From Arthrobacter sp. B1805 (GTDB taxonomy: Bacteria; Actinomycetota; Actinomycetes; Actinomycetales; Micrococcaceae): a stretch of DNA of 64,000 nucleotides. The notes under the pieces were generated by a model. That model was given only the letters and a program-made list of their open reading frames with translations, had not been told where the DNA came from and searched no databases. The stretch's first letter is position 1; each line of letters begins with the position of its first letter. Made by a program: the position numbers and the translations under genes. Where the stretch lies: positions 1 to 64,000 of the forward strand of contig NZ_PJIQ01000016.1 in assembly GCF_002929745.1 (NCBI RefSeq), written 5' to 3'. This document shows positions 1 through 64,000 of the stretch, in pieces.

Positions 1-110
1 CCCGCCGGGGGCCGCAACAGGGCCGGGCCCGGGTCTTGGGGGTTTGGGGGCTTTTGGGCGGGGGGGCGGGGGGGGGGCCCCCCCCCCCCCCCCCCCCCCC
101 CGCCGAGGCG
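1..110. other. Homopolymer-rich contig-end sequence, probably artefactual
   Basis: The first 110 bases are almost only G and C runs. A G tract of about ten bases is followed directly by a C tract of more than twenty, and then the sequence switches abruptly to normal composition around 111. No gene or structured element is visible. Such G-run/C-run blocks usually arise from low-quality read ends or a foldback at an assembly edge. It is best treated as unreliable sequence. Confidence 0.6.
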
Positions 111-187
111 CCTTTTTTAGTCCAGTCAAGGGATTCTTTGATGCGACGCTAACCAGCGACACGCTGGAGGATTGACGGCCGTCGCTC

Positions 188-223
188 TGTAAAGCATGCT
201 TGACCTGTCAAGCATGCTTTACA
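188..223. promoter_or_regulatory. 17-bp perfect palindrome upstream of the XRE regulator (probable operator)
   Basis: Bases 188-204 (TGTAAAGCATGCTTGAC) and 207-223 are perfect reverse complements separated by CT. The palindrome ends 12 bases before the GTG start of the small HTH gene at 236. That spacing covers the likely promoter or 5' leader, so autoregulation by the downstream HTH dimer is the simplest reading. Each arm contains the self-complementary core GCATGC. A TTGACC-like -35 lies inside the dyad, but no convincing -10 can be assigned. Confidence 0.6.
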
Positions 224-235
224 TGAAGGGTTGGA

Positions 236-427
236 GTGCAGAACAGTATCCGGGATCTTCGCGCTGAGACGGGCATGTCGCAGCGGGAGCTGGCCGAGGC
301 CCTTGAGGTCTCGAGGCAGACCGTCAACTCGATAGAGACGGGCCGCTACGATCCATCCCTCCCCTTAGCTATCGCCATTGGCCGTTTCTTCCATCGTCCT
401 GTAGAGGAGATATTTCATGCAGACTGA
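236..427 (+). CDS. Small XRE-family HTH transcriptional regulator
   Basis: This 63-residue protein is a single helix-turn-helix domain. Residues 4-58 carry the Cro/CI-type pattern MSQRELAEALEVSRQTVNSIE followed by a conserved G-R-Y-x-P-S and a hydrophobic tail. It resembles the YozG-like minimal XRE regulators that usually sit upstream of a membrane protein. The start is GTG with GGG-rich leader sequence in front. It overlaps the next gene by 11 bases, so the two are translationally coupled. The 17-bp palindrome just upstream is the likely operator, implying self-regulation. The target beyond its own operon cannot be told from sequence. Confidence 0.85.
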   Translation: MQNSIRDLRAETGMSQRELAEALEVSRQTVNSIETGRYDPSLPLAIAIGRFFHRPVEEIFHAD

Positions 428-842
428 CACACGCTTTCCACGCAACGTGGTGGCCCTAGGAATCCTGGGCGTGATCCTCGCGCTGGTGACCGGTGCCGCC
501 GTCCTGCTCCGTGAACACGCCCCCGGGAACATGATGCCCGGGTTCCTCGTCGGACTCGGGATCGGTGTCGCCGGAGCCCTGGCCATGGCATGGAGGGTAC
601 TTCGCCGACCCGAGCGCGCCACGACGTTCGAACGCGCCTGGACGCGGACCGGCGACGAACGTGAGGACACCCTCCTGACCCGCGCATTAGCCGTTGTCGG
701 GCTGGGATCCCTTCCCCTGGTCGGAATCGCCACGCTAGCCATCGGGTTTGGAGCCGAGGCACCCATGGTCATGACATTGCTCATGGGCGCGTTGTTCGTC
801 ATCGGGGTCGCTTCGTTCGCGGTCCTCAACCACCGCAACTGA
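417..842 (+). CDS. Four-helix membrane protein of unknown function
   Basis: The 141-residue product has hydrophobic segments at about residues 9-31, 41-60, 89-110 and 115-136, separated by an Arg/Glu-rich loop at about 62-88. A ribosome-binding site GAGGAG lies about eight bases before the ATG. The start is inside the end of the XRE gene, so both are on one transcript. XRE plus small multi-pass membrane protein pairs (DUF2178/DUF3796-like) are common in Gram-positive bacteria, but I cannot assign a domain with certainty. No catalytic motif is visible. The function is unknown; it may be a small integral-membrane partner controlled by the regulator. Confidence 0.75.
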   Translation: MQTDTRFPRNVVALGILGVILALVTGAAVLLREHAPGNMMPGFLVGLGIGVAGALAMAWRVLRRPERATTFERAWTRTGDEREDTLLTRALAVVGLGSLPLVGIATLAIGFGAEAPMVMTLLMGALFVIGVASFAVLNHRN

Positions 843-998
843 GCACATCGGGTTCTCCCCCTACAGGCGCGAAGGGCTGGTGGCCTCGCTATCCGTAGTT
901 TGGTGGCTACACCCGGTTCAACGGCGGCCGGAATAGACGCCGAAGCTGAGCGCGAAGCAGCTGGCGCAGATGAAACCTGGAGGGTTTAGACCTTCCAG

Positions 999-1187
999 AT
1001 GCACCGGGAGAGTCCTACTCATGGGTTCCAGCAGGTGACTGTGGAAGTCTTTGATCGAGGACCAGAGGTTCCTTCCCGCTACCAACTGTCCGCTACGGCC
1101 CCCGACGGGGAAAGCTGCTCGAACAACTCTGGGAATGACCTGGAGGTTGTTCTAGGCACAGCTCACTCGTACCAACTCGACAAGTAG
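999..1187 (+). CDS. Possible small hypothetical protein
   Basis: A 62-residue reading frame ends at a TAG. It has an unusually natural-looking amino-acid mix for a random frame, for example VEVFDRGPEVPSRYQL and a C-terminal GNDLEVVLGTAHSYQLDK. Short actinobacterial proteins ending in a similar xxLEVxLGTxHWxxLDK pattern exist, but I cannot name the family. The codons before about residue 12 look poor and there is no clear ribosome-binding site. It may therefore be a truncated or decaying gene. It lies next to a pseudogene, in a region that seems to be losing genes. Confidence 0.3.
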   Translation: MHRESPTHGFQQVTVEVFDRGPEVPSRYQLSATAPDGESCSNNSGNDLEVVLGTAHSYQLDK

Positions 1188-1227
1188 CGACCCATGTGAA
1201 AGGTGCCCTCCAATGCTTGCAGTCGAC

Positions 1228-1938
1228 TTAGCCAACTGGGGTGATGAGCTGGGGCCCGTTGTTGCGTACTGATCCGACGTCTTTCCCGACGATTCGCGGG
1301 ACAAGGTTGGGTTCGGGGATGGTGTCGATGAAGTGCTGGACCCGGTCCGCTCGGTCATAGTCGGGTCCAGCCACTGATCCTGCAGGTCCTCCGGAATGAT
1401 GGCCGGCATCCGATCATGAATGTGCCCGAGGGCGTCGTGCGCGGCCCGGGTGAGGATCGTCGCCGTCATGAGCCACTTGTCGTCGGCGTCCTCGGCTTTT
1501 GTGGGGTCGGGCCAGAATTTGTACAGGCCGGCGAAGCCCAGCAGGCGGTCCTCGTCCTCCCCGTGGACGTAGTGCGGGGTCTTCGTCCCGTCCTCGTTCT
1601 TCTGCCACTCGAAGCAGCCGTCAGCTGGTATCAGGGCGCGTCGTTTGGCGGCCGCCGTGCGGAGAGACGGCTTCTCCGCGACCGTCTCGCTGCGGGCATT
1701 GATCATCCTGGCACCGGCGGCCTTCGGGTCCTTGGACTAGACGGGGACGAGTTCCCAGCGCGCTATTTCGAGGCGGCGCACCAGTGTCCCCTCGCGCAGC
1801 TGCTCGGACACGAACGGGATCCCCTACATTGGAGCCACGTTCCACGACGGTTTCAGCTCGTCCTGGAACGTCTCGTCGACGCTGAACGCATCCCCGGATA
1901 GCTGCCTTGTTCCCGGCGATTATGAAGCGTCCACACAT
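1228..1938 (-). pseudogene. SRAP/YedK (HMCES-like) gene, disrupted
   Basis: The SOS response-associated peptidase family crosslinks to abasic sites in single-stranded DNA through Cys2. Here the MCGRF N-terminus with Cys2 is intact at 1938. A one-base shift near 1893 moves the frame, and in-frame TAG codons follow at 1824-1826 and 1737-1739. The central block from MINARSETVAEKP to PEDLQDQWLDPTMTER (1706 to about 1350) is well conserved, including the family's ALIPADG and HIHDRMP signatures. A second frameshift near 1343 moves the C-terminal part, readable as IDTIPEPNLVPRIVGKDVG and RNNGPQLITPVG, to a TAA at 1228. Two shifts plus two stops make it a genuine pseudogene rather than one sequencing error. 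Confidence 0.88.
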
Positions 1939-2274
1939 GTGCTTCATCCTCGCTTGTCCGCGGGCCAGAGGAACGTCCTGGGCGCATCCATACACTTGGG
2001 GCATGGCTGGCGATAGTCCCTGGATAGATCTCGTGGCACTAGTTGTGTCTACAGCAGCCGAGCGACACTCGGGTTTCGTCGCGAATCGGCAACAGGTTCG
2101 TATCGATCGGGTTTCAGTCCCGGCGTGAATGCTCATTCGTCAGGATCGGCCCATGGCGCTATGCCAAGCTGAACCAGACCCGTGTCAGCTCCCACCAGCA
2201 GTCGGCGTCGTTAGGTCGCACAGATTCCAGTCAACGAACCGCGCACACACGCGCCCAGTGGAAAGGGGCCCGGC
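1939..2274. other. Gene-free stretch
   Basis: About 335 bases separate the start of the SRAP pseudogene from the GerMN gene. Short open frames run through it, but none has a family-like sequence or a ribosome-binding site. A T-loop-like GGTTCGTATC near 2095 has no surrounding tRNA cloverleaf. Its last bases carry the AAAGGGG ribosome-binding site of the next gene. The promoter for that gene is presumably here but is not recognisable. Confidence 0.4.
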
Positions 2275-3273
2275 ATGAGCGAGCAGGACCCCCTGCGGAA
2301 GAACCGGTTGGGGCTGCGCACCATGCTGCTGGTGTCCGGGGGTGTGCTCGTCGCCAGTAGCGTCTTCCTCCTGCCGAACGTCGGCCTGGTGCAGGGCACT
2401 GCACCGACGACCGCCCTCCCGGATCCACCCATGACGTCCGCGACTCCGGGGCGCACTGCCGCTCCGTCGGCGGACGCTTCACCGAACGGCAAGGAAACCG
2501 GCACCGGTTCCAGCAGCGCGGCACAGCCGCTTCTTCCGGTCTACTGGCTCGGGGGCGTCGACGGCCAGGACAGGTTGTTCCGCGAGTTCCTTCGCGCACC
2601 TACCGGGTCCGTGGGCGATCCGATCGCCGACGCGGTACGGCTCATGGCCTCGAGCGAGCCCCTCGACCCCGACTACCACTCGCCGTGGCGAGCCGCGTCG
2701 AGCGTCAGCTCCTCCATCAGCACGAAGAACGTCATCACCCTCGACATCTCCTCCGACGCCTTCGATGCGAGCCTCACGCCGGACGAAGCCCGCCTCGCCC
2801 TGCAGCAACTCGTCCACACCGCGACTGCTGCCGCCGCGAGTGCAGCCCTCATCGCCGGTGGGGAGTCGAGTTCCGTCGTCGTCCTCGTCGACGGAGCCGC
2901 AGGCTACCGGGCTTTCGACGCCATCGATCTCGACGGCGAACTGACCCGGGACGCCTCCACGCTCGCCCCGGTCTGGATCATCGATCCGCAGGAAGGCGTG
3001 GGCTCCGACGGCAGCCTCACCATCCATGGCCTGGGGCCCGCCTCGGAGGAGTCGCTGAACTGGCGTGTGGATCGCCTGGCCGACTCGACGTACAAGGCTG
3101 GAACAGGTGGAACCGATCTCTTCCGCGATGGCAGGGTCGACATCGTGCCCGAAGAAGGAGCACCCGGCGCCTACTCCTTCTCCGTGACACTCCCGCCCGG
3201 ACGGTACGAGATCTCCGTGGCGGTTCCAACTGACGGCGAAGCGGCCGACACGAAGAACGTCCTCGTCCGGTAG
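2275..3273 (+). CDS. GerMN-domain protein with C-terminal Gmad2-like domain, membrane-anchored
   Basis: The 332-residue protein starts with a short basic stretch and a hydrophobic anchor (about residues 14-35). A Pro/Thr/Ser/Ala-rich linker (about 40-85) follows. A GerMN domain (about 88-215) includes PVYWLGG at the front and a beta-strand/helix pattern around NVITLDISSDAF...LALQQLVHT. The last 90 residues look like the immunoglobulin-like Gmad2 domain often fused to GerMN. GerMN was named from spore germination proteins but is widespread in non-sporulating actinobacteria as an extracytoplasmic module. The protein is probably membrane-tethered with both domains outside. Its role is unknown. 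It converges with rsmE, with 26 bases between stops. Confidence 0.82.
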   Translation: MSEQDPLRKNRLGLRTMLLVSGGVLVASSVFLLPNVGLVQGTAPTTALPDPPMTSATPGRTAAPSADASPNGKETGTGSSSAAQPLLPVYWLGGVDGQDRLFREFLRAPTGSVGDPIADAVRLMASSEPLDPDYHSPWRAASSVSSSISTKNVITLDISSDAFDASLTPDEARLALQQLVHTATAAAASAALIAGGESSSVVVLVDGAAGYRAFDAIDLDGELTRDASTLAPVWIIDPQEGVGSDGSLTIHGLGPASEESLNWRVDRLADSTYKAGTGGTDLFRDGRVDIVPEEGAPGAYSFSVTLPPGRYEISVAVPTDGEAADTKNVLVR

Positions 3274-3299
3274 ATAGGGCGTCCGTCGCGCCTGTCGGG

Positions 3300-4067
3300 C
3301 TACCAGCGCCCGAGAAGGTGATTCAGGAGCACGAGGGCCGCCGGTCCCGCCGAGGAGGACCGGAGCACGTGCGGGCCCAGCCGGGCCGGCAGCGCTCCGA
3401 CCGCACCCAGCTTGGCGAGTTCGGCGTCGCTGATGCCGCCCTCGGGTCCCACCACCACAGCCGTCGACGACGGCGCGTCCAGGGCTCCGCTCGCCTCCAG
3501 CGCGGCAAACCGTTGGGCCAGGGTCTCCCCGGCATCCTCGTGCAGGATGACCATCTGGTCCACGGCCTTCGACCACGCGGCGAGCCGTGTCGTATCCATG
3601 ACGCCATTCACCTCGGGGACGAACGAACGCCGGGACTGTTTCGCGGCGGCACCGACGAGGGAGACCCACTTCTGCCGGCCCTTGTCCGCCTTGTCCCCGC
3701 GCCAGCGGACGATACTGCGCTCTGCGTGCCACGGAACCACGGCGTCGACGCCCAGCTCGGTGGCGGACTCGACGGCCTGCTCGTCCCGACCGCCCTTCGC
3801 AAGGGCCTGAACCAGCACGAGCCGGTGCCGCGGCGCCGGGTCCTGCCCGACCGTCTCGACCTCGAGCTCGACACTCCCCGTGCCGACCGCCGTGATGACG
3901 CCGCCGATACGGTAGCCCGAACCGTCCGAGACGTCGATGCGCTCTCCGGGAGCGAGCCTACGGACGACGGCGGCGTGACGCCCCTCGTCACCGCCGAGAA
4001 GGAACGCGCTGCCGGGTGCAGCACCACGCACGGCCTCGACCGGCCCGAAGAAGAGGGGACGCGTCAC
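3300..4067 (-). CDS. rsmE: 16S rRNA (uracil-1498-N3)-methyltransferase
   Basis: The 255-residue SPOUT-class enzyme methylates N3 of U1498 in 16S rRNA using S-adenosylmethionine. The N-terminal PUA-like part contains HAAVVRRLAPGERIDVSDG. The C-terminal trefoil-knot half contains the RsmE signature VVVGPEGGISDAEL (about residues 207-220) and LRSSSAGPAALVLLNHLL near the end, matching the conserved R-x-E-TA region with some substitution. The start is GTG, two bases after the dnaJ stop, so it is the last gene of hrcA-dnaJ-rsmE. This position is common in actinobacteria and places it under HrcA control. Confidence 0.94.
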   Translation of the reverse strand: MTRPLFFGPVEAVRGAAPGSAFLLGGDEGRHAAVVRRLAPGERIDVSDGSGYRIGGVITAVGTGSVELEVETVGQDPAPRHRLVLVQALAKGGRDEQAVESATELGVDAVVPWHAERSIVRWRGDKADKGRQKWVSLVGAAAKQSRRSFVPEVNGVMDTTRLAAWSKAVDQMVILHEDAGETLAQRFAALEASGALDAPSSTAVVVGPEGGISDAELAKLGAVGALPARLGPHVLRSSSAGPAALVLLNHLLGRW

Positions 4068-4069
4068 GG

Positions 4070-5200
4070 TCAGCGGTTCCCCAGGCGCTCCCGCAGCCGG
4101 GCGAACACTCCGGAGCCGCTGCTGTCGAGCTGGCCGTCCGTGTACTCCTCGTTGCGCAGTTCCGCCAGTTTGCGCAGGAGTTCCTCCTGCTGGTGGTCCA
4201 GGTTCCGTGGCGTCTCGACGTTCAGGTGGACACGCAGGTCTCCCCTGCCCTGGTTCCTCAGGTGCGTGACGCCCAACCCGCGCAGCGTCAGGATCTCGCC
4301 GGACTGGGTGCCCGGCTTGATCATCAGTTCCTGATCGCCGTCGAAGGTGTCGAGGTGCACGCTGGTGCCGAGAGCAGCCGCCGTCATCGGAATGCTCAGA
4401 GTCACGTGCAGGTCGTCGCCGTCGCGCAGGTAGGTCGAATCCGTGTTGACGCGGATCTCCACGTAGAGATCACCCTGCGGGCCACCCGCGATGCCGGCCT
4501 CGCCCTGGCCCGCCAGCTGGATCCGGGTGCCTGTGCTGACACCGGCGGGCACCTTGATCGTCAGCGTGCGGCGAGCACGGACGCGTCCTTCACCGCTGCA
4601 CTCGTGGCAGGGGTTGGGGATGACGGTGCCGTAGCCCTGGCACGTGCCGCAGGGCGCGCTCGTCATGACCTGGCCGAGGATCGAGCGCACGGCGCGCTGC
4701 ACCTGACCGGAGCCGCCGCAGATGTCACAGGTGCGAGGCGAGGTTCCCGGTTGGCAGCAGCTGCCGTCACACGTGGGGCACACCTCGGCGGTGTCCACCT
4801 CGATCTTCTTGTTGGTACCGAAGACCGCGTCCCGCAGGTCGATCCTCACGTTGATGAGCGCGTCCTGGCCGCGGCGTGTGCGCGAGGGCGCGCCCGCCTG
4901 CTGTCCGCCGCCGCCGAAGAACGTCTCGAAGATGTCCTGGAAGGCGAATCCCGACCCCGAGTACCCCGAACCGTAGCCGTTGTCGGTCCCGTTCTCGTTG
5001 CCCGTCGTGTCGTATACCCGCCGCTTCTGCGGATCCGACAACACCTCGTAGGCACGCGTGACGAGCTTGAACTCCTCGGCTGCGTTCTCACCCGGGTTCA
5101 CGTCCGGGTGAAGTTTCCGGGCAAGCTTGCGGTATGCCTTCTTGATCTCCTCCCCGGTAGCGCCCTGTTCCACACCGAGGACCTCATAGTGGTTACTCAC
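4070..5200 (-). CDS. dnaJ: Chaperone protein DnaJ (DnaJ2 type)
   Basis: The 376-residue type I J-protein delivers unfolded clients to DnaK and stimulates its ATPase. The J domain (residues 1-66) has HPD at 31-33. A short Gly/Phe-rich segment (about 72-100) follows. The zinc-finger region (141-207) has four Cys-x-x-Cys motifs, and the first, CPTCDGSC, replaces the usual last Gly with Cys. The C-terminal substrate-binding domain follows. The GTG start encodes [10 protein letters not shown]. It lies 110 bases downstream of hrcA and two bases before rsmE. dnaK and grpE are not in this window, so this is the second, HrcA-linked DnaJ of actinobacteria. Confidence 0.96.
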
Positions 5201-5310
5201 TCGTGCACTTCACTTCCTGTCGAAATCTACTGTCGTCTGCGAAATCTGCTGTCGTCCGGCCGCCGGACCCTGCGGGCGGAGACGCCTGGGCGGCCTTCGA
5301 GCGCCGTGGA

Positions 5311-6324
5311 CTACTCCTCGAGGACCCTCGAGAGATAACGGGCGACCGCACGCACGGCGGCCATCGTCGTCGGATAGTCCATGCGCGTGGGGCCGAGGAT
5401 GCCGAGCTTCGCGCCCGCATCCGGGCCGTAGCCCGTCGCGACCACGGACGCTTCGGACAGTCCGCCGTAGGGGTTCTCGCTGCCGATCCTCACCGAGATA
5501 CCGCGAGCGTCGTACTCCATCTCGGACAGGAGCCGCAGCATGACGACCTGCTCCTCGAGGGCCTCGAGGATAGGCCCGATGCTCAGTGGGAAATCACCCG
5601 TGGATCTCGCCAGGTTCGCTGTCCCTGCCAGCAGGATCCGGTCGTCGCGTCCGAGCCCGGCGAGCTGCTCCAGCGCCTTCACGATCGTACCCCCGTGCGT
5701 CCTGAGAGGCGGCGGCAGCTGCGAGGTGACGATACCGAGCTCCCCGGGGAGCGCCGTGAGTTTCACGCCGGACACTGCCGAGAGGATCCGCTGCTTGAGC
5801 TCCGCGAGCTCGGCCTCGTGGATTTCCGAAGGAGTGCGGACGATCCGCTGCTGCACGGTGCCATTGGTCGCGATCAGGACCACGAGGACCTGCTGCGGTG
5901 CGAGCAGCACGCATTCGATATGGCGGACGGACGCCCCACCCACACGGGGGAACTGCACGACTGCCACCTGGTTGGTCAGCTGCGCAAGCAGGCGCACGGT
6001 CCGGTCCATGACGTCGTCGAGGTCCTCTGCACCCTCGAGCAGTGTCTGGATGGCCTTCTTCTCGGGCGCCGACAGCGGCTTGACCTCGGAGATACGGTCC
6101 ACGAACAGCCTGTACCCCTTGTCCGTCGGGATACGGCCGGAGCTCGTGTGGGGGGCCGCGATCAGACCCTCCTCCTCGAGGACCGCCATGTCGTTCCGGA
6201 TGGTCGCGGAGGAGACTCCGAGCTGGTGGCGGTCGACCAGCGCCTTCGAACCGACGGGCTCCCGCGAATGGACGTAGTCCTCGACGATGGCCCGGAGCAC
6301 CTCCAAGCGTCGCGGTTCACTCAC
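5311..6324 (-). CDS. hrcA: Heat-inducible transcription repressor HrcA
   Basis: HrcA represses heat-shock genes by binding CIRCE operators and depends on GroEL for activity. The 337-residue protein has an N-terminal winged helix (about 1-75, with EPVGSKALVDRHQLGVSSAT), a dimerisation region, and the inserted and C-terminal domains ending in KLGILGPTRMDYPTTMAAVR, the family's hallmark. The GTG start is preceded by GGAGG about ten bases upstream. A CIRCE element lies 64 bases before the start, so the gene is autoregulated together with dnaJ and rsmE. Confidence 0.96.
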   Translation of the reverse strand: MSEPRRLEVLRAIVEDYVHSREPVGSKALVDRHQLGVSSATIRNDMAVLEEEGLIAAPHTSSGRIPTDKGYRLFVDRISEVKPLSAPEKKAIQTLLEGAEDLDDVMDRTVRLLAQLTNQVAVVQFPRVGGASVRHIECVLLAPQQVLVVLIATNGTVQQRIVRTPSEIHEAELAELKQRILSAVSGVKLTALPGELGIVTSQLPPPLRTHGGTIVKALEQLAGLGRDDRILLAGTANLARSTGDFPLSIGPILEALEEQVVMLRLLSEMEYDARGISVRIGSENPYGGLSEASVVATGYGPDAGAKLGILGPTRMDYPTTMAAVRAVARYLSRVLEE

Positions 6325-6387
6325 TCCTGTGTCACCTCCGGTCTGTCCTGTCTTTCACGAGCATGCGTGGCGGGCGGTTCCGAGCGA

Positions 6388-6414
6388 TTAGCACTCGACA
6401 CACCCAAGTGCCAA
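6388..6414. promoter_or_regulatory. CIRCE element (HrcA operator)
   Basis: The sequence reads TTAGCACTC, nine bases, then AAGTGCCAA. The left arm matches the CIRCE consensus exactly. The right arm matches the consensus GAGTGCTAA at seven of nine positions. It lies 64 bases upstream of hrcA and about 86 bases upstream of the divergent DUF3097 gene. It is therefore placed to control hrcA-dnaJ-rsmE and could touch the divergent promoter too. Confidence 0.88.
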
Positions 6415-6500
6415 GTCTAGTACGTCCGGGGCGATTGTTAGCATTGGGAAACCCGGGTGCGGCAGACCGCCGAGGCCCCTGGTGGAAGGACGGCTCGGGG

Positions 6501-7352
6501 ATGGAACACGGCTGGGGAGCACAGGACATCTCGGCACCGAAGCGGGTCGATCTGCCCGATGTGCCGGTCGAGAAGGACATGGTCCTCGAGGACGTGCAGA
6601 GCGGTTTCGTCGGCGCTGTCGTCCGCGTCGAGAAGTCCGGCGGACTGCACGTCATGGTGCTGGAGGACCGGCGCGGAAAGCAGCGGACCTTCAGGCTCGG
6701 TCATGGGTTCCTCCTCGACGGCCAGCCCGTCCACGTCGTGGCACCCATCCTTCGCACCGCGACGACTCCCAGCCGTACGGCGTCGGGCTCCGTCCGGGTC
6801 GAGGGAGTGCGGGCAAGGACGGCGAGGGCCAGCAGGATCTGGGTCGAAGGGCAGCACGATGCCGAGCTCGTCGAGAAGGTGTGGGGCGACGACCTGAGGC
6901 TGGAGGGAATCGTCGTCGAACCGCTTCACGGCATCGACGACCTCGCGGGTGCCATCCGCGCTTTCGATCCGGGACCGCAGCGACGACTCGGCGTGCTCGT
7001 CGACCACCTGCTGCCGGGAACCAAGGAGGCGCGCATCGTGCGGCAGGCCATGACCGTGCCGGGAGCGCATCACCACGTTCTGATCGTCGGGCATCCCTAC
7101 GTCGACGTCTGGCAGGCCGTGAAGCCGGCTGCACTCGGGCTCGGGGCATGGCCGGTCGTGCCACGCCACCAGGACTGGAAGACAGGCATCCTCGCCGGAC
7201 TCGGCTGGCCACACCAGGACAAAGCGGCTATCGCCCACGGCTGGAAGCGGATTCTCGCCGGCGTCACCACGTACGCCGATCTCGAACCCTCACTCCTGGG
7301 GCGGGTCGAGGAGGTCATCGATTTCCTGACCGCACCCGCGGGCCCACGATGA
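6501..7352 (+). CDS. DUF3097 family protein
   Basis: The 283-residue protein matches the actinobacterial DUF3097 family. Supporting stretches are VVRVEKSGGLHVMVLEDRRGK, VEGQHDAELVEKVWGDDLR (a Toprim-like segment), GVLVDHLLPGTKEAR and HVLIVGHPYVDVWQAVKP. The acidic residues in VEGQHDAELVEK and the VDHLLPGTKE block recall a Toprim nucleic-acid fold, but no biochemical role is established to my knowledge. I chose the ATG at 6501, preceded by GGAAGGA, over an in-frame start 46 codons upstream, because family members begin close to the D/E-rich PEVPVEK region. It is divergent from hrcA. Confidence 0.85.
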   Translation: MEHGWGAQDISAPKRVDLPDVPVEKDMVLEDVQSGFVGAVVRVEKSGGLHVMVLEDRRGKQRTFRLGHGFLLDGQPVHVVAPILRTATTPSRTASGSVRVEGVRARTARASRIWVEGQHDAELVEKVWGDDLRLEGIVVEPLHGIDDLAGAIRAFDPGPQRRLGVLVDHLLPGTKEARIVRQAMTVPGAHHHVLIVGHPYVDVWQAVKPAALGLGAWPVVPRHQDWKTGILAGLGWPHQDKAAIAHGWKRILAGVTTYADLEPSLLGRVEEVIDFLTAPAGPR

Positions 7353-7429
7353 GCCGGCTAACACAGGCAACCACGTATCCTTAAAACACAGTCCGCGGGA
7401 AGTTCTCGCCACTCAGCAAAGGAATCACG

Positions 7430-7846
7430 TTGTCCAATACCGCTGACCACCAGCACAACGGACGGGCCGAAGCCCAACCGGCGTTCGAAGGCACGCCGGC
7501 GAATGCGCTACCGCTGACGGCATCCGAGGACCGCCAGTTCGCAACATTGGCACACTTCGGCGGGATTCTGGGGTTCATCCCCTCCCTGCTGATCTTCCTC
7601 ATCTTCAAGGACAGGGGCCCCTTCACTGCGCAGGAATCCAAGGAGGCGTTGAATTTCACGCTTCCTCCGACGCTCCTCGCCCTGGTCGCCTGGCTCCTCT
7701 CGCTCGTGCCAGAGATCGGCGGATTCTTCGCCGTGGTGAACGCCCTGATCTGGGTCACAATCACGATCTTCTCGGTGAACGCCGGCATCCAGGTCAATCG
7801 CGGGAAGCCGTACCGTTACGCCTTCAACCTCCGCTTCCTCCGCTAG
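7430..7846 (+). CDS. DUF4870 domain membrane protein
   Basis: The 138-residue protein has a hydrophilic N-terminus (1-30) and then the DUF4870 pattern: EDRQFATLAHFGGILGFIPSLLIFLIFKDRGPFTAQESKEALNF, which contains the conserved Ala-x-x-Ser-Lys-Glu-Ala-Leu-Asn element between membrane segments. Three or four membrane helices are predicted at about 40-60, 78-96 and 100-122. The function is unknown, though the family is widespread (YtzJ/Tic20-like). The start is TTG, with AAAGGA seven bases upstream. It lies 77 bases after the DUF3097 gene and may be cotranscribed with it. Confidence 0.85.
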   Translation: MSNTADHQHNGRAEAQPAFEGTPANALPLTASEDRQFATLAHFGGILGFIPSLLIFLIFKDRGPFTAQESKEALNFTLPPTLLALVAWLLSLVPEIGGFFAVVNALIWVTITIFSVNAGIQVNRGKPYRYAFNLRFLR

Positions 7847-7925
7847 CACGCGACGGCCGGGCCGCGCCCGCCCTCGTCGGAAGGGCCGAGGTCGCGTCCA
7901 ACCCGACGTGCCGGCGGCGCCTCGC

Positions 7926-9155
7926 TCAGTCCGGTAGCAGTCTTCGCACGACGGCGTCCGCGAGCAGTCGGCCCCTGAAGGTCAGGACCAGGCGACCTGC
8001 GAAGGCCGCTGCGGGCTCGACGAGCCCCTCGGCGATGAGCCCCGCGACGGCTCGCCTGCCCGCCGGTGTCAACCTGCCCGTGTCCAGCCCCTCACGCAGA
8101 CGCACGCGCAGCATGACGTCCTCGACGTATCGGTCCTCCTCCGACAGCACCTCGCGTCCAGCGGCCGGCGAGTGGCCCTGCTCCAGCGCCCCCGCGTACG
8201 GGCTCGGGTGCTTGACGTTCCACCAGCGGGTGCCGCCTACGTGCGAATGCGCACCGGGCCCGGCTCCCCACCAGTCGCCACCGCGCCAGTACGCCAGGTT
8301 GTGCCGGCACGCGTCGGCGGGCGTCCGCGCCCAGTTGCTCACCTCGTACCACTGCAGCCCACCGACCGTCAGCATCTCCTCCGCGAGGGCGTACTTGTCG
8401 GCGTGGTCGTCGTCGTCGATGGGCGGTACCTGACCACGCCGGATGCGCGTCGCGAGCTTCGTGCCCTCCTCGATGATCAGGGCGTAGGCGGAGATGTGGT
8501 CCGGGTCGTAGGAGAGCGCGGTGGCCAGCGACACGCGCCAGTCCTCCAGCGACTCCCCCGGCGTGCCGTAGATCAGATCCAGGCTGACCTTCAGGCCCGC
8601 CTCGCGCGCCCAGCGGACGGCCTGCGGCACGCGCTCCGGCGAGTGGGTGCGGTCGAGGACTGCGAGGACGTGCGGCACGGCCGACTGCATGCCGAACGAC
8701 ACGCGCGTGAAGCCAGCGTCCTTCAGCACGCGCAGCGATTCCGGCGTCACCGAATCCGGGTTCGCCTCCGTCGTCACTTCGGCGTCCGGGGTAAGACCCC
8801 ATTGTTCGGCAGCTGCACGAAGGATCTGCGCGAGGTCCTCCGCCGGCAGCAGGGTGGGAGTACCGCCTCCGAAGAACACAGTGGACAAAGGCCTCGCAGG
8901 CACTCCCGAGGCGTTCAGCGCCCGGGCGCCGAGTGCGAGTTCCGACAGCACGGAGCCGGCATACGCGTCCTGCGACGCTCCCCCTCCGAGTTCGGTGGCG
9001 GTATAGGTGTTGAAGTCGCAATAGCCGCACCTGACGGAACAGAACGGGATGTGGACGTACAGGCCGAAATCGCGCTCCGTCGCTCCTTCGGCTGCCGCGG
9101 AAGGCAGCACACCGTCCTCGGGCGCTGGGAGGCCGAGCGGGAGCGCGCTAGGCAT
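7926..9155 (-). CDS. hemW: Radical SAM protein HemW (heme chaperone, coproporphyrinogen oxidase-like)
   Basis: The 409-residue protein has the radical-SAM cluster motif CSVRCGYC (Cys39, Cys43, Cys46) preceded by YVHIPFC. It also has the GGGTP motif and the HNLAYW signature that marks HemW and separates it from true HemN. HemW is reported to bind heme and hand it to respiratory targets, so older oxygen-independent coproporphyrinogen oxidase annotations are probably wrong. The ATG is preceded by GGGGGAG. It is 30 bases downstream of lepA and likely cotranscribed; lepA-hemW pairing is common in Gram-positive bacteria. Confidence 0.94.
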   Translation of the reverse strand: MPSALPLGLPAPEDGVLPSAAAEGATERDFGLYVHIPFCSVRCGYCDFNTYTATELGGGASQDAYAGSVLSELALGARALNASGVPARPLSTVFFGGGTPTLLPAEDLAQILRAAAEQWGLTPDAEVTTEANPDSVTPESLRVLKDAGFTRVSFGMQSAVPHVLAVLDRTHSPERVPQAVRWAREAGLKVSLDLIYGTPGESLEDWRVSLATALSYDPDHISAYALIIEEGTKLATRIRRGQVPPIDDDDHADKYALAEEMLTVGGLQWYEVSNWARTPADACRHNLAYWRGGDWWGAGPGAHSHVGGTRWWNVKHPSPYAGALEQGHSPAAGREVLSEEDRYVEDVMLRVRLREGLDTGRLTPAGRRAVAGLIAEGLVEPAAAFAGRLVLTFRGRLLADAVVRRLLPD

Positions 9156-9185
9156 GCGGGCGCTCCCCCACGGTCGAAAGCAGTG

Positions 9186-11039
9186 TCACTTCTTGGCTTT
9201 GTCCTTCGACTCGTCCGATGACAGCGCGGCGATGAAGGCCTCCTGGGGTACCTCGACCCGCCCGACCATCTTCATGCGCTTCTTGCCTTCCTTCTGCTTC
9301 TCGAGCAGTTTCCGCTTACGGGTGATGTCGCCGCCGTAGCACTTGGCGAGAACGTCCTTGCGGATGGCACGGATGCTTTCGCGGGCGATGATCCGTGCCC
9401 CGATGGCGGCCTGGATCGGGACCTCGAACTGCTGGCGCGGGATCAGCTCGCGCAGCTTCCCGGTCATCATGACTCCGTAGGCGTACGCCTTGTCGCGGTG
9501 CGTGATGGCGCTGAAGGCGTCGACCTGTTCACCCTGTAGCAGGATGTCCACCTTGACGAGGTCGGAGACCTGGTCGCCGTCGGCCTTCCAGTCGAGGGAG
9601 CCGTAACCCCTCGTCTTGGACTTCAGCAGGTCGAAGAAGTCGAAGACGATCTCGGCCAGTGGCAGCCTGTACCGGATCTCGACGCGGTCCTCGGACAGAT
9701 AGTCCATGCCGCCCAGTACGCCGCGGCGCTGCTGGCAGAGCTCCATGATGGCTCCTACGAACTCCGAGGGAGCGAGGATGGTGGCTGACACCATCGGCTC
9801 GCGGACTTCGGCGATCTTGCCCACCGGGTACTCGCTGGGATTCGTCACCTTCATGACGCGCTTGTCCTCGAGGGTCACCTCGTACTCGACGTTGGGTGCG
9901 GTCGAGATGAGGTCGAGGTTGTACTCACGTTCCAGCCGCTCGCGCGTGATCTCGAGGTGCAGCAGGCCGAGGAAGCCGACGCGGAAGCCGAAGCCCAGCG
10001 CCGCAGATGTCTCCGGCTCGTAGACCAGGGCGGCGTCGTTCAGGGTGAACTTCGCCAGCGCGTCGCGGAGCACCGGGTAGTCCGTGCCGTCGAGCGGATA
10101 GAGCCCGGAGAACACCATGGGCTTGGGGTCCTCGTAGCCGCCCAGCGATTCGGCAGCAGGCTTCTGGAGGTTGGTCACGGTGTCGCCGACCTTGGACTGG
10201 CGAACGTCCTTCACCCCCGTGATGAGGTACCCCACCTCGCCGACACCCAGCCCTTTCGAAGGCTTCGGCTCCGGCGAACTGACGCCGATCTCGAGCAGCT
10301 CATGGCTCGCCCTGGTGGACATCATCTGGATGCGCTCCCGCGGGCTGAGCTTTCCGTCGACCACGCGTACGTACGTCACGACGCCACGGTAGGTGTCGTA
10401 CACGGAGTCGAAGATCATGGCACGGGCAGGAGCATTCGGATCTCCGGTCGGAGCGGGGAGATCGCGCACGATCTTGTCCATGAGCGCTTCGACCCCCACG
10501 CCCGTCTTGCCGGACACCATGAGGACGTCCTCGGGCTCGCCGCCGATGAGGCTCGCCAGCTCCGCCGCGTACTTCTCGGGCTGAGCGGCAGGGAGGTCGA
10601 TTTTGTTCAGCACCGGGATGATCGTGAGATTGTTCTCCATCGCCAGGTAGAGGTTCGCCAGTGTCTGCGCCTCGATGCCCTGCGCCGCATCCACCAGCAG
10701 GATGGCGCCCTCGCATGCCGCGAGCGACCGCGAGACCTCGTACGTGAAGTCGACGTGGCCGGGGGTATCGATCATGTTCAGGGCATAGGCGGTGCCATCG
10801 ACCTCCCAGGGCAGGCGGACGGCCTGCGACTTGATGGTGATGCCGCGCTCACGCTCGATGTCCATGCGGTCGAGGTACTGCGCCTTCATGTCCCGCTGCT
10901 CAACGGCTCCGGTGAGCTGGAGCATGCGGTCGGCCAACGTGGATTTACCGTGATCGATGTGCGCGATGATGCAGAAGTTCCTGATGATCGCCGGATCGGT
11001 GGCGGCAGGCACCGGCGCGGTGCGGGCCATGGGTGACAC
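9186..11039 (-). CDS. lepA: Elongation factor 4 (LepA), ribosome back-translocase GTPase
   Basis: The 617-residue translational GTPase has G1 AHIDHGKST and G3 DTPGHVDF near the N-terminus and G4 NKIDLP. EF-G-like domains II, III and V follow, and then the LepA-specific C-terminal domain, with [21 protein letters not shown] near the end. LepA acts on the ribosome during stress and in 30S assembly. The start is GTG with AGGA six bases upstream; an in-frame ATG three codons later is the alternative. It is divergent from the PemK-like gene and followed by hemW. Confidence 0.97.
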
Positions 11040-11225
11040 GTAGGTTCCTCACTTTTTCGGGACAGGGTCCGGCATGCAGGTACCGGCCGAGCCGTCCTGT
11101 GCGGGTAGGGCCTGCGCTGGGCGCCGGCCTTCCCACTAGTGTCCCACGGCGCCGCACGGCTCCGGCAATCGCGCCGACCCCTTCGGTGCAGGACCCGGAG
11201 ACGTGGTGGTCGCTAGGATCGCTGC

Positions 11226-11771
11226 ATGGCGATCACCCTCCGCTCCCTCCTGTCGCTTGCAGGTCGCATCGCAAGCGCTGTCAACAGCACCCCGGCCACG
11301 CGCGGCACCGCGGCTCCTCCGCGGGCCCGCGACCGGAGGCGGCACCGATCGAACGTTCCGGCGTCCCCCACGGCTCGACGAGCGGCCGATCGACGGGGTC
11401 AAGCCACGCTCAGCTATTCGCCATCCAGTGACGGCAAGCCGGATCCCGGGGAGATCGTATGGACCTGGGTGCCCTATGAGGACGACCCGGCGCAGGGCAA
11501 GGACCGCCCTGTGCTCCTGATCGGGCGCGAGGGGAGCGAACTCCTGGGATTGATGCTTACCAGCCGCGATCGGAACAACGCACGCGACCACGATGCGCGC
11601 TATGTGGATATCGGGACGGGCGGCTGGGACCGACAGGGACGCCCGAGCGAGGTCAAGGTGGACCGCCTCCTGCGCATCGATCCGGGCCAGGTGCGGCGGG
11701 AGGGCGCGGTCCTTCCTCGCCAGCGCTTCGAACAGGTGGTTGCTGCCGTCCCCGACGCCCTGCTGGGGTAG
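11226..11771 (+). CDS. PemK/MazF-family protein without a visible antitoxin
   Basis: The 181-residue protein has a Ser/Arg/Pro-rich, apparently disordered N-terminus (1-70). A PemK-like SH3-type barrel (about 75-178) follows, with [28 protein letters not shown] and [20 protein letters not shown], the strands that carry the family's RNA-binding surface. MazF/PemK toxins are mRNA interferases. No antitoxin gene lies upstream (186-base intergenic) or downstream (rpsT). The long N-terminal extension also differs from plasmid PemK toxins of about 110 residues. It could be a solitary chromosomal member with another role. AGGA precedes the ATG by six to eight bases. Confidence 0.83.
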
Positions 11772-12018
11772 CAACATTCCGGTCCTGCTCGGTGGCAACG
11801 CGGTGCACCTGGGGCATGACTCATCGGCTGTGGGGAGCGGCCACGCAGGCGCCGCTGCTCGGGCGTTACGCGTATTTCTGGTAACCTTTATAGCTGTGTG
11901 TCCGCGCAGGTCTCCGGGCACTTTGGCCAATCGTCACACGGTATCCCCACGCCGCTCAGTCATTGGTTGGCCGAAATACCCTCACGACCAGTCCGCAATA
12001 CAAAGAAAGTTCTCATAC

Positions 12019-12279
12019 GTGGCAAATATCAAGTCCCAGAAAAAGCGCATCCTCACCAACGAAAAGGCGAGGCAGCGCAACAACTCGGTCAAGTCCGAGC
12101 TGAAGACCGCCATCCGCGCCGTCACCACGGCCGTCGAAGGCGCTGACAAGGACGCTGCCGCAACGGCTCTGCAGGCAGCCAGCCGCAAGCTCGACAAGGC
12201 TGTCAGCAAGGGTGTGCTGCACAAGAACAACGCAGCGAACCGCAAGTCCGCCATCTCCAAGAAGGTCAACGCGCTCTAA
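12019..12279 (+). CDS. rpsT: 30S ribosomal protein S20
   Basis: The 86-residue basic protein begins [21 protein letters not shown] and ends [13 protein letters not shown], the standard S20 sequence, which is a three-helix bundle bound to the 5' domain and h44 of 16S rRNA. A longer open frame runs upstream, but the family length and homology put the start at GTG 12019, with AAAGAAAG about ten bases upstream. A strong hairpin terminator begins 14 bases after the stop. It is monocistronic and divergent from the lepA block. Confidence 0.97.
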
Positions 12280-12292
12280 GCTGCGAATCCTT

Positions 12293-12335
12293 CGCTGGAG
12301 GGCCGGTTCCTTTCGGAGCCGGCCCTCCAGCGTTT
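12293..12335 (+). terminator. Rho-independent terminator of rpsT
   Basis: Bases 12293-12310 and 12315-12332 form an 18-bp stem with one G-U wobble around a TTTC loop. TTT follows. The stem begins 14 bases after the rpsT stop. Being nearly symmetric, it could also stop transcription leaving holA on the other strand, whose stop lies 149 bases away. Confidence 0.88.
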
Positions 12336-12420
12336 AACCGCCCTGCCCTGTCCGATACCTGCACTGAATCCTCTCGACGGGGATCGCGGTTGAGGCGGCC
12401 GGTACTTCCGGTTAGTCGAC

Positions 12421-12486
12421 CAGCCCTTCCCGGCAGTGCTCAGCCGTTCCGGGCAGCCGACCAGCCGTTCCGGGTAATACTCAGCC
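12421..12486. repeat. Short degenerate tandem repeat, period about 20-21 bp, at the holA 3' end
   Basis: The core CAGCC(C/G)TTCC(C/G)GG starts at 12421, 12441 and 12462, and a partial copy (CAGCC) starts at 12482 inside the holA stop region. The copies diverge after the core. The array occupies most of the space between the rpsT terminator and the holA stop. It resembles in size and core (TTCCGG) the arrays near 47864 and 59584. Confidence 0.6.
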
Positions 12487-13491
12487 ATCTCCGAGCGCGA
12501 TGACCGTCACGGCACGCTCGACGGCGTAGACGGGGTCGCGCGACTCGCCCTTCACCTGGGCATCCGCCTCCGCGAGTGCCCGTACACAGTGCGCGAGTGC
12601 TGCTGAACTGAAGCGCTGTGCCTCTTTTCGCGCCTGGTCGACCTGCCACGGAGCCATCCCAAGCTCTTTGGCCAGCTGGATCGACGACCCGCGAACGCCG
12701 TGCACCTTGGCGACGGCTCGTACCTTCATGGCGAGTGCGGCGACGATCGGAACCGGATCGGCGCCCGTCGCGAGCGCGTGGCGCAGCATCGACAGAGCTT
12801 GAGCCGTACGCCCGGCGAGAGCGGCATCCGCAACCTTGAAGCCGGTTGCTTCGACACGGCCTCCGTAGTACTTCTCCACCGTCTCGGCCGTGACGTCGCC
12901 CGCGGTGTCCGCCATCAGCTGCTGGCATGCGGCTGCGAGTTCGGGCAACTGCGAACCGACCGCGGCGACGAGCGCGCGTACGGCGTCAGGGTCGATGCGA
13001 CGGCGTGCCAGGCGGAACTCCGTGGCGACGAACTCCGCTTTCTCGCCATCCTTCTTCAGGGGCTGGCAATCGACGATCGTGGCCTGCGCGGCTTTGATGG
13101 CGTCCAGCAGCTTCTTGCCGCGGTTGCCTCCCGAGTGACGCAGCACCAGGACGACGTCGGGGGCAGGATCGGCCAGGTAGGCGAGGGTATCGACCAGAAA
13201 GGCATCGTTCATCTGAGCCAGCCCGGACACTTCGATCACCGTCCAGTCGCCGAAGAGTGACGGACTGGCATGCATCATGAGGGTTCCGCCCTCATAGGAC
13301 ACGGCGTCCAGCCTCACGAGCTCCGCTGCGGGCTGCGCGGTGCGCACCTGGTTGCGGATCGATTCCGCCGCTTTCGATGCCACGTAGTCCTCGGGTCCGG
13401 AGAGCAGCACCACGCCGGCGGGCCGTACGTCACGCCATGTCGCCTGCTGGCTCGAGCCGCTGGTGCGACCGGCGGGTGATCTTGTTGCCAC
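12481..13491 (-). CDS. holA: DNA polymerase III subunit delta
   Basis: Delta opens the beta sliding clamp within the clamp-loader complex. The 336-residue protein fits the HolA pattern: VVLLSGPEDYVASKAAESIR at the N-terminus, then DWTVIEVSGL, VVLVLRHSGGNRGKKLLDAI, VDCQPLKK and a C-terminal collar domain with LAKELGMAPWQVDQARKEAQRFS. It lacks a Walker A, as expected for delta. The start is GTG. It lies 87 bases after comEC; comEA-comEC-holA is a widely conserved order, so all three are probably one transcript. Confidence 0.95.
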   Translation of the reverse strand: MATRSPAGRTSGSSQQATWRDVRPAGVVLLSGPEDYVASKAAESIRNQVRTAQPAAELVRLDAVSYEGGTLMMHASPSLFGDWTVIEVSGLAQMNDAFLVDTLAYLADPAPDVVLVLRHSGGNRGKKLLDAIKAAQATIVDCQPLKKDGEKAEFVATEFRLARRRIDPDAVRALVAAVGSQLPELAAACQQLMADTAGDVTAETVEKYYGGRVEATGFKVADAALAGRTAQALSMLRHALATGADPVPIVAALAMKVRAVAKVHGVRGSSIQLAKELGMAPWQVDQARKEAQRFSSAALAHCVRALAEADAQVKGESRDPVYAVERAVTVIALGDG

Positions 13492-13578
13492 GTGGCGTCG
13501 TTCCTTCCGTCAGATCCATTCCTACTGTTTCACGGTGGGACCGCACCGCAAAGCTGCGCGGCCGTCGCGAGATTGTTC

Positions 13579-16317
13579 TCAGCGCAGTTCGCGAACCTCC
13601 ATCGTGCTGCCGACGACCTCTACGGTGAATGAGCCGAGCTCGTCCGTCCGGGCTGTTGCGATTCCGGATCGTGCGAGTGTCTCGAGGATCGCAGGGTGCG
13701 GATGGCCGTAGTCGTTGTCCTCACCGACCGAGATGAGCGCGAGGCCGGGGTCCACGGCCTCGATCAGCGAGCTGCCCCCATTTCTGGCGCCGTGATGGGC
13801 CACCTTGAGTATGTCGACTCCCCTGTCGCTGAGACCCGCCGCGGAGGACAGGAGGACGTCGGCGGCGTCCTCCTCGAGATCCCCCGTCAGCAGGAGTGTG
13901 ACAGGGCGGTCCGGGGTCGGCACCACGACCTCGAGCACCGCGCTGGCGTTGTTCTCCTCGGACGTGACTGCGCCCGGACGGGGCCACAGCAGCTCGACAG
14001 TGATCGGTGGGAGATCGATCACTGTGGTGCTGCTCAGCTTCTCTGCCTCCACTCCTGCGCTAGCAGCTGCAGCGGTCACCTCCGACGGCAGCCTTTCCTC
14101 GCCGGAGGAGTAGTAGATGGCAGACACCGCACGATCACGTATGGCGCCTCCGACGCCGCCGTAATGATCGTCGTGCAGGTGCGTGATGACCAGCGCATCG
14201 ATCACCTCGACCTGCAGCCTGTCCAGGCATCGGTCCATCGCTCCGGGCTCCGGTCCCGTATCGACGACCATCGCGTGGCCGGGCGTCGTCCTGACCACGA
14301 TCCCGTCCCCCTGGCCGACGTCGCACAGTGCCATCACCCAGTCGCCTCGCGCGGGCGGATCGATGCGTCCGAGCAGAAGGAGTCCGGCCGGAATACAGGC
14401 GACGAGGAGAAGCGAGACGGCGAACAGCATCCCACGACCCCGGCGGGCAGGCTCGGGCACACGGTTGTACCCGGCGGGATGGACGTGCGGTTCCGACCGG
14501 CCGGTGCGCGCCGGTGGACGAACCGTCCGTCCTGGCCCGCCCGAGACGCGGAGAGCGCCTCCTGACGCGGCCCCGTGGCCGGGTAACGAGGCCCGCCCGG
14601 CGAGGGGTGCGGGTCCGGAGATGGCTTGCCCGCGTCGCCGGTGTCGATGCTGCCGCAGGAACGCACCCGGTGCGCCGACGACCCGGAGGCGCTGGGTCAG
14701 CGGGACCTTCGCGCGTCCGGCGACCGCTGAGTGCTGGGCGAGGAGCAGCAGCAGCGCCAGAGACGCCAGTGATACCAGTGCTGCGACGATGACCCCCGGT
14801 GGTCCCGCGATCCAGGGCACGGTGGCGCCAGGTGCGGCTGCGAGGGTTTCAGCGACGCCGGCCACCCAACGGGTGCCCCACTGAGCGGCGCTGATGAGGG
14901 GTGGAGCCAGTACGGGAGCTGCCACCAGCGCGAGGACAGCCACCATTCCCAGCAGGGTTATGGCAGGTACGACGGGCGACGCGAGGACATTGGCGGGCAG
15001 GGAGTATGCGGGTAGCGCGGGCTGGATGAGGACGATGATCGGCGTGCAGAAGAGTTGCGCAGTCAGCGGTATTGCGAGTATCTGGGCAATGCTCCGCGGC
15101 AACGCCGATCCGAGTGCAGCCGCCACCGTCGGTCCCGCGGTGACGAGACCCAGGGTCGCGGCGACCGACAGCATGAATGCGAAGGAAATCGAGAGCCATG
15201 GATCCACCGCGAGCAGGACGATGATCGAGAGCAGCAGCAGGGTCAGTGACACCTTGCCCCGACCGGACAGCACAGCCGCTACCCCGATCGTGCCCATCAC
15301 CGCTGCGCGGAGGACGCTGGGCTCAGGCCGAACCAGCATCACGAACCCTGCAAGGGCGACGACCGCACCCGTGCAGGCTGGAATCCGTGGCACGCGGACG
15401 GCGCGCAGTCCGAGGAACGCAAAGGCTACGACGTAGGAGCAGTTGGCTCCGCTGACGGCCGTCAGGTGGGTCAGGCCGGTGGTCTGCATGGCTTGCTCCA
15501 GTTCGCTGTCCAGGCCTATCCGGTCGCCCAGCGCCATGCCGGGGAGCAGACCGCCGTCCCGACTGTCCTGGACGGCCTGATGTCGAAAACGGTCCCGCAG
15601 GTCACCGGTGTATCCGAGCCAGCCTCCTGCGGCTGCGATCGTCGGACGACTGGAGGGAAGGAGCACGGCAGCGGCCTTGCCGACCCGGTCCGGGGCCTTG
15701 ACGGTGCCTATGACGCGCACGGTGTCTCCTGTCCCCACGCCGGCCCAGTCCGAAGAGGCTATGACGACGACCGGCGTCCTTGCAGCGAAGCTGTCGCCGT
15801 GCAGCACCCCTCCTATGACATCGCCGTCGACGAGATAACGGTCCCGGCCATCGAATGCTCCCGGTTCCAACAAGGACGGCTCGCCCGTGACACTGAGGAC
15901 GGCGGTGAAAGAGGTGCCACTCCGGACGGCTTGATCCAGCGGTCCGGCTTCAGACCGTGCGAGGCTCCCGCCGGCGGAGAGCAGGACCAGGGTCACGGCC
16001 GCTACCGGTGCCAGGGCGAGGGCCGCCAACGGCACCCTCGGGCGCCCTGCCGCGGAAGGGATGGACACCAGACACGAGAGCACCAGACCAGCAGCGACAG
16101 CAAGAAGACCTGCGGCAGACACGGCTGTCGCCTCCACGTGAACGGCGATGGCGGCTGCTGTCCATGCTGCTGCCGCGGACGGGAGCAGTCGTAGGTCCCC
16201 CTTCCATCGAGCAGGAGGTGGCTGACAACCCTGCTTCCGGCGCGCATCGGCGCTCTCGTTCCGCCGCCGGTGCTGCGCGGCGAACAATGAGAACGACCCC
16301 GCGCTGATCCTGCTCAC
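13579..16317 (-). CDS. comEC: DNA internalization channel ComEC/Rec2
   Basis: ComEC forms the membrane channel through which one strand of transforming DNA enters the cell. The 912-residue protein has an N-terminal group of helices with a DUF4131/OB-like segment. The Competence domain (about 250-520) includes GMALGDRIGLDSELEQAM and GLTHLTAVSGANCSYVVAF. The C-terminal metallo-beta-lactamase-like domain has the HxHxDDH motif in ITHLHDDHYGG, a putative nuclease. A Pro/Arg-rich linker of about 80 residues sits between channel and nuclease domains. It overlaps the comEA stop by four bases (ATGA). Confidence 0.94.
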   Translation of the reverse strand: MSRISAGSFSLFAAQHRRRNESADARRKQGCQPPPARWKGDLRLLPSAAAAWTAAAIAVHVEATAVSAAGLLAVAAGLVLSCLVSIPSAAGRPRVPLAALALAPVAAVTLVLLSAGGSLARSEAGPLDQAVRSGTSFTAVLSVTGEPSLLEPGAFDGRDRYLVDGDVIGGVLHGDSFAARTPVVVIASSDWAGVGTGDTVRVIGTVKAPDRVGKAAAVLLPSSRPTIAAAGGWLGYTGDLRDRFRHQAVQDSRDGGLLPGMALGDRIGLDSELEQAMQTTGLTHLTAVSGANCSYVVAFAFLGLRAVRVPRIPACTGAVVALAGFVMLVRPEPSVLRAAVMGTIGVAAVLSGRGKVSLTLLLLSIIVLLAVDPWLSISFAFMLSVAATLGLVTAGPTVAAALGSALPRSIAQILAIPLTAQLFCTPIIVLIQPALPAYSLPANVLASPVVPAITLLGMVAVLALVAAPVLAPPLISAAQWGTRWVAGVAETLAAAPGATVPWIAGPPGVIVAALVSLASLALLLLLAQHSAVAGRAKVPLTQRLRVVGAPGAFLRQHRHRRRGQAISGPAPLAGRASLPGHGAASGGALRVSGGPGRTVRPPARTGRSEPHVHPAGYNRVPEPARRGRGMLFAVSLLLVACIPAGLLLLGRIDPPARGDWVMALCDVGQGDGIVVRTTPGHAMVVDTGPEPGAMDRCLDRLQVEVIDALVITHLHDDHYGGVGGAIRDRAVSAIYYSSGEERLPSEVTAAAASAGVEAEKLSSTTVIDLPPITVELLWPRPGAVTSEENNASAVLEVVVPTPDRPVTLLLTGDLEEDAADVLLSSAAGLSDRGVDILKVAHHGARNGGSSLIEAVDPGLALISVGEDNDYGHPHPAILETLARSGIATARTDELGSFTVEVVGSTMEVRELR

Positions 16318-17366
16318 CCCGCCACGATGAGCGGAAGTATCCCGTCCAACAGGGCAGGACCGATCCCCGGAACCGCGTCGATGTCGGCTGCCTGCACAAA
16401 CGGTCCGTGCTCATCCCGCCAGTCAATGATGCGCTGCCCGAGAACGGGTCCGACTCGGGGCAGTGATTCGATTTCGGCCAGTGACGCGGAGTTGATGTCG
16501 ATTGCTCCCCCTGGACGCGAGGTCGCTCCGCTCACCGCGGCGGCCCCGTCCGGTTCGGCCGACCGCCCGCCTGATGGCGATGCCGGTGCTTCCTGCGAGG
16601 GACCACCCGCTCGCGGCTCCTCCCCCACGGCGAGGAGATGAACATGCTGCCCGTCCGCAGGGATTCCGGCGAGATTGATGCCTTCGAGATCCGCCTCCGG
16701 CAGGGCTCCGCCGGCCCTGTCGATAACCTCGAACAACCGTGTGCCCGCTGCGACGGTGACGACGCCCGGTGTGGCTACGGCCCCCGTGACATAGACGACG
16801 ACAATCGCGGACGACGAGCTACTCGCCGTGGCGCCCGGCCGCATTCCGGAGGACGGTTCTGGAGGCATTCCTGAAGCTGTCGCTGTCGCGTCGGAACCAG
16901 CCGCGGAAGCCACGGAGGATGAATCGGACTCGCCCGAAGGCTCGGCATCGAGCTGCACCGACACGGCGGCGGCCGAGGGCTCGGAGCTGCGGACGAGGAA
17001 CATCGCCGCCCCTATCGCCAGGGCGACCCCGAGGAATACAAGGGCAGCCGAGCGTGCGACGCGCCATCGCACACCGGGACGTGCGGGCCATTCCTCGCCC
17101 TCGACATGCCCCGCCGTGGGTTCAGGAGTGACTACCTCGTGCTGCGGCAGCGGGGGCTCCTCCTGCACGTCCACGTGCCGGACGCCAGGAGCGTGCTCCT
17201 GGCGCGTCCAGCCGTCGGCAGTTACTCCCAGCGGTCGCCGCAGCGACCCGGACTCCCGCGGCGACAGCGACTCGGACGTCCGTGGTGTCGGTGACCCCGA
17301 CGCCTCTGCTGCCAGCGACAATCGCGCCCCGGCATCTCCGGCGACAGGCCAACGGTGCTTTCCCAT
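16314..17366 (-). CDS. comEA: Competence protein ComEA, membrane-anchored DNA receptor
   Basis: ComEA binds double-stranded DNA outside the membrane and feeds ComEC. The 350-residue protein has a long hydrophilic cytoplasmic N-terminus (1-104), one membrane helix (about 105-125) and a Ser/Ala-rich linker. A SLBB domain (about 185-250, with VVVYVTGAVATPGVVTVAAG) follows, and then a C-terminal tandem helix-hairpin-helix (about 288-350: DINSASLAEIESLPRVGPVLG and FVQAADIDAVPGIGPALLDGI). The N-terminal extension is longer than in Bacillus ComEA (about 205 residues) but normal for actinobacteria. The comEC start overlaps its stop. Confidence 0.94.
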   Translation of the reverse strand: MGKHRWPVAGDAGARLSLAAEASGSPTPRTSESLSPRESGSLRRPLGVTADGWTRQEHAPGVRHVDVQEEPPLPQHEVVTPEPTAGHVEGEEWPARPGVRWRVARSAALVFLGVALAIGAAMFLVRSSEPSAAAVSVQLDAEPSGESDSSSVASAAGSDATATASGMPPEPSSGMRPGATASSSSSAIVVVYVTGAVATPGVVTVAAGTRLFEVIDRAGGALPEADLEGINLAGIPADGQHVHLLAVGEEPRAGGPSQEAPASPSGGRSAEPDGAAAVSGATSRPGGAIDINSASLAEIESLPRVGPVLGQRIIDWRDEHGPFVQAADIDAVPGIGPALLDGILPLIVAG

Positions 17367-17469
17367 ACCCAGACGCTAGGAGCACGGGATCCGGCACCGA
17401 CGGCATGCCCCTGCTATGTGGACATCTGCCCAGCCCTCTACCTCGAGGCGCTCCCGGCTCGGGTGAGGA

Positions 17470-18357
17470 TCAGCCTGCGCTCACCGTGACCGCCAGCACG
17501 CCAAGGCCTGCGTGCGCGGCGAGGACCGAAGGACATGGCGCCGTCGTCACGCCCTCCGCACCCACGGCACCAGCCAGACGCCCGGCAAGGCCGCTTGCGT
17601 CGGCCGGATTCCCGAAGTGGTGGACCGTCAACAGCACGGTTCCGGTACGGCCGGCGACATCCCCCTCCACCAGTTCCTGGAGCCGCTGCATACCGCGCTC
17701 GGCGGACCGCATCCGTTCCAGGGGCACGAGCTTCCCGCCCTGCACGTGGAGGATCACCCGAACGGACAGGAGGGTCCCCAGCCAGCCGGCGGCTGCCGTG
17801 ATCCTTCCCCCGCGGCGCAGCTGATCCAGGCTCGGCACGTAGAAGTACAGGGCCGAGGCACGCGCGGACATGGCGGCTGCAGCCGCCGCCTCCTGCAGGC
17901 CTGCTCCGGCTGCTGCCGTTGCCAGAGCGGCCAGTGCTGCCCTACCCTGCGCCATCCCCGCTGTCCGCGTGTCGATGACTTCCACGGGGATACCGACCCT
18001 CGACGCCGCCAACCTCGCCGCCTCCACCGTGCCGGACAGCAACCCGGACAGGTGTACCGACACGACGCCGTCGTAGCCTTCCTCTTCAAGGCGCTCGTAG
18101 ACCCGCTCGAACTGGCCGGGCGACGGGCGCGAGGTGCGGACGTCCGCGCCGGCGGCAAGTGCCACCATCAGCGGCGCCGTGACGTCGTCGTGCTCGCCCG
18201 TCAGGATGTCGTGCCCGACGAGCACCGGCATGGGGACCACCCGCACCCCCTCGGCCAGTCCACCCGGTCGGCTCCACTCGGGAGCGAACCCGGCAGCGGA
18301 GTCGGTGACGACCGCGGTGCGGACGGACTTCCCGTGCGATGCCGGCGGCCGGCTCAT
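17470..18357 (-). CDS. DegV family fatty-acid-binding protein
   Basis: DegV/FakB proteins bind a fatty acid for phosphorylation by a FakA kinase. The 295-residue protein has the family order: VRTAVVTDSAAGFAPEW at the start, DVRTSRPSPGQFERVYERL (the Thr-Ser-x-Pro-Ser-x-x-x-Phe loop that holds the carboxylate) and VVSVHLSGLLSGTVEAARLAA with VEVIDTRTAGMAQG. No FakA (DAK-domain) gene is in the window. The ATG overlaps the leuS stop codon (ATGA), so it is translationally coupled to leuS. An upstream in-frame extension into leuS is not needed. Confidence 0.9.
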   Translation of the reverse strand: MSRPPASHGKSVRTAVVTDSAAGFAPEWSRPGGLAEGVRVVPMPVLVGHDILTGEHDDVTAPLMVALAAGADVRTSRPSPGQFERVYERLEEEGYDGVVSVHLSGLLSGTVEAARLAASRVGIPVEVIDTRTAGMAQGRAALAALATAAAGAGLQEAAAAAAMSARASALYFYVPSLDQLRRGGRITAAAGWLGTLLSVRVILHVQGGKLVPLERMRSAERGMQRLQELVEGDVAGRTGTVLLTVHHFGNPADASGLAGRLAGAVGAEGVTTAPCPSVLAAHAGLGVLAVTVSAG

Positions 18358-20855
18358 CAGGCCGGGACGATGTTGACCAGTTTGGGTGCCCGCACGATCA
18401 CGGTTCGGATGCCGCGACCGTCCAGCACGCGCTGGACCTGCTCGCTGGCCAGCGCGAGCTCGCGGAGGGCGTCCTCGCCGATGTCCGGTGACACCGTCAA
18501 CCGGTCCCGCACCTTGCCCTGCACCTGGACGACGGCGACGACGGAGTCCTGCGTGAGGAGGGCCGGGTCGATCGTCGGCCAGCCTGCCGTGGCGACCGTG
18601 GCCTCGTGGCCGAGTCGGTTCCACAGGTCCTCGGCCGTGTACGGCGCGAAGAGGCTGAGGATGACGGCGACGGCCTCGGTGGCCTCACGGACGGCGGGAT
18701 CAGCGCCTCCCGGCCCGGAGTCGATCGCCTTCCGCGTGGCGTTGACGAGTTCCATCAGCTTGGCGATGACGACGTTGAACTTGTTGGCTTCCATGAGCTC
18801 GGCGGCGTCGGCGACGGTCCGGTGCGTGATCGAACGCAGCGCGCGGTCCCCCGAGGAGGGATCGACGCCCGGCTCGCTGGTCACGTCCGCGCCGAGCCGC
18901 CAGGCACGCGCCAGGAACTTCGCGGAGCCCGACGGCGAGACGTCGGCCCAGTCGACGTCGTCCTCGGGAGGAGACGCGAAGACCATGGTGAGGCGGACGG
19001 CGTCGACGCCGAAGCGGTCGAGCTGCTCGCCGAGGTCCACGCCGTTGCCGAGGGACTTGCTCATGGCCTTGCCGCCGTTCAGCACCTGCCCCTGGTTCAG
19101 CAGCGCGCTGAAGGGCTCGGTGAACCCGACCATCCCGAGGTCGAACAGGACCTTCGTGAAGAACCGGCTGTACAGCAGGTGCAGGATGGCGTGCTCCACG
19201 CCACCGACGTACTGGCCGACGGGCAGCCAGCGGTTGACGGCCTCGGTGTCGAAGGGCGCGGAGTCGAGGTGCGGGTTGACGAAGCGCAGGTAGTACCAGG
19301 ACGAGTCGACGAAGGTGTCCATGGTGTCCGTGTCCCGCTTGGCGGCACCACCGCACGACGGGCAGCCCACATTGACCCACTCCTCGACGGCGGCCAGCGG
19401 TGAGGTGCCCTTGGGCGCAAGGGCCTCCCCGCGCAGGCCTTCGGGGAGCGTGACCGGCAGCTGGTCGTCCGGCACCGGCACCTCGCCGCACGAGGGGCAG
19501 TGGATGATCGGGATGGGGGTTCCCCAGAAGCGCTGGCGCGAGAGCAGCCAGTCGCGCAGGCGGTAGTTGATGGTGTGCTCGCCGGTGCCCTGTTCCTCGA
19601 TCAGCTCGACGGCGCGCCGGATGGCCGTGGCCTTGTCCAGCCCGCTCAACTCGCCCGAGTTCACGAGGGTACCTTCGCCGGTCGTGGCGATGCCGGTCTC
19701 AGCGGCGTCGTCCGCGCCGGTATCGACGACGGTGCGCACCGGCAGGTCGAACGCGCGCGCGAAGTCGAGGTCACGCTGGTCATGGGCGGGCACGGCCATG
19801 ATGGCACCGGTGCCGTAGTCCGCCAGGACGTAGTCCGCGGCCCAGACGGGCAGCTTCTCGCCCGTCAACGGATTGACGGCGTAGCGACCGGTGAACACCC
19901 CGGTCTTCTCACGCTCCGTCGCCTGCCTCTCGATCTCCGAGAGGCCCTTGACCTGCTCGCGGTACTGGTCCAGCTCGGCGCGCCGGTCGGGAGTCACCAG
20001 GTCGAGAGCCAGGTCGGCGTCGGCCGCGACGACGAAGAAGGTGGCCCCGTACAGGGTGTCGGGACGCGTGGTGAAGACGGTGACGTCGGTGTCCGGCTGG
20101 TCGCCGTCGGCCTCGATCCGGAAGCGGACGTGCGCTCCCTCGGAACGGCCGATCCAGTTGCGCTGCATCGCGAGGACACGCTCGGGCCAGTGTCCCTTGA
20201 GCTGCTCCATGTCATCGAGCAGCCGATCCGCGTAGTCGGTGATCTTGAAGTACCACTGATTCAGGTTCTTCTTCGTGACCATCGTGCCGCAGCGGTCACA
20301 GGCCCCGTTGATGACCTGCTCGTTCGCCAGTACGGTCTGGTCCTTGGGGCACCAGTTCACCGGCGAGTTCCGGCGGTAGGCCAGTCCCTTCTGGAAGAAC
20401 CGGACGAAGAGCCACTGGGTCCAGCGGTAGTACTCGGGATCGGACGTGTGCAGCCGCCTGCTCCAGTCGGCACTGATGGCGTAGCGCCTGAACGAGTTCG
20501 CCTGCGTGTCGATGTTGGCGTAGGTCCACTCGGCCGGGTGGGCGTTGCGCTTGATCGCCGCGTTCTCGGCGGGCAGGCCGAACGAGTCCCAGCCGATCGG
20601 ATGCAGGACGTCGAAGCCCTTCTGGCGGTAGAAACGCGCGGCGACGTCTCCCATGGCGAATGCCTCGGCGTGGCCCATGTGGAGGTCGCCCGAGGGGTAG
20701 GGGAACATGTCGAGCACGTAGCGCCGCTCCCGCTTGCCGTCGTCGGCCGGAGCGAACGCCTGGAGCTGATCCCACACCGCGGGCCACTTCGCCTCGATGG
20801 TGGCGAAATCGTAGGTGTTCTCGTCCGGCTGAGCGCCCTCGGGGTTGATGCTCAC
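18357..20855 (-). CDS. leuS: Leucyl-tRNA synthetase
   Basis: The class Ia synthetase charges tRNA-Leu. The 832-residue protein has the HIGH-type motif in [14 protein letters not shown], the editing CP1 domain with [16 protein letters not shown] and [16 protein letters not shown], and the KMSKS loop as [12 protein letters not shown]. Zn-type CxxC pairs occur around WCPKDQ/CDRCG and CPSCGEV/CPSCGGA. The start is GTG at 20855, giving [17 protein letters not shown]; an upstream in-frame ATG would run into the structured leader and is rejected. A leucine-rich leader peptide and hairpins lie upstream, suggesting ribosome-mediated attenuation. The stop overlaps degV. Confidence 0.97.
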
Positions 20856-20945
20856 TGTATGTTGACCTGTCCTGTCGGTGGAACGTCGTCCTGCTGTGCT
20901 GCCTGCAAGCTGTGATGCCGCTATTCGCCCTCGGGGGCACCCTTC

Positions 20946-21015
20946 GTGTGTCCGGGGCCGGACACACAAAAGCCCCTCACAGGGAGGGGCCGCCGCACGG
21001 TGGATACCGTGCGGC
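20946..21015 (-). promoter_or_regulatory. Structured leader of leuS, probable leucine attenuator
   Basis: Three hairpins follow the leader peptide on the minus strand. The first, 21015 to 20992, is a 10-bp stem (GCCGCACGGT arms) whose first base is the last base of the leader stop codon. The second, 20990 to 20972, is a 7-bp GC-only stem followed by TTTT, the classic attenuator form. The third, 20967 to 20946, is a 10-bp stem (CCGGACACAC arms). The leuS GTG is 91 bases further on. Stalling of a ribosome on the Leu codons would alter the first stem. I could not fix the competing antiterminator pairing by eye. Confidence 0.65.
20968..20990 (-). terminator. Intrinsic terminator within the leuS leader
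   Basis: The stem GCCCCTC (20990-20984) pairs with GAGGGGC (20978-20972) across a five-base loop and is followed on the minus strand by TTTT at 20971-20968. It lies between a leucine-rich mini-ORF and leuS, so it is best read as the regulated attenuator rather than the end of another gene; no gene ends here. Confidence 0.72.
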
Positions 21016-21041
21016 TAGGTAAGGAGGAGGGCGCGGAGCAT
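21015..21041 (-). CDS. Leucine-rich leader peptide of leuS (MLRALLLT)
   Basis: A nine-codon frame runs from ATG (21041-21039) to TAG (21017-21015) and encodes MLRALLLT. Four of eight residues are Leu, including three consecutive Leu codons (CTC CTC CTT) just before the stop. It lies 160 bases upstream of leuS and directly before a stem and terminator hairpin, as in known amino-acid attenuators. There is no Shine-Dalgarno sequence. A TAAAGT -10-like hexamer lies ten bases before the ATG, which suggests a leaderless transcript beginning at or near the ATG. Translation is inferred. Confidence 0.65.
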   Translation of the reverse strand: MLRALLLT

Positions 21042-21090
21042 GGGTCCACTTTAGCAGTGTGCTCTGCGGGCCGCCCGTCCCTGCCCAGCG

Positions 21091-21136
21091 CGGTCAGGGC
21101 GCACCGGGTTCCTGGGAACCGCGTGCGCCCTGACCG
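21091..21136 (-). terminator. Hairpin terminator downstream of glpK
   Basis: Arms 21091-21104 (CGGTCAGGGCGCAC) and 21123-21136 pair perfectly over 14 bp. After a 2x2 internal loop, GGTTCC pairs with GGAACC around a TG loop. It starts 12 bases after the glpK stop on the minus strand. There is no T-tract, as is frequent in high-GC actinobacteria. It separates the glycerol operon from the leuS promoter region. Confidence 0.75.
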
Positions 21137-21148
21137 AGCTCGTCCCTA

Positions 21149-22666
21149 CTAGCGGACGTCCTCGTCCACCCAGTCGAAGGTCTTCGTGACGGCCTTCTTC
21201 CAGAGGCGGAGCTGGCGCTCGCGCTCGGCGTCGTCCATGGACGGATTCCAGCGCTTGTCCTCCGCCCAGTTGGTCGCGAGTTCGTCCGTGTCCTTCCAGA
21301 AGCCGACGGCGAGGCCCGCGGCGTAGGCCGCGCCGAGCGCCGTGGTCTCCGTGACCTTCGGTCGGATGACCGGGATTCCGAGGATGTCGGCCTGAAACTG
21401 CATCAGGGCGTCATTGGCGACCATGCCGCCGTCGACCCTGAGGTCCTCCATGTTGACACCGGAGTCCGCGTTGGCAGCGTCGAGGACCTCGCGGGTCTGG
21501 AAGGCGGTGGCCTCCAGTGCCGCTCGGGCGATGTGTCCCTTGTTCACGAACCGCGTGAGGCCGACGATGGCACCCCGGGCATCCGAGCGCCAGTACGGCG
21601 CGAAGAGACCGGAGAACGCAGGCACGATGTAGACGCCGCCGTTGTCCTCGACCGTCGTGGCGAGCTGCTCGACCTCCGGAGCGCTCTTGATGATCCCGAG
21701 GTTGTCCCGGAGCCACTGCACGAGTGATCCGGTGACGGCGATCGAACCTTCGAGCGCGTAGACCGGCTTGGCGTCCCCGAGCCGGTAGCAGACCGTCGTC
21801 AGCAGGCCGTTCTTCGAGTGGACGATCTCTTCGCCGGTGTTCACGATCATGAAGTTGCCGGTGCCGTAGGTGTTCTTCGCACCGCCCTTGTCGAACGCGG
21901 CCTGTCCGAACGTCGCAGCCTGCTGGTCGCCGAGGATGCCGGCGACAGGCGTCTCGCGCAGGAGCTGCGAGGTGTGGACGGTGCCGTACACCTCCGACGA
22001 GGAGCGGATCTCCGGCAACATCGACACAGGGACCCCGAAGTCGGCGAGGATACCCTCGTCCCACGACAGCGTCTCGAGATCCATGAACAGTGTGCGGGAA
22101 GCGTTGGTGACATCGGTGATGTGCACGCCACCGTCGGTGCCACCCGTGAGGTTCCAGGTGACCCACGAATCTGTGTTGCCGAAGAGGAGATCGCCGGCTT
22201 CGGCCTTCTCGCGGGCTCCCTCGACGTTGTCGAGGATCCACTTGATCTTCGTACCCGAGAAGTAGGTTGCCAGCGGCAGGCCGACCTTCGCCTTGTACCG
22301 TTCGACGCCGCCGTCCTGCGCAAGCTCATCCACGATGTTCTGCGTCCGCGTGTCCTGCCACACGATCGCGTTGTAGACGGCCTTGCCGGTCGTCTTGTCC
22401 CAGACGACGGCGGTCTCGCGCTGGTTGGTGATACCGACGGCGGCGATGTCGTGGCGAGTGAGATTCGCCTTCGAGAGTGCCGTGCCGATGACCTCGCGCG
22501 TGTTGTCCCAGATCTCGGCCGGGTCATGCTCCACCCAGCCGGCCTTCGGGAAGATCTGCTCGTGCTCCTTCTGACCGGACGACACGATGTCGCCCTTGTG
22601 GTCGAACACGATGGCCCTGCTGGAGGTGGTGCCCTGGTCGATGGCGATGACGTACTGCTGCGACAT
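21149..22666 (-). CDS. glpK: Glycerol kinase
   Basis: The FGGY-family enzyme phosphorylates glycerol to sn-glycerol 3-phosphate with ATP. The 505-residue protein begins [18 protein letters not shown] (the phosphate-1 loop). It has [26 protein letters not shown] and WQDTRT near the substrate site, and [29 protein letters not shown] as a FGGY signature region. The usual length is about 500. AAGGAG lies seven bases before the ATG. It is 67 bases downstream of glpF and is the last gene of glpD-glpF-glpK, before a strong hairpin. Confidence 0.97.
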
Positions 22667-22733
22667 GTCTTACTCCTTCATTGGATGACGACGTGAAAAA
22701 GTGGCGCGGCTGCGGGCCGCTCGAGGTGGTTGC

Positions 22734-23477
22734 CTAGGCCGCCGGCGGGAAAGAGATGAACTGGATGACTATGCCTGCCAGGATGCCGCCGATGATCGGT
22801 CCGACGATCGGTACCCACGCATAGCCCCAGTCGCTGCTGCCCTTGCCCTTGATAGGCAGCAGGGCGTGGGCGATGCGGGGGCCGAGGTCGCGGTTCGGGT
22901 TGATGGCATAACCGGTGGGACCACCGAGCGAGGCACCGATACCGACGACGAGAAGCGCGACGGCGAGGGGGCCGAGGCCGGACGGCGTGCTCCCGAAGGA
23001 CAGGATCACGAAGACGAGCACGAACGTACCGATGATCTCGGTGACGAGGTTCCAGCCATAGGAACGAATCGCGGGACCGGTGGAGAAGACGCCCAGCTTG
23101 TTGGCGGGATCCGGCTCCTCGTCGAAATGCTGCTTGTAGGAGAGCCAGCACAGGACGGCTCCGAGGATCGAACCGATCATCTGGGCGGCAAGGTAGGCCA
23201 GTGCGTTGACGAAGTTCTTGTCGACACCCGACGCGAACTGGTCGGTGTCCCCGTTGACCCAGAGACCGACGGTGACCGCGAAGTTCAGGTGGGCGCCCGA
23301 GAGGGCTGCCACGTAGACGCCGGCGAAGACCGCGAGGCCCCAGCCGAAGTTGACCATGAGAAAGCCGCCATTATTACCCTTGGTCTTGGCGAGCGCGACA
23401 TTCGCGACCACACCCGTTCCGAGCAACAGCAGCAGCATTGTGCCGAACATCTCGGCGACGAATACTTCCAGAGACAT
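22734..23477 (-). CDS. glpF: MIP-family glycerol facilitator with substituted NPA motifs
   Basis: The 247-residue six-helix channel has the aquaglyceroporin arrangement: VAEMFGTMLLLLLGTG in helix 1 and GPTGY before the second pore loop. The two pore-helix motifs are normally Asn-Pro-Ala. Here the first is Asn65-Phe66-Ala67 (SGAHLNFAVTVG) and the second is Asn193-Pro194-Asn195 followed by the filter Arg196 (INPNRDLGP). Both pore asparagines and the arginine remain, so conduction is plausible. Human AQP7 (NAA/NPS) shows that such changes can be tolerated. It lies between glpD and glpK with GGAG before the ATG, so glycerol uptake is the likely job. Confidence 0.92.
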   Translation of the reverse strand: MSLEVFVAEMFGTMLLLLLGTGVVANVALAKTKGNNGGFLMVNFGWGLAVFAGVYVAALSGAHLNFAVTVGLWVNGDTDQFASGVDKNFVNALAYLAAQMIGSILGAVLCWLSYKQHFDEEPDPANKLGVFSTGPAIRSYGWNLVTEIIGTFVLVFVILSFGSTPSGLGPLAVALLVVGIGASLGGPTGYAINPNRDLGPRIAHALLPIKGKGSSDWGYAWVPIVGPIIGGILAGIVIQFISFPPAA

Positions 23478-23609
23478 CTTTGACTCCTCTATCTATTCAC
23501 TTATCGCGGGTGCCGCCGCCTCGACGGCACCCGTTGGTTCCCCCCGGCAACCACTGCCGTTGGCACTGCACCGCTGGAACAGCGGTTCGACCCGTTGCGG
23601 CGGGTGCCG

Positions 23610-25358
23610 CTACGCGGTCAGGCTCTTGACCTGCACCCTGTGAGCATCGGCGAGGACCTTCTCGGCCAACTCGATCTCCGCTGCGGAATCCGCTGCGCTC
23701 CAGCCCAGGAGCGGAGCAAGGGTCTCGGCAAGCTCTGCGAGCAGTTCCTCGGTGACGAGTCCCCGGAATGCAAGTGATGTACGGCGGATCAGGACGTCGG
23801 TCAGGTGACCGATCTGCTCGTGCTCGACCATGTAGGCGAGCTCTCGCGTGCTCAGCTCCTTGGTCGAATTCAACAGCCTGTCCGGGCCTTCGGCAAGGTA
23901 TTCGAGGACGTCTTTCGCGCGTGTCCCGTAGCGTGTCAGCAGGACAGCCACACGGGCCTCGTCGAAGCCGGGGCGGACAGCCTGCTCGATCCAGGCGCGC
24001 TCGGCGGCGGCGTCCTTCGGGAAGTCCTTGCCACCGCCGATGGCTACTCCCGCGGTCGACGTCCTGCGCGGAACTCCCAGGGCTGCCAGGGTGTCATTGG
24101 CGAGGTGCTCGGACAGGGCGCGGAAGGTCGTCCACTTGCCGCCGACCAGGCTCAGGGTTGTGACCGGACGACCGCCGACTGTTTCCTCCCGCTTCTCGAT
24201 GCGGTAGTCACGCGAGACGAACCCGGGCTGCGTGTCGTCGTGCCGCGGAAGGGGCCGGACGCCCGAGAAGCTGTAGACGATGTCGTCCTGGGAGACCTTG
24301 ATATCCGGGAAGACGTGTCCGATCAGCTCGAAGAAGTACTCGATCTCCTCGTCGGTGCACACCGCCTGCTCGTCGATGTCGACGTCGATGTCGGTGGTGC
24401 CGACGAGGACGCGGTCCCCCATGGGATAGATCAGGACGATGCGGCCGTCGACGTGCTCGAAGAAGATCTCCGTGCCGTTGCACGCCTCGAGCAACTCCCG
24501 GTGGTCGAGCACGATGTGCGAACCCTTGGTGCCGCCCATGAAGCGGGTCTCGGATCCGAGGACGGCGTTGGTGCCGTCGGTCCAGGCTCCGGTCGCATTG
24601 ACGACGACGTCGGCCTGGAACGTGAATGTCTCGCCCGAGAGCTCATCGCGCAGGACGACGCCGTCGTCGCTGTTGCCGATGGCGCTGACGTAGTTGGCCG
24701 CGCGGACGGCCGGATTGGCGACGTGGCCGTCGCGCAGCACATCGAGCGTGAGGCGTTCGGGGTTGTGCACGGAGGCGTCGAAGTAGGTGGCCGCATACTT
24801 GATGTCCTTGCGGAGGTGCGGCATCGCCGCGAGCGCCTTCTTGCGGCCCACAAAGGAGTGGCGGGGCACGTTGCCGCCGTCGCGCGAGAAGAAGTCGTAC
24901 ATGGTGAGTCCGGCCTTGATGAGCACGGCACCGCGCTCGACCTGCTTGCCCTGACGGTGCGTGAGGAAGCGCATGGGAGCGGAGAGGATGCCCGAGAACG
25001 TCGTGTAGATCGGGATCGTCGTCTGGAGGGGCTTCACGTAGTGCGGAGCGATCTTCATGAGGGCGTTGCGCTCGATGACGGACTCGCGGACGAGGCGGAA
25101 CTCGCCGTTCTCGAGGTAGCGGATGCCGCCGTGAATCATGTGGGACGACGCCCCCGACGCTCCCTGGCAGTAGTCGCCGCGCTCGACGAGTGCTACGTCG
25201 ACACCCTGCAGCGCGAGGTCTCGGAAGGTCCCGACCCCGTTGATACCTCCACCGATGATGAGGACGGACGCCCGGGGCTTGTCCCTGAGCTCCTGCACCG
25301 CGGTGCGGGTCGACGTTGTTGTGCCTTCACCGGTGGTCCGGTCGGCTGGAATGCTCAA
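23610..25358 (-). CDS. glpD: Glycerol-3-phosphate dehydrogenase (FAD-dependent, aerobic)
   Basis: GlpD oxidises glycerol 3-phosphate to dihydroxyacetone phosphate at the membrane and passes electrons to quinone. The protein (582 residues from 25358) has the FAD dinucleotide fold SVLIIGGGINGVGTFRDLAL, then SGASSHMIHGGIRYLENGEF, VVNATGAWTDGTN and YPMGDRVLVGTTDID, and a C-terminal helical cap. I prefer TTG at 25358, with CGGAG about nine bases upstream. A TTG seven codons earlier (25379) has no good ribosome-binding site. It is the first gene of glpD-glpF-glpK, opposite the SorC-type regulator. Confidence 0.95.
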   Translation of the reverse strand: MSIPADRTTGEGTTTSTRTAVQELRDKPRASVLIIGGGINGVGTFRDLALQGVDVALVERGDYCQGASGASSHMIHGGIRYLENGEFRLVRESVIERNALMKIAPHYVKPLQTTIPIYTTFSGILSAPMRFLTHRQGKQVERGAVLIKAGLTMYDFFSRDGGNVPRHSFVGRKKALAAMPHLRKDIKYAATYFDASVHNPERLTLDVLRDGHVANPAVRAANYVSAIGNSDDGVVLRDELSGETFTFQADVVVNATGAWTDGTNAVLGSETRFMGGTKGSHIVLDHRELLEACNGTEIFFEHVDGRIVLIYPMGDRVLVGTTDIDVDIDEQAVCTDEEIEYFFELIGHVFPDIKVSQDDIVYSFSGVRPLPRHDDTQPGFVSRDYRIEKREETVGGRPVTTLSLVGGKWTTFRALSEHLANDTLAALGVPRRTSTAGVAIGGGKDFPKDAAAERAWIEQAVRPGFDEARVAVLLTRYGTRAKDVLEYLAEGPDRLLNSTKELSTRELAYMVEHEQIGHLTDVLIRRTSLAFRGLVTEELLAELAETLAPLLGWSAADSAAEIELAEKVLADAHRVQVKSLTA

Positions 25359-25441
25359 GGTACTACTCCGTAACTTCAATGTTTTTGGAATGGTTACTGC
25401 ACCTCAATTCTTGGAGCGCTGGGAATAGCAGTCAACCGGAT

Positions 25442-25455
25442 TGCACAAACGTGCA
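25442..25455. promoter_or_regulatory. Inverted repeat TGCAC-N4-GTGCA, possible glp operator
   Basis: TGCAC (25442-25446) and GTGCA (25451-25455) are perfect reverse complements around AAAC. The site lies between the divergent glpD and regulator starts, 22 bases before the regulator ATG. SorC-family regulators commonly bind dyads in such positions and respond to phosphorylated polyols. That this one does so is inference. Confidence 0.4.
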
Positions 25456-25476
25456 TCCGAGGACCAGACTTGCGGA

Positions 25477-26484
25477 ATGACGACGACGAGCGGGGCCGGC
25501 GACCGGGATCCCGGTCCCTCTGCCCCGGCCCAGGGCAATCGTTCGCGGGACGCCCTGCGGGCAGCCCAGATGTACTACCTGCAGGACCTGACCATGAATG
25601 CGATCGCCCGCGAACTGCGGACGTCGCGATCCACTGTGTCCCGTCTCCTCTCGATGGCCCGGGAGACGGGTCTGGTGCAGATCCAGGTGAACAACCCGTC
25701 GGAGCGTGCTCCGGCGCTCGAGCAGCAGATCCGGCGCCGCTTCGGGGTCGAGGCCCACGTGGTGCCCGTTGCGGACGGCATCAGCGACTCCGAGGTGCTG
25801 GACCGCGTCGCGATCCAGGCCGCACGGACCATCGGGCCGCTCGTCGACTCCAACGCGATCATCGGCGTCGCGTGGGGATCGACCCTCAGCGCGGTGAGCC
25901 ATCACCTCACCCGCAAGCAGACCCACGACAGCACGGTCGTCCAACTCAACGGCGCCGGCAACACCCAGACCACCGGTATCACCTATGCGAGCGAGATCCT
26001 CCGCCGGTTCGGGCAGGCTTATGGGGCGCGCGTCGAGCAGTTCCCTGTGCCGGCTTTCTTCGACCATGCCGCGACCAAGACGGCGATGTGGGAGGAACGC
26101 AGTGTCCGGAGGATCCTCGACCTGCAGCGTCGCATGACCATGGCGATCTTCGGCGTCGGCTCGATCGGGGCCGGTATCCCCAGTCACGTGTACAGCGGTG
26201 GATACCTTGACAGCGAGGATCTCGAGACGCTGGCGCGCGACGAGGTGGTGGGCGACGTCGCCACCATGTTCTTCCGCGCCGACGGCTCCCACCGGGACAT
26301 CCTGCTGAACGAGCGCAGCACCGGACCGGATCTCCAGGAACTGAGCAAGGTGCGGAGGCGCATCTGCGTCGTCTCCGGCGAATCGAAGATCAACGGCCTG
26401 CGTGGCGCACTCGCCGCGGGACTCGCGACAGACCTCATCCTGGATGAGGGGTCGGCTCGCCGTCTGGTTCATTCGTCGGCCTGA
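25477..26484 (+). CDS. SorC-family sugar-binding transcriptional regulator, probable glycerol operon regulator
   Basis: The protein has 335 residues from the ATG at 25477 (a TTG twelve codons upstream is the alternative). An N-terminal HTH (about 20-75, AAQMYYLQDLTMNAIARELR and TSRSTVSRLLSMARETGLV) is followed by the SorC sugar-phosphate-binding domain (about 80-330, with VAWGSTLSAVSHHL, FGVGSIGAG and the terminal GLRGALAAGLATDLILDEGSA). SorC regulators sense sugar or polyol phosphates. Divergent transcription from glpD-glpF-glpK makes glycerol 3-phosphate or a related compound the likely ligand. Whether it represses or activates cannot be read from the sequence. Confidence 0.88.
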   Translation: MTTTSGAGDRDPGPSAPAQGNRSRDALRAAQMYYLQDLTMNAIARELRTSRSTVSRLLSMARETGLVQIQVNNPSERAPALEQQIRRRFGVEAHVVPVADGISDSEVLDRVAIQAARTIGPLVDSNAIIGVAWGSTLSAVSHHLTRKQTHDSTVVQLNGAGNTQTTGITYASEILRRFGQAYGARVEQFPVPAFFDHAATKTAMWEERSVRRILDLQRRMTMAIFGVGSIGAGIPSHVYSGGYLDSEDLETLARDEVVGDVATMFFRADGSHRDILLNERSTGPDLQELSKVRRRICVVSGESKINGLRGALAAGLATDLILDEGSARRLVHSSA

Positions 26485-26509
26485 CCACGGCGTCGAATGA
26501 ACCAGACGG
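26460..26509. terminator. 16-bp perfect inverted repeat at the convergent end of the regulator gene
   Basis: Bases 26460-26475 (CCGTCTGGTTCATTCG) and 26494-26509 are perfect reverse complements with an 18-base loop. The left arm is inside the last codons of the SorC gene, and its stop lies in the loop. The facing SDR gene ends 24 bases beyond. A bidirectional terminator is the most economical reading; there is no T-tract. An operator role cannot be excluded. Confidence 0.55.
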
Positions 26510-26533
26510 GCACCCCTCCCCCGCTGCCGGGCG

Positions 26534-27262
26534 TCAGCCGGCAGGTGCGATCTGCGCGTAGAGGGCGGCGGGGTCATGAGCGAGGGAGGCCTTGACCATC
26601 GAACTCCACTCGTCGACGACGACTTCGATCGCACCCGCGGCGAGGCCGTCGAAGGAGGCGCGAGGCACGACCGCGGGATCGATCATCGGGCCGTCGTAAC
26701 CGGTCATGATGTCGGTGTCCGCCGCCCCGAGGTGAACACCCTGCACGAGGGTGCCCTGCGCCGCGAGGTCGAGGCGCACGCCATTCGTCATATTCCACTC
26801 GGCCGCCTTCGCGGCTGCGTACGCCCCGTTACCGGGGAAGGAGAACCACGACAGTGCCGACAGGACATTGACGACAGCGCCGCCTCCTGCCGCCGCGAGC
26901 GTCGGAGCGAATTCCCGGATCATGTCCAGGGTGCCCCAGAAGTGGGTGTCCATCTCGCGGCGAATGACGTCGAGGTCTCCCGTGACGAGAGGTGTCGCGG
27001 TGGAGATGCCGGCATTGTTGATCAGCAGCGTGACGTCGGTGGCCGTCCTCGCAGCAGCCACCACCGAGGCGTGGTCGGTGATGTCGAGCGAAAGTACCTC
27101 GACGCGGTCGAGGGCAGCGAGCTCACGCGCCTCTGCAGAGTCGGTGCGCCGTGCCGTGGCGTAGACCTTGCGGGCGCCGCGGGCGAGGAGCTCGTCGACG
27201 AAACGGCGGCCGATGCCGCGGTTGGCTCCTGTCACGAGGGCGACCTGATCGGTGATGTCCAT
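26534..27262 (-). CDS. Short-chain dehydrogenase/reductase
   Basis: The 242-residue classical SDR has the NAD(P)-binding TGANRGIGR at residues 13-21, NNAGIS in the middle and the active-site YAAAK with the upstream catalytic Ser in the SALSWFSF region. RR in TARRT after beta-2 suggests NADP preference. The substrate is unknown. The gene is divergent from a MerR-family regulator 110 bases away, an arrangement in which the regulator usually controls the enzyme in response to a small molecule or oxidant. It converges with the SorC regulator. Confidence 0.9.
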   Translation of the reverse strand: MDITDQVALVTGANRGIGRRFVDELLARGARKVYATARRTDSAEARELAALDRVEVLSLDITDHASVVAAARTATDVTLLINNAGISTATPLVTGDLDVIRREMDTHFWGTLDMIREFAPTLAAAGGGAVVNVLSALSWFSFPGNGAYAAAKAAEWNMTNGVRLDLAAQGTLVQGVHLGAADTDIMTGYDGPMIDPAVVPRASFDGLAAGAIEVVVDEWSSMVKASLAHDPAALYAQIAPAG

Positions 27263-27319
27263 GGGGCGTTCTCCATTCTCGCGGTCGGGCCTTGTGCCCG
27301 ACCTCTTCGGCTACGCTAG

Positions 27320-27336
27320 GACCTCACGTTGACGTC
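27320..27336. promoter_or_regulatory. Imperfect dyad between the SDR and MerR genes, possible MerR operator
   Basis: GACCTCA (27320-27326) and TGACGTC (27330-27336) are reverse complements with one mismatch around CGT. A TTGACG -35-like hexamer for the SDR gene overlaps it. MerR-family operators typically lie within promoter spacers, so the location fits. The -10 is not clear on either strand, so this is a weak call. Confidence 0.3.
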
Positions 27337-27371
27337 AAGGGCAAGTCTGCCCGTGAGGACGAGGAGCTCTC

Positions 27372-27764
27372 ATGCGCATCGGGGACATCGCCGAGCAGAC
27401 CGGAGTCAGCACCCGGGCACTTCGGTACTACGAGGAGCAGGGCCTGCTGTCCGCCGAGCGCACGGCACGAGGCCAGCGCGTGTACGAGGAGCCGGCGATC
27501 GAACGGGTCCAACTGATCCAGCAGCTTTTCGCGGCGGGACTCGCCAGCCGCACGATCGTCGAGCTGCTCCCGTGCGTCGACACCGGTGAGGCGAGCGAAG
27601 AGGCGCTCGCCCTGCTCCGACGGGAGCGCGATCGCATCACCGAGAGCATGGCCGAGCTCGAGAAGGCGCGGGCCCAGCTTGATCGGGTCATCGAGATTTC
27701 GCTCCACCCCACCCCCGAGCATTGCCCCGCGCTCCGCACCGAGACGGCACTGCGGCCGGCCTGA
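27372..27764 (+). CDS. MerR-family transcriptional regulator
   Basis: The 130-residue protein begins MRIGDIAEQTGVSTRALRYYEEQGLL, the MerR winged-helix signature. RTARGQRVYEEPAIERVQLIQQLFAAGL follows, and then a C-terminal coiled coil (about 75-110). The effector region has a single Cys at 67 and one at 121 near the end (HCPAL), but no Cys pattern of metal or 2Fe-2S sensors. It therefore probably senses an organic compound. AGGACGAGGAG precedes the ATG. It is divergent from the SDR gene, its likely target. Confidence 0.9.
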   Translation: MRIGDIAEQTGVSTRALRYYEEQGLLSAERTARGQRVYEEPAIERVQLIQQLFAAGLASRTIVELLPCVDTGEASEEALALLRRERDRITESMAELEKARAQLDRVIEISLHPTPEHCPALRTETALRPA

Positions 27765-28017
27765 GTCCAGCAGGCAGGCACCACAGCTTCGATTCTGGTT
27801 CCCTCGTGGGATTCCTGCGGGGGAACAGGTGACCGTCGTGGTCCGCTTCTGAATCGTCGCCGGTCCTTTCGTCGCCGCTGCCCTCGGCACCCTCTACGCA
27901 GAACGGGTAGTCCTTCTCTCACCGACGGATGCGCTCGAGCGCGCCGGCCCCGATGTCGGGGCGCCCCCGCGAAGGGACCGTGGCGGCCCGGTCTGCGGTC
28001 CTCGGTAGAGTTCCCTC

Positions 28018-28851
28018 ATGAGCTCCTCCGTTCCCCGCACCGCGCTCGCTGACGGCACCTCGATCGACGTCGTCGGGTACGGGGTCTACAAGGTTCCCCC
28101 CGCGGATACCGCCCGTCTCTGCTCGACGGCGCTCGAGGCCGGGTACCGGCTGCTCGACACCGCGGCCCTGTATGGCAACGAGGGCGGTGTCGGCGCCGCT
28201 GCCCGAGCCTACCTCGAGGCGGGCGACCGGTCCGACCTCTCCGTCACCTCGAAGGTATGGAACGACGACCACGGCTACGACGCCACTCTCCGCGCCTTCG
28301 ACGCGAGCATGGACCGGCTCGGGCTCGACCAGCTCGACTTCTACCTCATCCACTGGCCCTGCGCCTCCAGGGACCTGTACGCCGAGACGTGGCGGGCGCT
28401 CGTTCGGCTTCGCGACGAGGGCCGCGTCCGTTCCATCGGCGTCTCCAACTTCCAGCAGCCACACCTCGAGCGCCTGCTCGCCGAGACCGGCGTCGCACCG
28501 GTCCTCAACCAGGTCGAACTGCACCCCTACCTGCAGCAGCACGAGCTCCGCTGCTTCCATGAGGAGCACGGCATCGCCACGCAGGCGTGGAGCCCGCTCG
28601 GACGAGGCAACGTCCTCCTCGACCCGGACATCGGCCGTATCGCAGCGGACCTTGGCCGCACACCCGCGCAGGTTGTTCTCCGGTGGCATCTCCAGCACGG
28701 CATCCTGACTATCCCCAAGGCCAGCTCCCCCGAACGGATCGCGTCGAACCTCGACGTGTTCGGGTTCACGCTGGACGACGCACAGCTCGGGGTCCTCGAC
28801 GCGCTGGACCGCGACCAGCGATTCGGCTCGCACCCGGACAGGGTGGGCTGA
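28018..28851 (+). CDS. Aldo/keto reductase
   Basis: The 277-residue TIM-barrel NADPH oxidoreductase belongs to the 2,5-diketo-D-gluconate reductase type (AKR5-like). The catalytic tetrad is visible: Asp in GYRLLDTAALYGNEGGVG, Tyr in the same motif, Lys in VTSKVWNDDHGY, and His in FYLIHWPC. The cofactor loop IPKASSPERIASN near the C-terminus is typical. The physiological substrate is unknown. The stop TGA shares its A with the ATG of the next gene, so the aldo/keto reductase, hydrolase, glycosyltransferase and small protein form one coupled operon. Confidence 0.93.
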   Translation: MSSSVPRTALADGTSIDVVGYGVYKVPPADTARLCSTALEAGYRLLDTAALYGNEGGVGAAARAYLEAGDRSDLSVTSKVWNDDHGYDATLRAFDASMDRLGLDQLDFYLIHWPCASRDLYAETWRALVRLRDEGRVRSIGVSNFQQPHLERLLAETGVAPVLNQVELHPYLQQHELRCFHEEHGIATQAWSPLGRGNVLLDPDIGRIAADLGRTPAQVVLRWHLQHGILTIPKASSPERIASNLDVFGFTLDDAQLGVLDALDRDQRFGSHPDRVG

Positions 28852-29723
28852 TGCGGCAGGCTGTTCTACGGAACCTGCACTGGGAGGGTACGCTCCAGCG
28901 GGTCTGGGACTTCCCGGCGGTGGCCGGACCCGACGGCGGTAAGGCGACGACGATCACCATGGTGCACGGCTTCCGGGGTGACCATCACGGCCTGCTGCGC
29001 CTGGTCGAGGAACTACCCCGTCACAGGGTGATCCTCCCCGATCTTCCGGGCTTCGGCCAGGGGCAGGAACTGCCCGGCACGCACGATGTGTCAACCTACG
29101 CCCGATTCATCTCGGACTGCCTGCGGAAGCTCGCGCCGGAGCCGCGCGTGCTGCTCGGTCATTCCTTCGGCTCGATCGTGGCGGCCGAGGCCGCTGCGCT
29201 CGCCCCGGACCTCGCGTCCGTCCTCGTGCTCGTCAATCCCATCAGCGCGCCCGCGCTCGAGGGGCCGAGCCGCACAGCTTCCCGTGTCGCGGAGGGGTAC
29301 TACGTCGCGGCCGATCGCCTCCCCGAAGCCGCGGGCCGCGCACTCCTCGCGCATCCGCTGATCGTGCGCGCCATGAGCGTCTTCATGGCCAAGACGAAGG
29401 ACCGAACATTGCGCCGATGGATCCACGGCCAGCATGACGCGTACTTCAGTTCCTTCGCCAGCCGACGCGTGGTGCTCGAGGCGTTCCGCGCTTCGATCTC
29501 CGGCACGGTCAGGGACCGTGCGCAGGAACTCACGATGCCCGTGCTCCTCATCGCGGCGGAGAAGGATGACATCGGCTCCGTCGCGAGCCAGCGCGAGCTC
29601 GCGGCCCTGGTGCCCGACTCCGTCCTCGAGGTCCTGCCCGGTGTGGGGCACCTCGTCCACTACGAGAAGCCGCGCGAGGCGGCACGCCTCATCGAGACCT
29701 TCCTGGAGACCACGCCCGCATGA
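28851..29723 (+). CDS. Alpha/beta hydrolase
   Basis: The 290-residue alpha/beta-fold hydrolase has an oxyanion region around TMVHGFRGDHHG, the nucleophile elbow GHSFGS (Ser about 104), an acid in the LLIAAEKDDIGSV segment and a catalytic His in LPGVGHLVHYEKP near the C-terminus. The substrate is unknown; the fold covers esterases, lipases and many others. It starts one base after the end of the aldo/keto reductase frame and overlaps the following glycosyltransferase by four bases. This tight coupling with a glycosyltransferase suggests a shared pathway, perhaps lipid or glycoconjugate modification, but that is inference. Confidence 0.9.
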   Translation: MRQAVLRNLHWEGTLQRVWDFPAVAGPDGGKATTITMVHGFRGDHHGLLRLVEELPRHRVILPDLPGFGQGQELPGTHDVSTYARFISDCLRKLAPEPRVLLGHSFGSIVAAEAAALAPDLASVLVLVNPISAPALEGPSRTASRVAEGYYVAADRLPEAAGRALLAHPLIVRAMSVFMAKTKDRTLRRWIHGQHDAYFSSFASRRVVLEAFRASISGTVRDRAQELTMPVLLIAAEKDDIGSVASQRELAALVPDSVLEVLPGVGHLVHYEKPREAARLIETFLETTPA

Positions 29724-30832
29724 AGATCCTGTTCGACGCCCGCTTCACACGTACCGACCATCACGACGGCATCAGCCGATACGGAGCGAGCCTGATCGCC
29801 GCGCTCGCCGAGACGGACGACGTCGTGATGCTGATCAGCGATCCCCGTCAGCTCGCACTCCTGCCCGAGGTGCCCTCGGTGCTGATCAACAGCCCGCTCT
29901 CCCCCGCGGAAGTATTCGTGGCGCGGCGCATCAACCGGATGAAGCCCGACGTCGTCGTGTCCCCCATGCAGACCATGGGATCAGCGGGGCGCCACTACCC
30001 GCTGATCCTCACGCTCCACGACCTCATCTACTACCAAAATCCGACACCGCCGTCGTTCCTCCCGCTGCCGGTCCGCCTCCTCTGGAGGCTCTACCACCTC
30101 GCCTACTGGCCGCAGCGACTGCTGCTCAACCGGGCGGACGTCGTCGCCACCATCTCCGACACCACGGCCGCTCTGATCCGGAAGCACCGGCTCACGCATC
30201 GTCCGGTCATGCTCGTGGGCAACGCACCCCAGCCGACCGAGCGCCGCCGCGATCCGGAGGCGCCGAGGTCGTCGTCCCTGCTCTACATGGGCTCGTTCAT
30301 GCCGTACAAGAACGTCGAGACACTCGTCCGCGCGATGGCCCTGCTCCCCGGGCACACGCTCCACCTGCTGAGCCGCATCGCGCCGGACCGCCAGGCAGAA
30401 CTCACGGCGTTCGCACCCGAGGACGGGCGGATGGCCTTCCACGGCGGTGTCTCTGACGCCGAGTACCAGGACCTCCTCGCCGACTGCACGGCTCTCGTCA
30501 CGCTGTCCAGGGCCGAGGGCTACGGGCTGCCCATCATCGAGGCGATGGCCACGGGTACGCCGGTCGTCGCCAGCGACATCCCGATCTTCCGCGAGGTCGG
30601 CGGGGAGGCAGCCCTGTTCGTGGACCCGGACGACCCCGCCGCCGTGGCGGCGGCTGTCCTCGCGCTGGAGGATCCGACCCGGTGGGCCGAGGCGTCCGCC
30701 GCAGGGCTCGAACGGGCATCCACCTATTCGTGGGCTACGTCCGCCGGACAGCTCCGGCTGGCATGCGAGCGCGCGATCGCGGAGCACGGGCGGCGACGCC
30801 GTCGCCGTGCCGGCGGTCAGGGGAGGGCCTGA
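29720..30832 (+). CDS. Glycosyltransferase family 4 (GT4)
   Basis: The 370-residue GT-B fold protein has an N-terminal acceptor domain beginning MKILFDARFTRTDHHDGISRY. The C-terminal donor domain contains SLLYMGSFMPYKNVETLVRAM, then LTLSRAEGYGLPIIEAMATG (the EX7E-type motif, E and E flanking GLPIIEA) and VVASDIPIFREVGGEAALFVDPDD. These match retaining nucleotide-sugar glycosyltransferases. The acceptor could be a lipid or glycan and cannot be deduced. It overlaps the hydrolase gene (ATGA) and is followed with no gap by a small gene. Confidence 0.92.
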   Translation: MKILFDARFTRTDHHDGISRYGASLIAALAETDDVVMLISDPRQLALLPEVPSVLINSPLSPAEVFVARRINRMKPDVVVSPMQTMGSAGRHYPLILTLHDLIYYQNPTPPSFLPLPVRLLWRLYHLAYWPQRLLLNRADVVATISDTTAALIRKHRLTHRPVMLVGNAPQPTERRRDPEAPRSSSLLYMGSFMPYKNVETLVRAMALLPGHTLHLLSRIAPDRQAELTAFAPEDGRMAFHGGVSDAEYQDLLADCTALVTLSRAEGYGLPIIEAMATGTPVVASDIPIFREVGGEAALFVDPDDPAAVAAAVLALEDPTRWAEASAAGLERASTYSWATSAGQLRLACERAIAEHGRRRRRRAGGQGRA

Positions 30833-31132
30833 ATGGCGGATCTCCAGTGCCCCGCGACGGCGGTGCTGCTCGACGAAGCCGCGGACCCTCCGCCGTGGCT
30901 GAAGGACCTGAGGATCGCCGGGCGGTTCAGGGCCCGAGACAGCCGATCGGTCGTGTCGCTCGTCGACGAGACGGCCGATCTGTACCGCGGGGAGACGTTC
31001 GTGGTCGCCGCGCCCTCACCCGCGGTCGAGGAGGCGTTGCGCTACCGCGGCATCGACGCCTCGGCGCCGCTTGTCATCGAGATCGATTCGGACGGCTGGC
31101 GTCGCCCCGCTCCGGGCGCGGGCAGGCGCTGA
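30833..31132 (+). CDS. Small hypothetical protein coupled to the GT4 gene
   Basis: The 99-residue soluble protein begins immediately after the glycosyltransferase stop. It has no signal peptide or membrane helix. Its sequence (TAVLLDEAADPPPWLKDLR, VVSLVDETADLYRGETFVVAAP, APLVIEIDSDGWRRP) has a regular beta-alpha alternation but no motif I recognise. Coupling to the GT4 gene suggests an accessory role in the same pathway. It ends ten bases from the convergent priA stop. Confidence 0.65.
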   Translation: MADLQCPATAVLLDEAADPPPWLKDLRIAGRFRARDSRSVVSLVDETADLYRGETFVVAAPSPAVEEALRYRGIDASAPLVIEIDSDGWRRPAPGAGRR

Positions 31133-31142
31133 GCCGAGACAG

Positions 31143-33368
31143 CTACAGGACGTCCAGCGCATCGAGCCTGATGTGGACAGGCTCTCCCGTGCGCTTGGCG
31201 GACAGTGCGGCCCGGCGAGCCCTCAGCTGCCGCGTGATGCCCGCGGCGGCGCGGTAGGGGAAGAACAGGAGCACGCGGTGGCTGCCGTGCCCAGCCAGGG
31301 CGTCCGTGGATGCCGGACCGGTCCGGTCGCTCGGGCGCCTGGCATCCGCACCTGCACGCACTGCGAGCAGGGCTTCCCGTCGTATGTCGGGGGGCACGGG
31401 CGCCGGCCCGACGACGCGGGCCGCACCCTCGAGGTCGACCCCTTCGAGGAAGTGCTTGAGCGTTTCGCGGCTACCGGTCAGCACCGCGTACCTCACGGCC
31501 GGTGGAAGGCCGAGCTCGTGTCGCTCGGCGAGTTCGCGCGAAGCGGCTCCGGCCGGATCCCAGCGGACGAGGTGCCCCACCGCGACGTCGTCGTCACCCG
31601 TAATCACCACGGTGCCGCCCTCCGACGACGGCCTCGCGAGGATAGCGGCGGAGAACCAGCGACGCAGTGCGTCCTCTCCCGCGCGCAGCGACTCGCGGCT
31701 CAGGAGCGCGTTGCCATCGAGCAGGATCACCGCGGCGTACCCTCCTGGCGCGACGGGCTCGGCGCCCGGGGTCGCCACGACGACGGCGGGCGCATCCTTC
31801 ACGGTGTCGACGATGTGCTCACCTGCCGAGGAGACCACCGGTACACCGGGAAACGCCCTGCCCAGTTCCTCCGCGGTCCGGATGGCGCCTGCGACGGTTG
31901 CACGAACCCTCGTACCTCCGCACTCCGCGCATGACCAGTGGTTGTCCGGGCGTGCGCACCACCGGCACGTCAGGGGGGCGTTCCGGACCGCCTGCGCCAA
32001 CGGTCCCGCGCACACGGAGCAGCGCGCCGGATGGCGGCACCGGTTGCAGGCCAGAGCGGGAGAGAAGCCGGTGCGCGCAACCTGCAGCAGGACCGGTCCG
32101 CGCTTCAGGCCGGCCTGCGCCGCCGCCCAGGCGGCATGCGGTATCCGCGCCTGTGCGGCGAGCGGGTCCCGTTCCATCTGATAGGCATCAGCGGCGTGCA
32201 CGACGCGGGCCGTGGCCCGGCGCACTTCCGTGCGGTCGGCCTGGATGGCGTGCGCCCACCCCGTGTCGACGAGCCGCTGGGCTTCGGTGCTGCGGGCGAA
32301 CGACGAGAGCAGCATCGCCGCCCCCTCCTGCTCCGCTCGGAGCAGCGCCACGTCGCGGACGTGCTGGTACGGTGCGCGCTGTTCCAGGTGCTGGTCGTCG
32401 CCGTCGTCCCAGACGCAGATGAGTCCGAGATCGCGCACCGGCGCATACGCCGCGGACCGGGTACCGACGGCGACCGTCGCCTCGCCGTGCAGGATCCGCA
32501 GGAAGTTACGGTAGCGCGGCGTCGCTCCGTCCTCCGCCGTCAGCCGTGCCACCGCCGGAGCACCGAGTCTTCCGATGAGCGCCGCCTCGACGCGCGCGAG
32601 GTCGCGCTGGTCCGGGACGACGACGACGGAGCCGCGCCCGGACGCGGACGCTTCCGCCACGGCATCCGCGATCTCCTCCGTCCACGCCATGCTGCCGAAC
32701 CCTCCGAGGCTCGTGAGGACCGCCCGCGGAGACTCCCCCGCCCGGAGATGCTGGAGGTAGGCGGGGCCGTTCGGGTAGCGGCGGAAGCTGCCCGACGGGG
32801 ACGGCGCCCCAGCTACGGCGGCACTCTCCCTGGGAAGGACCCGACCCGCGGCAGGCCCGGGTGGCAACTGGTCGGAGGCCGGCGAGGGAGCGGCTGTCGC
32901 TGCAACGGACCGCACGACGAATTCGGCCTCGACCCGAGCCATCCGCGGAGGCACGGCCGAGCGCAGCACATCGCTCACCGTTCCGACCGACCGTTCGGCG
33001 ACAGCAGCCGCAAGGGCGAGGATCTCGGGGGCCAGCACCTGCTGGGGCGAGACGATCTTTCCCAACGGCAGGAGCGTCGCCGTCGTACTGGCGTCCGCTA
33101 CCCGCTGGGTCAGGAACCCGGAGTGCTCACGACCGGCGAAGCGCACCTTGACCCGGACGCCGGGCTGCGCCTCCGCGTCCATGTCCGCGGGCACCGCATA
33201 GTCGAAGAACCGGTCGAGGTGCGGCAACTGGGCGTCCAGGATGACGCGGGCGACCGGCAGGGACGCCGCCCGCTCCGGATCGGCCTGCGGCAGCTTCGCG
33301 GCGCCGAAACCGTGCAACAGGGAGAGCTGCCCGCTCGAGCCGGTCGTGTCGTGCTTCGTCTCCGTCAT
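31143..33368 (-). CDS. priA: Primosomal protein N' (PriA), helicase-motif-deficient
   Basis: PriA restarts stalled replication forks. The 741-residue protein keeps the N-terminal 3'-DNA-binding domain (residues 40-130: VARVILDAQLPHLDRFFDYAVP). It also keeps the cysteine-rich zinc region at 441-484 (CNRCRHPARCSVC, CRWC, CAEC). The Walker A is replaced by TSLGGFGSMAWTE (219-231), with no GKT, and the usual DEEH is replaced by WDDGDD (320-325). It therefore cannot hydrolyse ATP as a helicase. Loss of these motifs is typical of actinobacterial PriA. It is the last gene of the mihF-gmk-rpoZ-coaBC-metK-priA run. Confidence 0.93.
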   Translation of the reverse strand: MTETKHDTTGSSGQLSLLHGFGAAKLPQADPERAASLPVARVILDAQLPHLDRFFDYAVPADMDAEAQPGVRVKVRFAGREHSGFLTQRVADASTTATLLPLGKIVSPQQVLAPEILALAAAVAERSVGTVSDVLRSAVPPRMARVEAEFVVRSVAATAAPSPASDQLPPGPAAGRVLPRESAAVAGAPSPSGSFRRYPNGPAYLQHLRAGESPRAVLTSLGGFGSMAWTEEIADAVAEASASGRGSVVVVPDQRDLARVEAALIGRLGAPAVARLTAEDGATPRYRNFLRILHGEATVAVGTRSAAYAPVRDLGLICVWDDGDDQHLEQRAPYQHVRDVALLRAEQEGAAMLLSSFARSTEAQRLVDTGWAHAIQADRTEVRRATARVVHAADAYQMERDPLAAQARIPHAAWAAAQAGLKRGPVLLQVARTGFSPALACNRCRHPARCSVCAGPLAQAVRNAPLTCRWCARPDNHWSCAECGGTRVRATVAGAIRTAEELGRAFPGVPVVSSAGEHIVDTVKDAPAVVVATPGAEPVAPGGYAAVILLDGNALLSRESLRAGEDALRRWFSAAILARPSSEGGTVVITGDDDVAVGHLVRWDPAGAASRELAERHELGLPPAVRYAVLTGSRETLKHFLEGVDLEGAARVVGPAPVPPDIRREALLAVRAGADARRPSDRTGPASTDALAGHGSHRVLLFFPYRAAAGITRQLRARRAALSAKRTGEPVHIRLDALDVL

Positions 33369-33409
33369 GATGCTGCAGCCTCCGGGATGCGGGAACCGTT
33401 CCTCCCGCC

Positions 33410-34621
<1,212 letters not shown>

Positions 34622-34750
34622 GTGCTCACTCTACTTGGTCGGAAGGACAGTCCGGCGGGAGCTCCCGGACGGAGGCGCCCGACGACGTCGTGCGACGCGG
34701 CGTGACACCGCGTGACCGGCAGGGACCCCGAACCTGTTCCGGACCGGTTC

Positions 34751-35965
34751 TCAGCGGACCAGCAGCTTCGCCGCGTGATCGATCACGGCGTCCGCGACGG
34801 CTCGCTTGGATCCCCGGACGAGTGCGGATTCGAAGCCGTCGGCGCCGAGGAGGGTGACCTCGTTCGCGTCCTCGCCGAACACGCGGTCAGAACCGACGAC
34901 ATTGAGCACCAGGAGATCGCAGCCCTTGCGTGCCAGCTTCGCGCGGGCATGCGTGAGGGGGTTCGCCGTCGCGTCCCCCGTCTCGGCCGCGAACCCCACG
35001 ATGACCAGTGGCTCGGCTCTCCCTTCGCGGGAGAGCACTGCTTCGCGGAGCACATCCGGGTTGCGGACCAGGGTGATCACGGGATCGTTGCCGTCGTCGT
35101 CCTTCTTGATCTTGGTGGCGACCACCTCGGCCGGACGGAAATCGGCGACCGCGGCCGCCATCACGAGCACGTCCGTGGTGGGAAGCTCCCCGAGTACGGC
35201 GTCGCGCAGCTGGAGCGCCGATTCGACCCGGACGACGTCGCAGCCGACCGGTGGCGCCACCTCTGCATGCGCGAGGACGAGGGTCACGTGCGCGCCCTCG
35301 GCCAGCGCCGCTTCCGCGAGGGCCATACCCTGCTTGCCCGAGGACCGGTTGCCGAGGAAGCGCACGGGATCGAGCGCTTCGCGGGTGCCTCCGGCGGAGA
35401 TCGTGACGCGCTTCCCCTGGAGGCTGCCGGGACCGCCACGGCGTGCGGCGACGGCCATCGCAGCAGCGAAGATGTCCTCCGGTTCCGGCAGCCTGCCCGG
35501 ACCGGAGTCCGCACCGGTGAGCCGGCCGGACGCCGGCTCGATGATCGTGACGCCGCGCTCGCGGAGGGTCTCGACATTGGCCCGGGTGGCAGCATGCTGC
35601 CACATCTCGGTGTGCATGGCGGGCGCCATCACGACGGGGCCATGAGCCATGAGGAGCGTACCGGTCAGGAGGTCGTTCGCCAGCCCCGCAGCTGCGCGGG
35701 CCATGACGTCGGCCGTGGCGGGGGCGACGACGATGAGATCGGCCTCATGGCCCAACCGCACGTGGTTCACCTTGTCGACGTCGTCCCAGACGCTGTTGCT
35801 CACGGGGTTGCCCGAGAGAGCCTCCCAGGTGGCCGTCCCGACGAAGCGCGTGGCCGCGTCCGTCGGGATGACCGTGACGTCATGTCCGGACTCCTTGAAA
35901 AGACGGAGGAGGGATGCTGCCTTGTAGGCTGCGATCCCTCCTCCGACCCCGAGTACTATGCGCAC
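34751..35965 (-). CDS. coaBC: Bifunctional phosphopantothenoylcysteine decarboxylase/phosphopantothenate-cysteine ligase
   Basis: The enzyme performs two steps of coenzyme A synthesis: ligation of cysteine to 4'-phosphopantothenate, then decarboxylation. The 404-residue protein has the FMN-binding CoaC half (about 1-180: GVGGGIAAYKAASLLR, PAMHTEMWQH and the PASG motif in IIEPASGRLTGADSGPGR). The CoaB half (about 190-404) has VTISAGGTREALDPVRFLGN, SSGKQGMALA and MAAAVADFRP. The GTG start is 22 bases after rpoZ, consistent with one transcript. Confidence 0.96.
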   Translation of the reverse strand: MRIVLGVGGGIAAYKAASLLRLFKESGHDVTVIPTDAATRFVGTATWEALSGNPVSNSVWDDVDKVNHVRLGHEADLIVVAPATADVMARAAAGLANDLLTGTLLMAHGPVVMAPAMHTEMWQHAATRANVETLRERGVTIIEPASGRLTGADSGPGRLPEPEDIFAAAMAVAARRGGPGSLQGKRVTISAGGTREALDPVRFLGNRSSGKQGMALAEAALAEGAHVTLVLAHAEVAPPVGCDVVRVESALQLRDAVLGELPTTDVLVMAAAVADFRPAEVVATKIKKDDDGNDPVITLVRNPDVLREAVLSREGRAEPLVIVGFAAETGDATANPLTHARAKLARKGCDLLVLNVVGSDRVFGEDANEVTLLGADGFESALVRGSKRAVADAVIDHAAKLLVR

Positions 35966-35987
35966 GGGTTGCCTGTTGCCCGCTGTG

Positions 35988-36248
35988 CTATTCGGACTGT
36001 TCCATGGGCGATGACACGAGCATGCCCTCGTTGATCTCGCGCAGTGCGATGGAGAGCGGCTTTTCGTTCAGCTTCGTGTCGACGAGCGGACCGACGTACT
36101 CGAAAAGGCCCTCGTGGAGCTGCGAGTAGTACGCGTTGATCTGGCGGGCGCGCTTGGCACCGTAGATCACGAGGGCGTACTTCGAGTCCGAGGCCTCCAG
36201 CAGAGAGTCGATCGGCGGGTTGATGATGCCTTCGGGCTGAGTTGACAC
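35988..36248 (-). CDS. rpoZ: DNA-directed RNA polymerase subunit omega
   Basis: The 86-residue protein has the omega pattern: [30 protein letters not shown], with the conserved Lys-Arg-Ala-Arg-Gln. [17 protein letters not shown] follows near the C-terminus. Omega binds the beta-prime subunit and assists assembly of RNA polymerase. The start is GTG. It sits between gmk and coaBC, its conserved position in actinobacteria. Confidence 0.95.
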
Positions 36249-36290
36249 AGATTCTCCAAATATTAGGCGGAACGGCTGCTACAGGGCTTG

Positions 36291-36860
36291 TCAGCGCTGC
36301 AGCGGGCGCAGTCCCATCAGTGATACGAGCTCGTCTGCCGCATGCTCCACGGTGTCGTTGACGACGGTGTGGTTGAATTCCGGCTCGGCGGCAAGTTCCA
36401 GTTTAGCGGTTTCCAGCCGTTGCTGCTGTTCCTCCGGTGTTTCGGTACCGCGGCCCACGAGCCGGCGCACCATTTCCTCCCAGCTGGGAGGAGCAAGGAA
36501 GACGAAGTTCGCCTCGGGCATGGTCTCCTTGACCTGCCGCGCGCCCTGCAGATCGATTTCCAACAGGACGGTCCGCCCCTCGTCCATCGCGGCCTGGACG
36601 GTACTGCGCAGCGTGCCGTAGCGATTGCGGCCGTGGACCACGGCCCACTCCAGCAGCTGGCCCTCGGCGATGAGCTGGTCGAACTCGTCCGAGGACACGA
36701 AGAAGTAGTGCACCCCGTGCACCTCGCCAGGGCGCGGCGGGCGGGTGGTCGCCGAGACGGAGAGCCACACGTCCGGGTAGTTGTCCCGGATATAGGTCGA
36801 GACGGTGCCCTTGCCGACCGCCGTCGGGCCTGCGAGGACTGTCAGCCGGGGCTGTGACAC
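36291..36860 (-). CDS. gmk: Guanylate kinase
   Basis: Gmk phosphorylates GMP to GDP. The protein has 189 residues from the GTG at 36860. The P-loop is GPTAVGKGT (about residues 10-18), followed by [19 protein letters not shown], the GMP-binding segment. [32 protein letters not shown] and [16 protein letters not shown] complete the family sequence. An open frame extends 78 codons upstream, but that stretch overlaps mihF and has no homology. GGAA precedes the GTG by about six bases. It lies ten bases after the mihF stop. Confidence 0.97.
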
Positions 36861-36870
36861 AAAGAATTCC

Positions 36871-37209
36871 TTACTTGCTGGCCGGGCCAGAATGATGTTG
36901 TTCCAGGTACGCGACGAGTGCCTTGCGCTGGTGGATGCCGAGACCGCGTACGCGACGCGTCGCGGCGATGCCCACCTCCGCCATGATGGCTGCCGCACGG
37001 ACGTCCCCCACGCCGGGCAGTGCCTTGAGGAGGTCCAGGACCTTGAGCCGGCCCACGGCGTCGTCCCCCTCGGGGTTCTCGATGACCTCCGCAACCGAAA
37101 GCTTACCGGTCTTCAGCCTGGACTTGATGTCCGCCCGCACCGTCCGCGCCGCCGTCGCCTTCTCGCGGGCCTGGGTTCGTTCGACATCCGTCAATGGCTT
37201 CAGACTCAC
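36871..37209 (-). CDS. mihF: Integration host factor, actinobacterial type (mIHF)
   Basis: The nucleoid protein bends DNA and is essential in mycobacteria. It is unrelated to proteobacterial IHF. The 112-residue product has an N-terminal helical part ([26 protein letters not shown]) and the helix-two-turn-helix/HhH region [35 protein letters not shown]. These are the signature of the family. The gene is immediately upstream of gmk, as in other actinobacteria, 151 bases downstream of pyrF. Confidence 0.95.
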
Positions 37210-37360
37210 TGGTGCTCCCTGCGCTGGATCGCGCCACGGATGGCGACGACCGCTCGTCGTATGAATGGGTCAAGGATCTCGGCACGGTCCCTGCGGGTGG
37301 GTGATCGGCTGGATCCGAACCTACCGGGCGCAGGGCTGCAAAATCAATGCACCCACAGCG

Positions 37361-38209
37361 TCATGCCAGCTCGTCCCGCGACCGCTCGGCGGCGACGCGC
37401 AGGGCGACGGGTTCGGGCCCTGCCGCAAGCACGGCGCGGCTCGACGTCGGCAGCACGAACGGCAGTGCCTCGCCGAAGGCCGACCTCAGCTCAGCCGCGC
37501 CCGCTCCCTGTGCCCCCACGCCCGGAGCCAGGATGGGCCCGTTGAGGGAGGGCAGATCGAGGCCCAGCCGCTGGGCGGCGTCACCGATGGTCGCTCCGAC
37601 GACGAGCCCGACATGCCCCGGTTCCTCGCCCGCGTTCTCGGCGGCGGCGGCACGGGCGATCGACCGCGCAACGGACTCGGCGCCGCCGACGTGCTGCACC
37701 GACCGGCCTTCGGGGTTCGAGGTCAGTGCGAGGACGAACACGCCTCGTCCCGTCGCGGCAGCGAGGTCGATGGCAGGCCGAAGTGACTCGAAGCCCAGGT
37801 ACGGATTCAGGGTGACTGCGTCGGCCGCGAGGGGGCTGCCCTCCCCCAGCCACGCGTCCGCGTAGGCCTGCATCGTGGAACCGATGTCGCCCCGCTTGGC
37901 ATCCGCGATCGTCAGGACCCCGGCATCGGCCGCACGCGCGAGCAACGCTTCGAGGGCCGCCAGTCCACGGGCACCGTGCCGCTCGTACAGCGCCACCTGC
38001 GGCTTGACGGCCGCTGCGACGGGGCCGACGGCGTCGAGCACCGCGAGCGAGAAGTGCTCGAGCCCGGCGGCCGAGTCCTGGAGCCCCCATGCGCTGAGCA
38101 GGTTGGGATGCGGGTCGATGCCGACGCACAGGCTGCCTTTCGACGCGCGTGCCGCGGCGAGCCGCTCCCCGAATGATGCACGGGGAGCGGAGCCGGCTTC
38201 AGGAGGCAT
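37361..38209 (-). CDS. pyrF: Orotidine 5'-phosphate decarboxylase (type 2)
   Basis: PyrF makes UMP from OMP, the last step of the pathway. The protein has 282 residues from the ATG at 38209. It has [23 protein letters not shown] near the N-terminus, the catalytic [19 protein letters not shown] (Asp-x-Lys-Arg-x-Asp) and [10 protein letters not shown]. The long type 2 form is usual in actinobacteria and myxobacteria. I prefer the ATG with GGAAG just upstream to a GTG seven codons earlier, although the latter is possible. It overlaps the carB stop and ends the pyrimidine operon. Confidence 0.94.
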
Positions 38210-41200
38210 CGCGGGCTTCCGTGGACGCACGCAGGTTCGCGGCGTGTTCCTGGAGGCTCGTCACGGACCACTCGTAGGAGCGCATGGCCTCGATGGCCTG
38301 GACCGCTGCGCCCACCTCGGGGATGGTCGTGATGACGGGCAGCCCGTAGGACGTCGCTGCCGCCCGGATCTCGTACCCGTCCCCGCGGGCCTGTCCGCCC
38401 GAGGGGGTGTTGATGATCATGTCGATACCGCCCTCGGTGATGAGGTCGACGACGGTGCCCTCGCCTGCCGCGCCGGCTCCTTCGGCTACCTTGCGCACGG
38501 TCGTGGCATGGATGCCGTTGCGACGGAGCACATCGGCGGTTCCCCCGGTGGAGACGATCTCGAAGCCCAGGTCCACGAGGCGCTTCACCGGCATGATGAT
38601 GGATCGCTTGTCGCGGTTCGCCACCGAGACGAAGACCTTGCCCTCGATGGGCAGGGCGGCGTTCGCCGCGGCCTGGCTCTTCGCGAATGCCGTATCGAAG
38701 TACTTGTCGATACCCATCACCTCGCCGGTGGACCGCATCTCGGGGCCGAGCAGCGAGTCGACCACAGTGCCCTCCGGCGTGCGGAAGCGGCTGAACGGCA
38801 GGACTGCCTCCTTGACGGAGACCGGTGCATCCAGCGGAAGGGATCCGCCGTCGCCCCGCGCCGGCAGCAGACCGCGCTCGCCCCGGAGCTCCGCGATGGT
38901 GACGCCGGTTCCTATGAGCGCCGCACCCTTGGCGAGCTGCACACCCGTGGCCTTCGAGACGAAGGGCACCGTGCGTGAGGCCCTGGGGTTCGCCTCGAGG
39001 ACGTACAGGACGTCGGAGGCGAGGGCGAACTGGATGTTGATGAGTCCGCGCACGCCCACGCCCTCGGCGATGGCGAGGGTCGCCTCGCGGACGCGCTGCA
39101 GGACGTCGGCTCCGAGGGTGATGGGGGGCAGCACGCACGCGGAGTCACCCGAGTGGATACCGGCCTCCTCGATGTGCTCCATGATGCCGCCGAGATACAT
39201 CTCCGTGCCGTCGTACAGCGCGTCGACATCGATCTCGATGGCATCCTCGAGGAATCGGTCGATCAACACGGGGTGGGCCTCGGTGATCTCCGTCGCGTTC
39301 GCGATGTACCGCGAGAGGTTCGCCTCGTCGTACACGATCTCCATGCCGCGTCCGCCGAGCACGTACGACGGACGGACGAGCACGGGATAGCCGATCTCGT
39401 CCGCGATCCTCTTCGCATCCTCGAAGGACACCGCAGTGCCGTTCTTCGGTGCGATGAGCCCGCCGGCCTCCAGTACCCGGCTGAAAGCGCCGCGGTGCTC
39501 CGCGAGGTCGATGGCCTCGGGCGAGGTGCCGAGGATCGGGATCCCGGCGTCTGCCAGCTCCTGGGCCAGCTTGAGCGGCGTCTGCCCGCCGAGCTGCACG
39601 AACACGCCGAGGACGCCGCCGGTGCGCTGCTCCGCCGCGATGACCTCCAGGACGTCCTCGAGCGTCAACGGCTCGAAGTACAGGCGAGTCGAGATGTCGT
39701 AGTCGGTGGAGACCGTCTCGGGGTTGCAGTTGATCATGACGGTCTCGTAACCGGCCTCGCGCAGTGCCATGGTGGCGTGGACGCACGAGTAGTCGAACTC
39801 GATCCCCTGGCCGATCCGGTTGGGACCGGAACCGAGGATGATGATCGACGGCTTCTCGTGCTGCTCCACCTCGTCCTCCTCGTCGTAGGACGAGTAGTGG
39901 TACGGCGTGTAGGCGGCGAACTCGGCGGCACAGGTGTCCACCGTCTTGTACACCGGCCGGATGCCGAGGGCGTGCCGCACCCCGCGCACGACGGCATCGG
40001 GAGTGGAGGTGAGAGAACCGATCTGCTCGTCCGAGAACCCGTGGCGCTTGGCGAGCCGCAGCACGTCCTCCGTCAGGTTCGGCGCCGAGCGCACCTCCTC
40101 CGCAATCTCGTTCAGCAGGACGAGCTGATCGAGGAACCATGGGTCGATGCCGGTCGCCTCGTACATGCGCTCCACGCTGGCCCCGCCGAGCAGGGCGCGC
40201 TGGACCTGCGAGAGCCGCTCGGTGGTGGGGCGCTTCGCGGCCTCGACCAGGGCGTCGACCTCGTCCGCACCCACGGGCGCGAACGACAGCTGGGAGCCCT
40301 TCTGCTCGAGCGAACGCAGCGCCTTCTGCAGGGCCTCGGTGAAGTTGCGGCCCATCGCCATGGCCTCACCCACGGACTTCATGGTGGTGGTGAGGGTCGG
40401 GTCCGCCGCGGGGAACTTCTCGAACGCGAACCGCGGCACCTTGACGACCACGTAGTCGAGCGTCGGCTCGAACGAGGCCGGCGTCTTCAGCGTGATGTCG
40501 TTCGGGATCTCGTCCAGCGTGTAGCCGAGGGAGAGCTTCGTGGCGATCTTCGCGATCGCGAAGCCGGTGGCCTTCGACGCGAGCGCCGAGGACCGCGAGA
40601 CACGCGGGTTCATCTCGATGACGACGACGCGGCCCGTGCCCGGCTCGACGGCGAACTGGATGTTGCAGCCGCCGGTATCGACGCCGACCTCGCGGATGAC
40701 GGCGATGGAGATGTCGCGCAGGCGCTGGTACTCGCGGTCGGTGAGCGTGAGGGCGGGCGCCACCGTGATGGAGTCCCCGGTGTGCACGCCCACGGGATCG
40801 AAGTTCTCGATGGAGCAGACGACCACGACGTTGTCGTTCTTGTCGCGCATCATCTCGAGCTCGTACTCCTTCCACCCGAGGATGCTCTCCTCGAGGAGGA
40901 CCTCGCTCGTGGGGCTGTACTGCAGACCCTGCCCGACGATGCGGCGCAGGTCCTGCTCGGTGTACGCGAGACCGGAACCGAGACCGCCCATCGTGAAGGA
41001 CGGACGGACCACCATGGGGTAGCCGAGGTCCTCCGCGGCCACGAGGGCCTCGTCGATGGTGTGGATGATGGCGGAGCGGGCTGATTCGGCGCCGCACCGC
41101 TCGACGACGCCCTTGAACTTCTCGCGGTCCTCGCCGAGCTCGATCGCGGCGATGTTCGCGCCGATGAGCTCGACTCCGAACTTGTCCAGCACGCCGTTCT

Positions 41201-41510
41201 TGTCGAGGGCGATCGCGGTGTTCAGCGCCGTCTGCCCGCCGAGGGTCGGCAGCAGCGCATCCGGGCGCTCCTTCTCGATGATCTTGGCGACGACGTCGGG
41301 CGTGATCGGCTCGACGTAGGTCGCATCGGCGAACTCGGGATCGGTCATGATCGTCGCCGGGTTGGAGTTCACGAGGATGACCCGCAGGCCCTCCTCGCGC
41401 AGGACGCGCAGCGCCTGGGTACCCGAGTAGTCGAATTCGGCGGCCTGTCCGATGACGATCGGCCCGGAGCCGATGACCAGGACGCTTGTGAGGTCGGTTC
41501 TGCGGGGCAT
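38199..41510 (-). CDS. carB: Carbamoyl-phosphate synthase large subunit
   Basis: CarB makes carbamoyl phosphate from bicarbonate, ammonia and two ATP. The 1103-residue protein has two homologous synthetase halves, each starting with a biotin-carboxylase-like ATP-grasp: [22 protein letters not shown] (residues 9-30) and [20 protein letters not shown] in the middle. [11 protein letters not shown] and [14 protein letters not shown] are the two ATP-grasp glycine loops. The C-terminal 150 residues form the MGS-like allosteric domain where UMP and other effectors bind. Its start overlaps the carA stop by one base (TGATG). Confidence 0.98.
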
Positions 41511-42856
41511 CAGTTCTCTTCCTGCGTTGTGCTGCTCAGTTGGGTCGTGCCGTGGCGGGGCTGCGTGCCCGTCACCTTGGATCCGTGCGTGCCCAGTTCC
41601 GCCGCGGCTGCATCCGCCAGCGCTTCGGACTCCGAGCCGGCGTCGAGCGCGGAGGCTGCGACGGCGTTGCCCGCTCCCGGGTTCTGCTTCTCGGCCAGCA
41701 TCAGGTCGATGAAGCGGTCGAAGAGGTACGCGGAGTCGTGGGGGCCAGCAGCGGCCTCGGGGTGGTACTGGACGGAGAATGCGGGGAGGTCAAGGCACGC
41801 CAGCCCCTCGACGACGTCGTCGTTGAGGCTCACATGGCTGACCTCGACGCGGCCGTAGCTGCCGGCCGGAGCCTCGACGGGGCCGTCCAGCGGCGCGTCG
41901 ACGGCGAACCCGTGGTTCTGGGACGTGATCTCGACCTTGCCGGTGCGTCGGTCCAGGACGGGCTGGTTGATGCCGCGGTGCCCGTAGCGGAGCTTGTAGG
42001 TGCCGAAGCCGAGAGCGCGTCCCAGGATCTGGTTCCCGAAGCAGATGCCGAAGAACGGCATCCTCTCGTCGAGCACGCGGCGCAGCAGCTCCACCTGGGC
42101 ATCGGCGGTCGCCGGGTCGCCCGGTCCGTTGGACATGAACACGCCGTCGGGCCGTACCGCGGCGACGTCGTCGAACGTCGCCCCGGCGGGCAGGACGACG
42201 GTCCGCACGCCGCGCTGGGCGAAGTGCTTCGGGGTCATGGCCTTGATGCCGAGGTCCAGGGCTGCGATGGTGGCCACGGTGTCACCGGTCCAGCCGTGGT
42301 CCGCGGGCTCGACGACGTATGCCTCGTCGATGCTGACCTCCTCGGCGAGGCGGGAGCCGGCCATGGACGGCTGCGCCACGACCTTCTCGACCAGCTGGTC
42401 GGCGGACAGGGACGCGTCCGCCCCGGAGAAGATACCGGCACGCATCGCTCCGCGCTCCCTGAGGTGGCGGGTGACCGCGCGCGTGTCGACGCCCTCGATG
42501 CCGACGACGCCCTGCTCGCGCAGCTGGTCGTCGAGGCTCTGCTCGGATCGCCAGTTCGACGGTCGGCGCGCGGCGTCGCGGATGATGTAGCCAGCGACCC
42601 AGATGCGCCGGGACTCGGCATCGTCCGCGTTGACCCCGGTGTTCCCGATGTGCGGTGCCGTCTGGACCACCAGCTGCCGGGCGTAGGAGGGATCGGTGAT
42701 GGTCTCCTGGTACCCGGTCATGCCGGTGGCGAAGACCGCCTCGCCGAGCGCGGTGCCCTCGGCGCCGTAGGAGCGGCCGCGGAAGGTCCGGCCGTCCTCG
42801 AGCACGAGCACCGCGGGTGCCTTCGGATGGACGGGGGCCTTGGGTGAAGCGCTCAC
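41510..42856 (-). CDS. carA: Carbamoyl-phosphate synthase small subunit
   Basis: CarA is the glutaminase subunit that supplies ammonia to CarB. The 448-residue protein has the CPSase small N-terminal domain (about 12-150) and a class I GATase domain with the nucleophile Cys in [16 protein letters not shown] and catalytic His-x-Glu in VQYHPEA. The last 50 or so residues (after LAEKQNPG) are an Ala/Ser/Gly/Glu-rich tail beyond the usual end at about 395-400. The GTG start overlaps the preceding PH-like gene by four bases. Confidence 0.96.
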
Positions 42857-43413
42857 GGGTGTTCCCTACCTTCGGGTGTGGGTGGAGTTCGGTGATGTGT
42901 CGTGTCGTTCGGCTGGTGCGAGGCGTCGGCCGGCACGAGCGCCGCCACGGCGGCGACGAGTTGCGCCTTGTGCGCTGCGTGACGTGTGCGGAACCCAGTG
43001 TCGACGCGCTCGGTGCCGAGAAGCCAGGTGATTACGACGAGGCCTTCCTTCTCGACGAACTTGCCCGTCATCCCGCCGGCCAGCTGGACCGACACGAGGT
43101 CCGAGCGGGGGATGTAGACGTCGCGTTCACCGGTGCGGCGGAACACGATGCCGCCGGCGTGCACGACGGCGACGGCGTTGCCGCGAAGGCCGAGCCCGTG
43201 CACCGCGATGCGATCGAGCCAGTCCCCCGCCGTCGTCGTCGCGACGTACTGGCCCTCGGCCTCGTAGAGGACGGCGCCGGGGTCGGCAGGCGGAGCGACC
43301 GGCTCCGGGACATGACCCTGCCGTCGCAACCGGTTGCGCCAGCCGAGCGCCATGAGGGCGATGATCACGACGATGATGCCCAGGGTCAGGGCGACCCAGC
43401 CTAGATAGTCCAT
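42853..43413 (-). CDS. PH-like domain membrane protein inside the pyrimidine operon
   Basis: The 186-residue protein has one N-terminal membrane helix (about residues 3-24: [21 protein letters not shown]), a basic stop-transfer RNRLRRQ and a cytoplasmic region. That region has a PH-like beta barrel at about 45-165, with [23 protein letters not shown] and [27 protein letters not shown]. The family is an uncharacterised actinobacterial group commonly found between pyrC and carA. It overlaps pyrC by 13 bases and carA by four, so it is translated with them. No enzymatic residues are visible; a membrane-linked role near pyrimidine synthesis is only a guess. Confidence 0.85.
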
Positions 43414-44771
43414 GCGGGCACATCCTGCGTCGGCGCGGCTCCCGCGGCAGCCGGACGGGGCGTGGCGAGGCGACCGTCGAGCACGGTCGCGTGCCCGGCG
43501 TAGAAGGTGGCCCGGACACTGCCCGGCAGCTCCAGCCCGCGGAACGGGCTGTTGCGGCCTTTGGTCGCCATCGTGGAGGGGTCGACGGTCCAGCGTGCAG
43601 CCGGATCGACGAGGATCAGGTTCGCGGGTTCGCCTGCCGCGAGAGGACGGCCCTGGTGTTCGAGCCGCCCGATCCGGGCCGGGGTCACGGAGGTGACGCG
43701 GGCGAAGCCCTCCCAGTCCAGCATGCCGGTCTCCACCATGGTGTGCTGCACGACGGACAGTGCGGTCTCGAGGCCCGTCATGCCCATCGCGGCCTGCGCC
43801 CACTCGCACTCCTTGTGCTCGCTCGGGTGGGGCGCGTGGTCGGTACCGACGACGTCGATCGTGCCGTCGGCCAGCGCCTCGCGCAGGGCGTGGACGTCCT
43901 CGGAGGTGCGTAGCGGCGGGTTCACCTTGTACACCGGGTCGTAGCTGCGGACGAGCTCGTCGGTCAGGAGCAGGTGGTGCGGCGTGACCTCGGCCGTGAC
44001 GTCGATGCCGCGAGCCTTGGCCCAGCGGATGATCTCGACCGATCCGGCCGTGGAGACATGGCAGACGTGCAACCGCGACCCGACGTGCTGGGCGAGCAGG
44101 ACGTCGCGCGCGATGATGCTCTCCTCGGCGACCGCCGGCCACCCGGTGAGCCCTAGCACCGCGGAGACCTCGCCCTCGTTCATCTGGGCACCCTCGGTGA
44201 GCCGCGGCTCCTGGGCATGCTGGGCGATGACGCCGTCGAACGCCTTGACGTATTCGAGGGCGCGGCGCATGAGGACCGGATCATGGACGCAGATGCCGTC
44301 GTCGGAGAAGACGCGCACGGCGGCCCTGGATTCCGCCATGGCACCGAGTTCGGCGAGGCGCTCCCCACCGAGGCCCACCGTCACCGCCCCCACGGGCCGG
44401 ACCTCGACCCAGCCCGAGGCCAGGCCGAGGCGGTACACCTGCTCCACCACTCCTGCGGTGTCCGCGACGGGCGAGCTGTTGGCCATGGCGTGCACCGCGG
44501 TGAAGCCCCCGAGAGCCGCAGCCCGGGACCCGGTCTCGACCGTCTCGGCGTCCTCTCGGCCCGGCTCGCGAAGATGGGTGTGGAGGTCCACCATCCCTGG
44601 GAGAGCGACGAGCCCTTCGGCGTCCACTGCAGTCACCCCCGCGGACGCCCCGGCGTCCTCACCGAGGGCGACGATTCGTCCGCCCCGTACGAGGATGTCC
44701 TGGCTCGGGCCGCCGAGGATCGAGGCGCCCCGGATGAGGTATTCGGTGGTCGTGCTGGCGTCGGTGGTCAC
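43401..44771 (-). CDS. pyrC: Dihydroorotase
   Basis: PyrC cyclises carbamoyl aspartate to dihydroorotate. The 456-residue class I amidohydrolase has the zinc ligands in [21 protein letters not shown] and further His/Asp ligands in [39 protein letters not shown] and [16 protein letters not shown]. It overlaps pyrB by four bases (ATGA) and the PH-like gene by 13. The type I form is the usual partner of ATCase in actinobacteria. Confidence 0.97.
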
Positions 44772-45853
44772 GGGTGCGTGCCTTCCCGGGTGGTGTCTGG
44801 CGTGGTTCGGGTGCCGTTGCCGGCGGGGACGTCGGTGGCGTCGTCCTTGGCGTCGGCCTGCTCGTCGTCCTGCTCGTCGTCCTGCTCGTCATGGTGGTCG
44901 CCGGAGAGCAGGAGGTAGAGCGCCGCCATGCGCACGGATACGCCGTTACGGACCTGCGCGAGGACGGTGGAGCGCGGGGAGTCCGCCGCTGCGGACGAGA
45001 TTTCCAGCCCGCGGTTCATCGGCCCGGGGTGCATGATCACCGTGTCGTCCAGGCCCATCGTGTCGAGCAGTGCGAGGCGCCCGTCGTCGAAGCCCCAGCG
45101 TCGCGAGTACTCCCGCGTCGACGGGAAGAACGCTGCGTTCATGCGCTCGGCCTGAAGCCGAAGCATCATCACGGCGTCGGGCCGCTGCGCGAGTGCCTCG
45201 TCGAGGTTGTAGTACACGGTGCAGGGCCAGGATCCGACTCCCACCGGGAGCAGCGTGGGCGGGCCCGCGAGCAGCACCTCCGCACCGAGGGTGGTCAGGA
45301 GCCAGACGTTGGAGCGTGCGACCCGGGAATGCAGGACGTCGCCGACGATCAGGACCTTCATGCCGGCCAGCGTGGTGCCGGCGGAGGGGTTCCCGCCCAG
45401 CCGCGCCCAGTGGCGCCGGAGCGTGAAGGCGTCCAGCAGCGCCTGCGTGGGGTGCTCGTGCGTGCCGTCACCGGCATTGACCACGGCGGCGTCGATCCAG
45501 CCCGATGCGGCCAGACGCGCCGGTGCGCCGGACGCGGGGTGGCGGATGACGACGGCGTCCGCGCTCATCGCCTCGAGGGTCTGCGCTGTGTCCTTCAGGG
45601 ATTCACCCTTCGACACCGAGGAACCCTTGACGGCGAAGTTGATGACGTCCGCGGACAGTCGCTTCGCCGCTGCCTCGAACGAGATGCGCGTGCGGGTGGA
45701 ATCCTCGAAGAACAGGTTGACGACGGTGCGTCCGCGCAGGGCCGGCAGTTTCTTGATCTCCCGTTGGCCCACCGCGGCCATCTCCTCGGCGACGTCCAGC
45801 AGTCGCAGCGCGTTCCGGGCCGAGAGGTCCTGCGTGCTGAGGAGGTGCTTCAC
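44768..45853 (-). CDS. pyrB: Aspartate carbamoyltransferase catalytic subunit
   Basis: PyrB condenses carbamoyl phosphate and aspartate. The 361-residue protein has the carbamoyl-phosphate motif [13 protein letters not shown] (Ser-Thr-Arg-Thr-Arg) and [18 protein letters not shown], the aspartate-side [16 protein letters not shown], and [12 protein letters not shown]. The final 40 residues form an acidic Asp/Glu/Gln-rich tail ([15 protein letters not shown]) not present in most bacterial ATCases, whose length is about 310. No pyrI regulatory subunit is seen. It overlaps pyrR and pyrC by four bases each. Confidence 0.97.
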
Positions 45854-46437
45854 GGACGGTCCTCGATGACGACCTCGTTGACCGCGGAACCGCCGATCAG
45901 GTCGATCTCCGCGAGGTGGACGCGCACGCGTTCGCGGGACGACGTCGGCAGGTTCTTGCCGACGTGGTCGGCACGGATCGGCAACTCACGATGGCCCCGG
46001 TCCACGAGGACGGCCAGGCGGACGATGCGTGGTCGACCCAGGTCCGCCAGCGCGTCGAGCGCCGCCCGGATGGTGCGCCCCGAGTAGAGGACGTCGTCGA
46101 CGAGCACCACCACCTTGTCGTCGATGCCCGACGGCGGCAGCTGCGTCGCGAGCGGCGAACGGGTCGGATTGCGCCGGAGGTCGTCACGGTACATCGTGAC
46201 GTCGAGCTGGCCGGTGATGAGATCGGGATCGACGCTTTCGTCGACGGCAGCGATCTTCTGGGCGAGCCGCTGCGCGAGGGGGAAGCCCCTGCGGGGAATG
46301 CCGAGGAGGACGAGGTCACGGGACCCCTTGTTCGCCTCGAGGATCTCGTGGGCGATGCGCGTGAGTGCGCGGTCGATATCTGCTTCTGCGAGAACAACGC
46401 GCTTGTGGATGCCGGAATCCGGGGCAGGCACAGTCAT
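45850..46437 (-). CDS. pyrR: Bifunctional PyrR: pyr operon regulator and uracil phosphoribosyltransferase
   Basis: PyrR senses UMP/UTP and binds the pyr mRNA; it also has uracil phosphoribosyltransferase activity. The 195-residue protein has the PRTase fold with [17 protein letters not shown] and the PRPP loop [23 protein letters not shown], and ends NEVVIEDRP. It is the first gene of the operon. AGGAGG (46447-46452) precedes the ATG, and an upstream hairpin carries the PyrR-binding loop consensus. A longer open frame starting upstream at 46701 would overlap the divergent PrsW gene and is rejected. Confidence 0.96.
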
Positions 46438-46451
46438 AACACGCTTCCTCC

Positions 46452-46473
46452 TTCCCCGCCTCACTGGACGGAA
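46452..46473 (-). promoter_or_regulatory. PyrR-binding RNA hairpin in the pyr leader
   Basis: The minus-strand sequence folds as UUCC with GGAA (46473-46470 and 46455-46452) around a loop containing UCCAGUGAGGC. This matches the PyrR recognition element UCCNGNGAGGC of Bacillus and mycobacteria. The Shine-Dalgarno AGGAGG of pyrR follows with no gap. Binding of UMP-PyrR could therefore block translation, as reported for mycobacteria, rather than trigger a terminator; none is seen here. Confidence 0.75.
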
Positions 46474-46533
46474 TTTAAAGGCTGGTTGCAGCGTCAAAAC
46501 TATCACAGCGCCGCTTGCCCCTAGGGTTGCACC

Positions 46534-47832
46534 ATGGCTATGAACAACCAGGGAGCGGGGCCGGGCGGCTCCCAGTGGAACAGTGCACAGGGCTTCGGAC
46601 ACCATCCGGCGAACGACTTCCAGCCGCAGCAGCACCAGGGCTGGTGGGGACACACGACAGCACGGGAGCACCACCCGACGCCCGCCCGCACCAGCGGTCA
46701 TCCGTTCCAGCCCGTCTGGAACCAGCCGCCTCCGCGGCGCCGGGGCGTGCTCAACGTCATACTGGTCATCGTCGCGGCGCTGGTCGTCGCGGGCGTCCTC
46801 CTGCTGCTCTCCCTGTCACTGGGGCCGTCCGCCTTCCTGCTCTGCGGAATCCTCGCCCTCGTACCCCTCGGCATCTGCCTGCTCGGCCTGCGCTGGATCG
46901 ACCGGTGGGACCCGGAGCCCCGCGGCGCCCTGCTCTTCGCGTTCCTCTGGGGTGCGGGGGCCTCGGTCGTCGTCACCCTGCTGCTCGGGACCTACGTGGT
47001 GGAACTGCTCGGCAGCGCCCTGACCACGACGTCGCCCGACGTGATCGGACCGGTGCTCCAGGCGCCGCTGGTCGAGGAGTTCGCCAAGGGTCTCGGCGTG
47101 CTGATCCTCGTCTACACGCGACGGAGCCACTTCGACGGTCCCGTCGACGGCATCGTCTACGCCGGGACGGTGGCGGCAGGGTTCGCCTTCACCGAGAACA
47201 TCCTGTACTTCGGATCGGCCGTCGTCGAATCCGGCAACGCCGGCGCCCTCGTCAGCGTCTTCATCCTCCGGGGCCTGTTCTCCCCGTTCGCCCACGTCAT
47301 GTTCACGTCGCTCCTCGGGTTCGTACTGGGCTACGCGCTGAGCCGCGGGGGCGGGAATGCCCGCATCCTCGTGGCCTTCGTCCTCGGACTCGTCCCCGCG
47401 ATCGCCGGGCACATGCTGTGGAACGGCGGAACGCTCGTGCTGTTCCACAACTTCTTCCTCTTCTACCTCGTGGTCCAGGTGCCGCTCTTCATCGCCGCCG
47501 TGATCGCCGTCGTCCTCCTTCGCCGCTCGGAGCGCCGGCTCACCGAGGCGCGGCTGGGCGACTACGCCCACGCAGGGTGGTTCACGCCGGAGGAGGTCCG
47601 CATGCTGGCCACCCGTCCGGGCCGCTCACAGGCGCTCGCCTGGGCGCAGTCCGTCGGCGCCAAGCAGGACATGCACGCCTTCATTCGCACGGGCGCGCGC
47701 ATCGCCTACACGAGGCAGCGCATGCTGGGCGGGCGGCGCGACGCCGACTATGCCGCGGAGGAGCGGACGCTGCTGGAGGAAGCGACGCAGCGACGGGCAC
47801 GGATCTTCCAGCTGGCCTCGTCCGCGCGCTGA
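46534..47832 (+). CDS. PrsW-family intramembrane metalloprotease
   Basis: PrsW proteases cut membrane proteins such as anti-sigma factors. The 432-residue protein has a Gln/Gly/His-rich N-terminus (1-70) and eight or nine membrane helices from about residue 71 to 325. It has the family's catalytic motifs EEFAKG (181-186), FTEN (219-222), His254 in FAHVMFT and His293 in AGHMLWNG. The C-terminal cytoplasmic tail is basic. The start at ATG 46534 has no clear Shine-Dalgarno sequence and may be leaderless. It is divergent from pyrR and unrelated to the neighbours. Its substrate is unknown. Confidence 0.9.
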
Positions 47833-47863
47833 GGACCGGGGCGAGCCGGTCCCACTGGGGCCC

Positions 47864-47978
47864 GTCGCACGTTCCGGCGCAGGACAGTCGCGCGTTCCGA
47901 CGCGGGCTCGTCGCGCGTTCCGGCGCAGGACCGTCGCCCGTTCCAACGCGGGCTCGTCGCGCCTTCCGACGCCATGGA
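47864..47978. repeat. Five-copy tandem repeat of 23 bp (46-bp composite unit)
   Basis: The word GTCGC recurs exactly every 23 bases at 47864, 47887, 47910, 47933 and 47956. Each copy reads roughly GTCGCxCGTTCCxxCGCxGG. Copies 1 and 3 share one form (ending GGCGCAGGAC) and copies 2 and 4 another (ending ACGCGGGCTC), so the array grew as a 46-bp pair. Copy 5 is degenerate. It lies between the PrsW stop and the nusB terminator. There are no unique spacers, so it is not a CRISPR. Confidence 0.85.
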
Positions 47979-48027
47979 CTTAGCGCGGGGCGGAAACAGG
48001 AACTCCAACACCGCCCGAGAACGCAAG

Positions 48028-48068
48028 AGGCTCCCGGAGTCCGTCCTGTCGACGGACCACGGGAGCCT
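48028..48068 (-). terminator. Hairpin terminator downstream of nusB
   Basis: Arms 48028-48036 and 48060-48068 (AGGCTCCCG/CGGGAGCCT) pair perfectly. A 2-base internal loop follows, then a second 7-bp stem (GTCCGTC/GACGGAC) around CTGTC. On the minus strand it lies 59 bases after the nusB stop and is followed by a T-richer CTTGCGTTCT. It is convergent with PrsW, so it may serve both. Confidence 0.6.
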
Positions 48069-48126
48069 GTGAGGTTCTGGCGGGTGGCGCTCCTGTACGA
48101 GTGCTGGTTCCCGGAGGAGAGAAGCC

Positions 48127-48537
48127 CTAGGCGAGCAGCGTCGGCTTGAGCTGCTGGAGCCTGCCCAGGAGTCCGTTGACGAACTTCGGCGACTCGTCCG
48201 TGGAGAGCATCTTCGCCAGTTCCACTGCTTCGCTGACCGCGACTCCGTCGGGAACGTCGTCGTTGTACAGGAGTTCCCAACCGCCGATGCGCAGGATCAT
48301 CAGGTCGACGGCGGGCATGCGGTCGAGCGTCCAGCCCTGCGAGTACGTGCTCAGGAACTCGTCGATCTGCTGTTGGTGCGACAGTACGCCCTCCACGATG
48401 TCCACCGTGTAGTCGGCGATGACCATGTCGGTCTTCTCCCGGCGCGCTCGGATGACCTCGAGGGCAGGCACGTCACGCTGCTCCGACTCGAAGAGGATGT
48501 CCAGGGCCCGACGGCGGGCCTTGCTGCGTGCGCTCAC
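48127..48537 (-). CDS. nusB: Transcription antitermination protein NusB
   Basis: NusB binds boxA RNA with S10 for rRNA antitermination. The 136-residue protein is all helical: [21 protein letters not shown] at the N-terminus and [56 protein letters not shown] at the C-terminus, the family signature. The GTG overlaps the efp stop by four bases. efp-nusB coupling is widespread. Confidence 0.95.
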
Positions 48538-49097
48538 TCGTTGACGCGTCCCAGGTATTCGCCCGTCCGGGTATCGACCTTGACCTTCGTGCCGGTGCCG
48601 AGGAACAGGGGAACCTGGATCTCGTGCCCGGTCTCCACCGTGGCGGGCTTCGTGCCGCCCGTGGAGCGGTCGCCCTGCAGGCCGGGTTCGGTGTAGGTGA
48701 TCTCCAGCGTCACCGAAGCGGGGAGCTCGACGTAGAGGGGCGAACCCTCGTGCATCGCGATGGTCGCCATCTGGCTCTCGAGCATGAAGTTGGCGGCGTT
48801 GCCGACCGTCTTGCCGGGCACCGTGAGCTGGTCGTAGTCAGTGGTGTCCATGAAGACGAAGTCCTCGCCGTCCTTGTACAGGTACTGGTAGTCGCGACGG
48901 TCGACCGTGGCCGTCTCGATCTTCAGGCCCGCGTTGAAGGTCTTGTCGACCACCTTGCCCGAGAGGATGTTGCGAAGCTTGGTGCGGACGAATGCTCCAC
49001 CCTTGCCAGGCTTGACGTGCTGAAATTCGAGGACGTTCCAGAGGTTGCCTTCGAGCTTCAGCACAGTGCCGTTCTTGATGTCGTTCGTGGTCGCCAC
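48534..49097 (-). CDS. efp: Translation elongation factor P
   Basis: EF-P rescues ribosomes stalled at polyproline. The protein has 187 residues from the GTG at 49097. It has three beta-barrel domains: domain I with [37 protein letters not shown] (Lys32 region for modification at PGKGGA), then [12 protein letters not shown], and [35 protein letters not shown] in domain III. An upstream open extension of 27 codons is not part of the family. It follows aroB by 147 bases and overlaps nusB. Confidence 0.96.
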
Positions 49098-49244
49098 AGA
49101 TTCACTTTCGTCGGTTTCGCGGATGGATTGGCCGGCCGGGGCACAGCGGGCGCGCGGAGGCGCACTAAAGTCCGTCAACCAGTCTACCCTGCGCGGTACG
49201 GATGCCGTGGCTGATCACGACTCAGCAGGATCATCGACGGCAGC

Positions 49245-50348
49245 TCAGGAGGCGATCTCCTGGTAGGCGGCGAACAGGAGCGAGGTGTCCGGGACCTCGA
49301 GCATGCCCGGCCGGCCTATCCCGTCGAGCACGACGAAACGCAGGAGATCGCCCCTCGACTTCTTGTCGCGGCGCATGCCGTCGAGCAGCGCTGCCCAGCG
49401 ATCACGCCGATAGGTCACGGGAAGGCCGAGTGACTCGAGGATGTTCCTGTGGCGGTCGGCCTCACCGTCGCTGAGGCGCCCGACCATGCGGGAGAGCTCG
49501 GCTGCGAACACCAGACCGACCGAGACAGCCGCGCCATGGCGCCAGGAGTACCGCTCCGCGAGCTCGATGGCGTGCGCGAGCGTGTGGCCGTAGTTGAGGT
49601 ACTCGCGGCGGCCGGACTCACGCAGGTCCTCCGAGACGACGTCCGCCTTCACCCGGACGGCGCGCTCCACGAGGTCCCGCAGCACGGACGACGACGCATC
49701 GGTGGCTGCCGCTGTGTCCTGCTCGATGAGGTCGAGGATCGCCGGGTCGGCGATGAAACCGCATTTCACGACCTCGGCGAGTCCGGTCACCAATTCGTTC
49801 TTCGGCAGCGTGCCGAGTGCGTCGAGGTCGGCGAGGACGGCCGCCGGTGGATGGAAGGCCCCGACCAGGTTCTTGCCCTCGGCGGTGTTGATGCCAGTTT
49901 TTCCACCCACCGCGGCGTCGACCATGCCGAGCAGGCTCGTGGGCAGGTGGACGACCCGTACCCCACGGAGCCACGTTGCTGCGACGAATCCTCCGAGGTC
50001 CGTCACGGCCCCGCCTCCGACGGTGACGACGGCATCCGACCGCGTGAAGTCGTTCTGGCCGAGGACCTGCCAGCAGAAGGCGGCCACCTGGATGTGCTTG
50101 CCCTCCTCCGCGTCCGGGATCTCGGCGGTGACGGCGGTGAACCCGGCGTCCGCCAGCTCGTCGCGCACGGTGTCACCAGTGGCCCTCAGCGCCCGCGGGT
50201 GGATGACCAGGACGCGGCGCACGCGCTCCCCGAGGATGGCCGGGAGCCTGCCGAGGAGGCCCTGCCCGACGACGACGTCGTAGGTGTTCTCGGTGGTGGT
50301 CCCGGTGACCGGGATGATGGTCGCTTCGTCAGTCGCTTCGTCAGTCAT
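49245..50348 (-). CDS. aroB: 3-dehydroquinate synthase
   Basis: AroB converts DAHP to 3-dehydroquinate using NAD and a metal ion. The 367-residue protein has [47 protein letters not shown], the NAD-binding and active-site core, with [25 protein letters not shown] supplying metal ligands. It overlaps aroK by eight bases. It is the last of aroE-aroC-aroK-aroB. Confidence 0.97.
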
Positions 50349-50925
50349 GGTGGTTCGTCCCGCTTTCGTCGTTCAGGTCGGTCGGTGGAGCGTCCGCGGT
50401 GCTCCTGGAGTGCCTGCCGTCGCCGGCGAGGGCGAGGAGGACGGCTTCGCACGCCTCGCGTACGGAGAGACCGCGGGTGTCGACGACGATGGATGCCAGC
50501 GCGGCGTACAGCGGGCGTCGCTCGTCGTACAGCTCCTGCCAGCGCTCCTCGGCTCCTCCGTCGAGCAGGGGCCGACCGGTGTCGCCGCTGATGCGCGGCC
50601 GAATGGTGTCGATATCGATGTCGAGGAACACCACGGTTGCTCGTTCGAGCAGTTTCCGGGTACCCGGGTGCAGCACGGCCCCGCCACCGAGCGAGACGAC
50701 GACGTCGTCCTCCGCCAGCGCCTCACGGATCACCTCTGCCTCGAGCTTCCGAAAGGCCTCCTCACCCTGCTGGGCGAAGATCGTGCTGATGGCACCGTGC
50801 CGCTCGACGATCACGCGGTCGGAGTCGATGAGGCGGGTGCCCGTGCGGTGCGCGAGCGTCCGGCCGACCGCGGACTTCCCGACCGCCATCGGACCGACAA
50901 GGACCACGGGACCGTTCCGATCCAT
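50341..50925 (-). CDS. aroK: Shikimate kinase
   Basis: AroK phosphorylates shikimate with ATP. The 194-residue protein has the P-loop [12 protein letters not shown] near the N-terminus, the shikimate-binding [32 protein letters not shown] and [16 protein letters not shown], and the adenine/lid region [11 protein letters not shown]. The C-terminal 35 residues are longer than the minimal enzyme. The start ATG shares a base with the aroC stop, and the end overlaps aroB. Confidence 0.96.
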
Positions 50926-52133
50926 CAGGTTCCGACGGAGTCCAGGAACTCCGGGATGCTCTCGAGGTAGCTCCTCATGTTTCGGGCGGTCTCCGCGAGG
51001 GAGTCCCCACCGAACTTCTCGGTGACGGCTTCGGCCAGCACCAGGGCGGTCATGGCTTCCGCAACCACGCCCGCTGCCGGAACCGCGCAGACGTCGGACC
51101 GCTGGTGGTGTGCGCGTGCTGCTGCGCCCGTGCTCACGTCCACGGTGCGCAGCGCGCGGGGAACAGTTGCGATGGGTTTCATGGCCGCTCGGACGCGCAG
51201 GGCGTCGCCGATGCTCATGCCGCCCTCGATTCCGCCGGCCCGGTTGCTGGCGCGCACGATCTTGCCGTCGTCGTTCCGCAGGATCTCGTCGTGCGCTGCG
51301 GTGCCGCGGCGAGCCGCCGTCGCGAAGCCGTCACCGACCTCCACGCCCTTGATGGCCTGGATCCCCATGAGGGCCGCGGCGAGCCGGGAATCGAGCCGGC
51401 GGTCCCAGTGCACGTAGCTGCCGAGTCCCGGCGGCAGTCCGTAGGCGATGACCTCGACGACGCCGCCGAGGGTCTCGCCTTCCTTGTGGGCGGCGTCGAC
51501 CTCGGCCACCATCGCATCCGACGTGTCCCGGTGGAAGCAGCGCAGGGGGTCGGTGTCGAGCGCTATGACGTCGCTCGGTCGCGGCAACGGCGCGTCCTCC
51601 GGAACGGACACGGAGGCGATGGACACCGTGTGACTGACGAGGCGGATCCCGAGGCCTTCGAGGAACTTCGCTGCGACCGTTCCGAGGGCCACGCGGGTGG
51701 CCGTCTCCCGGGCACTCGCGCGTTCCAGGACAGGTCGAGCCTCACCGAAACCGTACTTCTGCATCCCGGTGAAGTCCGCGTGGCCGGGACGCGGACGCGT
51801 GAGTGGTGCGTTGCGTGCCGAGGCTGCGAGTTCCGCGGCGTCGTCCGCCCCCAGCGGATCGGCGGACATGATCTTGTCCCACTTGGGCCACTCGGTATTG
51901 GCGACCTCGATGGCCACGGGGCCGCCCTGGGTGAGCCCGTGGCGGACGCCGCCGATGATGCGCACCTGGTCCTGCTCGAACTTCATGCGGGCTCCGCGTC
52001 CGTAGCCGAGCCGACGGCGCGCCAGCCCTTCCTGGATGTCGGCACTCGTGACACCCACTCCGGCGGGCATGCCCTCGATGATCCCGACCACGGCCGGACC
52101 GTGGGATTCTCCTGCCGTCAACCAACGCAACAT
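50925..52133 (-). CDS. aroC: Chorismate synthase
   Basis: AroC eliminates phosphate from EPSP to give chorismate and needs reduced FMN. The protein has 402 residues from ATG 52133 ([12 protein letters not shown]). The three family signatures are present: the start [42 protein letters not shown], and the C-terminal [17 protein letters not shown] (usually R-H-D). An ATG eight codons earlier (52157) is possible; I prefer the one matching the family with GGAAA before it. It lies 32 bases after aroE. Confidence 0.96.
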
Positions 52134-52165
52134 GGTTTCCATACTGCCATGCGGCACCGCAGGCT

Positions 52166-53047
52166 TCAGCGCCGGGGCACACCCACTGCGTCACACATCA
52201 CGTTTAACACGCCGGCACGGTCCTGGGGCGTATCCGGGAAGAACAGTCGGACCTGTTCCACCGCCTGGTGGAGCAGCATGTCGAGCCCCGGCACGATGGT
52301 TCCTCCCGCACTGCTGAACGCCGCGGCGATGGCGCTCGGCCACGGATCGTACGCGACGTCGAGGAGCGTTCCCTGCGTCCGGAACCCTGAGTCGACGAGC
52401 TCGCCGGCCAGAGGGTCCGCCGCGCGCGGCGGCAGCGTCGAGATCACCACGTCGGCGGACTGCACCGCCGCACCGGCGCTGCGCCATTCGACCAGGTCGA
52501 CGTCCAGGCCCAGCTCCGCACCGATCCGGCCGAGGCCTGCAGATGCTTCGGGACGACGAACCACAACGCGTGCGGAGGACGCTCCGAGGCGGGCGAGCCC
52601 CGCGATGGCTGCAGCGGCAGTTCCACCACCACCGAGCACCACCGCGCGTTCCGCTGTGTCCACCCCGGCGCCGATCAGCGCGTTGGCGACGCCGACGACG
52701 TCGGTGTTGTGACCGGTGAGGACGCAGCCGCCGCCGTCGTCCTCCACGACCACGGTATTGACGACGCCGAGCACCTGCGAAAGGTGATCGGAGTGGTCGA
52801 CGAGACGCGCCATGGCCGACTTCAGGGGCATGGTCACCGACAGGCCCCGCCAGTGCGGTGACGACCGGACATCACGGACGAAGGCGTCCAGGGACTCCTC
52901 GTCGACCTCGATCGCGCTGTAGGAGCAGTCGACGTCCAGCAGCCGGTATGCGGCCGCGTGCAGCAACGGCGATTTCGAATGGCCGATCGGTGAGCCGATC
53001 ACGGCGGCCCGGAACACCCGGGCCGCCGTGGGATCCGGCGAGGGCAC
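52166..53047 (-). CDS. aroE: Shikimate dehydrogenase
   Basis: AroE reduces 3-dehydroshikimate with NADPH. The 293-residue protein has [22 protein letters not shown] (shikimate-binding Ser residues), [11 protein letters not shown] (catalytic Lys), [10 protein letters not shown] (Asn/Asp pair) and the Rossmann [16 protein letters not shown]. The GTG start directly abuts the mltG stop. Downstream is aroC. All four genes of this block, aroE, aroC, aroK and aroB, serve the shikimate pathway. Confidence 0.95.
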
Positions 53048-54280
53048 CTACTCGCACCGTCCGGGATTGTCCGCGCACCATGCGTCGTACTCGGCCACGT
53101 AGCGCAGGTGCTCCGCGTAGGTCTCGGAGAACTTGGTCTCGGCGGTGTCGAGGTTGACGGTCACCCAGAAGTAGAACGGCACGTCCGCCGGATTGACCGT
53201 CGCGTCGATCGCCTCGTCGCTGGGGGAACCGATGGGACCCTTGGGCAGGCCGGGATTGGCGAAGGTGTTGTACGGATTCGAGGTATCCGCCTTTTCCGCC
53301 TCGCTCAGCTGATACGTCCGCTTGCCGAGCCCATAGGCCACGGTGGCGTCCGACTGCAGGAGACCGTTGGTCTCGGTGTTCCCCGGTGTGAGCCTGTTGT
53401 TGATCGCGCCGGCGACCGAGGCGTAATCTCCCTCGCCTGCTTCGGCCTGCACGATGCTCGCGATCGTCAGGATCTCGTACTGTCGGTTCGGATCGGTGAC
53501 ACCGTCCTCCAGCAGCCGGTCGGTCGTTGCCTTCACCATCTCGGAGATGATGTCCGTGGCGGTCGCCTCTACATCGAACCGGTACTCCCCCGGGTGCAGG
53601 TAGCCCTCGAGCGAGAGAGCCTGCGGCGGGAGGCCGAACTGCGTCGGCGCTGCGGCCAGCGCATCGAACTCGGCCCGAGGTATGCCGGTCGATCTGCTGA
53701 GGATGTCGAAGACCTCACCCTGCCGGAGGTCGCGGGCGACGGCGGCGTAGGAAACCAGCGAGGGATCCTCTCCCAGGAGGGACTCGGCCGCCTGTGCGGC
53801 GGACATCTGGAGGCGCATCTCGTACTCGCCCGGCTGGACCTCACGGCCCTCGGAGATGGCGGCCAGCGCCGTGACGAACGTACCGGAGTCCGCGACGATG
53901 TCCGCGTCCTCGAGCCCGCTGCCGATGGCGAGGGGACCTGCGCCCTCCGGCACCGTGAAAACGGTCTCGTCCCCTCCCGGCCCCGCGTAGTCGGTGACGT
54001 CGTTCAGGCCCAGGAGGTCGCGCAGCATGAGCGCCACGCCGAACACCGTTCCGGCGAACAGGAGGAGGACGACCAGCATGACGACGGTACGGCGGAGACG
54101 CCTTCGTCGCTTGGCCTTCGACGGCTGCCGACGCCGGCGGCGACGAGGAACGTCCTGCGCCACGAAGAACTCCTCGACGGGCTCGGGATGGTCATAGCCC
54201 TCATCCTCGTAGTGAGCGTCGACGGCACGCTGCTCTTCGGAGTCATGGGGGTCTGCGGAATGACGGACGCGGTTGCTCAC
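53048..54280 (-). CDS. mltG: Endolytic murein transglycosylase MltG
   Basis: MltG (YceG) cleaves nascent peptidoglycan strands in the periplasmic space. The 410-residue protein has a basic, acidic-flanked cytoplasmic N-terminus (1-65), a membrane helix at about 68-88 (TVVMLVVLLLFAGTVFGVALML), a LysM-like region, and the YceG catalytic domain. The catalytic region is ILTIASIVQAEAGEGDYASVAGAINNRL with the conserved Glu in QAE, and TSNPYNTFANPGLPKGPIGSPSDEAI follows. The GTG overlaps ruvX by four bases. Confidence 0.95.
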   Translation of the reverse strand: MSNRVRHSADPHDSEEQRAVDAHYEDEGYDHPEPVEEFFVAQDVPRRRRRRQPSKAKRRRRLRRTVVMLVVLLLFAGTVFGVALMLRDLLGLNDVTDYAGPGGDETVFTVPEGAGPLAIGSGLEDADIVADSGTFVTALAAISEGREVQPGEYEMRLQMSAAQAAESLLGEDPSLVSYAAVARDLRQGEVFDILSRSTGIPRAEFDALAAAPTQFGLPPQALSLEGYLHPGEYRFDVEATATDIISEMVKATTDRLLEDGVTDPNRQYEILTIASIVQAEAGEGDYASVAGAINNRLTPGNTETNGLLQSDATVAYGLGKRTYQLSEAEKADTSNPYNTFANPGLPKGPIGSPSDEAIDATVNPADVPFYFWVTVNLDTAETKFSETYAEHLRYVAEYDAWCADNPGRCE

Positions 54281-54891
54281 GACTCCGCTCCCCTTCTGCT
54301 CGACGAACTGTCCTTGATAACTGGCTCCTCTGTAGGGGTCAGCAGCGGGCCTTGATCACCCTCTGCCTCGCGCACAGGAACCGGATCCCCCACGTCCCGT
54401 CCACGTGAACGTTGCATGTCGATGGCGTGCTGGAGTATTTCAACGGCAGCCACCTGATCCACTACCTTACGATGGTCCCGGCTACTCAGACCAGCGGAAT
54501 GCAGGGAACGGTGAGCCGACACCGTACTCAGCCGCTCGTCGACAAGCCGTAGGGACAACGTCAGGCCCTGGCGATGAAGTTCCCCGGCGATCAGTCCGGC
54601 ATAGCTTCTCGCCATCTCTGCCGAGGCTCCTTCCCTCCCGCTGAGCTGCTTGGGCAGCCCCACGATGATCTGCACCGCGCCGCGCTCGACCGCTTCCCGG
54701 ATCAGGATCCTGATATCGCTGTTCTTCTTCGCGTCACGCTTGAGCGTCCGGATCGGCGTGGCAAGCAGGCCGTCCCGGTCGCTGCCGGCAAGCCCCACCC
54801 TTACCTGTCCGACGTCGACACCGAGCTTCGGTCCGAGGGGGTACGGTGTACCGCCCGGCGTGCCGGGCGTCGCCGTGTCATCGCCCGACAT
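54277..54891 (-). CDS. ruvX: Holliday junction resolvase-like protein RuvX (YqgF)
   Basis: YqgF-family RNase H fold protein of 204 residues. It begins LGVDVGQVRVGLAGSD (catalytic Asp) and has AVQIIVGLPKQLSGREG and RLVDERLSTVSAH. It acts in 16S rRNA maturation and may cut Holliday junctions. Residues 149-204 form a hydrophilic tail beyond the usual 140-150. The stop overlaps mltG. It is eight bases downstream of alaS. Confidence 0.93.
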   Translation of the reverse strand: MSGDDTATPGTPGGTPYPLGPKLGVDVGQVRVGLAGSDRDGLLATPIRTLKRDAKKNSDIRILIREAVERGAVQIIVGLPKQLSGREGASAEMARSYAGLIAGELHRQGLTLSLRLVDERLSTVSAHRSLHSAGLSSRDHRKVVDQVAAVEILQHAIDMQRSRGRDVGDPVPVREAEGDQGPLLTPTEEPVIKDSSSSRRGAES

Positions 54892-54899
54892 GGCAGTCG

Positions 54900-57578
54900 T
54901 CAGCGTTCCGCTACCGCGGTGCGGATGGCGGACAGGGCTTCGGGGATGCGCGTGGCATCCGAACCGCCGCCCTGCGCGACGTCGTCCTTGCCCCCGCCGC
55001 CGCCGCCGAGGATCTTCGCTGCGGTGCGCACGAGCGCCCCGGCCTTCACTCCGGCGGCCCGGGCGGCCTCATTGGTGGCCACCAGCACGAGCGGGCGGTT
55101 CTGCGAGACACCGGCCGCTGCGACGACGGCCGCCTCCGACCCGAGGCGTCCCCGCAGATCCAGTACCAGCGTCCGCAGGTCGTCCGCACCGTCGATCTCC
55201 CCGGCGTCGTGGGCGATGAGACGGACGCCGTCGACATCCACCGCCGTGTCCACGAGGGACCCAGCGGCCACGGCGAGCTGTTCCTTGCGCAGCCGGTCGA
55301 GCTCCTTCTCTGCCGCCTTGAGCTTGTTGAGCGTCGCGGAGAGGCGCTCGGGCAACTGCGCCGAGGGCACTTTCAGCATGTCCGAGAGCTCGGACACGAG
55401 GGCGCGCTCGGCCGCGAGGTGCCGGAAGGCGTCGAGGCCCACGAGGGCCTCCACGCGCCTGTTGCCGGAGCCGACCGACTGCTCGCCGAGGAGCGTCAGG
55501 CTGCCGATGAGCGAGGTCGACGCGACGTGCGTGCCGCCGCACAGCTCGCGGGAGAAGTCCGCGTTCATCTCGACCACACGGACCGTGTCCCCGTACGCCT
55601 CGCCGAAGAGCGCTGTCGCACCGAGGGCCTTCGCGTCGGCGAGGGACATGATCTTCGTCTCGACCTCGTAGTTGTTGCGGATCGCGATGTTGGAGACTTC
55701 CTCGATCTCCGAGCGCGCCGCGGCGCTGATGCCCCCGCCCCACGAGAAATCGAAGCGCAGGTAGCCTGCCTTATTGAACGATCCGCGCTGGAGCGCCTCC
55801 GGACCGAGGATCTCGTGCAGTGCCGCGTGGATGATGTGCGTCCCCGAGTGTGCCTGCTCCCCTGCGTGGCGGCGCTGGCGGTCGACGGCGGCGGTGACCG
55901 TCACGCCCTGACCCACCTCGCCCTCGCGGACGACGGCGCGGTGCACGCTGAGACCCTTGACCGGACGCTGGACGTCCAGGACCTCGACGACGAATCCGTC
56001 CCCGGTGATCAGGCCGACGTCGGCAGCCTGGCCGCCGGCTTCGGCGTAGAACGGCGTCTGGTCCAGGACCAGTTCGATCTCGTCGCCCTGAAGGGCGCTG
56101 GTGATCGACTGCCCCTTGTCGAGGACGGCGAGGATCGTCGCCTCCGAGGTGAGCTCGTCGTACCCGGTGAACACGGTCTGGCCGCGTCCGAGCAGCTCGT
56201 TGAACACGGACAGGTCGGCGTGGCCGGCCTTCTTGCCGCGGGCATCGGCCTGCGCACGCTGGCGCTGCTCGAGCATGAGGGAACGGAAGCCGTCGGCGTC
56301 CACTGCGAGACCGGCCTCCTCCGCCATCTCGAGGGTCAGGTCGATGGGGAATCCGTAGGTGTCGTGCAGCGTGAAGGCATCCTGGCCGGACAACGGGCGC
56401 TGCTCGGCGAGGGACTCGCGGACCGCTTCCTCGAGCCGGGCGGTACCCGAGGCGATCGTGCGAAGGAACGCCTTCTCCTCGGCGTACGCGATGCGGCTGA
56501 TGCGTTCGAAGTCCGTCTCGACCTCCGGGTACACGCCCTTCATGGCGTCCCGCGATGCGGGCAGGAGGTCGGGGAGGCAGGCCTTCTCGACGCCGAGGAG
56601 CCGCATGGCGCGTACGGCACGACGGATGAGGCGTCGCAGCACGTAGCCACGGCCCTCGTTCGACGGGGTCACGCCGTCGGCGATCAGCATGAGCGAGGAA
56701 CGGATGTGGTCCGCGACGACGCGCATGCGGACGTCGTCCGTGTGGTGCGGGTCCTCGGGGGACTCCGCGCTCGTGTAGGTCCTGCCGCTCAGCGCGGCGG
56801 CCCTGTCGAGCACCGGGCGGACCTGGTCCGTCTCGTACATGTTCTCGACGCCCTGCAGGATCATGGCGAGGCGCTCGAGGCCGAGGCCCGTGTCGATGTT
56901 CTTCTTGGGCAGTTCGCCGAGGATCTCGAAGTCGTCCTTGCCCGTACCCTCACCGCGCTGGTACTGCATGAAGACGAGGTTCCAGATCTCCACGTAGCGG
57001 CTGTCGTCCGCCTCGGGCCCGCCGTCGACGCCGTACTCGGGCCCGCGGTCGTAGAAGATCTCCGAGCAGGGACCGGCCGGTCCCGGCTGTCCGGTCGACC
57101 AGTAGTTGTCCTTCTTGCCCATCTTCTGGATGCGATCGGCAGGGACACCGATGCTGTCGCGCCAGATCTGGAGCGCTTCCTCGTCCTCGTGGTAGACGGT
57201 GATCCACAGCTTCTCGGCCGGCAACCCGAAGCCGCCGTCGGCGACATCGCTCGTCAGGAGCGTCCAGGCGAGGCGGATCGCGTCGGCCTTGAAATAGTCG
57301 CCGAACGAGAAGTTGCCGCACATCTGGAAGAACGTGCCATGGCGTGCGGTCTTGCCCACTTCCTCGATGTCACCCGTCCGAATGCACTTCTGCACGCTCG
57401 TGGCCCGGCTGTAGGGTGCGACTTCCCGTGCCGTGAGGTAAGGGATGAAGGGAACCATGCCCGCCACCGTGAACAGGAGCGAGGGATCGGACGATATCAG
57501 CGACGCCGAAGGCACGACGGTGTGCCCGTTCTTCTCGAAGTAGCTCAGCCACCGGCTGGCGATCTCATGGGACTTCAT
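54900..57578 (-). CDS. alaS: Alanyl-tRNA synthetase
   Basis: AlaS charges tRNA-Ala and edits mischarged Ser or Gly. The protein has 892 residues from the ATG at 57578 (MKSHEIASRWLSYFEKNGHTVVPSASLI). It has the class II aminoacylation core, the editing domain with zinc motif HSGTHIIHAALHEILG and CGGTHVAST, and the C-Ala oligomerisation domain with a Gly-rich GGGGGKDDVAQGGG tail. An upstream in-frame ATG at 57710 is rejected. AAGGA lies about nine bases before the chosen start. It leads alaS-ruvX-mltG-aroE. Confidence 0.97.
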   Translation of the reverse strand: MKSHEIASRWLSYFEKNGHTVVPSASLISSDPSLLFTVAGMVPFIPYLTAREVAPYSRATSVQKCIRTGDIEEVGKTARHGTFFQMCGNFSFGDYFKADAIRLAWTLLTSDVADGGFGLPAEKLWITVYHEDEEALQIWRDSIGVPADRIQKMGKKDNYWSTGQPGPAGPCSEIFYDRGPEYGVDGGPEADDSRYVEIWNLVFMQYQRGEGTGKDDFEILGELPKKNIDTGLGLERLAMILQGVENMYETDQVRPVLDRAAALSGRTYTSAESPEDPHHTDDVRMRVVADHIRSSLMLIADGVTPSNEGRGYVLRRLIRRAVRAMRLLGVEKACLPDLLPASRDAMKGVYPEVETDFERISRIAYAEEKAFLRTIASGTARLEEAVRESLAEQRPLSGQDAFTLHDTYGFPIDLTLEMAEEAGLAVDADGFRSLMLEQRQRAQADARGKKAGHADLSVFNELLGRGQTVFTGYDELTSEATILAVLDKGQSITSALQGDEIELVLDQTPFYAEAGGQAADVGLITGDGFVVEVLDVQRPVKGLSVHRAVVREGEVGQGVTVTAAVDRQRRHAGEQAHSGTHIIHAALHEILGPEALQRGSFNKAGYLRFDFSWGGGISAAARSEIEEVSNIAIRNNYEVETKIMSLADAKALGATALFGEAYGDTVRVVEMNADFSRELCGGTHVASTSLIGSLTLLGEQSVGSGNRRVEALVGLDAFRHLAAERALVSELSDMLKVPSAQLPERLSATLNKLKAAEKELDRLRKEQLAVAAGSLVDTAVDVDGVRLIAHDAGEIDGADDLRTLVLDLRGRLGSEAAVVAAAGVSQNRPLVLVATNEAARAAGVKAGALVRTAAKILGGGGGGKDDVAQGGGSDATRIPEALSAIRTAVAER

Positions 57579-57819
57579 GGGGCAATCCTTCGTGGGAGGT
57601 CGGGACGCGGGAGCCGGATCCGGGAAGGATCCGCACCGGATCCTCGGGTGGGACTCGGCACCAGGCGTCGACGGGGTGGTGCGTGCGGAACAGGGCACCG
57701 CCGTCAGCACCGGTCGTCACGTCCGGCAGGTCGGCTGGATGCGACGTGGCCTGCCGTAGGACACGGACACGCTCATCCGTCGCCGGCAGGTACGACGGCG
57801 GTGCGCGCCGTGGGAACGA

Positions 57820-58095
57820 CTAGCGGCGTGCGCGTCGGGTGGCGGGAACCGCCTCGACGACAGCCTCAGCGCCCGTCGTCGGAGCCTCGACCCCGAGTGC
57901 GGCGCGGAGGTCGCCCTCGCGTTCGGCCATGGCAGACCGCAGTGCGTCGGCGAAGTCGCTGATGCTGTCACTGATCTGCCCGACGGCGCGATTCAGGCCC
58001 TCGGGTCCGAGGTTCGATTTCGCCTGCGACACCTTGCGCACGGCGACGACGCCGATCGTGATGCCGGCGGCCAGCCAGAAGGCTCTTCTGATCAT
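57820..58095 (-). CDS. Small single-helix membrane protein (DUF6167-like)
   Basis: The 91-residue protein has a hydrophobic N-terminus (MIRRAFWLAAGITIGVVAVRKV), then an amphipathic helix region and a basic tail RRARR. Actinobacteria keep a protein of this type between DUF948 and alaS. The function is unknown. GGAG lies six bases before the ATG. It follows the DUF948 gene by 21 bases. Confidence 0.75.
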   Translation of the reverse strand: MIRRAFWLAAGITIGVVAVRKVSQAKSNLGPEGLNRAVGQISDSISDFADALRSAMAEREGDLRAALGVEAPTTGAEAVVEAVPATRRARR

Positions 58096-58116
58096 CGTTA
58101 TCTCCGGTTCTAGGGG

Positions 58117-58491
58117 CTAGCGGCTGCGGCGTCGGCGTGCTGGTGACCTCCGGCCCGCAAGGGCCGAGCGGACTCCGTAGGAGAAGGCCGACACCTTGAT
58201 GAGCGGAGATCCGATCGTGGCGGCCACCAGCGAGGACAGCGCGGAGATGTTGGCCGAGGCATCGGAGACGTTCGAGGTGATGCCGTCGACCGTCTTCAGC
58301 TGCTGGTGCGTGGTGGTCACGGTACTCGTGACCTCCTCGATCAGGGGGGTCGTCTCGTCGGTGACGGTGCGGATCGCCTTCCGCAGCTCGTCGAACACGC
58401 GGCCGAGCTTCCAGATCGGTACGGCCAGCAGCAACACCAGGACGGCGAACACGCCAGCAGCTATCAGGCCCGCAATATCTCCACCTGACAT
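58117..58491 (-). CDS. DUF948 family membrane-anchored coiled-coil protein
   Basis: The 124-residue protein has an N-terminal membrane helix (IAGLIAAGVFAVLVLLLAVPIWKLG) followed by a long helix, VFDELRKAIRTVTDETTPLIEEVTSTV and so on, as in DUF948. The C-terminus is strongly basic. Family members may be related to membrane organisation, but the role is unproven. AGGAG lies eight bases before the ATG. Context: rpsD upstream, alaS downstream. Confidence 0.82.
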   Translation of the reverse strand: MSGGDIAGLIAAGVFAVLVLLLAVPIWKLGRVFDELRKAIRTVTDETTPLIEEVTSTVTTTHQQLKTVDGITSNVSDASANISALSSLVAATIGSPLIKVSAFSYGVRSALAGRRSPARRRRSR

Positions 58492-58568
58492 GGGCGGTCT
58501 CCTTTACGCAGGGATGTGCCGCCTCGGAAAGCGGCACGGGGATTCTTGCTCTTTGTACCTTACAGAAC

Positions 58569-58600
58569 GAAGAGCCCGCGGCGGGTGCCGCGGGCTCTTC
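58569..58600 (-). terminator. Hairpin terminator downstream of rpsD
   Basis: Bases 58569-58582 (GAAGAGCCCGCGGC) and 58587-58600 pair perfectly over 14 bp around the loop GGGT. It begins 50 bases after the rpsD stop on the minus strand and is followed by a T-containing GTTCTGT. It separates rpsD from the DUF948-alaS unit. Confidence 0.82.
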
Positions 58601-58649
58601 CTCCACGCTTGTCGCTCGGGCCGCCGGAATTTCCCGGCGGTCAGGGTGA

Positions 58650-59276
58650 CTAGCGTGCGTAGTACTCGACGACGAGCTGCTCTTCGCAGGTCACGGGGAC
58701 CTCAGCGCGCTTCGGGCGACGCACGAGGCGCGCCTGGAGCTTGTCGAGCTGCACGTCCAGGTAGCCGGGAACGGCGGGGAGGACGTCGCGGTGCGCACCT
58801 GCGGCAGCAACCTGCAGCGGGACCATGGTCTCGCTGCGGCTGTGGACGTGGATGAGCTGGCCTTCGGCCACGCGGAACGACGGGCGGTCCACGCGGGAGC
58901 CGTCCACCATGATGTGGCGGTGCACGACGAGCTGGCGGGCCTGGGCGATCGTACGGGCGAAGCCGGCACGCAGCACGAGTGCGTCGAGGCGCATCTCGAG
59001 CAGTTCGATCAGGTTCTCACCGGTCAGGCCCGAGGTGCGTCGGGCCTCTTCGAAGACACGGGTCATCTGTGCTTCGCGGATCCCGTACTGGGCGCGCAGG
59101 CGCTGCTTTTCACGCAGGCGTACGGCGTAGTCGCTGTCCTGCTTGCGACGCGCGCGGCCGTGCTGGCCCGGCGCGTACGGCCGACGTTCGAGGTACTTCT
59201 CTGCCTTGGGGGTCAGAGCGATGCCGAGGGCACGCGAGATGCGAACCTTCCGGCGGGCACGTGTGTTGTTAGCCAC
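58650..59276 (-). CDS. rpsD: 30S ribosomal protein S4
   Basis: S4 starts 30S assembly by binding the 5' domain of 16S rRNA and often represses its own translation. The 208-residue protein has the S4 N-terminal region (TRARRKVRISRALGIALTPKAEKYLERRPYAPGQHGRARRKQ) and the S4 RNA-binding domain (LEMRLDALVLRAGFARTIAQARQLVVHRHIMVDGSRVDRPS). The GTG start is preceded by GAAAGG. It is transcribed alone, in contrast to the alpha-operon location in E. coli. Confidence 0.97.
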   Translation of the reverse strand: MANNTRARRKVRISRALGIALTPKAEKYLERRPYAPGQHGRARRKQDSDYAVRLREKQRLRAQYGIREAQMTRVFEEARRTSGLTGENLIELLEMRLDALVLRAGFARTIAQARQLVVHRHIMVDGSRVDRPSFRVAEGQLIHVHSRSETMVPLQVAAAGAHRDVLPAVPGYLDVQLDKLQARLVRRPKRAEVPVTCEEQLVVEYYAR

Positions 59277-59583
59277 GTCTACCTTTCGATGATTTTTGCG
59301 GCGAAGAAACGGACCTGCGCCACGGGGGCGTCCGCACTTCCTGGTGTCGCTGGCCTCCTCTTGCGGAGAGCCGGGATTGGCCGCTTCCCGGTACTACAGT
59401 TCGCCCCGACCCTGGCCACCACCCCGCACAGCACGGCAGACATGCCGGGATGGGTGGGGAGGCAAGCTGGTACACGACGACTTGCCAGTCAGCGTCCAAT
59501 GCTAGCAGTCGGCCGGACCGACAACCGAATCGCGGGGTGGATCCCACTACCGACCGCCACGTACCCTCGGTGGCAACCGGGCT
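59277..59583. other. Leader/upstream region of rpsD
   Basis: About 300 bases between rpsD and the rarA-side repeats hold no gene. Next to the rpsD start is an A-rich stretch (GATTTTTGCGGCGAAGAAAC, plus strand), the most AT-rich part and the likely promoter or 5' leader. S4 autoregulation would act here, but no established S4-leader fold could be identified. Confidence 0.35.
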
Positions 59584-59665
59584 GCCGGTGCTCCCGGCGT
59601 CAGGGCCCTTGCCGATGCTTCCGGTGCCGCGCCGTGCTGCCGGTACGTCCCGCTGCGGCGCCGTG
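59584..59665. repeat. Degenerate tandem repeat of about 27-28 bp at the rarA 3' end
   Basis: Three copies begin GCCGGTGCTCCC (59584), GCCGATGCTTCC (59611) and GCCGGTACGTCC (59639), spaced 27 and 28 bases. They share GCCGxTxCxTCC and end in GC-rich tails. They lie just beyond the rarA stop. There is no coding potential. Position and the TTCCGG-like core recall the arrays near 12421 and 47864. Confidence 0.5.
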
Positions 59666-59671
59666 CGTCCT

Positions 59672-61192
59672 CTACCTGCCCCGGATGATGCGGCGCAGGC
59701 GGGACAGGCGGGACGCGATGTCCCGTTCCACTCCGCGATCCGTCGGCTCGTAGTAGTTCCGCCCCACGAGGTCGTCCGGTGCGTACTGCTGTACCGCGAT
59801 CCCATGCGGCTCGTCGTGCGAGTAGACATATCCCTTGCCGTGCCCGAGCTGGGACGCACCGGGATAGTGGGCATCCCTCAGATGGGCCGGGATCCCCTGT
59901 CCCCGGCCCGCCCGCACGTCCGCGATCGCGGCGTTGATGCCGTTGTAGGCCGCATTCGACTTCGGCGCCGTCGCGATATGGACGACTGCTTCCGCGAGGA
60001 TGATGCGCGCCTCCGGCATGCCCACGAGCTGCACCGCCTGCGCCGCGGCGACGGCGGTCTGGAGTGCGGTCGGATCTGCCATGCCGACGTCCTCGGAAGC
60101 GGAGATCATCAGCCGCCGCGCGATGAAACGCGGATCCTCGCCCGCCTCAAGCATCCGCGCGACGTAGTGCAGCGCGGCATCGACGTCCGAGCCGCGGAGC
60201 GACTTGATGAAGGCACTCGCGACGTCGTAGTGCTGGTCACCCGCGCGGTCGTACCGCAACGCGGCGACATCCACCGCCTTCTCGGCGTGCTCGAGGGTGA
60301 CGACGACGGGCGGCCTACCCGGACGTTCCTCGTTCCGGCCGCCCCCCACTGCGCCATCGCCATCCTCATCGTCGTAGCCGTTCTCATCGTGGTCCTCGTC
60401 GCCACTGCCACCGTCCGCGGGATCATGCCGCACGGCCTGGGAATCCTCTGCCGACCGCGCGACGCCGGCAGCCGCTTCCAGCGCCGTCAGTCCCCGCCGC
60501 GCATCGCCCGCCGCAAGTCGGACGAGGTGTTCCAGCGCCTCCTCGGACACAGCCACCGTGCCCGCCAACCCGCGTTCGTCGTCGACAGCGCGCTGCAGGA
60601 GGCCCCTGATGTCCGCCTCGTCCAGTGGCCGGAGTGTCTGCAGGAGTGACCGGGAGAGAAGCGGCGACACCACCGAGAACGAGGGGTTCTCGGTGGTGGC
60701 CGCGATGAGCACCACCCAGCCGTTCTCCACGCCGGGCAGCAGGGCATCCTGCTGTGCCTTGTTGAAGCGGTGGATCTCGTCGAGGAACAGCACCGTGGTC
60801 TGGCGGTACAGATCGCGAGAGGTCAGGGCGTCGTCCATGACCCGCCGCACGTCCTTGACGCCCGCGGTGATGGCCGACAGCTCGACGAACTTGCGGCCCT
60901 GCCCACGGGCGATCACGTGCGCGAGGGTCGTCTTGCCGGTTCCGGGAGGACCCCAGAGGATCACGGACGACGGCGCGGCGTGCGCACCCGGATCGTGCTC
61001 GCCGGCGAGCGTCCGCAGGGGCGATCCCCGGCCGAGGAGGTGCTGCTGCCCGACCACCTCGTCCAGGCTGCGCGGCCGCATACGCACAGCCAGCGGACTG
61101 CGCGGGCGGACGGACCCAGGCGCCCGGACGCCGCCGTCCGGCAGGTCATCCGGCGCGTCCTCGTCCGCCCCGACGCTGAATAGATCATTCAC
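59672..61192 (-). CDS. rarA: Replication-associated recombination protein A (RarA/MgsA)
   Basis: AAA+ ATPase of the clamp-loader-like RarA/WRNIP1 family, acting at stalled forks. The protein has 506 residues from GTG 61192 ([16 protein letters not shown], as in relatives that begin MDDLF). Walker A is GPPGTGKTT (81-89) and Walker B is LFLDEIHRF (135-143); ATTENPSF is sensor 1. The C-terminal oligomerisation domain follows ([24 protein letters not shown]). Between AAA lid and C-domain, residues 246-294 are a low-complexity acidic insert. No Shine-Dalgarno; a TAACGT hexamer about ten bases upstream suggests leaderless translation. Confidence 0.94.
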
Positions 61193-61286
61193 ACCGTCAA
61201 CGTTACTGTGGGCCACTGACGCCTCCGGCCCTTCCGGGCCGCCCGCTTCCAGCGCCGATGCCCCCAGATGCACGAGAAGGACTCCC

Positions 61287-61961
61287 ATGCCCTCGACAAG
61301 GTCCGTTCTCGTCGAAGCACAGCGCCTCGACGGGTGGCTGGCGCGGTTCGCCGACCGCAACGGCTCCTACACCGTGCACCCGGCGGCAAACCGGACCGAT
61401 GGCTCCCTGACCGTGGTGGCCGAGAATGGCTGCCGAGCGCTCCTGGCTCCCCCCTTGCCTCAGCCCAGGCCGCCCGCGACGAGCGGAGCGGAAGCCGCTG
61501 CAGCGGACCTCGTCGCGGGGCTCACGTCGGCGATCGACGTCACTGCCGCCGTCGGGCTCCTGCTGATCCGACGCGGCGGCTATTCCGTCGGCGTCGCACG
61601 AGCAGGGCAGATCCTGTCCTCGAAGACCGGCACACGCTACGTCCAGGGGAAAACCGCCGCCGGAGGCTGGTCGCAGCAGCGCTTCGCGCGTCGACGCGCC
61701 AACCAGGCCGATGCCCTGGTCGAGGAGACAGCGGCGAGGGCCGCCGCGCTCTACGACGTCGACAGGCCGTCCTGCCTGCAGCTCGGGGGCGACAGGGCGC
61801 TGGCGTCGGCCGCGCTCGGCGAGCGGATCCTCGCGCCCTACGCGGCGCTCCCGCAGGTTCCTTTCCTGACGGTTCCCGACCCGCGATTCGCCGTCCTGAA
61901 GGAGGCAGCGCGCACCGCTCTGTCCGTGCGGATCACGGTCACCGACGCACCAGAGGACTGA
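61287..61961 (+). CDS. acVLRF1-family peptidyl-tRNA hydrolase (actinobacterial Vms1-like release factor)
   Basis: The 224-residue protein matches the actinobacterial VLRF1 family, related to eukaryotic Vms1/ANKZF1, which release peptides from tRNA on split ribosomes. The release-factor-like motif [16 protein letters not shown] (residues 122-137) has the GxxQ-type glutamine at 130/131 and the basic stretch after it. [25 protein letters not shown] precedes it. AAGGA lies five bases before the ATG. It is divergent from rarA, 94 bases between starts, and faces rpe. Confidence 0.88.
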
Positions 61962-61972
61962 GGGCGACAGGA

Positions 61973-61997
61973 GCGCCGGAACCTCAGGCTCCGGCGC
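61973..61997. terminator. Short inverted repeat between acVLRF1 and rpe stops
   Basis: GCGCCGGA (61973-61980) and TCCGGCGC (61990-61997) are perfect reverse complements with a nine-base loop. The right arm overlaps the last codons of rpe. It may end transcription from both convergent genes. No T-tract; weak. Confidence 0.4.
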
Positions 61998-62652
61998 CGC
62001 GGGTCCCGGCGGTGCGGAGGGCCGCGATGGCGGCAGCGGCGTCGTCCGCGCCGTACACGGACGACCCCGCCACGAAGACCGTCGCGCCCGCGTCCGCCGC
62101 GCGCAGGATGGTCTCCTCGGTGATGCCACCGTCGACCTGGATCACCAGGGGCAGGTTCGCATCACGGACAGCGTCAGCGGCCCGGCGGATTTTCGGCAGG
62201 GTCAGGTCGAGGAACGCCTGACCGCCGAATCCGGGCTCGACGGTCATCACCAGCAGCATGTCGAGCTCGCCGAGCAGATCGAGGTAGGGCTCCACGGGCG
62301 TCGCCGGCCGCAGCGCCATCGCGGCCTTCGAGCCGGCGTCGCGCAACTCCCGGGCGAGCTTCACCGGAGCCGACGACGCCTCCGCGTGGAACGTCACCGA
62401 CGCGGCACCGGCCTCTGCGTACTGGGGCGCCCAGCGATCGGCGTCCTCGATCATCAGGTGCACGTCGAGCGGGATCGGACTGACCTGCTGGATGCGCCTG
62501 ACGACCGGAAGCCCGAGGGTCAGGTTCGGCACGAAGTGGTTGTCCATCACATCCACGTGCACGGCGTCGGCCGACGCGATGCGCTGCAGTTCCGCCTCTA
62601 GATTCACGAAATCCGCCGAGAGGATGCTGGGGTTGATGCACAGGTGTGTCAT
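61984..62652 (-). CDS. rpe: Ribulose-phosphate 3-epimerase
   Basis: Rpe interconverts ribulose 5-phosphate and xylulose 5-phosphate. The protein has 222 residues from the ATG at 62652 ([22 protein letters not shown]). The metal/catalytic motifs [48 protein letters not shown] and VDGGI are all present. An open frame to 62709 is rejected because the TIM-barrel family starts here; AAAGGAA lies eight bases upstream. It follows rsmB by 61 bases. Confidence 0.97.
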
Positions 62653-62713
62653 GGCCGTTTCCTTTCCAGGCTGTGCTCGTTCCGGGGGTGGGTCAACCTC
62701 GCCTCGCACGGCC

Positions 62714-64000
62714 TCACGGCGTCTTCCTGATCAATGCGAGGTACATGGCATCCGTGCCGTGGACGTGCGGCCAGAGCTGGGCACTCGTGCCATGGCCGGC
62801 GCCGAGCGCTCCACCGATACTCACAGCGTCCAGCGCGGCTCCTGCATCGAGCCGCTCGAATCCCGACCGCTTCCGCAGGCAGTCGTCGACGACGGCTTCC
62901 GTCTCGGCGTGGTGGGGCGAGCAGGTCACATAGGCGACGACACCCCCCGGGGCGACGGCGTCCAGCGCGGACGCCAGGAGTTCCCGCTGCAGCGGTGCCA
63001 GCGACACGAGGTCGGCGGGCTGGCGACGCCAGCGGGACTCGGGGCGGCGCCGAAGAGCACCGAGCCCGGTGCATGGCGCGTCGACGAGCACGCGGTCATA
63101 GCGGTCCGGCTGCTCCCGTCCGAGATCGCGTCCATCACCCACACGTACGGTCCAGGAGTCCTCCGGCAGGGGGCGTAGCGCCTGCCGGACGAGTTGTGCG
63201 CGGTGCGGCACCGGCTCGTTCGCCGTCAGGTGCACACCCGTGTCCTGACCGATGGCCGCGAGCAGAGCGGTCTTACCGCCGGGGCCTGCGCACAGATCGA
63301 GCCACCGCTCCGTGGTGCCCGTCCGTGCGTCACCGAGGTCGAGAGCGGCCAGGGCGCGCGCAACGAGCTGCGATCCCGAGTCCTGCACCCTGATGGTGCC
63401 CGTCGAGACGCCGGGCAGCCGGCTCACATCACCTCCGGAGTAGTAGGCGGAGCCTGGTGCGAGGCGGCCTGGCTCGGCTCCTTCCTCGAGGACTCCCTCG
63501 AGCGAAGCGAGCCCCGGCAGCGCCACGAGGTGCACGACGGGCGCGGAATTGTCCGCCGCCAGCAGTGCATCGATCTCGGCGACGTCACGGCCATGGGCCA
63601 CGAGCGACTGACGCATCGCTCGGACGATCCATTCGGGATGGCTGTAGGTCAGGGCGGCGATCGCGGTGGCGTCCGTCAGTCCGGCGACGAGCTCGCTGAC
63701 CCAGCCGTCCAGGTCGCGGGCTGTTACTTTCCGAAGCACGGCATTGACCAGCGACGACGGTCCGGCGCCGATTACGGCGCGCACCAGCCCGACGGTCTGG
63801 TCCAGCGCGGCATGAGCCGGAACGCGCATCGCCAGGAGTTGATGGACGCCGATGCGCAGGGCGTCGAGCACGGCGGGGTCGAGCTGATCGAGCGGCCGGT
63901 CGACGCAACGGGCGAGAACCGCGTCGTAGGTCCCCTGGCCCCGCAGCGCGCCGTAGGTCAGCTCCGTCGCGAACCCCGCATCCCTCCGGTCCAACCTGTG
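62714..64000 (-). CDS. rsmB: 16S rRNA (cytosine-967-C5)-methyltransferase RsmB, 5' end outside the window
   Basis: RsmB (Fmu/Sun) methylates C967 of 16S rRNA. The frame is open to the window edge, so the N-terminus is missing. Visible are most of the NusB-like RNA-binding domain ([30 protein letters not shown]) and the Rossmann methyltransferase domain with [34 protein letters not shown] (second catalytic Cys in APCTG) and [18 protein letters not shown] (nucleophilic Cys in TCS). Roughly 50-80 residues are likely lost. Upstream fmt, its common partner, may follow outside. Confidence 0.94.

Follow-up and report, generated by a model that had tools for sequence, protein, structure and literature searches.

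A candidate regulatory switch was located ahead of leuS, the gene for leucyl-tRNA synthetase, in a window of 64,000 nucleotides from Arthrobacter sp. B1805 (contig NZ_PJIQ01000016.1, positions 1 to 64,000). This element would most likely allow the gene to be made when leucine is short, and similar ones appear to recur across many relatives. As judged from the sequence and its relatives, it is a probable leucine-responsive, ribosome-mediated transcription attenuator of leuS that would work by the mechanism proposed below (probability about 0.78); that it is a leucine attenuator as such is very probable. A first-pass annotation of this DNA had suggested that leuS is preceded by a leucine attenuator with a leaderless mini-leader, and the suggestion gains support from kept Leu codons, covarying stems and the spacing of a -10-like element.

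The order on the minus strand, read directly, is TAAAGT, six bases, and then ATG CTC CGC GCC CTC CTC CTT ACC TAG. The features of the region are as follows.

21149-22666, minus strand: glpK-like gene, directly upstream of the leader and ending at 21149
21048-21056, minus strand: -10-like element TGC-TAAAGT, with the hexamer TAAAGT at 21053-21048
21041, minus strand: predicted transcript start, at or beside the A of the leader ATG, from the placement of the -10-like element
21015-21041, minus strand: leader ORF MLRALLLT-UAG of eight codons, read directly and kept in relatives
20992-21015, minus strand: hairpin HP1, 10 bp, proposed antiterminator opening with the G of the UAG stop, from fold and covariation
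20991, minus strand: one-base linker between HP1 and the terminator, from parsed geometry
20968-20990, minus strand: intrinsic terminator GCCCCTC-loop-GAGGGGC with TTTT, from fold and covariation
20961-20967, minus strand: conserved tail GTGTGTC after TTTT, kept in the family
18357-20855, minus strand: leuS, leucyl-tRNA synthetase, GTG start, the putatively regulated gene and the sole full-length match in the genome
17470-18357, minus strand: degV-family gene, whose likely ATG shares one base with the leuS stop

Parts of the leader and its surroundings

The leader peptide carries Leu at codons 2 and 5-7, and the regulatory run CTC CTC CTT occupies 21029-21021. The last Leu codon, CUU (21021-21023), stands 5 nt ahead of HP1. 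The terminator stem is made of G+C over 7 bp (20990-20972; 8 with a G-U pair), and TTTT lies at 20971-20968. The ATG-to-TAG frame for MLRALLLT, the 10-bp stem from the stop codon and the GC stem with TTTT, all described in the annotation, were confirmed by direct reading and by the fold. After the T-run, 80 of 117 family leaders begin with GTGTGTCC, GTGTGTCT or GTGTGTCA, which exceeds the needs of a U-tract.

Folding of the 185-nt leader RNA gives -88.5 kcal/mol with a z of -4.63, a stability that 200 dinucleotide shuffles never reached. This fold comprises the 10-bp HP1 from the G of UAG, the G+C terminator stem and a third stem downstream, and some bases of the leader ORF pair with sequence past the third stem; when the fold ends at the terminator base, the leader ORF is unpaired. 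The third stem, which had been listed as part of the attenuator, is thus present in the window's fold, but as a working part it was rejected as incidental, a 6-bp complement to the tail occurring in just 6 of 117 parsed Micrococcaceae leaders.

A consensus scan for terminators did not rise above chance, with 3 sites in 12300-21300 against a shuffle mean of 2.2, two of the three being this same hairpin. Comparison supplies the case instead: relatives keep both stems as well as the Leu codons, and the stems show covariation. An Rfam scan of the window returned no match at the gathering score, to T-box or any other family, and the best weak match in 20850-21110 had E 0.055 and 17.9 bits, against 49.5 needed. 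Among 20 leuS loci, 11 of them without a match to the covariance model described below, no T-box or riboswitch was found except for a guanidine-III riboswitch at 690-759 of a Micrococcus lylae locus (L067), which lies about 740 bases or more upstream of leuS.

In 214 of the 218 leaders parsed, the distance from a TAnnnT hexamer to the start codon is 6-7 nt, a spacing that is partly selected, because the search admitted 4-11 nt and pattern or model had served to pick the loci. The available part of a study of S. lividans gives a mean of 6.3 nt from the hexamer to the transcript start and describes the homologous leader as leaderless (PMC8079986). Since the hexamer spacing fits this mean, a leaderless transcript is likely, and this is also the likely state of the window's leader; a transcript start beyond the leader peptide is not indicated. 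The longer pattern TGCGnTAnnnT is common in 117 family and 82 class sequences, with the TGCG bases at 65-90% each, and no -35 element stands out in the same sequences. The window itself departs from TGCGn, with ACTGC before its hexamer (21048-21058 region).

The host genome (3.80 Mb, 79 contigs) contains a single full-length leuS, and among the matches listed, the nearest LeuS proteins are those of Arthrobacter ruber and A. agilis, at 94%. On the minus strand, the consensus scan found no terminator-like site from leuS to holA. Together with the one-base overlap, this makes cotranscription of leuS and degV possible. A DegV match lies 3' of leuS in 54 of 58 family loci in a strand-blind count, and degV is possibly cotranscribed with leuS in the window. 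An effect of leucine supply on competence and clamp-loader genes, raised in the annotation, is conceivable. Past the glpK-like gene, a long inverted repeat without a T-run was seen by eye at 21090-21135, and it may end the glpK transcript.

Conservation of hairpins, codons and target genes

The covariance model R1 was built from 34 leaders, namely the window and 33 of the loci later searched. It matched one site each in 162 of 295 family genomes, representing 18 of 31 genera, and left 133 of the 295 without a match. Within the same genus, 23 genomes were matched, and none occurs among the 20 listed of the 133 non-matches. In the class, at least one site was found in 151 of 393 genomes at E 0.1, at least five of these being family genomes. 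The model also matches 56 of 80 leuS loci at E 0.01 or better, a count that is not independent because 33 of the 34 model sequences come from these loci.

The next gene is leuS at 90 of 90 family loci and at 70 of 83 class loci, and the remaining class sites precede ilvB (9), cimA (2), leuA (1) or a contig end (1). These genes were assigned by best match to five reference proteins, and the 90 and 83 loci include a few repeats (duplicate places: G030, G319, G660 and one of G481). For five of the other genes, N-terminal fragments had citramalate synthase (two), 2-isopropylmalate synthase (one) and acetolactate synthase (two) as best families.

For closer comparison, 223 loci were parsed (50 from L006-L085), and five without a standard ORF at the expected place were removed, which left 218. 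The hairpin parse left out L156, which has no standard start codon, together with L219, L240 and L127, and it found no terminator in five (L075, L226, L233, L236 and L253); identical sequences were merged to give 199, and removal of the misparsed L245 gave 198. With the one-hairpin locus L230 excluded, the shuffle test covered 117 family and 80 class leaders, and codons were counted in 113 family and 71 class leuS leaders.

Alignment across relatives, proposed in the annotation as a check, bore the element out, with Leu codons retained and both-side changes at 11 of the 12 pairs. In 98 aligned sequences, 99.5% of the cells of these pairs are standard pairs, and both-side changes number 78 cells compared with 15.8 in shuffles (none of 500 as high), in an alignment that was fitted to the same structure and so favours it. 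Sliding the register lowers pairing to 40-74%. A count in fixed register gave p 0.001 or less for pairs 5-9 of the family set, where pairs 1-4 hardly vary; in the class set, pair 7 gave p 0.015 and the other eight 0.167 or more, a weak signal explained by the linker, which varies from 0 to 2 nt. The model-fitted count is the stronger of the two but leans to its own structure. In a model-free comparison with shuffles, the stretch from the Leu run to the terminator folds at a mean z of -4.5 (117 family leaders) and -4.2 (80 class leaders).

The geometry of the hairpins is equally regular. HP1 begins 4-5 nt past the last Leu codon, with a linker of 0-2 nt behind it, in 95 of 117 family and 61 of 80 class leaders (shuffles 9-10%). 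The short linker by itself is found in 111 of 117 and 78 of 80 (189 of 197 together; shuffles 57-59%). The stop codon, in turn, has two main positions that differ by 9 nt, or three codons: in 100 of the 117 family leaders and 16 of the 81 class leaders HP1 opens with its third base, and in 31 of the 81 class leaders it begins seven bases inside HP1. Short leaders read LLLx-UAG, and long ones typically LLLx(E/G/Q)PR-UGA; four family leaders (L029, L039, L110 and L200) have Gln at the UAG position, and their frame runs on. Since the spacing from the Leu run to HP1 is kept whereas the stop shifts, the fixed point of the layout appears to be set by the Leu codons. The use of UAG in the short type may be explained by the ability of its last base to open HP1.

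Leu occupies the codon nearest to HP1 in 109 of the 113 family leaders and in 69 of the 71 class leuS leaders (178 of 184), and this codon is CUU in 101 and 61 of them (162 of 184). The other Leu codons at this place are CUA (7) and CUG (1) in the family and CUC (6) and UUA (2) in the class. Across the opening 2460 bases of 38 related leuS genes, 2678 Leu codons were counted, of which 4.4% are CUU; slow decoding or a feature of the RNA might account for its use in the leaders. At the two preceding positions, CUC, CUG and CUU are used freely, and Leu is lost more often there, being kept in 103 and 106 of the 113 and in 52 and 64 of the 71. On this pattern, we take the HP1-proximal Leu codon to be the putative trigger. 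Four of the 113 family leaders have no Leu beside HP1. Glutamicibacter-like loci (L043-L045 and L049-L051) keep the -10 element, the mini-ORF and the hairpins, and their leaders, such as MNPKRNLA, MYSQFHLL and MKPQ, have one, two or no Leu codons; in L043 and L045, the single Leu codon, determined by eye, is CUA.

Beyond leuS, the codons follow the gene. The ilvB sites found with the leuS model carry runs of Ile, Leu and Val, for example MHRILVVSEHVV and MRLGILVLH, and the cimA sites read MTVRQIIF and, by eye from GTG, MQHRVLIIR, thus Ile or Val-Leu-Ile-Ile. In two class genomes (L221 and L240), genes for citramalate synthase are preceded by this architecture, and the leaders contain Ile codons. 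At the leuS, ilvB and cimA sites, the regulatory codons are cognate to the amino acid of the regulated gene, and nothing else in the data speaks as strongly for sensing through the translation of such codons as this agreement between codon and pathway. The host of the window has an attenuator-like ilvB leader of its own on contig C75 (L266/L267), about 235 bases ahead of ilvB. By eye it reads MQLEPVVVVLIQRVA, with GCGCGTG/CACGCGC arms, two bases, a CCCCTC/GAGGGG terminator whose sequence type matches that of the window element, and a T-run; its -10 element is indistinct. R1, run at E 10, did not report it among the 150 of 3425 candidates that were scored.

Proposed switching and competing explanations

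In the proposed mechanism, RNA polymerase would begin the transcript with the A of the leader ATG, and its 5' end would be loaded by a 70S ribosome. If charged tRNA-Leu were short, the ribosome would halt on the Leu run; with CUU in its A site, 5 nt would be free before HP1, so that HP1 could form. A spacer of about 5 nt is the one at which a downstream stem just meets the ribosomal mRNA entry, as in frameshift signals. HP1, lying flush against the terminator, would hinder its closure, and polymerase would read into leuS. If leucine were ample, the ribosome would pass CUU and reach UAG (or UGA further on), keeping the 5' arm of HP1 open; the terminator would then close and leuS would be off. 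The terminated RNA is expected to be about 75-80 nt long and to end in the UUUUGUGUGU tail. HP1 should be the antiterminator, since a ribosome on CUU leaves it standing and movement to the stop opens it.

Attenuation is usually taught as competition for shared bases. The annotation had spoken of pairing alternatives, and those of the trp kind do not hold, as no antiterminator sharing bases with the terminator was found. Extended by unbroken pairs, HP1 gains no base of the terminator in 112 of 117 family and 74 of 80 class leaders (91 and 57 with shuffled flanks), an extension that does not exceed the shuffled level, and classical overlap was rejected; with one mismatch allowed, the invasion is mostly 0-1 bases. 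When the ORF was left out and the terminator pairs were forbidden, the terminator arms remained mostly unpaired. As HP1 and the terminator share no bases and coexist in the minimum free energy structure, their mutual exclusion rests on a steric argument, whereby both hairpins, 0-2 bases apart, may not close together in the exit region of the polymerase. A contact model remains because HP1 does not reach into the terminator and pairing of the leader ORF, discussed below, works in the wrong direction. That HP1 acts as an antiterminator by contact is a tentative reading, at slightly less than even odds.

A broader version would see a modular, class-wide attenuator in which codons are swapped for leuS, ilvB or cimA, the hairpins share no bases and exclude each other by abutting in the RNA exit region, a near-fixed rare codon (CUU, at times CUA or UUA) 5 nt from HP1 is the trigger, and the stop is free to move. 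This is a doubtful proposal at present. Switching by hairpin contact, if true, would be a simpler device, movable between genes by changing few codons, and it would explain why an eight-codon leaderless ORF is sufficient.

Pause hairpins are known from the trp and his leaders, where the his pause has a spacing of roughly 11 nt. HP1 might accordingly be mainly a polymerase pause hairpin, with polymerase waiting in the terminator loop for the ribosome and timing deciding the outcome. For a TG step whose T falls 10, 11 or 12 nt past HP1, the counts are 20, 48 and 29 among 111 sequences of the family and 30, 17 and 11 among 78 of the class, where one sequence can count more than once; the terminator loop, however, sits at that distance anyway, and the counts are uncorrected for loop composition. 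A pause role would be compatible with the contact attenuator, but as the whole explanation it is unlikely, for pausing alone leaves the sparing of leuS under starvation unexplained.

An improbable alternative is a relic or near-constitutive leader, in which the terminator fixes a basal level and leucine is irrelevant. In S. coelicolor, according to the part of the 2005 study at hand (PMC1262725), changing codons of the ilvB leader was without effect, a result that would suit a relic, and mutations in the leuA leader do not fit classical attenuation; both results speak against the proposed switch. Some leaders have decayed, and the Leu-poor Glutamicibacter-like leaders and the 133 unmatched family genomes point the same way. 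Against a relic stand the Leu codon beside HP1 in nearly all parsed leaders and the change of codons with the gene.

The Leu run could also serve as the alternative partner of the terminator, its CUC and CUU codons pairing with the GAGGGG arm unless ribosomes on the leader prevented this. With the terminator pairs forbidden, the 3' arm does pair with the leader ORF at 71% of positions in the family and 62% in the class, percentages that have no shuffled control. Giving up the terminator would cost about 7 kcal/mol on average, and a long-range pairing would have to compete with a local hairpin. The direction is also wrong, as stalling of a ribosome at the Leu codons during starvation would promote termination, and this pairing is very improbable as the switch.

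The element might also be read as nothing more than the end of the upstream glpK-like transcript, beside an ORF that arose by chance. That gene does end at 21149 on the same strand, and GlpK precedes the element in 27 of 58 and in 24 of 30 loci of the family. This notion is almost certainly wrong, since a -10 element stands between and the element goes with the downstream gene: in other families only 2 of 22 and 0 of 25 loci have GlpK upstream, and leuS follows there too.

Relation to known amino acid leaders

Attenuators of leuS were predicted in 2005 in Streptomyces avermitilis and S. coelicolor, as given in the available part of that study (PMC1262725). The S. lividans leader leuL2, MRAVRLLLSEPR, was described in 2021 and is leaderless by RNA-seq, as stated in the accessible portion of the report (PMC8079986). 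In view of these, the window element is an addition to the known leuS attenuators. It resembles the Streptomyces type in its place directly upstream of leuS, in a short ORF with a Leu run and in a terminator hairpin with a U-tract; a leaderless transcript, as reported for S. lividans, is predicted for the window from the -10 spacing. It differs in having eight codons and UAG, whereas the Streptomyces leaders have twelve. Among class loci found with the model, L137, L141 and L237 encode a peptide identical to leuL2. No report of a leuS attenuator in Micrococcaceae, and none of a citramalate synthase (cimA) leader, was found in the literature covered. The covariance model can find such leaders in unannotated genomes, the window element having no Rfam match.

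A near mechanistic precedent is the "fast" attenuator of C. glutamicum ilvBNC. In the available part of its description (PMC11857589), mutational analysis supports an antiterminator and a terminator with adjacent bases, CUU and GUA are named as control codons, the two hairpins overlap by GCC, and a third hairpin opposes the antiterminator. The window element shares with it adjacent hairpins (here with a linker of 0-2 nt), CUU as a control codon, putatively so in the window, and a transcript that begins with the leader start codon or one base away from it, as is predicted for the window. In contrast, no counterpart of the three-base GCC overlap was found here. The leader ORF of the window is unpaired in the fold that ends at the terminator and partly paired in the longer one. 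A likeness to the ilvB-II motif (PMC10272879) is seen in the ilvB sites of other genomes, which were found with the leuS model. In C. ulcerans, a reporter of the ilvB leader was high in minimal and low in rich medium, and a change of Val to Glu in the leader had no effect, which the authors credit to the remaining codons (PMC10272879). Corynebacterium diphtheriae, too, has an ilvB leader of the leaderless kind, as far as the part of that source at hand goes (PMC5784534).

Less expected in this group of elements are the nearly invariable rare CUU beside HP1, a stop that moves by three codons at constant RNA geometry, and hairpins that abut, with no shared bases found between them.

In the enterobacterial trp, his and leu attenuators, the position of the ribosome on cognate codons selects between read-through and an intrinsic terminator. 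The same decision is proposed for the window. Unlike those leaders, it lacks a four-strand overlap, is predicted to be leaderless and has a far shorter leader, with the amino acid run 5 nt from the first hairpin.

Finally, the LEU element of actinobacterial leuA likewise has a Leu-rich leader peptide. It is different in being a pseudoknot, in which Leu codons pair with the leuA Shine-Dalgarno sequence, and in having no other attenuator parts, according to the portion of the source available (PMC1262725). The leuA site found with the leuS model (L230) has the leader MHSLLLLRSRGEA and lacks the full architecture, as just one hairpin was found in the parsed stretch. This site and another at a contig end (L236) are weak, Leu-rich matches in which no separate terminator was found, and they may be LEU elements.
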